A model generated the notes under the pieces. The model searched no databases, was not told the DNA's origin, and saw only the letters and a program-made list of their open reading frames with translations. A program made the translations under genes and the position numbers. Shown in pieces: positions 1-47,612 of a stretch of DNA of 47,612 bases (position 1 is the stretch's first letter; the number at the start of each line of letters is the position of its first letter). Origin of the DNA: Oceanicaulis sp. BBD 1991-10. Lineage in GTDB: Bacteria > Pseudomonadota > Alphaproteobacteria > Caulobacterales > Maricaulaceae. Location: NCBI GenBank assembly GCA_001657295.1, contig LYSW01000029.1, positions 60,224-107,835 on the forward strand, in the 5' to 3' direction.

Positions 1-766
1 TGCGAAACCCGCCGGCCGCCGCGATCACGATGGCCGACAATTCGGTCACGCCGTGGACGCTGAGCCAGCCGAACAGCTCATAGCCCAGGTCGCGATCGGC
101 ATAGAGGGCGGCGAACACGCCGATGATCAGCCCGTTATAGACCAGCAGCACGAAGCTCGGCACGCAGGCGAAGACCCCCAGGGCGAAGGCGAAAAGCGCA
201 ACCCGTGTGTTGTGCGAAAACAAATAGGCGGCGAAGAGCGCAAGGCTCGCCAGCATGCCGTCTTCGCGGTCGAACAGAACGCTGCGCAGATACTCCGTGC
301 TCGCCCCGGGTCCGCGCCCGCCGGCCAGGTCCGGGGGGACGAAGGTGTTGAACCAGGTCTGATCCTGGGAGAACAGCGTCCATCCGATCACACCGCCCAG
401 CGCCATCGCCAGCGCCGCCAGCGCCAGGGCCAGCCCGCTCGCCCGGACGGCCCGCGGCGCGGACCGGGCGAAGAAGCGCGAGATCACGCCGGAAAGGGAT
501 TCCTGGGGCGCGTAGACGGTCAAAAAGGCGCGTTCCACCAGGCTTTCCAGATAAAGCAAAAGCCCGCGGTCCAGCGAGATTTCCCGCGCCGCCGCCAAGC
601 TGGCGGTCGCTTTGCGGTAAAGCCGCGACAATGACTGCGCCTCTTCCAGAGTCAGGCTGGCCGCGCCGGATTTCTCCGCGCGCGCGACGAGCGCCTCAAG
701 GGCGCGCCAGTCGGCCTCACGCTGGGCGCGAAATCGCGTCGACTTGATCCCGATCGCGTCGGTCAT
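1..766 (-). CDS. SpoIIM-family (stage II sporulation protein M-like) integral membrane protein, 3' end cut by window edge
   Basis: The reverse strand reads open from an ATG at 766 to the window start (255 codons, no stop), beginning MTDAIGIKSTRFRAQ. The N-terminal ~95 residues are a soluble helical region (DWRALEALVARAEKSG, then SRLYRKATASLAAA). Several hydrophobic segments follow, with the family-typical stretch FFARSAPRAVRASG leading into the first membrane helix and LLVYNGLIIGVFAALYAD near the cut end. This is the SpoIIM/DUF95 family, whose non-sporulating members sit beside MoxR and DUF58 genes. Its ATG overlaps the TGA of the DUF58 gene (ATGA), so translation is probably coupled. The molecular function is unknown; a membrane partner of the MoxR/DUF58 system is an inference from context. 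An RDD-type gene often follows in related genomes but would lie outside the window. Confidence 0.85.
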   Translation of the reverse strand, partial: MTDAIGIKSTRFRAQREADWRALEALVARAEKSGAASLTLEEAQSLSRLYRKATASLAAAREISLDRGLLLYLESLVERAFLTVYAPQESLSGVISRFFARSAPRAVRASGLALALAALAMALGGVIGWTLFSQDQTWFNTFVPPDLAGGRGPGASTEYLRSVLFDREDGMLASLALFAAYLFSHNTRVALFAFALGVFACVPSFVLLVYNGLIIGVFAALYADRDLGYELFGWLSVHGVTELSAIVIAAAGGFR

Positions 767-2039
767 GCCGCCTCGCGCGATTTCAGATCGAGATAGGCCG
801 AGACCAGCCGGGCGGTCAGCGCGCTGGGGGCGACATCCAACACCATCACGCCCAGGCGATGCAGCTGCTCGAGCACCAGGTCCCGATCGCGGCGCAGGTC
901 GAAGGCGGCGACCGCCTCACCCGCCTGCGCCAAAGACCGCACGGGATCGAGCGCCGCGGCGTCGGTCTCCGGATCGCGCAGGGCGACGAAGATGACCAGG
1001 TGACGCCGGGAGAGCAGCAATAACTGCTCGACCATCAATTCCGCCGTCGTCGTGTCGATGAAGTCGGAGAACACCACGATCAGGCTGCGCCGGCGCAGCC
1101 TGTCGCCCAAAGTCGCCAGCGCCAGCGTCGGATTGCTTTCCCGGTCCTCGTAGGCGAGATCGGCCAGCTGGCGGCGCAGCTTGGGAAAGGCCAGGCGCCC
1201 CGGCTCCGGCGGCGCCCATAAGCGCGGCGCGCTGTCATAGGTGAAAAGCCCGGCCCGGTCCCCGCCCACGGCGGCCGCCCAGGCCAGCGCCAGGGCCGCA
1301 TTGATGGCGTGATCCAGCTTGGCCAGGCCGGCGATCTCCTCGCGCATCAGATAGCCGGAGTCGATCACCGCCACGACATTGTGGTTGCGCTCCGCCCGGG
1401 TCTCCTTGGACAGCAGGCGGCGCTGGCGGGCCGAGCGTTTCCAGTCGATCCGGCGCAGGCTCTCCCCGGGGGCGTAATCGCGCAGCTGGTGAAATTCCGA
1501 ACCCTCGCCCTCCGCGTGGTTTTCCTTTTGGCCATCCAGGCTGGCGTGCACCGCCAGGTCGATCTGTCCGTTGGAGGCGGGGCGGATGTCGGGAATGACC
1601 GTCACTTCGAGCCCCAGCTGGGGGCGCGGCGTGAACTCGATCAGGCCGAACCGCGACGGCCAGCTCATATAGGCCCGGCCCAGCGTCCATGATCCACGCG
1701 CCCGGCCGGACACTGCCAGATCATAGCGGCGCGTCTCCGGCTCCAGCGCCAGGATTTCCGGACCGTTTAGGCCATCGGGCCATTCAAAGCGCAGATGTGC
1801 GCCGCGCGGCGCCGCGCGATCAAGCCGCAATTGCGCCGTTCGCGTTTCACCCGCGAAGATCTGTCCCGCGCCTTGGACCGCAAATCCGGGCGCGCGCCGC
1901 GGGCTGGCCACGATGTCCAGGACGACCAGCCCAAGCACGACCAGCACGACGAGCAGCGACAGATCGCCCAGCGGCAAGGTCAGGCCGGCGGCGACCAGCG
2001 CCGCAACGGCCAATAGAAGAAGGCGCGGCGTGGGCCGCA

Positions 2040-2040
<1 letters not shown>
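763..2040 (-). CDS. DUF58 domain protein (MoxR-associated, VWA-like)
   Basis: This 425-residue protein has two hydrophobic helices at residues 8-24 and 27-45. A beta-rich region follows, then the DUF58 signature at about 180-212 (EFHQLRDYAPGESLRRIDW, then KRSARQRRLL). The C-terminal half is VWA-like, opening VVAVIDSGYLM and ending in a Rossmann-like region (SLIVVFSDFID). The usual metal-site DxSxS is not clearly intact: VIDSGYL gives D-S-G. DUF58 proteins accompany MoxR AAA ATPases and are thought to be membrane-anchored client or adaptor proteins. The start shares one base with the MoxR stop (TGATG), and the stop overlaps the SpoIIM start. The substrate is unknown. Confidence 0.88.
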
Positions 2041-3001
<961 letters not shown>

Positions 3002-3005
<4 letters not shown>

Positions 3006-4399
3006 GGCAGCATTCGAGCCTCTTCATAAGCGGTTTCCAGTCGGGCAAGCAGGGTGACGGCCTGATCCGGCGTCAGGCGGTCTTCGGCGGCGTCGGCCGC
3101 TTCAAAGGCAGCCGCCAGACGCGCGCCCAGCGCGCCATCGCGACGGCGGACGAAGTCCAGCATGCGGGCCTTGCGCGACTGCAGCCCGCCATCGCGCCCC
3201 AGCAGGAGATCGCACAAAGCCAGCGCGCGCTGCCGGCTCAGCGCGCGCAGCAGGGCGCCGTCGCGGCCGGTATTGCGCATCAGGCGCGCCTGGGCTGCGA
3301 CGATGGTGCGCCGGGCGCCGCGATGGCCGTCCTCAAAAATGCTGCGGACCGGCGCGGTCCGAACCAGGCTCCGCCAGAAAGCGAGCGCGAACAGCACGAT
3401 GGCGGCGATCCAGAACCACAGGAAAGGTGGCTGGAGCACGCGCAAAAACTCCCACCAGCTGCGCCGATCCTCCTCGCCCGCCCAGATCCGCGTGGCGTAG
3501 TCGATCAACACTTCACCGCCGGCGTTCAGCTCGCTGATCAGGGCCAGCGCCGTCCCGGCGTTATCGCCCAGATGAAGGCCGTGATTGTTGAGAATGTCGG
3601 GATCGCTGAGCAGCCAGTAGCGGGTCTCGCCGAGATGACAGACCGCCAACAGGGCGCGGTCAGCCTCCCCGATCCGGGCGTCGCAGACATCGGGCAGACG
3701 CATATATTGCGGCGCGCGCAGCGTCACGGTTCCGAATGGATCGGCGGACTGGGTGTGAAGCGTTAGGGTATCAGGCGCAACCGGCAGAAGAGTCGGCAAC
3801 GCGATCGGCGGGCGCGCGACGCCGTCGACATCCTCCACCATCGGGTCGGCCCGGCCGGCATCCGCCTCGCGGTCTTCATCGACCGGCTGGTCAAGGCGTG
3901 CGCCGGCGTCCGCCTGTCCATCGATTTCAAGCACGGCGTCCGCAAGCGCGCCCTCCCGGCCAGGGTGATTGAGCAGGAAGTCCGGATGCGCCAGACCGGA
4001 GCGGCGCACGCCGTCGGACCATTTGGCCAGGATGATGAGGGTCGGCAGCGCCTCGATCTTGCGCGTCACGGTCGACTGCGTGATCGGCCGCCGGGGTGCA
4101 TTCAGATAGGCGTCTTCGCCCCTCGCCGGCGGCGTGAACGTGAAGCCGTCGATGTCGCGCTCGAAGATCGGAAGCACGCGCAGCCCGATCGCATCGGCGT
4201 CAAGGCTCGAGCCGCCGGCGAATGTGCGCGCCGGCTGACCTTGCGCATCGAGAAGCGCCGCCAGACCGTCCATCCCGATCGCGCTGCGTTCGAGCGGCGG
4301 CACGAGGCGCAAGTGAGACGCCGCGAAGGCGATGATCACCGCGGCGGCCGCCAGCCCGATCACGCCCAAAGCGATTTCACGGATCGAGCGGGCGCTCAT
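3002..4399 (-). CDS. DUF4350 domain membrane protein
   Basis: This 465-residue protein has an N-terminal membrane helix at about residues 11-28 (LGVIGLAAAAVIIAFAA). A long extracytoplasmic region has the DUF4350 layout: an early block predicting a GATase-like fold and a central LLSDPDILNNHG motif. A second membrane helix follows (FLWFWIAAIVLFALAFW), then a cytoplasmic helical tail. Proteins of this type are encoded with DUF4129, MoxR and DUF58 genes in many alphaproteobacteria, and no biochemical role is established. The insert around residues 150-185 is acidic and low in complexity (DEDREADAGRADP). The start overlaps the stop of the DUF4129 gene by four bases. Confidence 0.8.
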
Positions 4400-5079
4400 G
4401 GCTTCGCCTCCGCGGCGAGCAGGGGGCGGACCAGATCGACCAAGACGTCAAACCGGTCCCTTGAAATATCCGCTCCGCCAAAGCGCACCGCCTCCGCTTC
4501 GCGCACCAGCACGGCGACCGCTTGGAGATGCGCGAAATCCTGCGGCAGGCGGCGTAATATGTCCCGCGCGGTCGCACTGCGCCGAAGCGCCGCGCCGGAC
4601 AGTCGCAAGGCGGCTTCCAATGTCAGGCGCAAAAGCGCGCCCAACGCCACGCGCAAATCCTCCAGCGCCAGGATTTCCTCCAGCGTCAATCGCGGCGCGC
4701 CGACCGCAGCCGCCGCCGCATGCTCTGGATCAGGCGCGCGCTCCCCTGGGGCCGCCTCGCGCGCCGTGTTGAAGCCGCCCGCTCCGCCCTGACGCACCAA
4801 CACCCAAAGGACCAGCCCGAGAATCAAGGCTGCAAACAGACCCAGAAGGATGGCGATGAAATTGGCGATGATCCAGCCGATCCAATCGGGAAGCTGACGC
4901 TCCGAGTCCGCATCGCGCAGGCCGACTTCGCTGCGCCAGTCAAACGCGGCGTCGACCGGTTCGAGCTCTGTTTGAAGGCCGAAAGCGGGCGGCTCGACCG
5001 GCGCGCCTTGCGCCCACGCGAGCCCCACCGCGCCGAACAGCGCCGTCAGACTGAGAATGACGGTGACCAGTCGGCTCAC
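4396..5079 (-). CDS. DUF4129 domain membrane protein, GTG start
   Basis: This 227-residue protein starts at a GTG at 5079. A good Shine-Dalgarno (GGAGGGGG) lies eight bases upstream, and the first residues form a signal peptide (VSRLVTVILSLTALFGAVGLAWAQ). A longer frame exists to 5274, but its extra 65 residues are Arg/Ala-rich and overlap the divergent MFS gene. A membrane helix lies at IGWIIANFIAILLGLFAALILGLVLWVLV. The C-terminal cytoplasmic domain (LRLTLEAALRLSGAALRRSATARDILRRL) matches the DUF4129 helical domain. It is the first gene of the five-gene MoxR-type operon, and its promoter must lie in the 170-bp gap shared with the MFS gene. Confidence 0.8.
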   Translation of the reverse strand: MSRLVTVILSLTALFGAVGLAWAQGAPVEPPAFGLQTELEPVDAAFDWRSEVGLRDADSERQLPDWIGWIIANFIAILLGLFAALILGLVLWVLVRQGGAGGFNTAREAAPGERAPDPEHAAAAAVGAPRLTLEEILALEDLRVALGALLRLTLEAALRLSGAALRRSATARDILRRLPQDFAHLQAVAVLVREAEAVRFGGADISRDRFDVLVDLVRPLLAAEAKP

Positions 5080-5249
5080 CTGCGCCCCCTCCGCGCCATG
5101 GATTTGGCCAGCCGGACCCGCCTGGCGGGCAGCGTCGGCGAACCGATTCAATTCAAAGGCTAATTCCGGCGCCTCACGGGTCAAGCGCAATCGCGCCGGC
5201 CTGTGAACATGTTGGACGCGCGGGCGCGATCGGCGTATCTGCAGCATCG

Positions 5250-6539
5250 ATGACCCCGCCCTTCGACCCCTCAAATCCGTCGAGCCCGCAGGCCCGGCGC
5301 CGCGCCTTCCGCCTGCTTTTCCTGTGCCTGATGGCCACCGCGATCGGCAATTCCATGCTGTTTGCGATCCTGCCGCCTCTGGCCCGTGAGCTGGGCGTGG
5401 CGGAGGTCTGGGTGGGGACCATCTACACCCTGTCCGCGCTGCTGTTTTTGACCATGAGCCCGGTCTGGGGCGCCCTTTCAGATCGCTATGGCCGGCGGCC
5501 CCTGATCGTGTTCGGCCTCGCGTCCTTTTCGCTTTCGACCCTGGTCTTCGCCGTCGGCGCCTGGGCCGGGCAGTCGGGATTGCTGCCGCCTTTGGTCGCG
5601 ATCTTCGCCATGGCGCTGGCGCGTTGCCTGTTCGGCGGGCTCGGATCGGCCACCAATCCCAGCGCCCAGGCCTATGTCGCCGACCGCACCGAACCCGCCC
5701 AGCGCACCGAGGCCCTTGCGGCTCTCACCGCCGCCTTCGGATTGGGCTCGGTGATCGGACCAGCGCTCGCCGCGGCATTTGTCGAGCGGATCGGCATCGC
5801 GGGCTTTATGATCGCGGTCTCCATCCTGGTCGCCGCCGGCGCCGTCGCCATCCGGCTCGCGCTGCCGGAAAAAACACCGCCGAAGCGCCAGGGCCGTCCG
5901 ATCAATCCCTTCGTCCAGTTCAAGTTCGCGGCCGATCCGCGCCTGACCGCCTTCATGATTTATGGCTGCGCGCTCTGGCTCACCCAGGCCTCCAGCCTGC
6001 AGGCGCTGTCCTTTTTCATCATGGATCGGCTCGAGGCGACGCCGGATGAGGGCCTGCAGCTGGCCGGCGTGGCGCTGACGGCCGGAGCGGCGGCCCTGAT
6101 CTTCGCCCAGCTGGTGGTGATCCCGGCCCTGAAAACCAGCCCCCGCGTCCTGATGGCGCTGGGCGCAGGCCTTGTCGTGGCCGGCAATATCGAGCTGGTC
6201 GTCGCCCCCAATTACGCCGCCCTGGTGTTCGGCTTCATGGTCAACAGCTTCGGCTTCGGCCTGGCGCGGTCCGGCTTCACCGGAGGCGCGTCGCTCGCCG
6301 TGACCCCCGAAGAGCAGGGCCGGGCCGCCGGCTTGACCACGGCCACCGCCGGCGTCGGCTTTCTGATCGCGCCGGTCAGCGGGTTATGGCTCTATCAAGC
6401 CGTCAGCCCGGAAACGCCGTTTGCGCTCAATAGCGCCTTGGCTCTGTTCGGTTTTGCGATGGCGCTGCTGCACCCCCGGGTCCGCGCGGCGGCGCTCAAG
6501 CCGCTCCAGCGCGATGACGAAAAGCCGGGGCCGGTCTAG
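5250..6539 (+). CDS. Major facilitator superfamily exporter (drug/tetracycline-type)
   Basis: This 429-residue transporter has twelve predicted membrane helices. The MFS motif A between helices 2 and 3 is WGALSDRYGRRPL, and the motif-C-like stretch in helix 5 is GLGSVIGPALAAAF. That pattern is typical of proton-coupled drug antiporters (DHA1). A short cytoplasmic N-terminus (PSSPQARRRAFRLLF) precedes helix 1. The substrate cannot be told from sequence. It is transcribed away from the MoxR operon. Its TAG stop shares the palindrome CTAG with the stop of the convergent lytic transglycosylase gene. Confidence 0.88.
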   Translation: MTPPFDPSNPSSPQARRRAFRLLFLCLMATAIGNSMLFAILPPLARELGVAEVWVGTIYTLSALLFLTMSPVWGALSDRYGRRPLIVFGLASFSLSTLVFAVGAWAGQSGLLPPLVAIFAMALARCLFGGLGSATNPSAQAYVADRTEPAQRTEALAALTAAFGLGSVIGPALAAAFVERIGIAGFMIAVSILVAAGAVAIRLALPEKTPPKRQGRPINPFVQFKFAADPRLTAFMIYGCALWLTQASSLQALSFFIMDRLEATPDEGLQLAGVALTAGAAALIFAQLVVIPALKTSPRVLMALGAGLVVAGNIELVVAPNYAALVFGFMVNSFGFGLARSGFTGGASLAVTPEEQGRAAGLTTATAGVGFLIAPVSGLWLYQAVSPETPFALNSALALFGFAMALLHPRVRAAALKPLQRDDEKPGPV

Positions 6540-7777
6540 CGCTCGCCCTCGCGCGCGCCCGCGGCGAGCACCGCGTCATAGGCCCTGCGCCCGGCGTATC
6601 CGTCCGGCGTCATCCCGTTTTCGCGCTGAAACGCCCGCAAGGCCGCGCGTGAATTCGGACCGATGCGCCCATCAATGCCCTGCGTGTCGAAGCCCAGCTC
6701 GGTCAGCGCGGTCTGCAGCTCGCGCGCCTGGGTGCGGGTGAGGGGCACGTCGCCTTCCGGCCAGCCTTCGGGCAAGTCGACATCGCCGCCGATGCGCTTG
6801 GCGAGATAGGCGACGCCCAGCGCGTAAGCGGTGGAGTTATTATACTCCATCAAGGCGTCAAAATTGGAAAAGGCCGCGAAGGCCGGCCCCGACGCGCCTG
6901 CCGGAATCAACAGACGAGCAGGCCGGTATAAATCGTCCGCCTCCCACTCGCCGTCGGCCAGCTGGACGCCCTCCAGAGCCCAGGCGGAGACGGCGCGCCG
7001 GCGCCGCGGCGTCCAGGCCGCGTAGTTAAAACCGTCCGGCAGAACCACCTCAGCCACCACTGGCGCATTCGCGTCCCAACCTGCGACGGTAAGAAGATTG
7101 GCCGCTGATCCCAATGCGTCCGCCTCGCTGGCCCAGATATCGCGGCGGCCGTCGCCATCGATATCCACCGCACGCGCCATATAGGTGGTCGGAATGAACT
7201 GGGTCTGGCCCATGGCGCCGGCCCAGCTGCCCCGCAAGTCGTCCCGGGCGGCGTAGCCGTTCTCGATCATTTCCGCGACCGCGAAGAGCTGGCTCTGCGC
7301 AAAGCTGCGCCGCCGGCCGTCCCATGCCAGGGTCGCCAGAGAGCGGATCACGTCGAAATCGCCCATGATCTCGCCATAGGCGCTCTCAAGCCCCCAGATG
7401 GCGGTCAAAATGTCCCGATCGACATCGAAGCGCTCGCCGACCGCCGAAAGCGCTCCGGCGTGCGCAGCGGCGGCCCGGCGGCCATTGGCGACCCGGACAT
7501 CCGAAGCGGCGCCGTTGAGATAAACCCATATCGGGCGAACGAATTCAGGCTGATTGGAATCGCGATCGAGAATGCGCGGATCGATCGTCAATCCATCCAT
7601 CATCGCACCGGCGATCGACGGATCGACGCCCCGTTCAATCAGCCCAAACTCAAATCCCGTACGCCAAGCCTCAAAGCTGGCGGCGTCTTCCCGCGAAACC
7701 TCTTGAGCGAAGGCGGCCGCGCCGGCCGCAACGGCGAACAGCGCCAATATCGACGTCTTGAGAAGATTGAGCATCAT
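6536..7777 (-). CDS. Lytic murein transglycosylase, MltB/SLT_2 type, with C-terminal peptidoglycan-binding domain
   Basis: This protein of about 413 residues begins with a signal peptide ending near AAFAQ, so it is periplasmic. The SLT_2 catalytic domain contains the catalytic glutamate in AIWGLESAYGEIMG. It also has the MltB-family block SWAGAMGQTQFIPTTYM and the calcium-like loop DIDGDGRRDIW. The last ~60 residues form a PG_binding_1 domain (LQTALTELGFDTQGIDGRIG, then NSRAALRAFQ). Enzymes of this class cleave the MurNAc-GlcNAc bond to give 1,6-anhydro ends. The start is uncertain: ATGs at 7789, 7777 and 7774 are in frame, and the latter two give the cleaner signal peptide. It converges on the MFS gene with overlapping stops. 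Confidence 0.92.
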   Translation of the reverse strand: MMLNLLKTSILALFAVAAGAAAFAQEVSREDAASFEAWRTGFEFGLIERGVDPSIAGAMMDGLTIDPRILDRDSNQPEFVRPIWVYLNGAASDVRVANGRRAAAAHAGALSAVGERFDVDRDILTAIWGLESAYGEIMGDFDVIRSLATLAWDGRRRSFAQSQLFAVAEMIENGYAARDDLRGSWAGAMGQTQFIPTTYMARAVDIDGDGRRDIWASEADALGSAANLLTVAGWDANAPVVAEVVLPDGFNYAAWTPRRRRAVSAWALEGVQLADGEWEADDLYRPARLLIPAGASGPAFAAFSNFDALMEYNNSTAYALGVAYLAKRIGGDVDLPEGWPEGDVPLTRTQARELQTALTELGFDTQGIDGRIGPNSRAALRAFQRENGMTPDGYAGRRAYDAVLAAGAREGER

Positions 7778-7884
7778 GGCCACGTCCATCCATCGCCCCA
7801 GCGCGCCGAGCCTAGCGCGAGCCCGGCATCAGACGCGAGCCCAAACCTGGCCCTGCACTGCAACAGTTTTCGGCGCCCGATGCG

Positions 7885-7913
7885 TTGACTTTTCGGTCCC
7901 GGTCAGGATACAT
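7885..7913 (+). promoter_or_regulatory. Candidate sigma-70-type promoter for rpmJ
   Basis: A TTGACT -35-like hexamer at 7885-7890 is followed after 16-17 bases by a GATACA/ATACAT -10-like sequence around 7907-7913. This predicts a transcript starting near 7920, about 60 bases before rpmJ. Only the motif match supports it. Confidence 0.45.
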
Positions 7914-7934
7914 CCCGCGCTCTTGAGATTTACC

Positions 7935-7957
7935 GGTCCGCTGCGGCGGACCTTTTT
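7935..7957 (+). terminator. Intrinsic-terminator-like hairpin in the rpmJ leader
   Basis: The seven-base stem GGTCCGC/GCGGACC (7935-7941 with 7946-7952) has a TGCG loop and is followed at once by TTTTT at 7953-7957. It is oriented for the plus strand and lies 23 bases before the rpmJ ATG. No plus-strand gene precedes it for 1.3 kb, so it would act on the rpmJ leader itself. It could be an attenuator, or a barrier to read-through antisense to the transglycosylase gene. Confidence 0.6.
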
Positions 7958-7980
7958 CGTGAAGAACCAGGACGACGACC

Positions 7981-8106
7981 ATGAAAGTGCGCAGCTCCCT
8001 CCGCTCCCTGAAGAGCCGTCACCGCGACTGTCAGGTCGTGCGCCGCCGCGGCCGTGTCTACGTGATCAACAAAACCGATCCGCGGTTCAAAGCCCGCGCC
8101 GGCTAG
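7981..8106 (+). CDS. rpmJ: 50S ribosomal protein L36, zinc-free form
   Basis: This 41-codon gene encodes a protein starting [20 protein letters not shown] and ending [13 protein letters not shown]. The basic sequence and the [10 protein letters not shown] core identify ribosomal protein L36. Only one cysteine is present, so the four-residue zinc ribbon of the C+ form is missing, as is usual for the alphaproteobacterial L36 type. L36 is a small late-assembly protein near 23S helices 89 and 91. A weak Shine-Dalgarno (AGGA) lies about nine bases upstream. A promoter and a terminator-like hairpin precede it, and a HAD hydrolase gene follows after five bases, suggesting cotranscription. Confidence 0.95.
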
Positions 8107-8111
8107 ACCCC

Positions 8112-8723
8112 ATGGCGCGCACCCGCGCCGTCCTTTGGGACCTCGGCCATACCCTGGTCGATTGGGAACCCCGGCGGGTGTACCGCACGCTTTTAGGCGC
8201 AGATGACGCCGTCGAGGCTTTCCTCGGCGGCGTTTGCACGATGGCCTGGCATCAGGCCCATGATCGCGGCGTGTCGATGGCGGATAATCGCCGCACGCTC
8301 ATCGCGCAGCATCCCGACAAGGCCGAGCTGATCACCGCCTGGGACACCCGTTGGGCGGACATGTTCGACGGCTGGGTGGACGGCATGGATGCGATCGTCT
8401 CAGCGCTCGCCGCCCAGGGCGCGCCGCAATACGGGCTGACCAATCTGCCGGCGGAGAAATGGTCTCATATTCAGGAGACCTATCCGGAAATCGCCCGCTT
8501 TGAAGACGTGATCGTCTCCGGCGCGGAAGGCGTGGTGAAGCCGGACCGGCGCATTTACGAGATCACGGCGGAGCGGCTGCCCTATAAGCCGCAGGCCGTC
8601 GTGTTTTTCGATGATCGTGAAGACAATATCGACGCCGCGCGCGCCTTCGGCTTCGACGCGGAGCGCTTCACGAGCGCCGCGCAGGCCCGCGACGCCCTGC
8701 GAGCACGCGGATTTGCGCTTTAA
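8112..8723 (+). CDS. HAD-superfamily hydrolase (YihX-like phosphatase)
   Basis: This 203-residue cytosolic protein has the HAD motifs in order. Motif I is LWDLGHTLVDW (nucleophilic Asp near residue 9, with Gly at the +2 site as in the YihX group), motif II is YGLTN, motif III is the Lys in GVVKPD, and motif IV is FFDDREDNIDAA. The overall pattern resembles E. coli YihX, a sugar-phosphate phosphatase, but the substrate cannot be deduced. I chose the ATG at 8112, five bases after the rpmJ stop. The upstream in-frame extension runs through rpmJ and its leader and is not coding. Confidence 0.85.
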   Translation: MARTRAVLWDLGHTLVDWEPRRVYRTLLGADDAVEAFLGGVCTMAWHQAHDRGVSMADNRRTLIAQHPDKAELITAWDTRWADMFDGWVDGMDAIVSALAAQGAPQYGLTNLPAEKWSHIQETYPEIARFEDVIVSGAEGVVKPDRRIYEITAERLPYKPQAVVFFDDREDNIDAARAFGFDAERFTSAAQARDALRARGFAL

Positions 8724-8777
8724 CCCATCACGCATCGCGCGCTTGCCCGCGCACAAGCGCGGCTTATCCTTGCCGGT

Positions 8778-9365
8778 ATGATGATCGAACTGATCTTCGC
8801 GGCGCTTCTGGTTCAGGAGACGCCGGACATCGTCCTGCCGGGCGCGCAGCCGGCCGAGCCGCAGAGCCGCGCCTTCCTGTCGCCGGAAGAGCGTCTGGAT
8901 GAGCGGCTGGCGGCCCTGCTGGCCGCCGAGACCGAGGCGGAATCCGACCTGATCGCCGACGAGGTCCGGTCGCTCTGGCGGCAGGCCGCGGGGCCGACCG
9001 CCGATTTGCTGCTGCAGCGGGCGGCCGCCGCGCTGGCGGCGGGAGATCGCGCCACAGCGCAGCGGGCCTATACGCATCTGCGTATTCTGGAGCCGGACTA
9101 TGCCGAGGGCTGGGTCGCCTCCGCCGAGCTGGCGGCGGCGGACGGTGATTGGAGCTTTGCGCTGGAGGCGCTCGATACGGCGGTGACGCTGGAGCCGCGC
9201 CGCTTCGACGCCTGGGCGCTGCTGGGTCAGGCCCTTGAGCGGGCCGGCGCAAATGAAGCCGCGCTGGAAGCCTATGACGAAGCCCTCGCGCTGCATCCGC
9301 TGCACGCCACCGCCGGCCGGGGCCAGGCGCGCCTGCGCCGCGAGCTCGCCGGCCGCGCGCTGTAA
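8778..9365 (+). CDS. Tetratricopeptide-repeat protein
   Basis: This 195-residue protein contains at least three TPR-like helical pairs. They are ADLLLQRAAAALAAGDRATA with YTHLRILEPDYAEGW, ASAELAAADGDWSFALEALD with TAVTLEPRRFDAW, and ALLGQALERAGANEAALEAY. A short hydrophobic start (MMIELIFAALLVQ) followed by an acidic Pro-rich linker may be a weak signal sequence. TPR proteins are scaffolds; no specific partner is apparent. It sits between a HAD hydrolase and an alpha/beta hydrolase gene, both on the same strand and ten to fifty bases away. Confidence 0.75.
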   Translation: MMIELIFAALLVQETPDIVLPGAQPAEPQSRAFLSPEERLDERLAALLAAETEAESDLIADEVRSLWRQAAGPTADLLLQRAAAALAAGDRATAQRAYTHLRILEPDYAEGWVASAELAAADGDWSFALEALDTAVTLEPRRFDAWALLGQALERAGANEAALEAYDEALALHPLHATAGRGQARLRRELAGRAL

Positions 9366-9374
9366 AACCGTCCC

Positions 9375-10340
9375 GTGACGCGGTCCGCGCCCATGACATT
9401 CCTGCTCAGCCTTGCTGCGATCCCCGCCTTGGCGGTGCTGATCGGCGCCGTCATCGGACACCTGACCGCGCGCGAGATCGAGCGCAGCCATCCGCCGAGC
9501 GGCGACTTCGTCACGGTGGGCGGCGCGGCCTTGCATTATCACCTCACCGGTCCCGAGGACGCCCCCGCGGTCCTGGTGCTTCACGGCGCGTCGGCCAATC
9601 TTCACGAGCCGAAGCTCGCCCTGGCCGCGGCCTTCGCCGATTACCGCGTGGTCTGGCTCGACCGGCCGGGTCTGGGCTGGAGCGAACGGCCCAATGGCGG
9701 CGGCGACTGGACGCCGGAACGCGAAGCCGAACTGATCACCGACATGCTGACCGCGCTGGAGATCGAATCAGCAACCGTGGTCGGTCTCAGCTGGGGCGCC
9801 GCCATCGCCATGCGCGTGATGATGGATCACCCGGAGCGCACCCGCGGCGGCGTGCTGATCGGTCCCGCCCTGCGCGCCCATGTGGGCGACGCCGCCTTCT
9901 ACAATCATCTGACCGGTTGGCCGGTGATCGGGGATTTATTCACCCATGCCGTCATCCCCGTGCTCGGCCCCGGCGGCCTGGAGAGCGGATCGCGCAGCGC
10001 CTTTCATCCCGTCGAGCCGCCGGCGAATTATGTCGAGGACGTCAGCCTGCGCCTGATCCTTCGGCCGGACGCCTGGCGGGCCAACGCCGCCGACATGGCG
10101 CGGGTGAATATCAGCCTGGAAGAACAGGAGGCCCGCTACGCGGAGATCACGCAGCCCGTGATCATCGTGGCGTCCGAAGGCGACACCGTGGTCTACACCA
10201 ACCGCCATTCGGTTCCGGTCGCAGACGCGCTGGAACAGGGCGAGCTTCGCCTGATCGAAGGCGAGGGCCATAACCCGCATCACCGCCATGCCCGCGCTGT
10301 GGCGCAGGCGCTGGCGGATGTGATCGCGCGAGCGCGCTGA
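9375..10340 (+). CDS. Alpha/beta hydrolase, membrane-anchored or secreted
   Basis: This protein of up to 321 residues has an N-terminal hydrophobic helix (FLLSLAAIPALAVLIGAVIGH). The alpha/beta hydrolase core has the oxyanion-region HGASANLHEP, nucleophile elbow VVGLSWGAAIA, and C-terminal catalytic histidine in EGEGHNPHH. The substrate is unknown; sequences of this kind are often annotated as epoxide hydrolase-like or lipase-like. A GTG at 9375 and an ATG at 9393 are both possible starts, and the ATG gives the more typical signal-anchor. The gene follows the TPR gene by nine bases and is probably cotranscribed with it. Confidence 0.82.
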   Translation: MTRSAPMTFLLSLAAIPALAVLIGAVIGHLTAREIERSHPPSGDFVTVGGAALHYHLTGPEDAPAVLVLHGASANLHEPKLALAAAFADYRVVWLDRPGLGWSERPNGGGDWTPEREAELITDMLTALEIESATVVGLSWGAAIAMRVMMDHPERTRGGVLIGPALRAHVGDAAFYNHLTGWPVIGDLFTHAVIPVLGPGGLESGSRSAFHPVEPPANYVEDVSLRLILRPDAWRANAADMARVNISLEEQEARYAEITQPVIIVASEGDTVVYTNRHSVPVADALEQGELRLIEGEGHNPHHRHARAVAQALADVIARAR

Positions 10341-10457
10341 CGCGGCGGCCGCCAGGCGCCATGAATCGGGGACAACCGCGCCTGACCGCTTGCGCGCGCG
10401 CCCGTCCCTCGCCTATCGAAGGACCGCTAGCCCTGTTTATCCCCTGGAGATGCCGCC

Positions 10458-10736
10458 ATGGCCGAATTCGCCCCGACGCCCGAGAAAGATGAAAGCGACG
10501 CCATCGGCGGCGCCGCACGCGAGCAGCTCAAGCAATTCGTGGCGCGCATCGAGCGGCTGGAAGAGGAAAAAGCGGCGCTCGCCGCCGACATCAAGGAAGT
10601 CTACGCGGAAGCCAAGTCCTTTGGTTACGACACCAAGGTGCTGCGCAAGGTGATCTCCATCCGCAAGCAGGACCGCCATGAGCGCGAAGAGCAGGAAGCG
10701 CTGCTGGAGCTCTATCTGGGCGCGGTCGGCGAGTAG
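10458..10736 (+). CDS. gapR: GapR-like DUF2312 nucleoid protein
   Basis: This 92-residue protein matches the DUF2312/GapR family over its whole length. It has an N-terminal coiled coil ([20 protein letters not shown]) and the conserved [20 protein letters not shown], then [21 protein letters not shown]. In Caulobacter crescentus GapR binds overtwisted DNA and stimulates type II topoisomerases during replication and transcription; that role is known for the family and inferred here. A GGAG Shine-Dalgarno lies nine bases before the ATG. It stands alone between an esterase gene and a secreted NTF2-like gene. Confidence 0.93.
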
Positions 10737-10786
10737 CGTCCGCCTTACCGAGAATTAACGGCCGGACCCGTCGGATCTGTGAGAGC

Positions 10787-10807
10787 GTGAGGGACTGCAG
10801 TCCTCAC
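10787..10807 (+). other. Inverted repeat directly before a Shine-Dalgarno
   Basis: GTGAGG(G)ACTGCAGTCCTCAC is a palindrome except for one extra G. It ends one base before the GGAG ribosome-binding site of the gene at 10819. It could be a hairpin controlling translation, the weak end of the gapR transcript (no T-run follows), or a protein-binding site. Confidence 0.4.
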
Positions 10808-10818
10808 GGAGTTGTCTC

Positions 10819-11277
10819 ATGACGTTCCCTCAGATTCTTTCAACCTGCGCCGTCAGTCTTGCGCTGGCGGCTCCGGCGTTCGCCGACGACCATGCCCACG
10901 CCGGCCATGAAGCCGCGGTGCGTGCCGCGGTGATGGATTATTTCGAAGGCGGCAGTGACGGCGACCGCGCCCGCATCGACCGCGCGTTTCAGACCGATGT
11001 CGGCGAAATGTTCATTCGCCGCACCGGCGAAGATGGCCGCGACTATGTCGAGGCGATGAATCTCGGCGTGTTCGCCGAGCGCATCGCACGTCCCTCGCCG
11101 GTTGAGCGCAGTGGCGAGATTGTCGAGATCCGCATCGTTGACGACGCCATGGCCTTCGCCCATTTCAGCTTCACGACGCCGGATCGTCAGTTTGACGATT
11201 TCTTCGTGCTTTATCTCATCAACAATGAGTGGAAGATTGTCACAAAGGCCTTCACCGTGGAGGCGCTTGAGGAGTGA
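10819..11277 (+). CDS. Secreted NTF2-like protein (putative lumazine-binding family)
   Basis: This 152-residue protein has a clear signal peptide (FPQILSTCAVSLALAAPAFA, cleaved before DDHAHAGHE). The mature part is a single NTF2-like/PF12893 domain: the opening helix AVRAAVMDYFEGGSDGD, a basic segment FIRRTGEDGRDYVEAM, and closing strands FAHFSFTTPDRQFDDFFVLY with NNEWKIVTKAF. The family was named putative lumazine-binding but its ligands are mostly unproven. GGAG lies seven bases before the ATG. The stop is three bases before the TTG start of the next gene, so the two are probably cotranslated. Confidence 0.82.
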   Translation: MTFPQILSTCAVSLALAAPAFADDHAHAGHEAAVRAAVMDYFEGGSDGDRARIDRAFQTDVGEMFIRRTGEDGRDYVEAMNLGVFAERIARPSPVERSGEIVEIRIVDDAMAFAHFSFTTPDRQFDDFFVLYLINNEWKIVTKAFTVEALEE

Positions 11278-11280
11278 GAC

Positions 11281-11862
11281 TTGGCCCGAGAGGTCGACGA
11301 CAAATCCACCCGCAAGGCGCTCGCCCGCATTCGCCGGGCAAAAGAAGCGGTGGAGCGCGCCATCGCGAAAGCCGACGATCCGGACGCCGCCGAGGCCGCC
11401 CGCACCGCGCTGACCGACTGGGAGGCCGACTTCATGGCTTCGGTGGAGGAGCGGCTGGACAAATTCGGCTCCGCCTTCGCCGATCCGCGGCTGGGCCGGG
11501 ATGGTGAAGCCCTGTCCCGGCTTCAGCTGGCCAAGCTGAAAGAGATCGAGAACAAGGCCAAGGGCAAGGGCGGCGGCTTCAAGCGCGGCTCTAGCTTCAA
11601 GTCCAAGGGCTCCGGTTTCAAACGCAAAGCGCCGCCCCGCCGCTCCAACACGCGTGACATCAATGATGACATGCCGGACAGGGACGCGCCGCCGCCGTCG
11701 GCCGCGCCGGCTCCGCCCGATATCGCGCCCGGCTTCAGGCCCACGCTGGTCGAGCCCGGTCCGGCCAAGGCGCGCAGGCCCTCCCTGTCCGAACAGGCCG
11801 CGCCCAATCCGCCGCCCGGGCCCGGCCTTCGGGTCATCCAGGGCGGCAAGGAGGACGACTAG
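11281..11862 (+). CDS. Conserved hypothetical protein with basic Gly/Phe/Lys repeats, TTG start
   Basis: This 193-residue protein starts at TTG 11281, with GAGGAG six bases upstream overlapping the end of the preceding gene. Residues 1-85 are a charged helical domain (RKALARIRRAKEAVERAIAK, TALTDWEADFMASVEERL) with coiled-coil character. Residues 95-125 are a basic repeat tract in which the unit G-x-F-K-R/S recurs three times (GGGFKRG, SSFKSKG, SGFKRK). The rest is Pro/Ala-rich and disordered, ending VIQGGKEDD. I do not recognise the function. Nucleic-acid binding is conceivable from the basic tract. Its stop shares CTAG with the convergent lysophospholipase gene. Confidence 0.72.
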   Translation: MAREVDDKSTRKALARIRRAKEAVERAIAKADDPDAAEAARTALTDWEADFMASVEERLDKFGSAFADPRLGRDGEALSRLQLAKLKEIENKAKGKGGGFKRGSSFKSKGSGFKRKAPPRRSNTRDINDDMPDRDAPPPSAAPAPPDIAPGFRPTLVEPGPAKARRPSLSEQAAPNPPPGPGLRVIQGGKEDD

Positions 11863-12794
11863 CCGGTCTTCGCGGCCGCGCGCCCAGCCCAGTCGGCGAA
11901 ATCGCCCATGGCGGCCTCAAAACCCTCATCATTGAGCGTCTCGTGCCGGCCTTGGGGATCAAAGCGCATGGTCGCGTCGGTGAAGCGGCCGTTATAGAGC
12001 CGCGCGGCCAGCGTCTTCATCGCCGCGCCCTTATCCGTCGCCGGGTCCTGACCGCCGGCCGCCAGATGCACCGGCAAATCCTTGCGCATGGCCAGCAAGC
12101 GGTTTTCATCCGCGCCGCGCTCGGCCAGCTCGATGAGATCGCGCCATAATGAAATCGAGGCCGGACCGCCGCACAGCGGATCGGCGACATAGGCGTCCAC
12201 CTCTTCCGGAAGCCGGGACAGCCAGTCGAAATCCGTGCGCGCGCCTTTGACGGCCTTGCCCCAGGATTTAAAGCTCAGCGCGTCCATCCAGGCCGAGGGC
12301 GCGGCGGCGGGTTTGAACAGGCCCTCCACGCCCAGCACCAGGCGCATGAGATTGGCCCGGCCGCCCAGCGCCAGATTGGAGTTCCACACCGCCAGCCCGG
12401 CTACGTCGCCCTTGCGCGCCATGGCGTGGTTCATCGCGATCACCCCGCCCATGGAATGGCCGAATAGGATGTGCGGCGTATCGGGAAAGCGCCGGCGCGC
12501 CGCGTCCTCGACCGCCAGCGCGTCCTCCACCACCTGTTTCCAGCCCTGCTTGGCCGCGAACACGCCCACAGGCGCGTCCTCCGCCCGCGTGCCGCCATGT
12601 CCCCGGTGATCATGGGAGACGACATTGAAGCCGCGGCCCGCGAGATAGCGGGCGAAGCGTTCATAGCGCGCGGAATGCTCCGACAAGCCATGAAGGATCT
12701 GCACGGTGGCGCGCGCGTCTTGCGCCGCGGCGAGACCGCGCCAGCTCAATTGCGCGCCGGTCGGGCTCTGCAAGGTTTCAGCCTCAAACTCCAT
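11859..12794 (-). CDS. Alpha/beta hydrolase, monoacylglycerol lipase/lysophospholipase type (Hydrolase_4)
   Basis: This 311-residue cytosolic enzyme has the Hydrolase_4 pattern: oxyanion motif LHGLSEHSARYERFA, SHDHRGHGGT, nucleophile elbow LFGHSMGGVIA, and catalytic His in DPQGRHETLND near the C-terminus. These are features of PldB/monoglyceride lipase relatives. I place the start at the ATG at 12794, where AAGGAG lies eight bases upstream. An upstream ATG at 12941 would add 49 residues with no family similarity and would run into glpK. The gene is divergent from glpK, so a role in glycerolipid turnover would be consistent with context but is an inference. Confidence 0.88.
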   Translation of the reverse strand: MEFEAETLQSPTGAQLSWRGLAAAQDARATVQILHGLSEHSARYERFARYLAGRGFNVVSHDHRGHGGTRAEDAPVGVFAAKQGWKQVVEDALAVEDAARRRFPDTPHILFGHSMGGVIAMNHAMARKGDVAGLAVWNSNLALGGRANLMRLVLGVEGLFKPAAAPSAWMDALSFKSWGKAVKGARTDFDWLSRLPEEVDAYVADPLCGGPASISLWRDLIELAERGADENRLLAMRKDLPVHLAAGGQDPATDKGAAMKTLAARLYNGRFTDATMRFDPQGRHETLNDEGFEAAMGDFADWAGRAAAKTG

Positions 12795-12865
12795 CGGCGC
12801 ATTCTCCTTGGCGCGGTCATGGCTTAGCCTGACGCGCGACCATAGCCCATGGGAGATGATCCGCC

Positions 12866-14344
12866 ATGGCCCAGCCTGCACTCCTCGCCATCGACCAGGG
12901 CACGACCTCCAGCCGGGCGCTGGTGTTCGACCTGGACGCACGGCTCGTCGCGAGCGCCCAGAAGGAGTTTGCGCAAATCTATCCCGAGCCGGGCTGGGTG
13001 GAGCATGACCCGGAAGTGATTTGGGCGACGGTGTTGTCCACCGCCCGCGAAGCGCTGAGCGCGGCGGAGGCGGAGGGCTATGCGGTGCGGGCCATCGGCG
13101 TCACCAATCAGCGCGAGACCACCATCGTCTGGGACCGGGCGACCGGCCGCCCGATCCACAACGCCATCGTCTGGCAGGACCGCCGCACCGCCGATCTCTG
13201 CGCCCGGCTCAAGGCGGACGGCCATGAGGCGTTGGTCGCCGAGCGGGCCGGCCTGGTGCTGGATCCGTATTTTTCCGCGACCAAGCTGGCCTGGATTCTC
13301 GATCATGTCGCCGGCGCCCGCACGAAGGCGGAAGCGGGCGAGCTGGCCTTCGGCACGGTGGACAGCTTTCTGATCTGGCGCCTGACCGGCGGCCAGGTCC
13401 ACGCGATCGAAGCCACGAACGCCAGCCGCACCAGCCTATACGGGCTGAAGGCCGGAAATTGGGATCAGGAATTGCTCGACCTCTTCAAGGCGCCGCGCGC
13501 AGTCTTGCCGAGGGTCGTCGATAGCGCGGGCGCGATCGGCGAAACGGATCCGTCCATCTTCGGCCGCGCCCTCCCGATCACCGGCGCTGCGGGCGACCAG
13601 CAAGCCGCGGCGGTCGGCCAGGCTTGCCTCGAGCCGGGCGAGATGAAATCGACCTATGGCACCGGCGCCTTCATGCTGGTGCACACGGGCGGGGAGGTGG
13701 TTCATTCGAATAATCGCCTGCTCGCCACCACGGCCTGGCGCATCGGGGGCGAAAGCCGGTTTGCGCTGGAAGGATCGGTCCTGTCCGCGGGCGCCACCGT
13801 GCAATGGGTGCGCGACGGTCTGGGCCTGATCGCCAAGGCCAGCGAAATCGAGGCGCTCGCCGCCGACGCGGACCGGGACAGCGGAGTCTATCTCGTCCCG
13901 GCCTTTTCCGGCTTGGGCGCGCCCTATTGGGACCCGGACGCCCGCGGCGCGCTGGTGGGCCTGACACGGGGCGCGGGCCGGGCTGAAATCGCCCGCGCGG
14001 CCCTGGATTCGGTCGCCTATCAAACCCACGACCTGCTGGTCGCCATGGCGGCGGACGGGGTGAAGGTCTCCACCCTGAAAGTCGATGGCGGCATGACGGT
14101 GAACCACGCCCTCATGCAGCGCCTGGCCGATCTGTGCGCGGTGGAAACCGTGCGGCCGCAAAAAGCCGAATGCACCGCCTGGGGCGCGGCCTTCCTCGCG
14201 GGTCTGGGCGCGGGGCTGTTCTCCTCCATGGAGGACGCCCGCACGCTCTGGCGCGAAGACCGGCGCTTCACGCCCAAGATGGACGCCGAAATGCGCCGGC
14301 GGCGTCTGACCGGCTGGGCGGAGGCGGTGAAACGGGTGCTTTGA
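12866..14344 (+). CDS. glpK: Glycerol kinase
   Basis: This 492-residue FGGY-family kinase has full length for GlpK (about 500). The N-terminal phosphate-binding loop is LAIDQGTTSSRALVFD. Glycerol-site residues lie in GVTNQRETTIVWD and VWQDRRTA, with TNASRTSLYGLKAGNWDQEL, the adenosine motif GGMTVNHALMQRLADL, and LKVDGGM. It phosphorylates glycerol to sn-glycerol 3-phosphate in the cytosol. A GGGAG Shine-Dalgarno precedes the ATG. No glpF or glpD is next to it; the divergent neighbour is a monoacylglycerol-lipase-like gene, which could supply glycerol. Confidence 0.97.
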   Translation: MAQPALLAIDQGTTSSRALVFDLDARLVASAQKEFAQIYPEPGWVEHDPEVIWATVLSTAREALSAAEAEGYAVRAIGVTNQRETTIVWDRATGRPIHNAIVWQDRRTADLCARLKADGHEALVAERAGLVLDPYFSATKLAWILDHVAGARTKAEAGELAFGTVDSFLIWRLTGGQVHAIEATNASRTSLYGLKAGNWDQELLDLFKAPRAVLPRVVDSAGAIGETDPSIFGRALPITGAAGDQQAAAVGQACLEPGEMKSTYGTGAFMLVHTGGEVVHSNNRLLATTAWRIGGESRFALEGSVLSAGATVQWVRDGLGLIAKASEIEALAADADRDSGVYLVPAFSGLGAPYWDPDARGALVGLTRGAGRAEIARAALDSVAYQTHDLLVAMAADGVKVSTLKVDGGMTVNHALMQRLADLCAVETVRPQKAECTAWGAAFLAGLGAGLFSSMEDARTLWREDRRFTPKMDAEMRRRRLTGWAEAVKRVL

Positions 14345-14360
14345 AGCGCCGCCCCTGTGT

Positions 14361-14469
14361 CCTCCCCCGCTCGCGGGGGAGGCGCCCCTGAAAGGGGCGC
14401 AGGGGGCGCTGCAACGCCTTAAGCCCCCCTCATGCCTTCGGGACACTCCCCCCGCAAGCGGGGGGGAGG
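14361..14469. repeat. GC-rich palindromic intergenic repeat, copy 1
   Basis: This 109-base element is bounded by CCTCCCCCG-CTCG-CGGGGGAGG on the left and a near-perfect CTCCCCCCGC-AA-GCGGGGGGGAG palindrome on the right. Internal hairpins include GCGCCCCT-GAA-AGGGGCGC and an AGGGGGC...GCCCCCCT pairing. A second 109-base relative lies at 33315-33423. It resembles the dispersed REP-like elements found between genes in many alphaproteobacteria. Confidence 0.75.
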
Positions 14470-14531
14470 CGCCATCTTGTGCTCACCCGAATGGACCGCC
14501 ATAACCCGCCCTCACGCCGTAAGGACGCCCC

Positions 14532-14968
14532 ATGAAGCCCGACGCCTATCGCCTCATCCTTGGAAATTACCCGCTCAGCGTCACCGTGCCCTCGCGCTTT
14601 CGCGATCTCGATACGCTGGGCCATATCAATAATGTGGCGATCGGCAGCTTTTATGAGGAAGGCCGCGCGCGGCTGAACCGCGAGTGCTTCCCCATTGAGA
14701 TGCGCAAGCGCCACAAGATGCGCATGCTGATCGCGGACTGCACATCGCCTATCTGCAAGAAGCCCATTATCCCGGCGACGTCATCGTCGGCGCCGGCATC
14801 GGCCATGTCGGCCGCTCCAGCTACCGCATCGACCTGGCGCTGTTCCAGAACGGCGAGTGCGTAGGCGTGTGCGAGACGGTGCTGGTGAACACGGACGGAG
14901 AGGGTGTCGCGCCGATCCCGGAGGAAGGGCGCGCGGCGTTGGAAGAGGTCAGGGTAAGGGGCGGCTGA
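14532..14968 (+). pseudogene. Acyl-CoA thioesterase (4HBT/hotdog family), broken by a one-base frameshift
   Basis: The first frame opens MKPDAYRLILGNYPLSVTV, with the hotdog catalytic-region motif SRFRDLDTLGHINNVAIGSF. It runs to IAD at 14738 and then turns to nonsense. Re-reading from 14738 in the -1 frame restores the family sequence (LHIAYLQEAHYPGDVIVGAG, then SSYRIDLALFQNGE) to a TGA at 14966. The intact product would be about 145 residues, a normal YbgC/FadM-like length. A single missing C after GAC explains the break. There is no slippery heptamer, so programmed frameshifting is unlikely. It is either a recent pseudogene or a base-calling error. Confidence 0.8.
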
Positions 14969-15070
14969 CCGCGCTTATCGTCCCGCGGCGGGCCGGGGTC
15001 TCCCGCCCTGCTTGCCAAAACGAGCCGCATGGATGACCCGGATCGGCCGGGTGATGACGGTTCAGCGCCC

Positions 15071-16492
15071 CTAATCCAGCGCTTTGACGATGCTTTCCGT
15101 CATCTTCTTGGCGTCGCCGAGCAACATCATCGTGTTGTCGCGGAAGAAGAGCGGATTTTCGATGCCGGCATAGCCTGAGCCCAGCGAGCGCTTGATGAAG
15201 AAGACGGTCTGCGCCTTCCAGACCTGCAGCACGGGCATGCCGTAGATCGGGGAGGACGGATCGTCTTCCGCCGCCGGATTGGTGACGTCATTGGCGCCGA
15301 TCACGAAGACCACGTCGGCGGTCGCCATTTCCGAGTTGATGTCCTCCAGCTCGAAGACCTCGTCATAGGGCACCTGGGCTTCGGCCAGCAGCACATTCAT
15401 GTGGCCGGGCATGCGGCCGGCGACCGGGTGGATGGCGTAGGAAACGTCCACGCCTTCCTCTTTCAGCGAGTCCGCCATTTCCTTCAGCGCATGCTGGGCC
15501 TGCGCCACCGCCATGCCGTAGCCCGGCACGATGATGACCTTGCCGGCGTTCTTCATGATGAAGGCGGCGTCATCCGCCGAGCCCTGCTTGGCGGTGCGGT
15601 CATGATCGGTCGCGGCCGCCGCCGCGTCGCCGTCGGCGCCGAAGCCGCCCAGGATCACCGAGATGAAGGAGCGATTCATGCCCTTGCACATGATGTAGGA
15701 CAGGATGGCGCCGGACGAGCCGACCAGCGCGCCGGTGATCAGCAGCGCATTATTCTCCAGCGTGAAGCCCAGCGCCGCCGCGGCCCAGCCGGAATAGGAA
15801 TTCAGCATCGAGACCACGACCGGCATGTCCGCCCCGCCGATCGGAATGATCAGCAAAACGCCGAGCACCAGGGCGATCAGAGTGATGATCCAGAAGGCGG
15901 TCTTCAGGTCGCCGGCCGACGCCGACAGGAAGACGATGAAGACCGCAATGCCCACGCCCAGGCCCAGATTGAGCCAGTGCTGGCCTTTAAAGACGATGGG
16001 CGCGCCGCTCATCAGGCCCTGAAGCTTCATGAAGGCGATGACCGAGCCGGAGAAGGTGATCGCGCCGATCGCCGTGCCCAGCGCCAATTCCACAAGGGAT
16101 AGGAGCTTGAGCTGGTTCAGCGCCTCACCCGCGTCACCGCGCGCAATGCCGAAAGCGGCCGGCTCATACAGCGCCGCGGCGGCGACCAGCACCGCGCACA
16201 GACCGATCAGCGAGTGAAAAGCCGCCACCAGCTGAGGCATCGCGGTCATGGGAATTCTGCGGGCGATGAACGCGCCCACGCCGCCACCCGCTGCAACGGC
16301 GAGCGCGATCAGGAGCCAGGCGAGGCCGTTGAGCTCGACATAAAACAGCGTCGTGCCGATCGCCAGCGCCATGCCGGTCATGCCCAGATAATTGCCCTGG
16401 CGCGAGGTCTCCGGGCTCGACAGGCCGCGAAGGGCCATGATGAAGAGGATCCCGGAGCCGAGATAGAAAATTGCGGCGAGATTGGCGGACAT
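15071..16492 (-). CDS. pntB: NAD(P) transhydrogenase subunit beta
   Basis: This 473-residue subunit has an N-terminal domain of about nine membrane helices and a C-terminal NADP(H)-binding dIII domain (GKVIIVPGYGMAVAQAQHA, FVIGANDVTNPAA, KRSLGSGYAGIENPLF). The central motif DMPVVVSMLNSYSGWAAAA is diagnostic. Together with the two alpha parts it couples inward proton flow to hydride transfer from NADH to NADP+, supplying NADPH. It is the last gene of the pnt operon, 68 bases after the pntA C-terminal part. It converges on the broken thioesterase gene. Confidence 0.97.
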   Translation of the reverse strand: MSANLAAIFYLGSGILFIMALRGLSSPETSRQGNYLGMTGMALAIGTTLFYVELNGLAWLLIALAVAAGGGVGAFIARRIPMTAMPQLVAAFHSLIGLCAVLVAAAALYEPAAFGIARGDAGEALNQLKLLSLVELALGTAIGAITFSGSVIAFMKLQGLMSGAPIVFKGQHWLNLGLGVGIAVFIVFLSASAGDLKTAFWIITLIALVLGVLLIIPIGGADMPVVVSMLNSYSGWAAAALGFTLENNALLITGALVGSSGAILSYIMCKGMNRSFISVILGGFGADGDAAAAATDHDRTAKQGSADDAAFIMKNAGKVIIVPGYGMAVAQAQHALKEMADSLKEEGVDVSYAIHPVAGRMPGHMNVLLAEAQVPYDEVFELEDINSEMATADVVFVIGANDVTNPAAEDDPSSPIYGMPVLQVWKAQTVFFIKRSLGSGYAGIENPLFFRDNTMMLLGDAKKMTESIVKALD

Positions 16493-16560
16493 GGGCGAAC
16501 TTTCGACTGAAACTGTCTTTGATCGTCTGCGTCAGAACACGCGTGGTGCGGACTGGAGGC

Positions 16561-16884
16561 TCAACTCTCCTTGGCCGCCGGCTTCTCTTTTTTCTTGTAC
16601 ATGGCCAGCATGCGCTGGGTGACCAGGAAGCCGCCGAAAATATTGACGCTGGCGAGCGCCACGGCGAGCACGCCGGCGCCCTTGGCGAATTGCGCCCCGT
16701 CGCTCACGGCGGATGCGCCCGCGGCGATCAAAGCGCCGACGATGATCACGGAGGAGATCGCGTTGGTCACGCTCATCAGCGGGGTGTGCAGCGCCGGGGT
16801 CACCGACCAGACGACATAATAGCCGACGAAGACAGCCAGAACGAAGATCGCCAGGCGAAAGATAATCGGATCAACGGCTTCCAT
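16561..16884 (-). CDS. pntA2: NAD(P) transhydrogenase alpha subunit, membrane part (PntAB/PntA2)
   Basis: This small membrane protein of about 107 residues has three to four helices: FRLAIFVLAVFVGYYVVWSV, SSVIIVGALIAAGASA, and a third after GAQFAKGAGVLAVALASVNI. The conserved block is TPALHTPLMSVTNAISSVII. It corresponds to the dII part of the alpha subunit, which is a separate polypeptide in many alphaproteobacteria. I prefer the ATG at 16884, with GGAG six bases upstream; an in-frame ATG at 16896 is possible. The start lies inside the 3' end of the preceding small membrane-protein gene, so translation is likely coupled. A cytoplasmic Lys-rich tail (MYKKKEKPAAKES) ends it. Confidence 0.93.
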   Translation of the reverse strand: MEAVDPIIFRLAIFVLAVFVGYYVVWSVTPALHTPLMSVTNAISSVIIVGALIAAGASAVSDGAQFAKGAGVLAVALASVNIFGGFLVTQRMLAMYKKKEKPAAKES

Positions 16885-17146
16885 CGGATTCTCCATCCAC
16901 GTCTTGGGCGGACGCCTTCGCCATCCTCTCCCAGATCATGCCGGCAACAACAGCAAACGGCGCGAAGGACAGGATCAACGCGTTATCCGAATTGATCCAA
17001 GCGCCCGCGGCTCCGAGGAAGCCCGCGCCGAGCACCAGAATGACAGCGAGACGCAACCAACCGACCGGCCGCACCGACCATGTCCCGCCCACCCAGAACG
17101 CGGCCGTCGCCACGGTCAAACACAGATATCCAAAGAGCTCGATCAT
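16871..17146 (-). CDS. Small three-helix membrane protein inside the pnt operon, function unknown
   Basis: This 91-residue protein has three predicted membrane helices (FGYLCLTVATAAFWVGGTW, WLRLAVILVLGAGFLGAAGA, NALILSFAPFAVVAGMIW) and a charged C-terminal tail (ERMAKASAQDVDGESDGSR). I do not recognise a family. It lies between the lipoprotein gene and the membrane part of pntA. Its ATG shares one base with the lipoprotein stop and its 3' end overlaps the next start by 14 bases. The tight packing argues for expression with the transhydrogenase and perhaps association with it; that is inference. Confidence 0.72.
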   Translation of the reverse strand: MIELFGYLCLTVATAAFWVGGTWSVRPVGWLRLAVILVLGAGFLGAAGAWINSDNALILSFAPFAVVAGMIWERMAKASAQDVDGESDGSR

Positions 17147-17286
17147 CAGGCTTCGGCGGCGGCTTCAGCCGGCGGCTCCGGCGGCGTGGCGGCGAATTCT
17201 TCGGAATCCGACGTGATGATGATGCAGGCGCTCAAGGTGATCACGGCGACGATGGCGATCGAAAGCTGGGCGATGCGGCGTTTCAT
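17146..17286 (-). CDS. Small lipoprotein inside the pnt operon
   Basis: This 46-residue gene product starts MKRRIAQLSIAIVAVITLSAC, a lipoprotein signal peptide with lipobox L-S-A-C (Cys21). The mature tail is about 25 residues, acidic and Pro/Ala-rich (SEEFAATPPEPPAEAAAEA). The ATG at 17286 lies three bases after the stop of the NAD-binding part of pntA, and the TGA at 17146 overlaps the next ATG. No family is recognised. The position suggests an envelope-anchored accessory peptide, or simply a hitch-hiking small lipoprotein gene. Confidence 0.72.
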   Translation of the reverse strand: MKRRIAQLSIAIVAVITLSACIIITSDSEEFAATPPEPPAEAAAEA

Positions 17287-17289
17287 GAC

Positions 17290-18417
17290 TTAACTTCCCT
17301 TCAGGCTGTCGTGGACGATTTCCCCGTCCTTGGTCAGGGCCATGCCCTTTATGATGTCGTCGTCCCAATGGGGCGCCAGCGCGCCGGTCTCGTCAATCAA
17401 CAGCGGAAACAGATTCACCAGGTTTTTCGCCAGCAATTGCGAGGCGTCGGCGGGCAGGCGGCCCGGCAGGTTGGAGTAGCCGGCGATCTTGACGCCGTTA
17501 TGCTCGACGACCTTGTCGGCCTGCGTCAGCTCGCAATTTCCGCCATTGGCGGCGGCGATGTCGATGATCACCGAGCCGGGCTTCATGGCCTCGACCATGG
17601 CTTTGTCGATCAGGCGCGGCGCCGGCCGCCCCGGGATGAGCGCGGTGGTCACCACGATGTCCTGCTTGGCGATATGGGCGGAAACGAGCTCGGCCTGCTT
17701 GGCCTTGTATTCATCGCTCATTTCCTTGGCGTAGCCGCCGGCGGTCTCCGCCGCCTTGAACTCCTCGTCCTCCACCGCGACGAATTTCGCGCCGAGCGAA
17801 GCGACTTGTTCCTTGGCCGCCGGGCGCACATCGGTGGCTGACACCACCGCGCCCAGCCGGCGCGCGGTGGCGATGGCCTGCAGTCCCGCGACCCCCGCGC
17901 CCATGATGAAGGCTTTGGCCGGCGCGATCGTGCCCGCCGCCGTCATCATCATGGGAAAGGCGCGTCCGAACAGCGTCGCCGCTTCAATGACGGCGCGATA
18001 GCCCGCCAGGTTCGACTGGCTCGACAAGGCGTCCATCGCCTGGGCCCGGGTGATGCGCGGAGTGAATTCCATGGCCAGGGCGTTGACCTTGGCGTCGGCG
18101 CACTGCCGGGCGAAATCGGTCGCGCCATGGGGCTCGAGCAGGCCGATGAGCAGGGCGCCGTCTTTCAGCTTGTCCAAAGTCGCCGCATCGGGACGGCGCA
18201 CGGAAAACAGCGCGTCCGCCGATTTGATCGCCGCGGCCCGGGTCGCCAGCTTGGCGCCGGCGTCTTCATAGGCCGCGTCCGGGTAATCGGCCTTCAAGCC
18301 CGCCTTTTTTTCCACGGTGACCGTCGCGCCGGCCTTCACAAGCGATTTCACGCTGTCCGGTGTCGCGGCGACCCGGTCTTCGCCCGCGTGACTTTCTGCA
18401 AGTACGGCGATGTGCAT
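17290..18417 (-). CDS. pntA1: NAD(P) transhydrogenase alpha subunit, NAD-binding part (PntAA/PntA1)
   Basis: This 375-residue soluble dI domain belongs to the alanine dehydrogenase/PNT family. The N-terminal block is HAGEDRVAATPDSVKSLVKAG, followed by RITRAQAMDALSSQSNLAGY and the NAD-binding glycine motif GAGVAG at 173-178. The C-terminal block is IIDIAAANGGNCELTQ with YSNLPGRLPADAS. It binds NADH on the cytoplasmic side and passes hydride to the beta subunit's NADP site. It is the first gene of the operon, followed by two tiny genes, then pntA2 and pntB. A 13-base palindrome lies 38-50 bases upstream of the start. Confidence 0.96.
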   Translation of the reverse strand: MHIAVLAESHAGEDRVAATPDSVKSLVKAGATVTVEKKAGLKADYPDAAYEDAGAKLATRAAAIKSADALFSVRRPDAATLDKLKDGALLIGLLEPHGATDFARQCADAKVNALAMEFTPRITRAQAMDALSSQSNLAGYRAVIEAATLFGRAFPMMMTAAGTIAPAKAFIMGAGVAGLQAIATARRLGAVVSATDVRPAAKEQVASLGAKFVAVEDEEFKAAETAGGYAKEMSDEYKAKQAELVSAHIAKQDIVVTTALIPGRPAPRLIDKAMVEAMKPGSVIIDIAAANGGNCELTQADKVVEHNGVKIAGYSNLPGRLPADASQLLAKNLVNLFPLLIDETGALAPHWDDDIIKGMALTKDGEIVHDSLKGS

Positions 18418-18454
18418 GCCTGGGCCCCCGACGCATTAACTCTAGCGGAAGAAT

Positions 18455-18467
18455 GGACAATTTGTCC
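18455..18467. promoter_or_regulatory. Palindrome upstream of the pnt operon
   Basis: GGACAA-T-TTGTCC is a perfect 6-1-6 inverted repeat, 38-50 bases before the pntA1 ATG and within its likely promoter region. It is a candidate operator. No regulator gene is adjacent. Confidence 0.4.
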
Positions 18468-18522
18468 GTCGCCGCAAGAGGCTTGAGAAATTCGTCGGGG
18501 GGAACTTAGGTCGAATAAGGCG

Positions 18523-18813
18523 CTAGCCCAGCACGCTGACCAGCCCGCCGGAAATCACAGCGATGATCGCCAGAAAACCGCAGGAGACCCAGTAGAGCGC
18601 GCCCTGCTTCATCACGACGCCGCCCGCGACCGCGACAATGGCGCTGACGATCAAGCTGTTGATCCAGCCGATGCCGCCGCCGAACACCAGAGTCAGATAC
18701 AGGACGGCGAGGCCGATGATCAGCGTTGAGAACACCGAAACCTGCATGACGCCGCTAAAGGTGGCCTTGTGCTCGGAAATGTCCATTTGGCCGCGCGTGT
18801 AATCGTCCGCCAT
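18523..18813 (-). CDS. aa3-type cytochrome c oxidase subunit IV (COX4_pro_2-like)
   Basis: This 96-residue protein begins MADDYTRGQMDISEHKATFS. The short soluble DISEHKATFSGVM segment before the first helix matches the bacterial aa3-oxidase subunit IV family. Three membrane helices follow, more than the single helix of the minimal family: VFSTLIIGLAVLYLTLVF, WINSLIVSAIVAVAGGVVM and CGFLAIIAVISGGLVSVL. It would bind beside subunits I and III of cytochrome oxidase. I chose the ATG at 18813, with AGAGGA upstream, over the longer frame to 18879. It is not next to other oxidase genes, which is common for this subunit. Confidence 0.8.
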   Translation of the reverse strand: MADDYTRGQMDISEHKATFSGVMQVSVFSTLIIGLAVLYLTLVFGGGIGWINSLIVSAIVAVAGGVVMKQGALYWVSCGFLAIIAVISGGLVSVLG

Positions 18814-18888
18814 GTCGTCCTCTCTGGCATGGAAATCTGTACTGCGGCGCGCTTTATCACGGGTCGCCGCAAGCGCCAAGGCGTCCTT

Positions 18889-19809
18889 CTAACGCGCCCA
18901 GCCTTCCAGCAGCGCATCCAGCGCCGCCGTGGTCGCGAGCGGGTCGTCGAGCACCAGATGGTGCTGCGTGTTCGGCACGGTCACGAAGGGCGAATCCGTG
19001 AAGACCGACTTCATATAATCCCAGGTCTCCGGTCCCATGAGTCGCGATTGCGCGCCGCGGATGACCGCCATGGGGCATTTCAGCGCCGCGGCCGCGGCCT
19101 CCGGATCGCGGCGTTCATAGGTGAGCTTGGCCCAGATGCCCGGATCGAACCACCAGGTCCAGCCGCCTTCGACCTGTTTCAGGCTGCCGCGCGCGATATG
19201 ATCGACCAGCCAGACATTATCGCAGGTCTGCTCCGGCAAGAGCCGGAAACGCGCCAGCGCCGCGGCCAGATCGGGATAGACCTTGCCGCCCCGGCGCGGC
19301 GGAGCGCCTTCGCGCTGCTCTTCCGGTTTGCGAATGGGGCTGTCCAATATGATCGCGGCTTTCAGGGCGCCGCCGAACGTGATCGCAGCCTTAAGGGTCG
19401 CGAAACCGCCAAAGCTATGGCCGATCATCACCGGAGCGCCCGATACGAACGCGCCGCCGTCCGCCCCCGCAGCTTGCGCGCAGGCGGCGTGATCGTCCAT
19501 GGAATAGGCCTCGCGCCAGTCGCTCTCGCCCATGCCTGGCAGGTCCGGCGCGACGACGCGCCGGCCTTCGCGCGCCAGCAAGGGGCCGATGGCGTCCCAC
19601 CAGCCTTTGTGGGCCGTGCCGCCGTGGACGAGGATCACGCCCGGGGCGCCGCGGTCGCCCCAGGCTTTCCAGGCGATGCGCGCGCCGTCATGGAGCACGG
19701 CGCCGGCGTCGACCGGATCGGCCTGGGCCTCGGTGAACCAGGCGGGAGCCTCAAGCGGTTCGCCGTTGAATGCGACAAGCGGCGGAGGCAGCGGAGCGGT
19801 TGAGGGCAT
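18889..19809 (-). CDS. Alpha/beta hydrolase
   Basis: This 306-residue cytosolic alpha/beta hydrolase has oxyanion motif LVHGGTAHKGWWD, the strand-4 motif APDLPGMGESDW, nucleophile elbow MIGHSFGGFATLK, and catalytic histidine in NTQHHLVLDDP. The cap region contains an unusual Trp-rich stretch (GGWTWWFDPGIWAK). The family includes esterases, haloperoxidase-like and C-C hydrolases; the substrate is not predictable. There is no clear Shine-Dalgarno. It is transcribed ahead of the oxidase subunit IV gene with a 75-base gap. Confidence 0.85.
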   Translation of the reverse strand: MPSTAPLPPPLVAFNGEPLEAPAWFTEAQADPVDAGAVLHDGARIAWKAWGDRGAPGVILVHGGTAHKGWWDAIGPLLAREGRRVVAPDLPGMGESDWREAYSMDDHAACAQAAGADGGAFVSGAPVMIGHSFGGFATLKAAITFGGALKAAIILDSPIRKPEEQREGAPPRRGGKVYPDLAAALARFRLLPEQTCDNVWLVDHIARGSLKQVEGGWTWWFDPGIWAKLTYERRDPEAAAAALKCPMAVIRGAQSRLMGPETWDYMKSVFTDSPFVTVPNTQHHLVLDDPLATTAALDALLEGWAR

Positions 19810-20080
19810 GCGGCGTCAGATCCCGTAGCTGAAGCTTCGCTGGTAGACCTCGCCACGGCGCCCGTCAAATGCGCTGGGCGCACGCCGCCTGCCGCCTGCT
19901 TCGCGCTAACATCCTATTTACCCTAACCATTTCTCACCGACCTCTACACGCCATCTTTACGCCGGGTGTGTCATATCGGGTCGCATCAACACGGGACGCC
20001 GGTTCGGGCGGCACGGGGAAAACCCCGGTCGACCGAAACCAAAGCCGGCGCCCGAGAACGACCGAAAAGGCGTGGGTGAG

Positions 20081-21541
20081 ATGGCGAAGACCGTATTGAT
20101 CGTCGATGACGATCCGACACAACGCCGCCTGTTGCAGGCGGTTCTGGAAAAACAGGGGCATCACGCGCAATGCGCCGAGGACGGCGAAGCCGGCCTGGCG
20201 GCGGCCAAGCGCGGCGGGATCGACGTGGTCATGCTGGACATGATCATGCCCGGCATGGACGGCATTGAAACTCTGGAAGCGATCAAGGCGCACAGCCCGG
20301 AGCTGCCGGTGATCGTGCTGACCGCCCATGGCGGGATCGAGACCGTGGTGAAAGCGATGCGCGCGGGGGCGTGCGATTTCTTCGTCAAGCCGGCCAGCCC
20401 TGAAAGGATCGCCGTGTCGATCCGCAACGCCCTCAAGGTCAAGGACCTGTCCGGCGAGGTGACCCGGTTGAAAAAAACCAAGTCCGGCCAGCTCGGCTTC
20501 GCCGATATGATCGCCGGCGCCCCGGCCATGCGCCAGGTGGTGCGTCTGGGCGAACGGGCGGCCAAGTCGAATATTCCGATCCTGATCACCGGGGAAAGCG
20601 GCGTCGGCAAGGAGCTCGTCGCGCGCTCGATCGCAGCCGCGTCAGACCGGGCCGGCCGTCCCTTCGTCGCGGTCAACTGCGGCGCGATTCCGGAAAATCT
20701 CGTGGAGAGCACGCTCTTCGGTCACGAGAAAGGCGCCTTCACCGGCGCCGTGGCCAAGCATCTCGGCAAGTTTCAGGAGGCGGACGGCGGCACGCTCTTC
20801 CTTGACGAGATCGGCGAGCTTCCGCTGGACATGCAGGTCAAGCTGTTGCGCGCGCTGCAGGAAGGCGAGGTTGATCCGGTCGGCGGCAAGCGCCCGGTCA
20901 AGGTCGACGTGCGCATCGTCTCCGCGACCAATCGCGACCTCGCCGAGCAGGTGAAAGAGGGTCAGTTCCGCGAGGATCTCTTCTACCGCCTCAATGTCTT
21001 CCCGATCGAAGTGCCCAGCCTGTCCCAGCGCCGCGCGGACATCCCGGCCCTGGTGCGCCACTTCATCGCCCGCTTCAACGCTCAAGAGGGCAAGGCGGTG
21101 CTGGACGCCGCGGCGGAGACGATGGATCTGCTCGCCCGGCATGACTGGAAGGGCAATGTGCGCCAGCTGGAGAACGCGGTCTTCCGCGCGGTCGTCCTGT
21201 GCGACGGCGACTATCTGACGCCGGAGGACTTCCCGCAGATCTCCGGCCTGACGCCGACGCTGGAAACCGCGCCGAAAGCGCCGGAAGGCGCCGCTCCCGC
21301 CGAACCGAGCGCGTTCGCGGACGCGGATGCGGACGAGGGCAACGGCGTCGATATCCTGGACGCCGGAGGCCATTTGCGCTCGCTTGAAAATATCGAGCGC
21401 GATCTGATCGCCTTCGCCATCGAGACCTATTCGGGCCGCATGGCCGAGGTCGCCCGGCGCCTCGGCGTCGGCCGCTCAACGCTGTACCGCAAGGTCCGCG
21501 AATATGATCTGGACGTGGACGGATATCGCGAAGCGGGCTGA
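20081..21541 (+). CDS. Sigma-54-dependent response regulator (NtrC family, TacA-like)
   Basis: This 486-residue protein has three domains. Residues 5-115 are a receiver with phospho-acceptor Asp53 in [13 protein letters not shown], and Lys103 in FFVKPAS. Residues 145-375 are the AAA+ sigma-54 activation domain, with Walker A GESGVGKE at 171-178, GAFTGA at 218-223, and Walker [12 protein letters not shown]. The C-terminal Fis-type helix-turn-helix is [20 protein letters not shown]. The layout and the opening [16 protein letters not shown] resemble Caulobacter TacA, which controls stalk and polarity genes; that identification is from memory. I prefer the ATG at 20081 over a GTG at 20072. No histidine kinase is adjacent. 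A strong intrinsic terminator follows. Confidence 0.9.
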
Positions 21542-21564
21542 GGTTCGCCGTTTCGCGCTGACTG

Positions 21565-21599
21565 ACGCCCCGGGGGTCCCCTCCCCCCGGGGCGTTTTT
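21565..21599 (+). terminator. Strong intrinsic terminator after the sigma-54 regulator gene
   Basis: A perfect 12-bp stem ACGCCCCGGGGG/CCCCCGGGGCGT (21565-21576 with 21584-21595) has a seven-base loop and is followed by TTTTT. It lies 23 bases after the stop. It also separates this gene from the convergent CadC-like regulator gene, which ends at 21600. Confidence 0.92.
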
Positions 21600-23126
21600 C
21601 TATTGCGCGACGCTGTCGAGAAGGGCGCGCAATTCGGCGTCCGCGTCCACCAGGGCGCGCTGGGCGGCGATCTCGCGCTCGATGCGGGCGCCCAACGCCC
21701 GCCAGCGCGGATCGGCGTGCAATACGGGCAGGACCGGCGAGTGCTCCAGCGCATCCCAGTCCCGCCAGCCCAGATCAACCGCCTCATTGAGGCGGCTGAA
21801 CGCCGAAGCCGCATCGCCGGCCGCGGCGGCCATCTCCGCGGCGCGCACCCGTCCGGCCGGCCAGGTATCCCCAGGCCGGCCATAGTCCGGCGGCCCGGCC
21901 GCGCCGGCGTCGGCGGCGGCGAGGATGGCGCGCTCCCAGCCCGCGCCCGAGGCCTCAAAACTGGCGCGTGCGCCGGCGACATCGCCGCGCCGCAAGGCGA
22001 TCCAGCCTGTCTGAGTGATCAGGTCAGGCGTCATGTCGTCCGCCGGGAACGCGGCGAGCCGGTCCGCAGCGCGCGCGTCTTCGCCTCTGGACAGGTCCAG
22101 CTCGACAGCGCCGCGCAGGATGACGGGATGATCGGGGTTTAATCGCAGGGCCCGCTCAAGCCAGAGATCGGACAGGGCGCGCTCGCCAAGAAGGTTCAAC
22201 GCCGCTGCGATCTGAAGCTCGGTATAGATCGGTCCCCCGCCCGCCTGCAGGGCGCGCATATCCAGCGCCAGAGCGTCGTAGAGCCGGCCGCGAACGCCCA
22301 GCAGATAGGCGGCGCTCGACATAGCGTAGACATCATCGGGGTTGAGCAGATAGGCCTGTTGATAGGCGGCCAGCGCCTCGCTGACGCGCCCCTGACCGTC
22401 GAGCGCGTAGCCCAGCGCGCTCCACGCGCCCGAATTGGCCGGGTCCTGCTCGGTGGCCCAGCGCGCCAGCGTCTCCGCCTCGGTCACGAGATCCGGATCG
22501 TTGGAGAATTTCGTGACCTCAGTGGACAACGCCACGCTCAGCGCGGTCGCTATGTCCGCCCGGTCCGGCGCCGCCGCCCGGGCCTCCCGCAGGAGCGCCA
22601 CCGCCCGCAGCGTTTCCTGAGGGCGGTGCAGCGCCATCTGAGACCGGGCCCGCATCAATAGCAGGTCGGCTTCCGCCGGCGTCTGCTCTGAAAGCCTCGC
22701 GGACTCGGGCGGCGGTGCGCGGAAGAAGGCGACCGCGCCGAACCCGGCAAGGCCCAGGGCGAGTGCGGCGCCGCCGATGAGAAACGGCCGGCCGGGCAGG
22801 CGCAATCCGCCGCCCTGGGCGACCGGAACGCCCAGACGATAGCCCTTGCCCCTGACCGTCAGAATCACGCGGGCGTCCTGGGCGCTCTCTCCAAAGGCCT
22901 GGCGCAACAGCTTGATGCGTTGCGCCAGCGTGTCCTCAGACACCACGCGCTGACCCCAGGCGTCGCGCGCCAGCCGTTCCGCCGACACCAGGTCAGGGGC
23001 GTGGTCGACCAGGACTCTGAGCACGCTCAGGCTCAGCTCGGGCAAGACCGAGCGCCGCCCCTGTCCGCGCAACTCGGCGGTTGCCCAGTTCAAGTCGAAA
23101 TCGCCAAGGCGGATGCGGTCGGTCAT
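21600..23126 (-). CDS. ToxR/CadC-like transmembrane regulator with TPR sensor region
   Basis: This 508-residue protein has an N-terminal OmpR/PhoB-type winged helix at residues 5-100 (LPELSLSVLRVLVDHAPD, DTLAQRIKLLRQAFGE, wing ILTVRGKGYRLGVP). A single membrane helix lies at about 116-134 (FLIGGAALALGLAGFGAVAFF). The periplasmic region of some 370 residues consists of TPR repeats (SALGYALDGQGRVSEALAAY, YQQAYLLNPDDVYAM). Regulators of this build bind DNA while anchored in the inner membrane. I chose the ATG at 23126; the longer frame covers the promoter region. It diverges from a serine hydrolase gene, with a perfect 9-2-9 palindrome between, so control of that gene and of itself is a reasonable inference. 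Confidence 0.87.
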   Translation of the reverse strand: MTDRIRLGDFDLNWATAELRGQGRRSVLPELSLSVLRVLVDHAPDLVSAERLARDAWGQRVVSEDTLAQRIKLLRQAFGESAQDARVILTVRGKGYRLGVPVAQGGGLRLPGRPFLIGGAALALGLAGFGAVAFFRAPPPESARLSEQTPAEADLLLMRARSQMALHRPQETLRAVALLREARAAAPDRADIATALSVALSTEVTKFSNDPDLVTEAETLARWATEQDPANSGAWSALGYALDGQGRVSEALAAYQQAYLLNPDDVYAMSSAAYLLGVRGRLYDALALDMRALQAGGGPIYTELQIAAALNLLGERALSDLWLERALRLNPDHPVILRGAVELDLSRGEDARAADRLAAFPADDMTPDLITQTGWIALRRGDVAGARASFEASGAGWERAILAAADAGAAGPPDYGRPGDTWPAGRVRAAEMAAAAGDAASAFSRLNEAVDLGWRDWDALEHSPVLPVLHADPRWRALGARIEREIAAQRALVDADAELRALLDSVAQ

Positions 23127-23160
23127 TGCGTCCAGGAGATCGCCGCCGGGCGTTTTCAGG

Positions 23161-23180
23161 CTGATTTCAGGTGAAATCAG
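23161..23180. promoter_or_regulatory. Perfect palindrome between the CadC-like regulator and the serine hydrolase gene
   Basis: CTGATTTCA-GG-TGAAATCAG is a perfect nine-base inverted repeat, 35 bases from the regulator start and 72 bases before the hydrolase ATG. Flanking partial copies (TTTCAGG at 23154-23160, AATCAGGTGA at 23175-23184) repeat the half-site. It is a candidate operator. Confidence 0.6.
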
Positions 23181-23251
23181 GTGACCGGCCTCGCGCCGTC
23201 GGGCACTGCGGCGTCCGGCAATCACGCCTCAATGCGTGCAGGAGACATAGC

Positions 23252-24328
23252 ATGATCCCCACCAAACACATCGCCGCAGCTGCGTGCGCCGCGGCGCTCT
23301 TCACCGGGCCCGGATCGGCCGACTTCAACTGGACCCCTCAAGACAGCGCGGCGGTGCAGGCCCGTGTTGAAGCGGGTGAGTTCGGAACCGTGACGAGTCT
23401 GCTGATTCTTCAAAATGGCGAGACGATGTTTGAAGAATATTTCGACGGCGCCGACGCCGAGACCCAGCACGATACGCGGTCCGTCACCAAGACGATCACA
23501 GGCATGCTGGTCGGCGCCGCGATCGCCGACGGCCATCTACAGTTTGACGCCCCGCTCGCGCCCTTGTTCGAGGCCGAGGCGCCGTTCGCCAATCCGGACC
23601 CGCGCAAGCTGGCGATCACGATCGAAGATCTGATCACCATGAGCGGCCCGCTGGAATGCGATGACATGACGCCTTATTCGCGGGGCAATGAGGAGCGGAT
23701 GTATCTGGTGGAGGACTGGACCTCCTTCTTCTGGGACTTGCCGATCCGCGGCTATCCGTCCTGGGTGACGCCGCCGGACCAATCCTTCAACGGCCGCGTC
23801 TTCTCCTACTGCACCGCCGGCGTCCAGATTCTCGGCGAAGCCGTCGAACGCGCCGCTGGCGAGCCGCTGGCCGATTATGCGCAGCGCCGCCTGTTCGATC
23901 CGCTGGGCGTGGACCGGCCGGGATGGCGGCGCACGGGATCCGGCCGGCTGCAGCTGGGCGGCGGGCTGCGGCTGACCACGCGCGATCTCGCGGCCTTCGG
24001 CGAATTGCAGCGCCGGGGAGGAGAGGTCGACGGCGCGTCGATTCTACCCGAAAGCTGGACGGCGGCGGCGGCCGAAACATCGGTTCACACCAGCTACGCG
24101 GACGGCGTCGAATATGGCTATTTGTGGTGGCTGCGGCCCTATGAGGTCGACGGCGTGTCCTATCGATCCGTGGAGATGAGCGGCAATGGCGGCAACCGGG
24201 TCTGGGTGCTGCCCGAATTCGGCATCACGGCCGTGATGACCAAGACCGACTACAACACCCGCGGCATGCATGAAGCGAGCAACCGCTTCCTGTTTGAGGA
24301 GCTGGTGCCGCGCTTACGCGCGCCCTAG
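23252..24328 (+). CDS. Secreted serine hydrolase, beta-lactamase class C/DD-peptidase fold
   Basis: This 358-residue protein has an N-terminal signal peptide (HIAAAACAAALFTGPGSA). The catalytic SxxK motif is S77-V-T-K80 in TRSVTKTITGMLVG. The second motif position has FSYCTAGVQILGEA, with YCT where Y-x-N is usual. The C-terminal region has EYGYLWWLRP and SGNGGNRVWVLPE in place of the KTG-like motif. Proteins of this family are esterases, amidases or penicillin-binding relatives more often than true beta-lactamases. GGAGA lies seven bases before the ATG. The divergent CadC-like regulator may control it. Confidence 0.87.
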   Translation: MIPTKHIAAAACAAALFTGPGSADFNWTPQDSAAVQARVEAGEFGTVTSLLILQNGETMFEEYFDGADAETQHDTRSVTKTITGMLVGAAIADGHLQFDAPLAPLFEAEAPFANPDPRKLAITIEDLITMSGPLECDDMTPYSRGNEERMYLVEDWTSFFWDLPIRGYPSWVTPPDQSFNGRVFSYCTAGVQILGEAVERAAGEPLADYAQRRLFDPLGVDRPGWRRTGSGRLQLGGGLRLTTRDLAAFGELQRRGGEVDGASILPESWTAAAAETSVHTSYADGVEYGYLWWLRPYEVDGVSYRSVEMSGNGGNRVWVLPEFGITAVMTKTDYNTRGMHEASNRFLFEELVPRLRAP

Positions 24329-24412
24329 CGCACGGTGAACGGGCGGGCGGCGCAGACGGCGCCGTCACGCCCTTCGCTCAACGCATTTCCGGACCCTGCC
24401 GGCGATCGTCCC

Positions 24413-24928
24413 TCAATCCCGCCCGGCTGCGCCAGGCCCGCGTGCGGGCTGTGACGCCAGCGGCCAGATGCATTCGAACCGTTCGCACACCACATCAAGA
24501 TCATCAGAGTATTCAAAGCCATGCTGCTCGGCTTCGAGCATGAAGAACCGGCGGTGTTCGGCAAGCCAGTATTCAAGCGAGCGATCACCCTCCCCTTCCG
24601 CATAGGCGAATTCGGCGTCCACATCACAGATCGGCGTCACATCGACCTGCGTGGTGCGGATGATGCAGGCTGGCGCGCCGCGGCCGTCGGTGATCAGGGA
24701 CAGATCGCCCGGCCTGGGCCGAGTGTCCGGATCATACCAACGCGCCAGACTTGTCGTCGCACGCTTTACTCCCGCCAGCACAAGCGCCAGCAATTCATCC
24801 TTCATCGCTTCGCTGTCGCCGAAGGCGTCCATCTCTCTCAGCGCGCCCGCCTGCCCGGTGTCCCGAACGAAGCGCTCCCAAAACGCAGCCTGCGCCGGCG
24901 TCATCGGGTCCCCGACGCGCGGGCTCAC
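24413..24928 (-). CDS. ASCH domain protein
   Basis: This protein of up to 171 residues starts at a GTG (24928) overlapping the stop of the Old Yellow Enzyme gene; an ATG at 24904 is also possible. It matches the ASCH fold of the YqfB/DUF984 kind: KDELLALVLAGVKRATTSL near the N-terminus, RPRPGDLSLITDGRGAPACI, the conserved acidic YAEGEGDRSLEYWLAEHR, and the closing CERFECIWPL. ASCH domains are PUA-like; some members are amidohydrolases acting on N4-acetylcytidine and others are proposed RNA-binding proteins. The C-terminal 14 residues are unrelated to the domain. Confidence 0.85.
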   Translation of the reverse strand: MSPRVGDPMTPAQAAFWERFVRDTGQAGALREMDAFGDSEAMKDELLALVLAGVKRATTSLARWYDPDTRPRPGDLSLITDGRGAPACIIRTTQVDVTPICDVDAEFAYAEGEGDRSLEYWLAEHRRFFMLEAEQHGFEYSDDLDVVCERFECIWPLASQPARGPGAAGRD

Positions 24929-26220
24929 CCCATCACCCTTGCATCGCTCAGCTCCTCAAGCTGATGGGCGATCAGGGCGAGGAGGAGATTCATTTGGCGC
25001 TTGGGCGGCGCGCCCTCGCCGAGGCGGATGATATTGCGGTAGAAAAAGGCCATGGCGGCGAAGCCGTTGGCCGCCTTGATCAAATCGCTGGCCGAATGGG
25101 GGCCCCAGAAGCCCTCGCCCAGCGCCAGATCCGTTTCAAACGCCGGCAGGGCGTCCATCGCGCCGGCAAGCAGCCTTGCGGGCGCGTCGGGCAGGACGCA
25201 GAGCGGACGGCCGATCCCGATCATGGCGACGCCGGCGTCCAGCGCTTCCTCCATGGCGGCCCGGGTGCGAAAGCCGCCGGTGACCATGACCGGCGTGTTC
25301 GCGGCTTTGATCACCTCTTCGGCATAGGCCATGAAATAGGCTTCGCGCGCTCGGGTGCTCTCACGGACCTCGCCGTCGAACACCGGCTCGGTTCCCTCCA
25401 GCCCCATCATGCGCGGCTGCTCATAATTGCCGCCGGAAATCTCCAAAAGGTCGACGCCCTCCTCGTCCAGCATCGCCACGACTTTCAGACAGTCTTCAAA
25501 GCTGAAGCCGCCTTTTTGGAAGTCGGACGAGTTGAGTTTCACGCTCACGGCCTTTCGGGGACCGACCGCCGCGCGGACCGCGCGGATGGTCTCGATCAGC
25601 AGACGCGCGCGATTATCCAGCGATCCGCCCCACTGATCGGTGCGCTGATTGACCAGAGGGTTGAGAAACTCGCTGATCAGATAGCCGTGGGCGGCGTGGA
25701 TCTGGACGCCGTCAAAGCCGGCGTCGCAGCAGGCTTTCGCGGTGGCGGCGAAGCGGGCGATGACCTCGGCGATCTCATCGGCCTCCAGCGCGCGCGGCGT
25801 GGCGAACAGGCCGCCCGGCAGCTTGACCTGTACCGCGGAGGGGCCGACCGGTTCCGGCGCGATCGAAGCCGGACTTTGCCGGCCCGCATGGCTGATCTGA
25901 GCGATCGCGACCCCGCCGCCCGATTTGGCCGCCGCCGCAAAGGCGGACAATCCGGCGACTGCGTGCGCGCTCTGAGGACCGTCGACGACGATGTTGGCGG
26001 GACGCTCGCGATAGCGCCGGTCCACCATGATATTGCCGGTCAGGATCAGGCCGGCGCCGCCTTCCGCCCAGGTGCGATAGGCGCGCGCGATGCGCGCGCC
26101 GGCGACACCGCCGGGTTCCGCCAGGCCCTCGGTCATCGCCGCTTTGCAAAGGCGGTTGGCGATTGCAATCGAGCACGGCAGAGTGAAAGCTGATCCCAAT
26201 TCAGCAGGCATTGGCGGCAT
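24925..26220 (-). CDS. NADH:flavin oxidoreductase, Old Yellow Enzyme family
   Basis: This FMN-binding TIM-barrel protein of about 431 residues has the OYE signature. It includes NRLCKAAMTEGLAEPGG, AIAQISHAGRQS, the substrate-anion pair in GFDGVQIHAAHGYLISEFL, NQRTDQWGGSLDNRARLL, and the phosphate-binding strands PVMVTGGFRT and VAMIGIGRPL. OYEs reduce activated C=C bonds of alpha,beta-unsaturated carbonyls such as enones. Two close ATGs (26220, 26211) could be the start and neither has a strong Shine-Dalgarno. It diverges from a GDSAG esterase/lactonase gene ten bases away and lies 1 kb from the Baeyer-Villiger-type gene, so enone reduction in a terpenoid-ketone route is a plausible inference. 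Confidence 0.92.
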   Translation of the reverse strand: MPPMPAELGSAFTLPCSIAIANRLCKAAMTEGLAEPGGVAGARIARAYRTWAEGGAGLILTGNIMVDRRYRERPANIVVDGPQSAHAVAGLSAFAAAAKSGGGVAIAQISHAGRQSPASIAPEPVGPSAVQVKLPGGLFATPRALEADEIAEVIARFAATAKACCDAGFDGVQIHAAHGYLISEFLNPLVNQRTDQWGGSLDNRARLLIETIRAVRAAVGPRKAVSVKLNSSDFQKGGFSFEDCLKVVAMLDEEGVDLLEISGGNYEQPRMMGLEGTEPVFDGEVRESTRAREAYFMAYAEEVIKAANTPVMVTGGFRTRAAMEEALDAGVAMIGIGRPLCVLPDAPARLLAGAMDALPAFETDLALGEGFWGPHSASDLIKAANGFAAMAFFYRNIIRLGEGAPPKRQMNLLLALIAHQLEELSDARVMG

Positions 26221-26229
26221 CCCAGGACA

Positions 26230-27147
26230 ATGATTGAAACGGTCAGGAAGCGGCCCGGGCTGGGCCTGAGGCGCATGTTCGCCCGGCATCTTGCGCGCCA
26301 GGCGGGTGAGAAGGTGATGGCGCCGGACAATTCCCGTCAACTGGCGCGCGCACGCATCGACAAAGGGGGCGAGCGCTCGCCGATCGCACCTGGGGTCGAG
26401 GTTGGACACACCACGCTCGCCGACCGCCCGGCCCTGCATTTCAAACCGGAGGGCGCCCGGCCCGGCGGCCTTCTATTCTTGCACGGCGGCGGCTATGTCA
26501 TCGGCTCGCCGCAAAGCCATAAACCTTTCGTGTCGCAATTGGCGCACGCTTTGAAGCTGGACGCCTGGTCGCTCGACTACCGCCTGGCGCCGGAGGATGT
26601 CTGCCCGGCCGCCATAGAAGACGGCAGCGATGCGCTGAAGGTGCTCCGTGAACAGATCGATGGCCCGCTCATTGTGTCAGGCGACAGCGCGGGCGGCGGC
26701 CTCACCCTCGCGAGCGTGGTTCGGCACCGCGACGCCGGACGCGCCATGCCGGACGGGCTTTATCTTATTTCTCCGTGGACAGACTTATCTGGATCAGGCG
26801 ACAGCGCCGCCGCCAAGGCGCACGCCGATCCCATGTTGAAACCGCACTATCTCGCCCAGGGCGCCGCGCTCTATCTGGACGGACGCGCCCCGCAGGACCC
26901 GGAGGCGTCGCCGCTTTTCGCCGACCTGTCCGGGCTTCCGCCGACGCTCATTCAGGTGGGTGAAGACGAAATCCTGCTCGATGATTCCACCCGCCTCGCC
27001 GACAAGCTCAAGGCCGCCGGCGTTGATGTGACCTGTGAGGTCTGGCAAGCGATGTGGCATGACTTTCAGCTGTTTGCGCCGCTCCTGCCGGAGGGCGCGG
27101 ACGCCGTTGGTCACGTGAGGCGCTGGGCCGAGACGGCCGTTTTCTAG
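26230..27147 (+). CDS. HSL-family alpha/beta hydrolase (esterase or lactone hydrolase)
   Basis: This 305-residue enzyme has oxyanion motif HGGG at 85-88 (LLFLHGGGYVIGSP), SLDYRLAPED, nucleophile elbow SGDSAGGGLTLA (Ser153), aspartate in VGEDEILLDDS and histidine in MWHDFQLF. The hormone-sensitive-lipase (GDXG) family includes acetyl esterases and monoterpene epsilon-lactone hydrolase. It sits between an Old Yellow Enzyme gene (divergent) and a Baeyer-Villiger-type monooxygenase gene (convergent). That pairing suggests cleavage of the ester or lactone formed by the monooxygenase (inference). The stop shares CTAG with the monooxygenase stop. Confidence 0.9.
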   Translation: MIETVRKRPGLGLRRMFARHLARQAGEKVMAPDNSRQLARARIDKGGERSPIAPGVEVGHTTLADRPALHFKPEGARPGGLLFLHGGGYVIGSPQSHKPFVSQLAHALKLDAWSLDYRLAPEDVCPAAIEDGSDALKVLREQIDGPLIVSGDSAGGGLTLASVVRHRDAGRAMPDGLYLISPWTDLSGSGDSAAAKAHADPMLKPHYLAQGAALYLDGRAPQDPEASPLFADLSGLPPTLIQVGEDEILLDDSTRLADKLKAAGVDVTCEVWQAMWHDFQLFAPLLPEGADAVGHVRRWAETAVF

Positions 27148-28608
27148 ACGTCGGCCACCCAGTTTTCGCGGTCATCGCGCCTGAGCGTCATTGCAAATGC
27201 GGTCGCCAGGCCGGACCAGTTATTGGTGATCACCCCGTCTTCGGTCTTGTACCAGCTCGGACAATCCTCGGCCCAGACGGTGCGCTGGAGACGGGCCTGG
27301 AGCACGTCGTTGAAGGCGGCTTCAGCTTCCGGCGCCACCGAAAGCGCCTTGAGATCCGCCTTCAACAGCCAGTTAATCTGTCTACTGACATATTCGGTTT
27401 GGCGCTCCAGCATGAAGATGATGGAGTTGTGGCCCAGATTTGTGTTCGGCCCGTAGAGCATGAAGAGATTGGCGAAGCCGCTCACCGCCACGCCGCGATA
27501 GGCGCGCGGGTTCGCCCCCCAGGCGTCCTTGAGCGTGCGCCCATCGCCATTCTCCACCTGCAGGGTCGGCAGGAAGTCGGTGGTCTGAAACCCGGTGGCG
27601 AAGACGAGGATATCCGCCTCGATCTCCTCGCCAGAGCTGGTCATGAGGGTGTTCCCAGCAACCTTGACCAGTCGATCGGAAACCAGCCGGACATCGCCGC
27701 GCTGCATGAGCTGGAGATAGTCATTGGACAAAAGGATGCGTTTGCAGCCCGGCGCATAGTCCGGCGTCAGTTGAGCGCGCAGCTTCTCATCCTTAACCGC
27801 CTTGCGGATCAGGGTTTTCAGCCGCCAATGGGTGTAGGCGCTCGCCAATGAGCGCGACACGAAGGCGGGATAGCGCAGCTCATGGATGAGATAGCTGAGG
27901 GTGCGGTAGAGCCGATGCCAGCCCGGGATGTGGCGGAAAGCCCATCTCTCTATCCGCAAAAACGCCCGGTCCGGCTTGGGGATCACCCAGTTAGGAGTCC
28001 TGGCCAGAACAGTGAGGTGCTCTGACTCTGCGGTTAGCTTGGGCAGGAGCTGAACCGCGCTCGCCGCATTGCCGATCACCGCCACGCGCTTGCCGGAGAA
28101 TTTGATGCCGTCGTCCCAGTCTGCGCTGTGCAGCACCGGGCCGTTGAATGTCTCGAGTCCGTCGACATCCGGCGTGAAGGGCTCGGAGAGTTGCCCGACG
28201 GCGCTGATCACCGCCCGGGCCATGAGCTCAGCGCCGTCGGCGAAGCGCACACGCCAGCGCCCCGTCTCGGCGACGAACTGCATCGCCTCGACCGTGCGCG
28301 CGAACGCCAGATGCTCGCGCAGCCCGAAGGCGTCGGCGGCGCGTTCCAGATAGGCGAGGATTTCGGACTGGGGCGAGAATTTCCGGCTCCAGTCCGGATT
28401 CAAAAAGAAGGAGTAGGAATAAAGATGGCTCGGCACGTCGCACGCGGCGCCGGGATAGTGGTTGGCGCGCCAGACCCCGCCCACGCCATCGGCGCGATCA
28501 ACGATGGCGAATGCGGACAGGCCCGCCTGCTTGAGCTGGCGGCCCATGGCGAGGCCGGCGAAGCCGGCCCCGATGATCAGGACGTCAAGCGCGGGCGGAA
28601 GCGCCGCC

Positions 28609-28628
<20 letters not shown>
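27144..28628 (-). CDS. Flavin-binding monooxygenase, Baeyer-Villiger type I-like
   Basis: This 494-residue protein has two Rossmann motifs. The FAD site is LIIGAGFAGLAMGRQL (GAGFAG at 20-25), and the NADPH site is VAVIGNAASAVQLLP. Between them lies FNGPVLHSADWD, corresponding to the Baeyer-Villiger fingerprint FxGxxxHTxxW(P/D) with Ser for Thr. GVWRANHYPGAACDVPSHLY and ILVFATGF are further family marks. Such enzymes insert oxygen next to ketones to give esters or lactones. The start overlaps the acyl-CoA ligase stop by 20 bases, making it the last gene of the atu-like operon. A simple N- or S-hydroxylating FMO is the alternative. Confidence 0.9.
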
Positions 28629-30438
<1,810 letters not shown>

Positions 30439-30451
30439 GCGTGTCCTCCCC

Positions 30452-31309
30452 TCAGTGTAATCCCATGAGTTCGCGCGCTTCTTGAGGGCACGCCACGTCG
30501 CGGCCCGCATTGCGCGCGCAGCGCGCCAGCGCCTCGATGAGCGCGCCATTGCCCGGGGCGCGGTCGCCGTCCGGGAGATAGAATGTGTCCTCCAGACCGG
30601 TGCGCAGCATGCCGCCCAGCTCCGCCGTGCGCTGATGCACCGGCCAGATTTCGGCCCGGCCGATCAGCGTGGTCTGCCAGGGATCGCCCTCGCGCTTATA
30701 GCGCAGCAAAAGCTCGAGCAGGTCCGCGTCGACCGGCATGCCCGAAGCGACGCCCATCACGAAATTATAATGGGCCGCCGGCGCCATGCCGTTCTCGATA
30801 TACATATTCACGCAGCGCACGATGCCGACATCGAAGCATTCAAATTCAGGATGGGCGCCGACTTCATTCATGGCGTCGACCATGGCCTGAACCTTCTCGA
30901 CCGGATTGTCGAACATCATCGGCGGCCAGGCCCAGGACCCGTCGCGTTTCAGCTTAAGATAGTTCAGCGAGCCGGCGTTGCACGCCGCGATCTCCGGCTT
31001 GACCCGCTTCACGCAGGCGACGGGGCCGGACACGTCCGGGCCGACAATGCCGGTGGTGGAGTTGATGATCACGCCCGGGCAAGCATCGCGGATGGCCTCG
31101 ACAATGGCGCCGGCCACGTCCGGATCCCAGCTGGGAAATCCGCCATGGTCGGGCTCCTGCATGCGGTAGTGCACATGCATCACGCTGGCGCCGGCGTCAA
31201 AGGCCTCGCGTGCGCTCGCCGCCATCTCCTCCGGCGTCACCGGCACGGGATGGGTCTTCGGATTGGTCAGCACGCCATTGAGCGCGCAGGTGAGTACGGC
31301 CTTCGTCAT
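30452..31309 (-). CDS. BKACE-family enzyme (DUF849, beta-keto acid cleavage)
   Basis: This 285-residue TIM-barrel protein has the Zn-binding pair H45-x-H47 in SVMHVHYRMQEP. The family marks are CALNGVLTNP at the start, INSTTGIVG, HPEFECFDVGIVRCVN and HYNFVMGVASGMP. BKACE enzymes (type: Kce, 3-keto-5-aminohexanoate cleavage enzyme) condense a beta-keto acid with acetyl-CoA and split it to acetoacetate plus a new CoA thioester. HVHYR replaces the more usual HxHxRD. I prefer the internal ATG at 31309, giving MTKAVLTCALNG. It lies four bases after the biotin carboxylase stop, inside the atu-like operon where AtuG sits in Pseudomonas. The substrate is unknown. Confidence 0.9.
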   Translation of the reverse strand: MTKAVLTCALNGVLTNPKTHPVPVTPEEMAASAREAFDAGASVMHVHYRMQEPDHGGFPSWDPDVAGAIVEAIRDACPGVIINSTTGIVGPDVSGPVACVKRVKPEIAACNAGSLNYLKLKRDGSWAWPPMMFDNPVEKVQAMVDAMNEVGAHPEFECFDVGIVRCVNMYIENGMAPAAHYNFVMGVASGMPVDADLLELLLRYKREGDPWQTTLIGRAEIWPVHQRTAELGGMLRTGLEDTFYLPDGDRAPGNGALIEALARCARNAGRDVACPQEARELMGLH

Positions 31310-31313
31310 CGCT

Positions 31314-33284
31314 CTAATCCTGAGACTGCAAATCAAGTTCAATCAAGACAAATCCGCCGGACGCCTGCTCGCCTTGCGCAGCATGCACTGCAGCAACAAC
31401 GCCGTCGGCCTGCGCGGTCAGGCGCATCTCCATCTTCATGGCCTCCATCACGGCGACCACGTCGCCGGCGGAAACCGCGTCGCCAGGCGCGACATTGATC
31501 GCGACGACCGCGCCGGAGACGGGCGCGATGATGGTCGAGGGATCGGCTGCGTCCACATCGCTCCAGGGCGACGCTTCAGCGACGAAGACCATGCGATCGC
31601 CCAGCGCGATGTGACGGCCGCCTTCGTCGTCCAGACGGACCAGGCGCGCCTGCCTTCCTTCGCCGTTCAGCGTGTAGGACGTCCGGCTGTGACCGGCCTC
31701 GTCGAAGACGATCTCTAACGGCGCCTCGCCGTCCAGGATGCGGACGCCGCCGCCGCGCAGCTGCTCCACCGCGATGCTTTGCGGCTTGCCGTCCACCAGC
31801 AGATCCAGGGTGATGTGGCGCACGGACGGGGAGCGGTGGACCTCGTCATAGGTCGCGGTGGCGTCCGCCGCCGCCAGCGCGATCGCCTCAAAGGGCGGCT
31901 CGGCGGGCGCGAAGGGGCCTGAGCCAGCCTCCGACCAGATATCAAGATCGGCTGTGCGCACTTCGCCCGCCGCGAAGACCGGGTCGTCGAGCAGCCGGAT
32001 CAAGAAATCGCGATTGGTGCGGACACCGAGCAGCGGCGCGTCGATCATGTGCGCGCGCAGCGCGGCGATCGCCTCACCGCGCGACGGCGCGTGGGCGATC
32101 AGCTTTGCGACCATGGCGTCATAATCCGTGCCGACGACGCTGAACTGATCGACGCCGCTATCAACCCGCACGCCGCCGGCGACGCCGTGGGGATTGTACG
32201 CCAGGACCCGGCCGGACTGGGGGGCGAACGCGTTGAAGGGGTCTTCCGCGTAGAGCCGCAGCTCAATGCTGTGGCCCTCAAGGGTCACCTCATCTTGCGC
32301 CATCGGCAGCGGCTCGCCTGACGCGATCGCGAACTGCCACTGAACCAGATTGGTCCCGGTGATTTCCTCGGTGACCGGATGCTCCACCTGGAGCCGGGTG
32401 TTCATTTCCAGGAAATAGTATTCGCCCGCATCGTCGAGCAGGAATTCGACCGTGCCGGCGCCGACATAGTCGACCGCTCTGGCCGCGGCGACCGCATCCG
32501 CACCCATGCGCGCGCGCAGGGCCTCGTCCACGGCCGGCGAGGGCGCTTCCTCGATCACTTTTTGACGGCGGCGTTGCGCGGAGCAATCGCGTTCTCCCAG
32601 GTGGATCACGTTTCCGCGGCTGTCGGCGAAGACCTGGATCTCCACATGGCGGCCGCGCTCGACAAAGCGCTCCAGCAAAACCGCGTCATCGCCAAAGGCG
32701 GACCGGGCTTCTCGGCGCGCAGACGCCAGCGCGTCGTCGAATTCGCCCGCCTCACGCACGATGCGCATGCCGCGGCCGCCCCCGCCGGCGACGGCCTTGA
32801 TCAGCAGCGGATAGCCGACCTGGTCAGCCTCGGCCTTCAGGTTCGCGTCGGACTGATCTTCGCCTTGCCATCCCGGCAGGGCGGGCACCCCGGCCTCGAT
32901 CATCAGCGCCTTGGCGCGCGCCTTGTCGCCCATGGCTTCAATCGCCTCCGGCGGCGGACCGATCCACACCAGCCCGGCCTGGATGACGGCGCGGGCGAAT
33001 GCGGCGTTTTCCGACAGGAAGCCATAGCCGGGATGGATCGCTTCAGCGCCGGTCTCGCGTGCAGCGTCCAGGATCGCGTCGATATTCAAATAGCTCTGCG
33101 CCGCCGGCGCCGGACCGATCCACACCGCCTGATCCGCTTCGCGGACATGCAAGGCGGTTTCGTCAGCGTCGGAATAGACTGCGATGGCGCGCATCCCGCC
33201 GGCGCGGGCTTCCTTCAGCACCCGCACAGCGATCTCGCCGCGATTGGCGACCAGGACGGAGGCGAAACCGCCGGTCAGCATCAC
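31314..33284 (-). CDS. atuF: Biotin carboxylase/BCCP subunit of an acyl-CoA carboxylase (AtuF/MccA-like)
   Basis: This 656-residue protein has an N-terminal biotin carboxylase domain (SVLVANRGEIAVRVLKEA, ATP-grasp loop IKAVAGGGGRGMRI, LGERDCSAQRRRQKVIEEAP, EMNTRLQVEHPVTE). A linker BT-like domain and the biotinyl domain follow, with the acceptor lysine in EAMKMEM at about residue 617. It carboxylates biotin with bicarbonate and ATP. Domain order and length fit MccA/LiuD, PccA and AtuF. Because its partner carboxyltransferase looks AtuC-like, the alpha subunit of a geranyl-CoA carboxylase is the favoured reading. A GC-rich repeat separates it from the hydratase gene upstream. Confidence 0.9.
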   Translation of the reverse strand: MMLTGGFASVLVANRGEIAVRVLKEARAGGMRAIAVYSDADETALHVREADQAVWIGPAPAAQSYLNIDAILDAARETGAEAIHPGYGFLSENAAFARAVIQAGLVWIGPPPEAIEAMGDKARAKALMIEAGVPALPGWQGEDQSDANLKAEADQVGYPLLIKAVAGGGGRGMRIVREAGEFDDALASARREARSAFGDDAVLLERFVERGRHVEIQVFADSRGNVIHLGERDCSAQRRRQKVIEEAPSPAVDEALRARMGADAVAAARAVDYVGAGTVEFLLDDAGEYYFLEMNTRLQVEHPVTEEITGTNLVQWQFAIASGEPLPMAQDEVTLEGHSIELRLYAEDPFNAFAPQSGRVLAYNPHGVAGGVRVDSGVDQFSVVGTDYDAMVAKLIAHAPSRGEAIAALRAHMIDAPLLGVRTNRDFLIRLLDDPVFAAGEVRTADLDIWSEAGSGPFAPAEPPFEAIALAAADATATYDEVHRSPSVRHITLDLLVDGKPQSIAVEQLRGGGVRILDGEAPLEIVFDEAGHSRTSYTLNGEGRQARLVRLDDEGGRHIALGDRMVFVAEASPWSDVDAADPSTIIAPVSGAVVAINVAPGDAVSAGDVVAVMEAMKMEMRLTAQADGVVAAVHAAQGEQASGGFVLIELDLQSQD

Positions 33285-33314
33285 GCCCTCCCCTCAATGC
33301 GAACGCGAAAAATG

Positions 33315-33423
33315 TCTCCCCCGGCTTGCGGAGGGCGCGTCCTGAAGCGACGAGGGGGGCATTGCGGCGTTGCAAAGCCCCCTCCGCCCGTTTCACGGAC
33401 GCCTCGCCTGCAAGCGGGGGAGG
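33315..33423. repeat. GC-rich palindromic intergenic repeat, copy 2
   Basis: This is a 109-base relative of the element at 14361-14469, in the same orientation and of the same length. It starts TCTCCCCCGGCTTGCGGAGG and ends CTGCAAGCGGGGGAGG. Shared internal blocks are CCTGAA, AGGGGG, TGC..CG, GCCCCC and GGAC. The left hairpin is more decayed than in copy 1. It occupies the 160-base gap between two genes of the atu-like operon, so it is transcribed and could form a processing or attenuating structure. Confidence 0.72.
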
Positions 33424-33444
33424 CCACCGGTGTCACCACAGGCC

Positions 33445-34251
33445 TCATTCGCTCACCGCCCACTTGGCGGGGCGTTTTTCGATGAAGGCGGTCATGCCTT
33501 CCGCACCCTCGTCGCTGCGTACGGCGGCCGTGAAGACCTCGGCGGCATGACCGATCAGGTCCGCCGGCTCGGCGTTGCGGCCCTTGCGCAAGAGGCGCTT
33601 GGTGGCGGCCACCGCGTTCGGCGCGCATTTTCGGATGTCCTGCATGACCTGGATGAGGCGGGCCTCCGTCTCCTGCACCCCGTCACAGAGGAAATGCACC
33701 AGACCGATCTCCAGCGCCTCCTGCGCCGTCACCTCGCCGCCGGTGACCGACAGGCGCTTGGCTTGGGAATAGCCGAGCCGTTCCAGCAGGAAGGGCTCGA
33801 TCTGCGCCGGCACGAGGCCCAAACTGGTCTCCGGCAGGCGGAAGACGGCGGTCTCCCGCGCAATGGTCGCGTCGGCCACGCAGGCCAGGCCGAAGCCGCC
33901 GCCCATCACCGCGCCTTCCACCACCGCCACGATGGGCAGATCGGACGCGCCGTAGATCGCGCACATCTGTCCAAAGCGGGTGGACACCTCGATGATCGGA
34001 TCGGTTTCGCCGCCGCCGGGCGGCGGCGCGCTCATATCCTTGATGTCCCCGCCCGAGCAGAAATGCCCGCCCGCGCCTTGAAGCACCACCATGCGCGCGC
34101 CGGTTTGCTGCGCCTCGTCAAGCGCGGCGATGAGCTCGCGCACCATCTCCAGCGACATGGCGTTGCGGCTTTGCGGACGATTGAGCGTGACGAAGGCCGC
34201 GCCGTCGCGGCGCTCGAAGAGCAGGGTGGCGAAGTCCGTCATCTCAGGCAT
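33445..34251 (-). CDS. atuE: Enoyl-CoA hydratase/isomerase family (AtuE-like isohexenylglutaconyl-CoA hydratase)
   Basis: This crotonase-fold protein of about 268 residues has the oxyanion-hole motifs HFCSGGDIKDM and EGAVMGGGFGLACVAD, and the active-site glutamate in RLPETSLGLVPAQ. The position of the first catalytic Glu of classic hydratases is Gly (GGGFGLA). GLVPAQIEPFLLERLGYSQA resembles AtuE, which hydrates isohexenylglutaconyl-CoA, and also LiuC. The start is taken at the ATG at 34251, overlapping the acyl-CoA dehydrogenase stop; an in-frame ATG at 34242 is equally possible. The longer frame to 34326 is antisense-like sequence within the upstream gene. Confidence 0.87.
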   Translation of the reverse strand: MPEMTDFATLLFERRDGAAFVTLNRPQSRNAMSLEMVRELIAALDEAQQTGARMVVLQGAGGHFCSGGDIKDMSAPPPGGGETDPIIEVSTRFGQMCAIYGASDLPIVAVVEGAVMGGGFGLACVADATIARETAVFRLPETSLGLVPAQIEPFLLERLGYSQAKRLSVTGGEVTAQEALEIGLVHFLCDGVQETEARLIQVMQDIRKCAPNAVAATKRLLRKGRNAEPADLIGHAAEVFTAAVRSDEGAEGMTAFIEKRPAKWAVSE

Positions 34252-35419
34252 TGCCCGCCGGCGCGGACGGCTTGCGTTTGGGCAAAGTGCCTTCCAGCTT
34301 GGCGATGATGCCGAGCATGATCTCATCGGCGCCGCCGCCGATGGAGACCAGACGTCCGTCGCGGTAGGCCCGGCTGATCGGATTGTCCGCCGTATATCCC
34401 ATGCCGCCCCAGTATTGCAGGCAGCTGTCCGCGATCTCGCGCGCCAGGCGGCCGGTCTTCAGCTTGGCCATGGAGGCCAGCTTGGTGACGTCCTTGCCCT
34501 CGTTGAATTCCTCCACGCAGCGATAGACCAGCGAGCGCAAGAGCTCGACCTCGGTGCGAAGCTCGGCGAGGCGGTAGTGAATGACCTGGTTGTCGAGCAG
34601 GGACTGGCCGAACGCCTTGCGCTCGCGCGTATAGTCGATGGTCAGGTCGATCTGCCTGTCGAAACTCTTCAGCGAAGAGGCGGCGCCATAAATGCGCTCC
34701 TCCTGGAATTGCAGCATCTGGTATATGAAGCCCGCGCCTTCATCGCCGATCAGATTGCGCTTGGGCACCCGGACCTCGTCGAAAAAGATCAACGCGGTGT
34801 CGGAGGAATGCATGCCGATCTTGTCGATCTTCTGCCGTTCAATGCCCGGCGCATCCATGGGCACCATGATCAGCGATTTGTTCTCATGCGCCTTGCCTTC
34901 GGACGTGTTCGCAAGCAGGCAGCACCAGTCCGCTTTCAGGCCATTGGTGATCCACATCTTCTGACCGGAGATGACATAATCCTCGCCATCGGACTTCGCC
35001 GTGGTTTTCACCGCCGCGACATCCGATCCGCCGCCCGGCTCGGACACGCCCAGGCAGCCGACCACGTCGCCGGCGATCGCCGGGGCGAGGAATTCGTGAC
35101 GCAACGCGTCAGACCCGAAGCGCGCGAGCGCCGGCGTGCACATATCGGTATGAACCCCGATCGCCATGGGCACGCCGCCGCAATTGATCAGGCCCAGCTC
35201 CTCGGCCAGCACCAGGGAGTAGGACATGTCCAGGCCGGCGCCGCCGAACTCCTCCGGCCAGCGCAGCCCGAGAAGACCCAGATCGCCCATCTTCTTGAAG
35301 ACCTCATGGGAGGGAAATTCGCCGGCGGCTTCCCACTCCTCCACATGGGGGTTGATCTCGTTGGCGACGAATTTGGCGACCGTGTCGCGGAGCTGGTCGT
35401 GTTGTTCGGTGAACTGCAT
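34244..35419 (-). CDS. atuD: Acyl-CoA dehydrogenase (AtuD-like citronellyl-CoA dehydrogenase)
   Basis: This 391-residue FAD enzyme has the ACAD signatures CLGVSEPGGGSDVAA, KMWITNGLKADW, IDYTRERKAFGQ and QYWGGMGYTADNPISRAYRD. The stretch GVPMAIGVHTDMCTPALARF strongly recalls AtuD. At the C-terminal site where most ACADs carry the catalytic Glu, the sequence is SIGGGADEIM. The base is more likely the glutamate in QFQEERIYGAA, as in isovaleryl- and long-chain acyl-CoA dehydrogenases, which fits a branched substrate. The predicted reaction is oxidation of citronellyl-CoA or a similar isoprenoid acyl-CoA to the 2-enoyl-CoA, with electrons passed to ETF. It follows the carboxyltransferase gene by 25 bases. 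Confidence 0.9.
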   Translation of the reverse strand: MQFTEQHDQLRDTVAKFVANEINPHVEEWEAAGEFPSHEVFKKMGDLGLLGLRWPEEFGGAGLDMSYSLVLAEELGLINCGGVPMAIGVHTDMCTPALARFGSDALRHEFLAPAIAGDVVGCLGVSEPGGGSDVAAVKTTAKSDGEDYVISGQKMWITNGLKADWCCLLANTSEGKAHENKSLIMVPMDAPGIERQKIDKIGMHSSDTALIFFDEVRVPKRNLIGDEGAGFIYQMLQFQEERIYGAASSLKSFDRQIDLTIDYTRERKAFGQSLLDNQVIHYRLAELRTEVELLRSLVYRCVEEFNEGKDVTKLASMAKLKTGRLAREIADSCLQYWGGMGYTADNPISRAYRDGRLVSIGGGADEIMLGIIAKLEGTLPKRKPSAPAGNA

Positions 35420-35444
35420 GGCGGGTCTCCTGGTCGGGCGGGCG

Positions 35445-37055
35445 CTAGAACCGCGCCACCCCGAATGTGTTGGGGTTGAGCTGACGGGCCTCGCCCTCAG
35501 CGCAGATGGTCAAAGCTTCAATGAGCACGGCGCGGGTGTCGCGCGGATCAATGACGCCGTCGTCCCACAGCCGGGCGGACGCGAAGAGCGGCTGGGACTG
35601 ATCATCCAGCGTCGCCGTGATCATCGCCGTCATGTCGCTGAGCGCTTTTTCGTCGGTCTCAATCCCCGCGCGGGCGTTTTTGCCCCGCGTGACGATCTCC
35701 ATCACCTTGGCCGCCTGGGCGCCGCCCATCACTGCGGTGCGCGCGGTCGGCCAGGCGAATATGAAGCGCGGGTCAAAGCCGCGCCCGCACATGCCGTAAT
35801 TGCCCGCGCCGAAGCTGCCGCCGAGGACGATGGTGATCTTCGGCGCGCGCGCATTGGCGACCGCCTGGATCATTTTCGAGCCATGCTTGACCGCTCCGGC
35901 GCGCTCGGCCTCGGATCCGACCATGTAGCCGGTGGTGTTCTGCAAAAAGACGATCGGCGTTCTGGACTGGTCGCAGAGTTGAATGAACTGACCCGCCTTG
36001 GCGGAGCCGTCCGGCTGGATCGGGCCGTTATTGCCGATGATCCCGACGATCTGAGACCCGATGCGGGCATGGCCGCACACGGTCTCGGCGCCGAAGCGCG
36101 CCTTGAACTCCAGAAAGTCGGACTCGTCGACGAGGCGCGCGATCACCTCGCGCACGTCATAGGGCGTCCTGTCGTCGGCGGGTACGACGCCCATAAGCTC
36201 TTCCGCGTCATACCTGGGCGCTGCGCCGTCATAAGGCGCGGTCGCTTCATCCCAGTTCAGCTTGTCCATGATCTCGCGGGCATAGGCCAAAGCCTGCGCG
36301 TCGTTTTCGGCGACATATTCGCCAAGGCCGGTCACCTCGCCATGCAGATCGGCGCCGCCCAGGCTTTCGTCATCGGCGTCTTCACCGATGGCGGCCTTCA
36401 CCAAGGGCGGTCCGGCCAGAAAGATTTTCGACTTCTCGCGGACCAGGACGACATAATCGCTCATGCCCGGCAGATAGGCGCCGCCGGCGGTCGATGAGCC
36501 GTGCACGACGGCGATCTGCGGAATCCCCGCCGCGGACAGGCGCGCCTGATTGGCGAAGCTGCGTCCGCCATCCACAAAGATCTCGGACTGATACAGGAGA
36601 TTCGCGCCCCCTGACTCCACCAGGTGGATCATGGGCAGCTTGTTGACGAGCGCGATCTCCTGGGCGCGCAATGATTTTTTCAGCCCCATGGGCGCGACCG
36701 TGCCGCCTTTGATGGCGCTGTCGCTGGCGGCGACGACGCAGCGTTTGCCGCTGACCACGCCGACGCCCACGACCGCGCCGCCGCCGGAGGCGCCGCGCCC
36801 GCCGTCATCGTCATGCATCTTCCAGCCCGCAAGCGGCGCGATCTCCACAAAGGGTTGGTCGCGGTCGACCAGGCGCGCCACCCGTTCGCGGGGCAAGAGC
36901 TGGCCGCGCTCTTCAAAGCGGGATTTCTTGGCCGCGGAATTGCCCCGCACTTGGGCTTCGGCCGCGTGGATTTCGGCGAGCTTGTCCGCCATCGCGGCGG
37001 CGGCGGCTTTAAACGCGTCCGAGGCCGGGTTGAGGCGGGAGGTCAATTCAGGCAT
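35445..37055 (-). CDS. atuC: Carboxyltransferase subunit of an acyl-CoA carboxylase (AtuC-like geranyl-CoA carboxylase beta)
   Basis: This 536-residue protein has the two carboxyltransferase half-domains. Characteristic blocks are SGGANLLYQSEIFVDGGRSF, VHGSSTAGGAYLPGMSDYVV, LGGADLHGEVTGLGEY, then VGIIGNNGPIQPDGSAKAGQ, LQNTTGYMVGSEAE, and the FGAGNYGMCGRGFDPRF glycine-rich motif. The segment ASDSAIKGGTVAPMGLKKSL differs from LiuB (methylcrotonyl-CoA) and looks like AtuC. It would transfer CO2 from biotin to the methyl branch of a cis-geranyl-CoA-type substrate. It overlaps the SDR gene by eight bases at its start. Methylcrotonyl-CoA carboxylase remains the alternative. Confidence 0.9.
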   Translation of the reverse strand: MPELTSRLNPASDAFKAAAAAMADKLAEIHAAEAQVRGNSAAKKSRFEERGQLLPRERVARLVDRDQPFVEIAPLAGWKMHDDDGGRGASGGGAVVGVGVVSGKRCVVAASDSAIKGGTVAPMGLKKSLRAQEIALVNKLPMIHLVESGGANLLYQSEIFVDGGRSFANQARLSAAGIPQIAVVHGSSTAGGAYLPGMSDYVVLVREKSKIFLAGPPLVKAAIGEDADDESLGGADLHGEVTGLGEYVAENDAQALAYAREIMDKLNWDEATAPYDGAAPRYDAEELMGVVPADDRTPYDVREVIARLVDESDFLEFKARFGAETVCGHARIGSQIVGIIGNNGPIQPDGSAKAGQFIQLCDQSRTPIVFLQNTTGYMVGSEAERAGAVKHGSKMIQAVANARAPKITIVLGGSFGAGNYGMCGRGFDPRFIFAWPTARTAVMGGAQAAKVMEIVTRGKNARAGIETDEKALSDMTAMITATLDDQSQPLFASARLWDDGVIDPRDTRAVLIEALTICAEGEARQLNPNTFGVARF

Positions 37056-37944
37056 CGCCGCCGCCTCCGCGCAACACCTCCGGTTCGACCGCGCGGTGAA
37101 AGCCGTTGAATATCTCGGACTTGTCGTGGTCTTCCAGCGGCCAGTGACGTCCGCCGAGCGGGGCGCCGCCGTCGACCTGCAACTGAACGCCGGTGATGAA
37201 GGCGGCGGCGGGCGATAGGAGGAAGGTCACGGCCGCGGACACTTCCGCTTCCGAGCCCAGACGCTGCGCCGGCAAATGCTGTTTGAGATAGGGGATCATC
37301 GCGCGCGCCGAGCCGCCATAGGTGTCCATGCCCGAGCTGGCGATCCAGCCGGGCGATACGGCGTTCACCCGCACGCCATGTTTGCCCCATTCAAAGGCCG
37401 CGGTCTGGGTGAGGTTCGCCATGCCCGCGCGCGCGGCGCCGGAATGCGCCATGCCCGGCATGCCGCGATGCATGTCCGCGGTGATGTTCACGATCGCCCC
37501 GCCATGCGCCTTCATCGACGCGTTGAAGACGGTGCGCATCATCTGCCAGCCGCCCGTCAGATTGGTCGCGATCACCGCATCCCAGCCCTTTTTGGAGATA
37601 TCGGCGACCTCTGCGGGAAATTGTCCGCCGGCATTGTTCACCAGCCCATGGATGCGGCCGTGGCGTTCGACCATCGCGGCGACCCCGTCGAACACCGCCG
37701 CGTCGTCACGGATGTCGAAGCTGGCGGTGTCGGCCCGGCCGCCGTCTTCGGTGATTTCCGCAGCGACGGCGTCCAGCTTGTCCGCCTTGCGGCCGACCAG
37801 GATCACCAGTGCGCCCAGCGACGCCAATTCATGACCAATGCACCGGCCGATGCCGGATCCGCCGCCCGTGACCACGATCACCCGTCCATGGAACAGGCCG
37901 GGTCGAAACACGCTGTCATAGCGAGCGGTCGCCAAGTCTGTCAT
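37048..37944 (-). CDS. Short-chain dehydrogenase/reductase, AtuB-position, resembling trans-2-enoyl-CoA reductase
   Basis: This 298-residue protein has nucleotide motif TGGGSGIG at 26-33, LVNNAGGQFPAEVADISKKG and TNLTGGWQMMRTVF. At the usual YxxxK site the sequence is AHSGAARAGMANLTQT, with no Tyr. This HSGAARAG motif is that of peroxisomal trans-2-enoyl-CoA reductase, and the surrounding blocks (GQF..ISKKGW, MKAHGGAIVNI, LLSPAAAFITG) agree as well. It therefore probably acts on enoyl-CoA thioesters rather than alcohols. AtuB homologues in databases are labelled citronellol/citronellal dehydrogenase. It is the first gene of the operon; a GGGAGGAG lies about twelve bases before the ATG. Confidence 0.88.
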   Translation of the reverse strand: MTDLATARYDSVFRPGLFHGRVIVVTGGGSGIGRCIGHELASLGALVILVGRKADKLDAVAAEITEDGGRADTASFDIRDDAAVFDGVAAMVERHGRIHGLVNNAGGQFPAEVADISKKGWDAVIATNLTGGWQMMRTVFNASMKAHGGAIVNITADMHRGMPGMAHSGAARAGMANLTQTAAFEWGKHGVRVNAVSPGWIASSGMDTYGGSARAMIPYLKQHLPAQRLGSEAEVSAAVTFLLSPAAAFITGVQLQVDGGAPLGGRHWPLEDHDKSEIFNGFHRAVEPEVLRGGGGDA

Positions 37945-38026
37945 GGATGATCCCGTCTCCTCCCTGACCGGCCCGGCGCTTAGAGCGCTCTGATCTGTCC
38001 GGCCACGCCGCCACCCTCCCCTACGC

Positions 38027-38040
38027 TGACGTATACGTCA
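38027..38040. promoter_or_regulatory. Perfect palindrome, candidate MerR/LiuR-type operator
   Basis: TGACGTATACGTCA is a perfect 14-base palindrome containing ACGT-AT-ACGT, the type of site proposed for LiuR-like MerR regulators (from memory). It lies 61 bases before the MerR gene and 83 before the SDR gene start, in their shared divergent promoter region. Confidence 0.65.
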
Positions 38041-38045
38041 AGCAA

Positions 38046-38061
38046 CTCTTGTTAACGAGAG
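38046..38061. promoter_or_regulatory. Second, imperfect palindrome in the same divergent region
   Basis: CTCTTGTTAACGAGAG has seven of eight pairs matching, centred on GTTAAC. It is nested within outer GCAACT/AGTTGC arms (38042-38047 and 38064-38069). It overlaps the -35-like element of the MerR gene, a good position for autoregulation. Confidence 0.4.
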
Positions 38062-38077
38062 AAAGTTGCGCTTATCT
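38049..38077 (+). promoter_or_regulatory. Candidate promoter of the MerR-family regulator gene
   Basis: TTGTTA at 38049-38054 and TTATCT at 38072-38077 are separated by 17 bases. This predicts a start point near 38084, a short leader and the AAGGAA ribosome-binding site before the ATG at 38101. Only motif spacing supports it. Confidence 0.4.
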
Positions 38078-38100
38078 GAGGGCGGGGAAGGAATCTGACC

Positions 38101-38505
38101 ATGGCCGACGGCGCGACAGCCCGGGACGAAATCTACGGCATCGCCGAGCTGGCCGAGCGTCATGGCGTGACCCAGCGCACCATTCGCTTCTATGAAGACA
38201 AGGGCCTGATGAGTCCACGCCGGGTGGGCGGCCAACGGGTCTATACCGAGTTTGATTCCAAGCGCTTGGGGCTGATCCTGCGCGCCAAGGCGATCGGCAC
38301 GAAGCTGGCCGACATCAAAACCTTTCTTGAGCTCTATGGCCGCGAAGGTGAAGGCCGGATCCAGCAGCTGGAATTCGTCATCGACATGACGGCCAAGGAG
38401 ATCGCCAAGCTGGAATCCAAGCGCGACCAGATTGACGCCACGCTGGAGGAATTGCGCCTGATCCATGAAGGCTCCAAGGCGCGGCTCGCGAAGCGGCGCG
38501 TTTAG
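38101..38505 (+). CDS. MerR-family transcriptional regulator (LiuR-like), divergent from the atu-like operon
   Basis: This 134-residue protein has an N-terminal MerR winged helix-turn-helix at about residues 12-80: IAELAERHGVTQRTIRFYED, KGLMSPRRVGGQRVYTEFDS, RLGLILRAKAIGTKLADIKT. A C-terminal dimerisation coiled coil follows (EIAKLESKRDQIDATLEELR). There are no cysteines, so metal or redox sensing as in MerR/SoxR is excluded. The layout matches LiuR, which controls branched-chain acyl-CoA degradation genes and is thought to respond to a pathway acyl-CoA. The P. aeruginosa atu cluster is instead controlled by a TetR-type AtuR. AAGGAA precedes the ATG by about nine bases. Confidence 0.92.
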   Translation: MADGATARDEIYGIAELAERHGVTQRTIRFYEDKGLMSPRRVGGQRVYTEFDSKRLGLILRAKAIGTKLADIKTFLELYGREGEGRIQQLEFVIDMTAKEIAKLESKRDQIDATLEELRLIHEGSKARLAKRRV

Positions 38506-38614
38506 CCGCAGCTGGTGGAAATCCGACCGGACCGCCACAACTCCGCCACATCCGCTGACCAGCTTTCACGTTGGAGGATCATGGGCCGCGGCTCCCGCGG
38601 CGCTGGGAGGATGC

Positions 38615-40066
38615 GTGAGATTCGGTCTGATTGCAGGGCTCGGCGCAGCCTTCCTTGCGCTCGGCGGGTGTTCGCAGGACACCGCCGCCGGAGCACGCGA
38701 CGCGGCGACGGTCACCACCGTCTCCATGGAGCCGGCGGCCGTCATGGAACGCTGGGAGAGCGAACTCGGCGGCCGGTATCGCGCCGCCGCGGCGCTGGAG
38801 GAAGCCGAGTTCGTCGAAGCCTGGGACGCGGATCTGGCCTTCTGGCAGGCCGAGCTGGAAGTGACCGGCGCCGGTCCGGTCGATTTTGAACGCACCCGCT
38901 ATGAATGGGCGTTCGGACGGATGCTCTATCCGGTCCTGCACGCCCGCCTGACCGGTCAGCCGCGCGAACAGCCGAGCGAGGGCTATCACGCCTATCTCGA
39001 CAAGATCGAGCTGGAGCGCCCGGACCTCCTGGAGCTTGAGGAATACACCGGCTTCATCGAAACAATGGCGGAGATGAGCGCAGACGAGATCTTCGAGGCG
39101 CCGGATTTCGAAGGCGCGCTCGGCGCGCTCTATCTCGACGCGCGGCTGGCGGCCGCCGAACAGTTCGAAAATGACGCGGTGCGCTGTCATTTGCAGGCCG
39201 GCGTATTTGATTACTGGCTCGAGTCCTTTGACGGCCAGGGCGCCCAGACTCAGCTGCAGGCCTTCGCCCAGGACTGCCCGGGCGAGCGGACCGCGGCGAT
39301 CCTCGCCGCCTTCGCCGAGGAATACTCAATGCAGCAAGGCCGACGCGTTGAAGTCTACAAGACCGTCGAGGGTTATGGCCTTGAGATGCATATATTCCAC
39401 CCGGACGATCACAGCGCCGAAGACGCGCGTCCGGCGGCGCTTCACTTCCATGGCGGAGGCTGGTTTTTCGGCAATTGGACCTGGTGCGGCCCCTGCCGCT
39501 TCTTCAAGGAGCGCGGCCATGTGGTGATCCAGGTGGAGTATCGAGTCCGCGGCCGGTTCCGCACGCGGGCCGGCGACAGTCTGGAGGATGTCGGCGACGC
39601 CGTCGCCTGGGTGCGCGCCAACGCCGACCGGCTTGGCGTCGATCCGGACCGCATCGCCGCCATCGGCTTCTCCGCCGGCGGGCATTTGTCGATGACCTCG
39701 GGGGCTTTGCAGGCGCCGGGCGATCCCCGGCGGCCGGACCTTGTCGCCGCCTTCTCCGGCTGCGCCGCCATGGACGACACCGATTACACGATCCGGATGG
39801 CCGGCGGCATGGAGGAAGCCGTGCGCCTGTCGCCTGTGCGGCTGGACGCTCCCAGCTCTCCGCCGATCTTCTTCGCCAATGCGCGCCGCGACACGGATTG
39901 TGATTTCGCGACCGTCGCTCAATACGCCGCCAATCTAGAAGCCAACGGCAACACCGTCCGGCTTCACGATGGCGGCGAGCGCGGGCATTTCTTCATGCGC
40001 GACCCTGAGGCGGCCGCCGCGGTGCACGCGGATCTTTACGCCTTTCTGGACGCCCAGGGCTGGTGA
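38615..40066 (+). CDS. Lipoprotein alpha/beta hydrolase (HSL/acetyl esterase type), GTG start
   Basis: This 483-residue protein starts at GTG 38615, with GGGAGG four bases upstream. It begins with a lipoprotein signal (FGLIAGLGAAFLALGGC, Cys19). Residues 35-260 are an acidic helical region of unknown fold. The C-terminal half is an alpha/beta hydrolase: HGGGWFFGNWTW (oxyanion, around 279), EYRVRGRFRTRAGDSLEDVG, nucleophile GFSAGGHLSMTSG, aspartate in ANARRDTDCDF and histidine in GERGHFFMRD. Its motif set is close to secreted BD-FAE/acetyl-xylan-esterase-like enzymes. The large N-terminal extension is unusual. It follows the MerR gene by 109 bases and could be expressed separately. Confidence 0.83.
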   Translation: MRFGLIAGLGAAFLALGGCSQDTAAGARDAATVTTVSMEPAAVMERWESELGGRYRAAAALEEAEFVEAWDADLAFWQAELEVTGAGPVDFERTRYEWAFGRMLYPVLHARLTGQPREQPSEGYHAYLDKIELERPDLLELEEYTGFIETMAEMSADEIFEAPDFEGALGALYLDARLAAAEQFENDAVRCHLQAGVFDYWLESFDGQGAQTQLQAFAQDCPGERTAAILAAFAEEYSMQQGRRVEVYKTVEGYGLEMHIFHPDDHSAEDARPAALHFHGGGWFFGNWTWCGPCRFFKERGHVVIQVEYRVRGRFRTRAGDSLEDVGDAVAWVRANADRLGVDPDRIAAIGFSAGGHLSMTSGALQAPGDPRRPDLVAAFSGCAAMDDTDYTIRMAGGMEEAVRLSPVRLDAPSSPPIFFANARRDTDCDFATVAQYAANLEANGNTVRLHDGGERGHFFMRDPEAAAAVHADLYAFLDAQGW

Positions 40067-40085
40067 GCGGCGGCGCGGCGCGATC

Positions 40086-41564
40086 CTAGATCAGCGCGCG
40101 CGAAGCCTCCGCGGCTTCACGGGCGCCCGCCTCGCTGTCGCGCGCCCGGTCGGCGACGCTCTTAAGCTCGTCATCAAGGCGGGAGACCGACCCCGCCGCC
40201 TCCTGAAGATTCCGGGAGATCGAGCTGGTGACCTGCGACTGCTCGGTGACCGCGGCGGCGATAGAGGAGGAGATGTCGTTCACCCGGTTGATGACATCGG
40301 CGACCTCCGCCATCGCAGACACCGCCTCGGTGCTCGCCGCCTGCATGGAGGAGATCTGCTCGCCGATCTCCCCGGTCGCCTTGGCCGTCTGACTGGCCAG
40401 CGTCTTAACTTCGCTGGCGACCACGGCGAAGCCCTTGCCGGCTTCGCCCGCCCGGGCCGCCTCTATGGTCGCGTTGAGCGCCAGAAGATTGGTCTGATCG
40501 GCGATCGAGCTGATCAGCTCGACCACCTCGCCGATCTTCTGCGCGGCGCCGGCCAGCCCGTCGACGACCTCGCGGGTCGCGGCGGTGTGGTTGGCGGCCT
40601 CCGATGACACGCCGCGGGCGGTCTCGACCTGACCGCTGATTTCGCGAATGGACGCGTCCAGCTCTTCCGCACCCGTGGCGACGGCCTGCACATTGCCGGT
40701 CACGCCCTTTGAGGCGTCGGCCGCTTCGCCCGCCTTGGCGCTCGCCTCGGAAATGGCTGATGCGATGGCCTGCAGGCGGGTGTTCAGGTTCGCCTGCGCC
40801 GCCTCGCGGCGCTCGCGCCCCTGGATTTCATCGGTGATGTCGACGGCGTATTTCACCACGCGCACGACCTGACCTTCATGATTGGTCATCGGCGAATAGA
40901 TGGCGCGGATCCAGAGCGGCGCGCCTGATTTGCGGACCCGCTTATACTCGCCCGTGAAAAACTCGCCGCCCGCCAGCCGGCTCCAGAAGGCTTTGTATTC
41001 GGCGCTCTTTGCAAATTCGGGCTCGCAGAACATGCGGTGGTGACGGCCGATGATGTCCTCGGCCGCATATTCTGCGGCGGCGAGGAAGTTGGCGTTCGCC
41101 TGCAGGATCTCGCCCTCCGGGGTGAATTCGATCACCGCGAACGCCCGGTCGGACGCCAGCAGCCGCGCCTTCAGGAGCGCTTCCTCCGCGACTTCCCGCG
41201 TGACGTCGACGGCATGCTTGACGATCTTCTCGACCTGGCCGGCGCGATTGGTGACCGGGGTGTAGCTGGCGCGGATCCACAAATCCTCGCCGGACTTCTT
41301 GACGCGCCGGCACTGCGCCGACTGGAACTCGCCTTTGGCCAGCGACGTCCAGAAGGCGGCGTAGGCGTCGCTGTCGCGGTCTTCGGCCGGCATGAAGATG
41401 CGGTGATGGCGGCCCTTGATCTCGTCAAGGCGGTATCCGGTGGCCGCGAGGAAATTCGCATTGGCCGTCCGGATCGAACCGTCCGGATCAAATTCGATCA
41501 CCGCATGATGGCGCGCCAGCGAGTCGACCAAGCGCCCGTCGGCGCCTTCGTGAAATCCAAGCAT
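40086..41564 (-). CDS. Soluble methyl-accepting chemotaxis protein with two PAS domains (BdlA/Aer-like)
   Basis: This 492-residue protein lacks membrane helices and HAMP. Two tandem PAS-PAC units span about residues 12-125 and 135-250. They are near-duplicates: each contains N-A-N-F-L-A-A, GRHHR(I/M)F, KSG..LWIRA.Y(T/S)P and V(K/V)..AVD(V/I)T. The signalling domain at about 290-490 has the conserved hairpin tip [20 protein letters not shown], then [22 protein letters not shown]. It should couple to CheA/CheW in a cytoplasmic cluster and sense redox, oxygen or a metabolite through PAS. There is no C-terminal CheR-docking pentapeptide. No che genes are near, so it is an orphan receptor. Confidence 0.92.
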
Positions 41565-41714
41565 GTATGAGCCTCAGGCAACAAAAAACGCAACAGAAAC
41601 GCGCCTAAGGAGCCCGGGTAAGGTTAACCTCTGATGACCCTAAAAACCGCAAAAAAAATACGCCTAGCAGGACGCGAGCGCGTTCGCGCAAAGATTTCAA
41701 TCGATCAGCAAGAC

Positions 41715-42350
41715 TTATCCGGACGCGCACGCTGAACGCGTTTCGGCGATCTTGATGGCGCTGCGAATGGCCTCATCGATCGTCATCTCGGTCGTGTCGA
41801 GCGCGATCGCGTCTTCGGCGCAAATCATCGGGGCGTCCGCGCGCGCCGCGTCGCGCGCATCGCGCTGGCGCAACTGACCCAGAATGTCGTCATAGCGCCA
41901 CTGCTCGCCCCGGCTGGTCAGCTCGGCGTGCCGGCGCCAGGCCCGCGCCTCCTCGCTCGCGGTGACGAAGAGCTTCACGTCCGCATCCGGGGCGATGACC
42001 GTGCCGATATCGCGCCCGTCCAGAACCGCGCCGCCGGGTTGGTGGGCGAAATTGCGCTGAAGCTCCAGAAGAGCGGCGCGCACGCCGGGGTGCGCGCTGA
42101 CGACGCTGGCGGCTGACCCGGCGCCGGCGGTGCGGATCTTGGCTTCGTCAATCGCTGCGGCGTCAAGGCCCCGGGCCGCGGCTTCAGCCGCAGCGGCGTC
42201 TTCCGGCGGGATGCCGGCCTCCAGCATGGCGACGGCGACGCCGCGATACAGCGTTCCCGTGTCCAGATGCGGCAGGCCGAAGCGGGCGGCGAGCGCCCGG
42301 GCGATCGTGCCTTTACCGGAGGCGAGCGGGCCGTCGACGGCGATGATCAT
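41715..42350 (-). CDS. cmk: Cytidylate kinase
   Basis: This 211-residue P-loop NMP kinase has Walker A in AVDGPLASGKGTIARAL (GPLASGKGT; Leu replaces the common Ala), FGLPHLDTGTLYRGVA and the CMP-binding LDGRDIGTVIAPDA. The basic lid loop is RAWRRHAELTSRG. It phosphorylates CMP and dCMP. It lies eight bases after yebC, with no strong Shine-Dalgarno of its own. In many alphaproteobacteria cmk is instead next to aroA or rpsA, so this neighbourhood is less usual. Confidence 0.95.
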   Translation of the reverse strand: MIIAVDGPLASGKGTIARALAARFGLPHLDTGTLYRGVAVAMLEAGIPPEDAAAAEAAARGLDAAAIDEAKIRTAGAGSAASVVSAHPGVRAALLELQRNFAHQPGGAVLDGRDIGTVIAPDADVKLFVTASEEARAWRRHAELTSRGEQWRYDDILGQLRQRDARDAARADAPMICAEDAIALDTTEMTIDEAIRSAIKIAETRSACASG

Positions 42351-42358
42351 GGCGGCGC

Positions 42359-43132
42359 TTAGCCGTCGACCTTCGCCATCTCTTCATCCGAGATGTCGAA
42401 ATTGCTGAAGACCTGGCTGACATCATCGAGGTCCTCCAGCGCTTCAAGAAGCTTGAGCACGGTGGAGACCTTGTCGCCTTCCACGGAGATGAGGTTTTGG
42501 GGTTTCCAGATGATGTTGGCCGCCTTGGCCTCGCCGAACTGCTCCTGCAGCGCGGAGGAGACCTCCGCGAGATCTTCGCGCGCGCAGTAGATCACATGCT
42601 CCGGCGCCGGCTCGTCGTCATCGTCGACCAGGTCTTCCCGGGCCACGTCCTCGGCGCCGGCCTCGATCGCCGCCTCGAACACGGTCTCCTCATCGGCGAC
42701 CGAAACCGGGAAGCGGATCTCGCCGACCTGGTCGAACATGAAGCTGACCGACCCCGTCTCGCCGAGATTGCCGCCATTCTTGGAAAAGGCGGTGCGCACC
42801 TCGGCGGCGGCGCGGTTCTTATTGTCGGTGGAGGCCTCCACGATCAGGCCGATGCCGGCCGGGCCGAAACCCTCATAGCGGATCTCGAAATACTCTTCGA
42901 CATCACCGCCGGCGGCCTTTTTGATGGCGCGCTCGATATTGTCCTTGGGCATGGACTGGCCTTTGGCGTTCGACACCGCCAAGCGCAGCCGCGGATTCAT
43001 GTCCGGATCGGGTCCGCCCATCTTCACCGCGACCATGATCTCCTTGGACAAGCGCGAGAACAGCTTTGCGCGCGCCTTATCCTGGCGTCCCTTGCGGTGC
43101 TGGATATTCGCCCATTTTGAGTGGCCGGCCAT
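42359..43132 (-). CDS. yebC: YebC/PmpR-family protein
   Basis: This 257-residue protein matches YebC throughout: [20 protein letters not shown] at the N-terminus, [39 protein letters not shown] and [17 protein letters not shown]. Family members have been described both as transcriptional regulators (PmpR) and, more recently, as factors relieving ribosome stalling at proline stretches. Its position upstream of cmk suggests a small housekeeping operon. The promoter region is shared with divergent kdsB and contains a perfect palindrome. Confidence 0.95.
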
Positions 43133-43182
43133 GGCGTGAAGCCTCCCGTGTGACGTGAGCGGATTGACCGCTTCGGACCCGA

Positions 43183-43202
43183 TTAGAAGGCGGGCCTTCT
43201 AA
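43183..43202. promoter_or_regulatory. Perfect palindrome in the yebC-kdsB divergent promoter region
   Basis: TTAGAAGGC-GG-GCCTTCTAA is a nine-base perfect inverted repeat, 50 bases from the yebC start and 100 from the kdsB start. A small GGGC-AAA-GCCC hairpin follows at about 43217-43227. No T-run follows, so a protein-binding site is likelier than a terminator. Confidence 0.45.
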
Positions 43203-43302
43203 CAAAGGAATGGGCCAAGGGCAAAGCCCGCCACTGAAGCGCTTTGCGCTCAGGGGTCCGCCATGGCATGAGAGCCCCGAATAAGCGCCAGGACTCACCT
43301 CC

Positions 43303-44079
43303 ATGACCGTCATCGCCGTCATTCCCGCCCGCTACGGGTCGACCCGATTTCCCGGCAAGCCTTTGCATGCGATCGCCGGCGTGCCCATGGTCGAGCGCGT
43401 GCACCGGCTCGCCGCTGCGGCGCCGTCCGTCGAGCGCGTCCTGGTCGCCACCGATGACGATCGGATCGTCCGGGCCGTTCAAGCCTTTGGCGGCGAGGCG
43501 ATTTTAACGCCGGCCGCTTGCCGCAACGGGACCGAGCGCGCCTTTGAAGCGGTGAAGGATTTCGCGGCCGAGGACGACGTCATCGTCAATCTGCAAGGCG
43601 ACGCGCCCTTAACCCCGCCCTGGGTCATCGACGCGGCGGCCGCGGCGATGGCTGACGACCCTGAACTGCCGCTCGCCACGCCGGCCGTGGCTTTGAGCGA
43701 AGACGCCTACGCCAAGCTCGCCTCCGCCAAGGCCGCCGGCGAGGTCGGCGGGACCACCGTCGTTTTCGACAAGCATTTGAACGCCCTTTATTTCTCCAAG
43801 GCCGTGATCCCCTATCGTCGGGAAGACGCCGGCGTCGCCGTACACAAGCATATCGGGCTGTACGCCTACCGGTTCGCCACTCTGAAGACGCTGGTCGCGC
43901 TCGAGCCCAGCCCGTTGGAGCGAACCGAAAGCCTGGAGCAATTGCGCGCGTTGGAGAACGGCATCCCGATCCGCATCGTGCTGACCGACTATCGCGGCCG
44001 CACGCCCTGGAGCGTCGACAGCCCGCGCGACGCCCGGATCGCCGCGGACATCATCGAACGCGAAGGGGAGATTGTTTAA
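43303..44079 (+). CDS. kdsB: 3-deoxy-manno-octulosonate cytidylyltransferase (CMP-Kdo synthetase)
   Basis: This 258-residue protein opens with the nucleotidyltransferase loop VIAVIPARYGSTRFPGKPL. Further marks are RVLVATDDDRIVRA, NGTERAFEA, the metal site NLQGDAPL and the second aspartate in WSVDSPRDARI. KdsB activates Kdo as CMP-Kdo for lipopolysaccharide or capsule. The usual QGDEP is QGDAP here, and SGTDR is NGTER, so a related ulosonic acid is possible as substrate. AGGA lies nine bases before the ATG. It is followed after three bases by a histidine phosphatase gene and then polysaccharide genes. Confidence 0.9.
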   Translation: MTVIAVIPARYGSTRFPGKPLHAIAGVPMVERVHRLAAAAPSVERVLVATDDDRIVRAVQAFGGEAILTPAACRNGTERAFEAVKDFAAEDDVIVNLQGDAPLTPPWVIDAAAAAMADDPELPLATPAVALSEDAYAKLASAKAAGEVGGTTVVFDKHLNALYFSKAVIPYRREDAGVAVHKHIGLYAYRFATLKTLVALEPSPLERTESLEQLRALENGIPIRIVLTDYRGRTPWSVDSPRDARIAADIIEREGEIV

Positions 44080-44082
44080 ACA

Positions 44083-44724
44083 ATGCTGCTCATCCTCGCC
44101 CGTCACGGCAATACTTTCGGCCCCGGCGACACCCCGGTCTGGGTGGGCGCGAACGAAGATCTGCCGCTCGTCGAAAAAGGCCTTGAGCAATCGCGCGAAA
44201 TCGGCCGGGCCCTGCGTGACGCCGGCGTCGTGCCGGACCGGATCATCGCCGGCCCCTTAAAGCGGACCCGCATCGGCGCGGAGCTGGCCGGTGAAATGTG
44301 CGGGTTTTCCGGTGAGATCGAAATCGATGACCGGCTGCGCGAAATCGATTACGGGGTCTGGGGCGGCAAGTCCGACACGCAAATCACCGAGCAATGGGGC
44401 GATGAAGCCGTCGCCCAGTGGCGAGAGCGCTCCATCCCGCCCAGCGGGGCCGGCTGGTCCCCTTCGCCCGCGGCGCTCGCCGCCAACGCCCGGTCGGTGC
44501 TCGACGCGGCGTCCCGGGACCGCAGCCCGGACACCGTCGTTCTGATCGTCACCTCGAACGGCGTCCTGCGCTATTTTCATACGCTTCTGGCGGGCCCGGG
44601 CGCTCCTGAATCCGAAGCGAAAGTGAAGACCGGCCATATCGGCGCGGCGCGAATCGAGGCGTCAGGGGCGCGCCTGCTGTTCTGGAATCAGACGCCTGGA
44701 TCGCCTGGAGCTGCGCTGGCATGA
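44083..44724 (+). CDS. Histidine phosphatase family protein
   Basis: This 213-residue protein carries the phosphoglycerate-mutase-like catalytic signature LARHGNTFGPGD (RHG), the second arginine in AGPLKRTRIGAEL, the acid/base region LREIDYGVWGGKSD, and the C-terminal histidine-equivalent region LIVTSNGVLRYF, in which the usual His is Asn. That last change (SNG for SHG) may lower activity. It lies between kdsB and an O-antigen polymerase-like gene whose ATG overlaps its stop by four bases. A role in sugar-phosphate handling for the polysaccharide locus is an inference. Confidence 0.85.
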   Translation: MLLILARHGNTFGPGDTPVWVGANEDLPLVEKGLEQSREIGRALRDAGVVPDRIIAGPLKRTRIGAELAGEMCGFSGEIEIDDRLREIDYGVWGGKSDTQITEQWGDEAVAQWRERSIPPSGAGWSPSPAALAANARSVLDAASRDRSPDTVVLIVTSNGVLRYFHTLLAGPGAPESEAKVKTGHIGAARIEASGARLLFWNQTPGSPGAALA

Positions 44725-45926
44725 GCCGTTGGCTGCGCCTTTATGAATCGGTGATCGTGCGCACGCTGATCGTCTTGAGCTTCGTGATGATCGGGGCCGG
44801 CGGCCTCGGCATGGCGGCCACGACCGGCTTCATCGGATTGCTTCTGCTGCCGATCATTGCGATTGCGGCGATTCGAGCCGGCCTGTCGGAACCGGCGCCG
44901 ATCCTGTTTCTCGCAGCGGCCGTCGCCTGGGCGGGGATCAGCCTGTCCTGGTCGCCCTATGACCGCCCGGATCAGGCTTTAAAGCTCAGTCTGCTGAGCC
45001 CGCTCTTCGTTCTCGCGCCCTTCGCGCTCTCCCGCTTCAGCGAAAGCCGCAAAGATTCGCTGTTTCGCTGGCTGAGCGCGTGCGCCGTCATTTTGGCGCT
45101 CTTCTTCTTGTTCGAAGCCGCGTCAAACTCGCTGATCACGCGTATGTTGAAGCTTCACATCGACGGCGCGGCAGCGTCCGAACAGGCTCAAATTCTCGCC
45201 GATCGCGTTCTGGGGCGCGGCGTCAGCGCGTATCTGATGGTTCTGGGCCCCGCGGCGTTCGGGCTCTGGGCCTTGGGCGGCGGCGTCAGGCGCGCCGCGG
45301 CCCTGCTGCTGTTTCTCGCCGGCGCGCTGGGGTCGGTCTCCTTCGGCATCGAAGCCAATTTCCTGGCGCTTTGCGCGGCGACCGTCGCCGCTCTTCTTGC
45401 GTGGCGCTTTCCATATTCCACGCTGCAGATCGGACTGGTGACCGGCGCGGGCATGATCATCGCCGCGCCGCTTTTGATGGGCGCGGTGATATCGCTGCTC
45501 CCCCCCGCGATGCTCGACGCCTTGCCGCTGTCCTGGGCGATGCGGATCGAAATCTGGCGTTTCGCAATGGAGAATATCGCGCTCGCGCCGGTTTTCGGAC
45601 ACGGGCTCGACGCCAGCCGGGTGATCAGCGATGTCGCGGTGCTTCGGGGGGAAAGCTTCGACCGGCTGCCGCTGCACGCTCACAATGCCGGGCTGACGAT
45701 CTGGCTGGAGACCGGGGCGGTCGGCGCCCTCTTGTTCGGCGGCGTGCTGGTCGCGCTCAGCCAGGCGATCGGGCGAATCCGGATCAGCCGCGTTCAGGCC
45801 GCCAGCATCGCCTTCACGGCCGTCGTCTTTTTCACAACCGTCCTGGTGGGATCGGGCGTCTGGCAGGAATGGCTGCACGGCGCGCTGGCCTTCGCGATCG
45901 GCGCGGCGCTGCTGATCCGGCGCTGA
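44721..45926 (+). CDS. O-antigen ligase/polymerase-like membrane protein (Wzy_C/WaaL family)
   Basis: This 401-residue protein has about ten predicted membrane helices. Between late helices a large loop carries the Wzy_C/WaaL-type motif LPLHAHNAGLTIWLETGAVG, preceded by FGHGLDASRVISD. That loop, with its conserved His and Arg residues, is the periplasmic active site that transfers or polymerises undecaprenyl-linked glycans. Ligase and polymerase cannot be told apart from sequence. The ATG overlaps the phosphatase stop. The next gene is an initiating sugar-phosphate transferase, which supports a role in surface polysaccharide assembly. Confidence 0.87.
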   Translation: MSRWLRLYESVIVRTLIVLSFVMIGAGGLGMAATTGFIGLLLLPIIAIAAIRAGLSEPAPILFLAAAVAWAGISLSWSPYDRPDQALKLSLLSPLFVLAPFALSRFSESRKDSLFRWLSACAVILALFFLFEAASNSLITRMLKLHIDGAAASEQAQILADRVLGRGVSAYLMVLGPAAFGLWALGGGVRRAAALLLFLAGALGSVSFGIEANFLALCAATVAALLAWRFPYSTLQIGLVTGAGMIIAAPLLMGAVISLLPPAMLDALPLSWAMRIEIWRFAMENIALAPVFGHGLDASRVISDVAVLRGESFDRLPLHAHNAGLTIWLETGAVGALLFGGVLVALSQAIGRIRISRVQAASIAFTAVVFFTTVLVGSGVWQEWLHGALAFAIGAALLIRR

Positions 45927-45995
45927 CGGCGCGGGACTTGCAACACGGGCCCTCGAAACGGACGCAGAATGCGGTCCGTCGAGCCGGAGCCCCCT

Positions 45996-47408
45996 ATGTC
46001 GTCCCGGATTGAAGCGCACACTGTCCCATTCAAGGCCGCTGAGCCAGCCAACGGCGTGCAGCGGCCGGTTCTGCACGTCTTCATGCTGTCCGACCTGGTC
46101 GCGCTGATCGGCGCGGCGACGCTGGGCTTTGCGCTGGACCGGCATCTTGGCTTCCCGCCCGCGCTGGGCGAAGCCGCACTGGCGCTGACCGCGGCGTTCG
46201 GCTGCGTCCTCGCGTTTCGGTCGATCGGTCATTATCGGGCGCGGCAGGCGCTTTGCGATCAGATTCAGCCGGTGGTGAAATATTGCGCCCTCGCCTTCCT
46301 GATGGTCTCGACCGCCAGTCTTGCGCTGGGCGGCGCGGACCTGAACTGGGGCTCGGTGGCGCAATGGCTCCTCGGACCGATCGCCGTAATCGCGCTCCGA
46401 TTTTTTGCGCGCGAAGCGCTCAAGGCTCAGAACGCCTGGTATGAGCAGGTCATCCTGATCGCTCCTCGCGCGCATGCCGATGAGGATCAATGGCTCATCA
46501 AGGCCAATGACGGACACGGATTAAGGGTGTCGCGCACGCTCGATTTGAACGGGTTCAGCGCACTTGACGACGCCGCGCTGGGCGCACAGCTGGACGCCAT
46601 GTCCGGCGCGCCCGTCTTCCTGGCGCCCGACGCCGCGAGCCAGGCCTGCGCCGCCCGCCTTGCAAGCCGGCTGTCGGCGCGCGGGGCCGAGTATTACTAC
46701 AAGCCGGCGATCGGGCGCGTGCCGAGCGAAAAGCTGGACCTGCTGGATGCGCCGCCGGCCGAAGGCCTGGTCCTGCGCATCGGCGACAGCCTGAACCGGC
46801 CGCTCGCGCAGACGATCAAGCGCGCATTCGATTTCACGGTCGCGGCGCTGGCGCTGACCCTTTTGTCGCCCCTTTTCCTTCTGTTCGCTGCATGGATCCG
46901 GCGGGATGGCGGCCCCGCCTATTTCGTCCAGCCGCGCGCCGGCCAGGATGGGGCGGCCTTCGGCTGCATCAAATTCCGGACCATGGCGGTGGATGCGGAA
47001 GCCCGTCTCGAGGCGATTCTCGCGGCCGACCCGGTCAAACGCGCCCAATGGGACGCCTATCAGAAGCTGGACGATGATCCCCGGATCACGCCTGTCGGCC
47101 GATTTTTGCGGGCCGCCAGCCTGGATGAGCTGCCGCAATTGATCAATGTGGTGAAAGGCGAGATGAGCCTGATCGGTCCGCGGCCCATGCTGATGGATCA
47201 GATGGCGCTCTATGGCGCCTCGCTGGACGCCTATATCCGGATGCGCCCGGGCATCACCGGGCTCTGGCAGGTCAACGGCCGCAATGAGACCACGTTCGAA
47301 GAGCGCGCGCGGCTTGATGACTGGTACGCCCGAAACTGGTCGCTCTGGCGCGATGTCGTCATCCTCGTACGCACGGTCCGTGAGGTTTTCGGGAGTTCAG
47401 GGCGCTGA
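45996..47408 (+). CDS. Undecaprenyl-phosphate sugar-1-phosphate transferase (exopolysaccharide initiating enzyme)
   Basis: This protein of about 470 residues has four N-terminal membrane helices and a central CoA-binding-like cytoplasmic domain. The C-terminal bacterial sugar transferase domain (PF02397) contains [74 protein letters not shown] and [20 protein letters not shown]. Such enzymes link Glc-1-P or Gal-1-P to undecaprenyl phosphate to begin repeat-unit synthesis (compare HfsE, WbaP, WcaJ). The ATG at 45996 has GGAG six bases upstream and is preferred over the ATG at 45969. Confidence 0.92.
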
Positions 47409-47522
47409 TCGCGCCTGATCCCCGCCGCCCAGCAGTCTTTGGCTTGCACACGGCGCCCTGACCTGCCAGAACACGCCGCGAATATTGAGGGATAGGCTCT
47501 CGGTTTTGCGGAGACTTCTAAG

Positions 47523-47612
47523 ATGAAAGTACTTGTGCTTGGCGGCGATGGTTTTTGCGGCTGGCCGTCTGCGCTGCATCTTTCGGCGCGCGGTCATGAT
47601 GTTGTGATTGTC
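47523..47612 (+). CDS. UDP-sulfoquinovose synthase-like NAD-dependent epimerase/dehydratase, 5' end only
   Basis: The first 30 codons read MKVLVLGGDGFCGWPSALHL, then SARGHDVVIV, and run off the window. GGDGFCGWPxALHLSxxGH is the N-terminal Rossmann motif of the SQD1/SqdB group, rather than the GGxGFIG of ordinary sugar epimerases. SqdB makes UDP-sulfoquinovose from UDP-glucose and sulfite for sulfolipid; related enzymes occur in sulfonated-sugar or other polysaccharide pathways. GGAGA lies about nine bases before the ATG. Only the first strand, loop and helix are visible, so the assignment is provisional. Confidence 0.7.
   Translation, partial: MKVLVLGGDGFCGWPSALHLSARGHDVVIV

What the first reader, a model, noticed from the sequence alone, without database searches (positions are those of the whole stretch)
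24413..38505. Candidate isoprenoid/terpenoid-ketone catabolic island built on an atu-like operon
Seen: SDR, carboxyltransferase, acyl-CoA dehydrogenase, hydratase, biotin carboxylase, BKACE, acyl-CoA ligase and Baeyer-Villiger-type monooxygenase in one minus-strand run (37944-27144), mostly with overlaps or gaps under 30 bases. Beside it lie a GDSAG hydrolase and an Old Yellow Enzyme, and a MerR regulator reads away at the head. Known: the order atuB-C-D-E-F-G-H of the acyclic terpene pathway (citronellol/geraniol via geranyl-CoA carboxylase). Inference: ene-reductase, oxygen insertion, ester or lactone hydrolysis and CoA ligation form an upper pathway that delivers an isoprenoid acid to the Atu core. 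I do not know of this combination described as one unit.
Basis: partly seen in the sequence, partly recalled or inferred. Interest (0 to 1): 0.72.

Follow-up and report, generated by a model that had tools for sequence, protein, structure and literature searches.

The report
Terpene-breakdown operon with swapped cleavage enzyme
A conserved bacterial gene cluster looks like a pathway for breaking down terpene-like ketones, and comparison across many bacteria suggests that one key cutting enzyme of the classical terpene pathway has been replaced by an unrelated enzyme, which can be tested in the laboratory.

Summary
Window 37944-27144 (minus) is an atuB-C-D-E-F-like operon followed by BKACE, an acyl-CoA ligase and a type I BVMO, with a divergent MerR gene at its head and a hydrolase and an optional Old Yellow Enzyme at its foot. 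The carboxyltransferase is of geranyl-CoA-carboxylase type, not LiuB. The block without OYE recurs in 16 of 17 fetched relatives of four genera; OYE in 8 of 17. A palindromic operator lies between MerR and the SDR; the genome's only other site with at most one mismatch precedes an acyl-CoA dehydrogenase pair.

The more general point: the operon lacks AtuA and carries a BKACE. In 116 carboxylase loci the two are never together (58 BKACE, 26 AtuA, 32 neither), with at least three switches on the carboxylase tree. In 299 genomes of the order this BKACE subfamily is in exactly the 40 with the matching carboxylase. AtuA's modelled fold matches citramalate lyase. I infer that BKACE with an HMG-CoA lyase replaces AtuA. 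The ketone upper pathway is plausible, its substrate unknown; p-menthane ketones fit the chemistry best. A new variant of a known kind.

The parts
38101..38505 (+). MerR-family regulator, divergent from the operon
   Evidence: PF13411 63 bits; at the locus in 17 of 17 family relatives
38026..38042 (-). operator CTTGACGTATACGTCAG between MerR and SDR
   Evidence: CTTGACGTATACGT exact in 17 of 18 aligned intergenic regions, one base different in L054; between MerR and SDR in 14 of 15 genus genomes, reversed-pattern control 0 at up to 1 mismatch
37048..37944 (-). SDR, AtuB-like
   Evidence: 6LLN 'putative dehydrogenase involved in catabolism of citronellol' 364 bits; 60-63% to the SDR beside CT in nine Pseudomonas loci
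35445..37055 (-). geranyl-CoA carboxylase-type carboxyltransferase (AtuC-like)
   Evidence: 5IKL 701 bits vs 3U9R 523; tree; Gly163, no MCC insertion
34244..35419 (-). acyl-CoA dehydrogenase, AtuD-like
   Evidence: Pfam ACAD domains; 67-68% to nine Pseudomonas genes in the atuD place
33445..34251 (-). enoyl-CoA hydratase, AtuE-like
   Evidence: PF00378; NF004227 gamma-carboxygeranoyl-CoA hydratase 144 bits, below its cut-off of 426; 44-48% to Pseudomonas cluster genes
31314..33284 (-). biotin carboxylase/carrier subunit (AtuF position)
   Evidence: PF02786, PF00289, PF02785, PF00364; similarity does not separate AtuF from LiuD (47-48% to both)
30452..31309 (-). [quoted passage not shown]
   Evidence: PF05853 268 bits; HxH and RxGxED patterns in 58 of 58 cluster BKACEs; phyletic match with the carboxylase
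28609..30438 (-). acyl-CoA ligase, resembles long-chain types
   Evidence: PF00501 and AMP-binding_C_3; best NCBIfam FadD11 415 bits, below its cut-off 950
27144..28628 (-). type I Baeyer-Villiger monooxygenase
   Evidence: FNGPVLHSADWD at residue 161 and GCKR at 294; best PDB steroid monooxygenase 4AP3
26230..27147 (+). HSL-family hydrolase (HGGG, GDSAG), convergent with the BVMO
   Evidence: PF07859 190 bits; motifs in 17 of 17 relatives; best PDB EstD11
24925..26220 (-). Old Yellow Enzyme-family ene-reductase, divergent from the hydrolase; optional
   Evidence: PF00724 165 bits; HxxHGYL in the window and 8 of 8 relatives; at the locus in 8 of 17 relatives

Best explanation
A MerR-controlled (perhaps LiuR-like) catabolic operon that strips the 3-methyl branch from an isoprenoid acyl-CoA by the Atu chemistry (dehydrogenation, carboxylation of the 3-methyl group by a geranyl-CoA-carboxylase-type enzyme, hydration), but handles the next C-C cleavage without AtuA. 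Inferred steps: the genome's HMG-CoA lyase splits the 3-hydroxy-3-alkylglutaryl-CoA into acetyl-CoA and a free 3-oxo acid, and the BKACE then re-activates it by its known type of reaction (3-oxo acid + acetyl-CoA gives acetoacetate + shortened acyl-CoA; recalled). In this family of bacteria a BVMO, a hydrolase, a ligase and often an ene-reductase feed the core: enone reduced, ketone turned to ester or lactone, hydrolysed, oxidised by the SDR, activated. A p-menthane ketone such as menthone would give a 3-methyl-branched hydroxy acid that needs exactly this core; a plain isoprenoid methyl ketone would give a 4-methyl acid that does not. Shown: gene content, kinship of the core, conservation, operator, BKACE-carboxylase association, exclusion of AtuA at the loci. 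Inferred: every reaction and the substrate.
For: GCC-type CT; AtuB/AtuD-like neighbours in atuBCDEF order, same as L134. Block conserved in four genera. Operator between MerR and SDR in 14 of 15 genus genomes; in the window's genome two sites with up to 1 mismatch, the operon and an ACAD pair; 9 of 15 genomes show the second site, all 9 upstream of an orthologue of the large ACAD, the small one also seen in 8 (L174 is cut short). BKACE/AtuA: 58 / 26 / 0 both / 32 neither in 116 loci, at least 3 changes forced by starred branches; BKACE subfamily in 40 of 299 order genomes, exactly the 40 with CT at 57% or more, 33 of 40 within 8 kb; in a phylum draw all 16 BKACE genomes are among the 43 of 398 with a CT at E <= 1e-162. 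AtuA profile and AtuA model match citramalate lyase 9ERQ/9EVF. One HMG-CoA lyase in the genome, over cut-off.
Against: No activity, induction or growth data. 32 of 116 loci have neither AtuA nor BKACE (13 of them under 13 kb), and 15 of 17 such genomes tested have no BKACE of this subfamily, so the step can be done some other way. Of 55 BKACE genomes two also hold a full-length AtuA elsewhere (G412, G422) and two a partial match over the Pfam cut-off (34 and 32 bits, G516, G625). The HMG-CoA lyase lies on another contig (C38) and not under one of the two strong operator sites. OYE and hydrolase have no strong operator site of their own; OYE is missing from 9 of 17 loci. No BVMO orthologue was seen in the fetched flanks of the 80 named loci (best 28%), so BVMO and BKACE novelties are separate. 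The operator is not general: with up to 2 mismatches it was found in 14 of the 80 named loci.
Confidence: 0.55

Rival explanations
1. The core degrades ordinary acyclic isoprenoid acids (citronellol, geraniol, farnesol or phytol type), and the BVMO, hydrolase and OYE are a neighbouring ketone or lipid module with no link to it.
For: Cores like this occur in other bacteria without a BVMO in the fetched flanks; hydrolase is on the other strand and OYE diverges from it; OYE optional; the ligase resembles long-chain types and stands next to BKACE in L065, L075, L085 and one gene away in L101.
Against: BVMO overlaps the ligase gene by 20 bases in the same run and its orthologues occur only in genomes with this core (18 of 18 among 299); hydrolase at the locus in 17 of 17.
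Confidence: 0.3
2. BKACE is not the AtuA replacement but acts on a beta-keto acid made elsewhere in the pathway; the exclusion only reflects lineage.
For: About three switches on the tree; 32 loci with neither.
Against: Switches occur inside the window's own order and in Tahibacter (L115, L118) among AtuA-bearing relatives, there with a different gene order; 40-of-40 match in 299 genomes.
Confidence: 0.25
3. A leucine (liu) operon variant.
For: Same enzyme classes; MerR regulator as in LiuR regulons (PMC5343134, passages).
Against: CT apart from MCC, no MCC insertion; four relatives examined have a separate LiuB-like locus (L193-L196); the window's genome has a second MCC-like CT split over two contig ends.
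Confidence: 0.03

Closest known systems
Acyclic terpene utilisation (atu) cluster of Pseudomonas, atuABCDEFGH
   Same: B-C-D-E-F in the same order; GCC-type carboxylase; compared with L134 and other Pseudomonas loci
   Different: No atuA, no second SDR (atuG) in the run, MerR not TetR regulator, BKACE added, BVMO/hydrolase/OYE added
Leucine/isovalerate utilisation (liu) operon with LiuR
   Same: Reaction logic and MerR-type control
   Different: Carboxylase type; MCC-like genes are elsewhere in the genome
Carvone/limonene route of Rhodococcus erythropolis DCL14 (reductase, monoterpene ketone monooxygenase, epsilon-lactone hydrolase, CoA activation; PMC4097962, passages)
   Same: Same four kinds of activity as proposed for OYE, BVMO, hydrolase, ligase here
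   Different: No branch-removing carboxylase step is given for it in the passages seen; orthology of the enzymes not tested
BKACE family (PF05853, DUF849)
   Same: Family and zinc-site patterns
   Different: A subfamily (59% or more to the window's in all 58 cluster cases) found with GCC-type carboxylases; best solved relative only 126 bits

Membership tests
atu cluster | Carboxyltransferase of GCC type (Gly, no 3-residue insertion) | tested here: met
atu cluster | atuB-C-D-E-F orthologues in order | tested here: met
   the biotin carboxylase alone is not resolved from LiuD; no trees for SDR, ACAD or hydratase
atu cluster | AtuA (PF07287) | tested here: not met
   (no control rang); again none, where 7 of 7 genomes with a known AtuA rang
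atu cluster | Second SDR AtuG in the operon | tested here: not met
atu cluster | AtuH-type ligase | tested here: inconclusive
   a ligase is present; its best family is FadD11 below cut-off; no AtuH reference compared
atu cluster | TetR regulator AtuR | tested here: not met
   MerR instead; AtuR as TetR from PMC4847356 (passages)
atu cluster | Growth on citronellol/geranic acid | not testable with these tools
   -
liu operon | MCC-type carboxyltransferase | tested here: not met
BKACE | PF05853 over cut-off and zinc-ligand motifs | tested here: met
   HxH and RxGxED patterns in 58 of 58; residue roles recalled
BKACE | Beta-keto acid + acetyl-CoA activity | not testable with these tools
   -
type I BVMO | FxGxxxHxxxW(P/D) fingerprint (recalled) | tested here: met
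   window exact; FxGxxxHxxxW in 17 of 17 rows, final P/D in 11 of 17
LiuR regulon | MerR regulator with the LiuR operator | tested here: inconclusive
   MerR and a palindromic operator found; no LiuR tree made, no published motif compared
p-menthane ketone lactone pathway | Enzymes orthologous to MMKMO and epsilon-lactone hydrolase | not tested
   reference sequences not at hand

The most novel reading that the evidence does not exclude
There are two Atu pathways in nature. In one, AtuA, a citramalate-lyase-like enzyme, releases acetate and leaves a 3-oxoacyl-CoA. In the other, found here in named alpha- and betaproteobacteria and in Tahibacter, an HMG-CoA lyase makes the free 3-oxo acid and a dedicated BKACE re-activates it, giving acetoacetate. 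The window carries the second kind, extended by a Baeyer-Villiger entry for terpenoid ketones.
Probability: 0.45. Interest if true: 0.7.

Novelty: new variant of a known kind. Interest (0 to 1): 0.55.

Why it matters
The enzyme for the 3-hydroxy-3-isohexenylglutaryl-CoA cleavage is assigned differently in print: AtuA in PMC4847356 (passages), LiuE in PMC4097962 (passages). The AtuA/BKACE exclusion and the AtuA-citramalate lyase fold match make that question directly testable, propose a role for a BKACE subfamily, and point to terpenoid ketone degradation in a bacterial family for which my searches found no such report (open-access library only).

Tried and rejected
Leucine operon: rejected. 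AlmA-like role of the BVMO: AlmA of Acinetobacter baylyi is reported as a BVMO on aliphatic ketones (passages of PMC12449030; the primary paper PMC10807437 is not held); no AlmA reference sequence was compared, so left open. Acyclic methyl ketones (geranylacetone, 6,10,14-trimethylpentadecan-2-one) as substrate: by hand chemistry they give 4-methyl acids that do not need the carboxylase; disfavoured, not excluded. Salvage of 6-methylhept-5-en-2-one from a decarboxylated 3-oxo acid: disfavoured because the BKACE clusters of the named loci show no BVMO orthologue in the fetched flanks. ASCH (24413-24928) and the BD-FAE-type hydrolase (38465-40066): no match in any of 20 relatives' neighbourhoods, dropped. 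Operator hits with 3 mismatches were ignored: at that level the reversed-pattern control gave 8 hits against 9 real. Literature (open-access library only, listings seen): 0 papers hold both 'geranyl-CoA carboxylase' and 'Baeyer-Villiger monooxygenase'; none of the 23 listed has a DUF849/BKACE term together with an Atu term; none of the 8 holds 'citramalate lyase'; one search gave 3, all reviews by title or abstract.
Full report
Observation. The genes 37944-27144 form one minus-strand run with short gaps, apart from about 160 bases before the biotin carboxylase. Likely start corrections: OYE 26211 or 26220, hydratase 34251, BKACE 31309, ligase 30438. The hydrolase is convergent with the BVMO and divergent from OYE.

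Is the core Atu or Liu? The carboxyltransferase scores 701 bits with geranyl-CoA carboxylase beta (5IKL) and 523 with methylcrotonyl-CoA carboxylase beta (3U9R). Jurado et al. (PMC4673880; passages seen) give as diagnostic a Gly in GCC against Phe in MCC plus a three-residue insertion in MCC. The window has Gly163 and no insertion. Gly is kept in 117 of 118 GCC-type sequences aligned (Ala in L125); the insertion is absent from the ten GCC-type rows printed there (window, 5IKL, eight loci), and present in 3U9R and in four of four LiuB-like loci by pattern. In a tree of 103 sequences (quick method, SH-aLRT only, no bootstrap) MCC and the four LiuB-like genes split from all GCC-type rows at 100. 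The SDR's best solved structure is a putative citronellol-catabolism dehydrogenase, 6LLN. ACAD is 67-68% identical to the gene in the atuD place of nine Pseudomonas loci, and the gene order SDR-CT-ACAD-ECH-BC is the same in L134. The biotin carboxylase is about equally similar to both kinds (47-48%), so it does not help. No trees were made for SDR, ACAD, hydratase or biotin carboxylase.

Conservation. I fetched neighbourhoods of 20 relatives of the order. Of the 17 with a carboxyltransferase at 75% or more (four genera), all 17 have MerR, SDR, CT, ACAD, BC, BKACE, ligase and hydrolase; 16 have hydratase and BVMO (L054 lacks both); 8 have OYE at the locus. The three more distant ones (59-61%) show no BVMO or ligase match. 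BVMO orthologues at 56% or more exist in 18 of 299 genomes, all within the 19 that carry the close CT.

Regulation. The MerR-SDR spacer holds CTTGACGTATACGTCAG at window 38026-38042. CTTGACGTATACGT is exact in 17 of 18 aligned regions; L054 differs by one base. In the window's genome two sites have at most one mismatch: this one and one directly before an acyl-CoA dehydrogenase pair (L153 9549-7228), which resembles pimeloyl-CoA dehydrogenase large and small subunits below those families' cut-offs. Sites with three mismatches are no better than the reversed-pattern control. In 15 genomes of the genus, 14 have at least one site with up to one mismatch and the control found none (G300, 1.7 Mb, has none). 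All 14 lie between MerR and SDR; 9 genomes also have the second site, in all 9 before an orthologue of the large dehydrogenase, with the small one seen in 8. So the predicted regulon is the operon plus that pair. LiuR, a MerR regulator of branched-chain amino acid use, may be a relative (PMC5343134, PMC7238569; passages), but I compared no published motif. In the 80 named loci a site with up to 2 mismatches was found in 14, so the site is not general.

BKACE and AtuA. The classical cluster begins with atuA. PF07287 was not found in the window's genome (where no control rang) nor, where 7 of 7 genomes with a known AtuA rang. I took 80 named loci with a GCC-type CT, the 20 relatives, and 16 more GCC-type loci from the order (which also fetched four LiuB-like loci). 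Of these 116 loci 58 have BKACE, 26 AtuA, none both, 32 neither; 13 of the 32 are under 13 kb and say little. On the CT tree the label changes at least three times, all forced by starred branches (quick trees with long rows are less sure): the main BKACE clade, a second BKACE clade in the window's order next to AtuA-bearing rows of the same order, and Tahibacter (L115, L118), where BKACE sits upstream of CT. The BKACE subfamily (61% or more to the window's) is in 40 of 299 order genomes, exactly the 40 with CT at 57% or more; 33 are within 8 kb of CT, six on other contigs, one 83 kb away. In 398 genomes of the phylum 16 have it, window's included, and all 16 are among the 43 with a CT at E <= 1e-162, a threshold I chose; 15 of 16 lie within 5 kb of the CT, read off. 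Chance for independent draws is about 2e-17, but genomes are related, so this is only a guide. Against: of 55 BKACE genomes 51 have no AtuA, two have a full-length one (G412, G422) and two a partial match over the cut-off (G516, G625); of 17 genomes behind 'neither' loci, 15 have no such BKACE.

What AtuA is. A profile of 20 AtuA proteins matches 9ERQ/9EVF, 'AtuA family protein / citramalate lyase subunit A', E 9.7e-6; three RecA entries came at similar E-values but with no stretch passing on its own, and I take them as spurious. An AlphaFold model of AtuA from L134 (mean pLDDT 82) has 9EVF, a citramalate lyase with ADP and pyruvate, as its only Foldseek match with E at most 0.001 (E 8.9e-23, 17% identity). 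Citramalate lyase cleaves a hydroxy acid to pyruvate and an acetyl product (recalled), which suits the acetate-releasing lyase step that PMC4847356 gives to AtuA (passages), while PMC4097962 gives it to LiuE (passages).

Mechanism proposed (inference). HMG-CoA-lyase-type cleavage of the branched hydroxyglutaryl-CoA releases acetyl-CoA and leaves a free 3-oxo acid; BKACE chemistry (3-oxo acid + acetyl-CoA gives acetoacetate + acyl-CoA; reaction recalled, family substrate groups in passages of PMC4922564) re-activates it. AtuA plus thiolase would reach the same shortened acyl-CoA another way, hence the exclusion. The genome has one HMGL-like match, an HMG-CoA lyase by NCBIfam (298 bits, cut-off 246), on another contig.

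Upper pathway (inference). OYE, BVMO, hydrolase and ligase match the four kinds of activity of the carvone route of R. erythropolis (PMC4097962, passages). Menthone by that route would give 6-hydroxy-3,7-dimethyloctanoate, whose 3-methyl branch needs the GCC core (by hand chemistry). Catalytic motifs are intact: BVMO FxGxxxHxxxW in 17 of 17 rows, final P or D in 11 of 17; hydrolase GDSAG 17 of 17 and OYE HxxHGYL 8 of 8 relatives. Substrate unknown.

Verdict.

Noticed in passing
G000:C33 (L153) 9549-7228: An acyl-CoA dehydrogenase pair under the same operator as the operon; site and large subunit together in 9 of 15 genus genomes; probably part of the pathway.
   Followed up: yes
L106, L107, L110, L111, L113, L117, L121, L124, L125, L140: GCC-type loci with neither AtuA nor BKACE, several with two tandem ACAD genes; how they do the cleavage step is unexplained.
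   Followed up: partly
L134 7274-9115: AtuA's modelled fold matches citramalate lyase (9EVF, with ADP bound), which suggests an acetyl-releasing lyase that may use a nucleotide.
   Followed up: yes
G000:C57 end and C39 end: A second MCC-like carboxyltransferase (likely LiuB) is split over two contig ends, probably only by assembly.
   Followed up: no
window 38465-40066: A BD-FAE/Peptidase_S9-like hydrolase overlapping the end of the MerR gene, without a match in the relatives' neighbourhoods.
   Followed up: no
L115 and L118 (Tahibacter): BKACE cluster with a different gene order among AtuA-bearing relatives; looks like an independent switch.
   Followed up: partly
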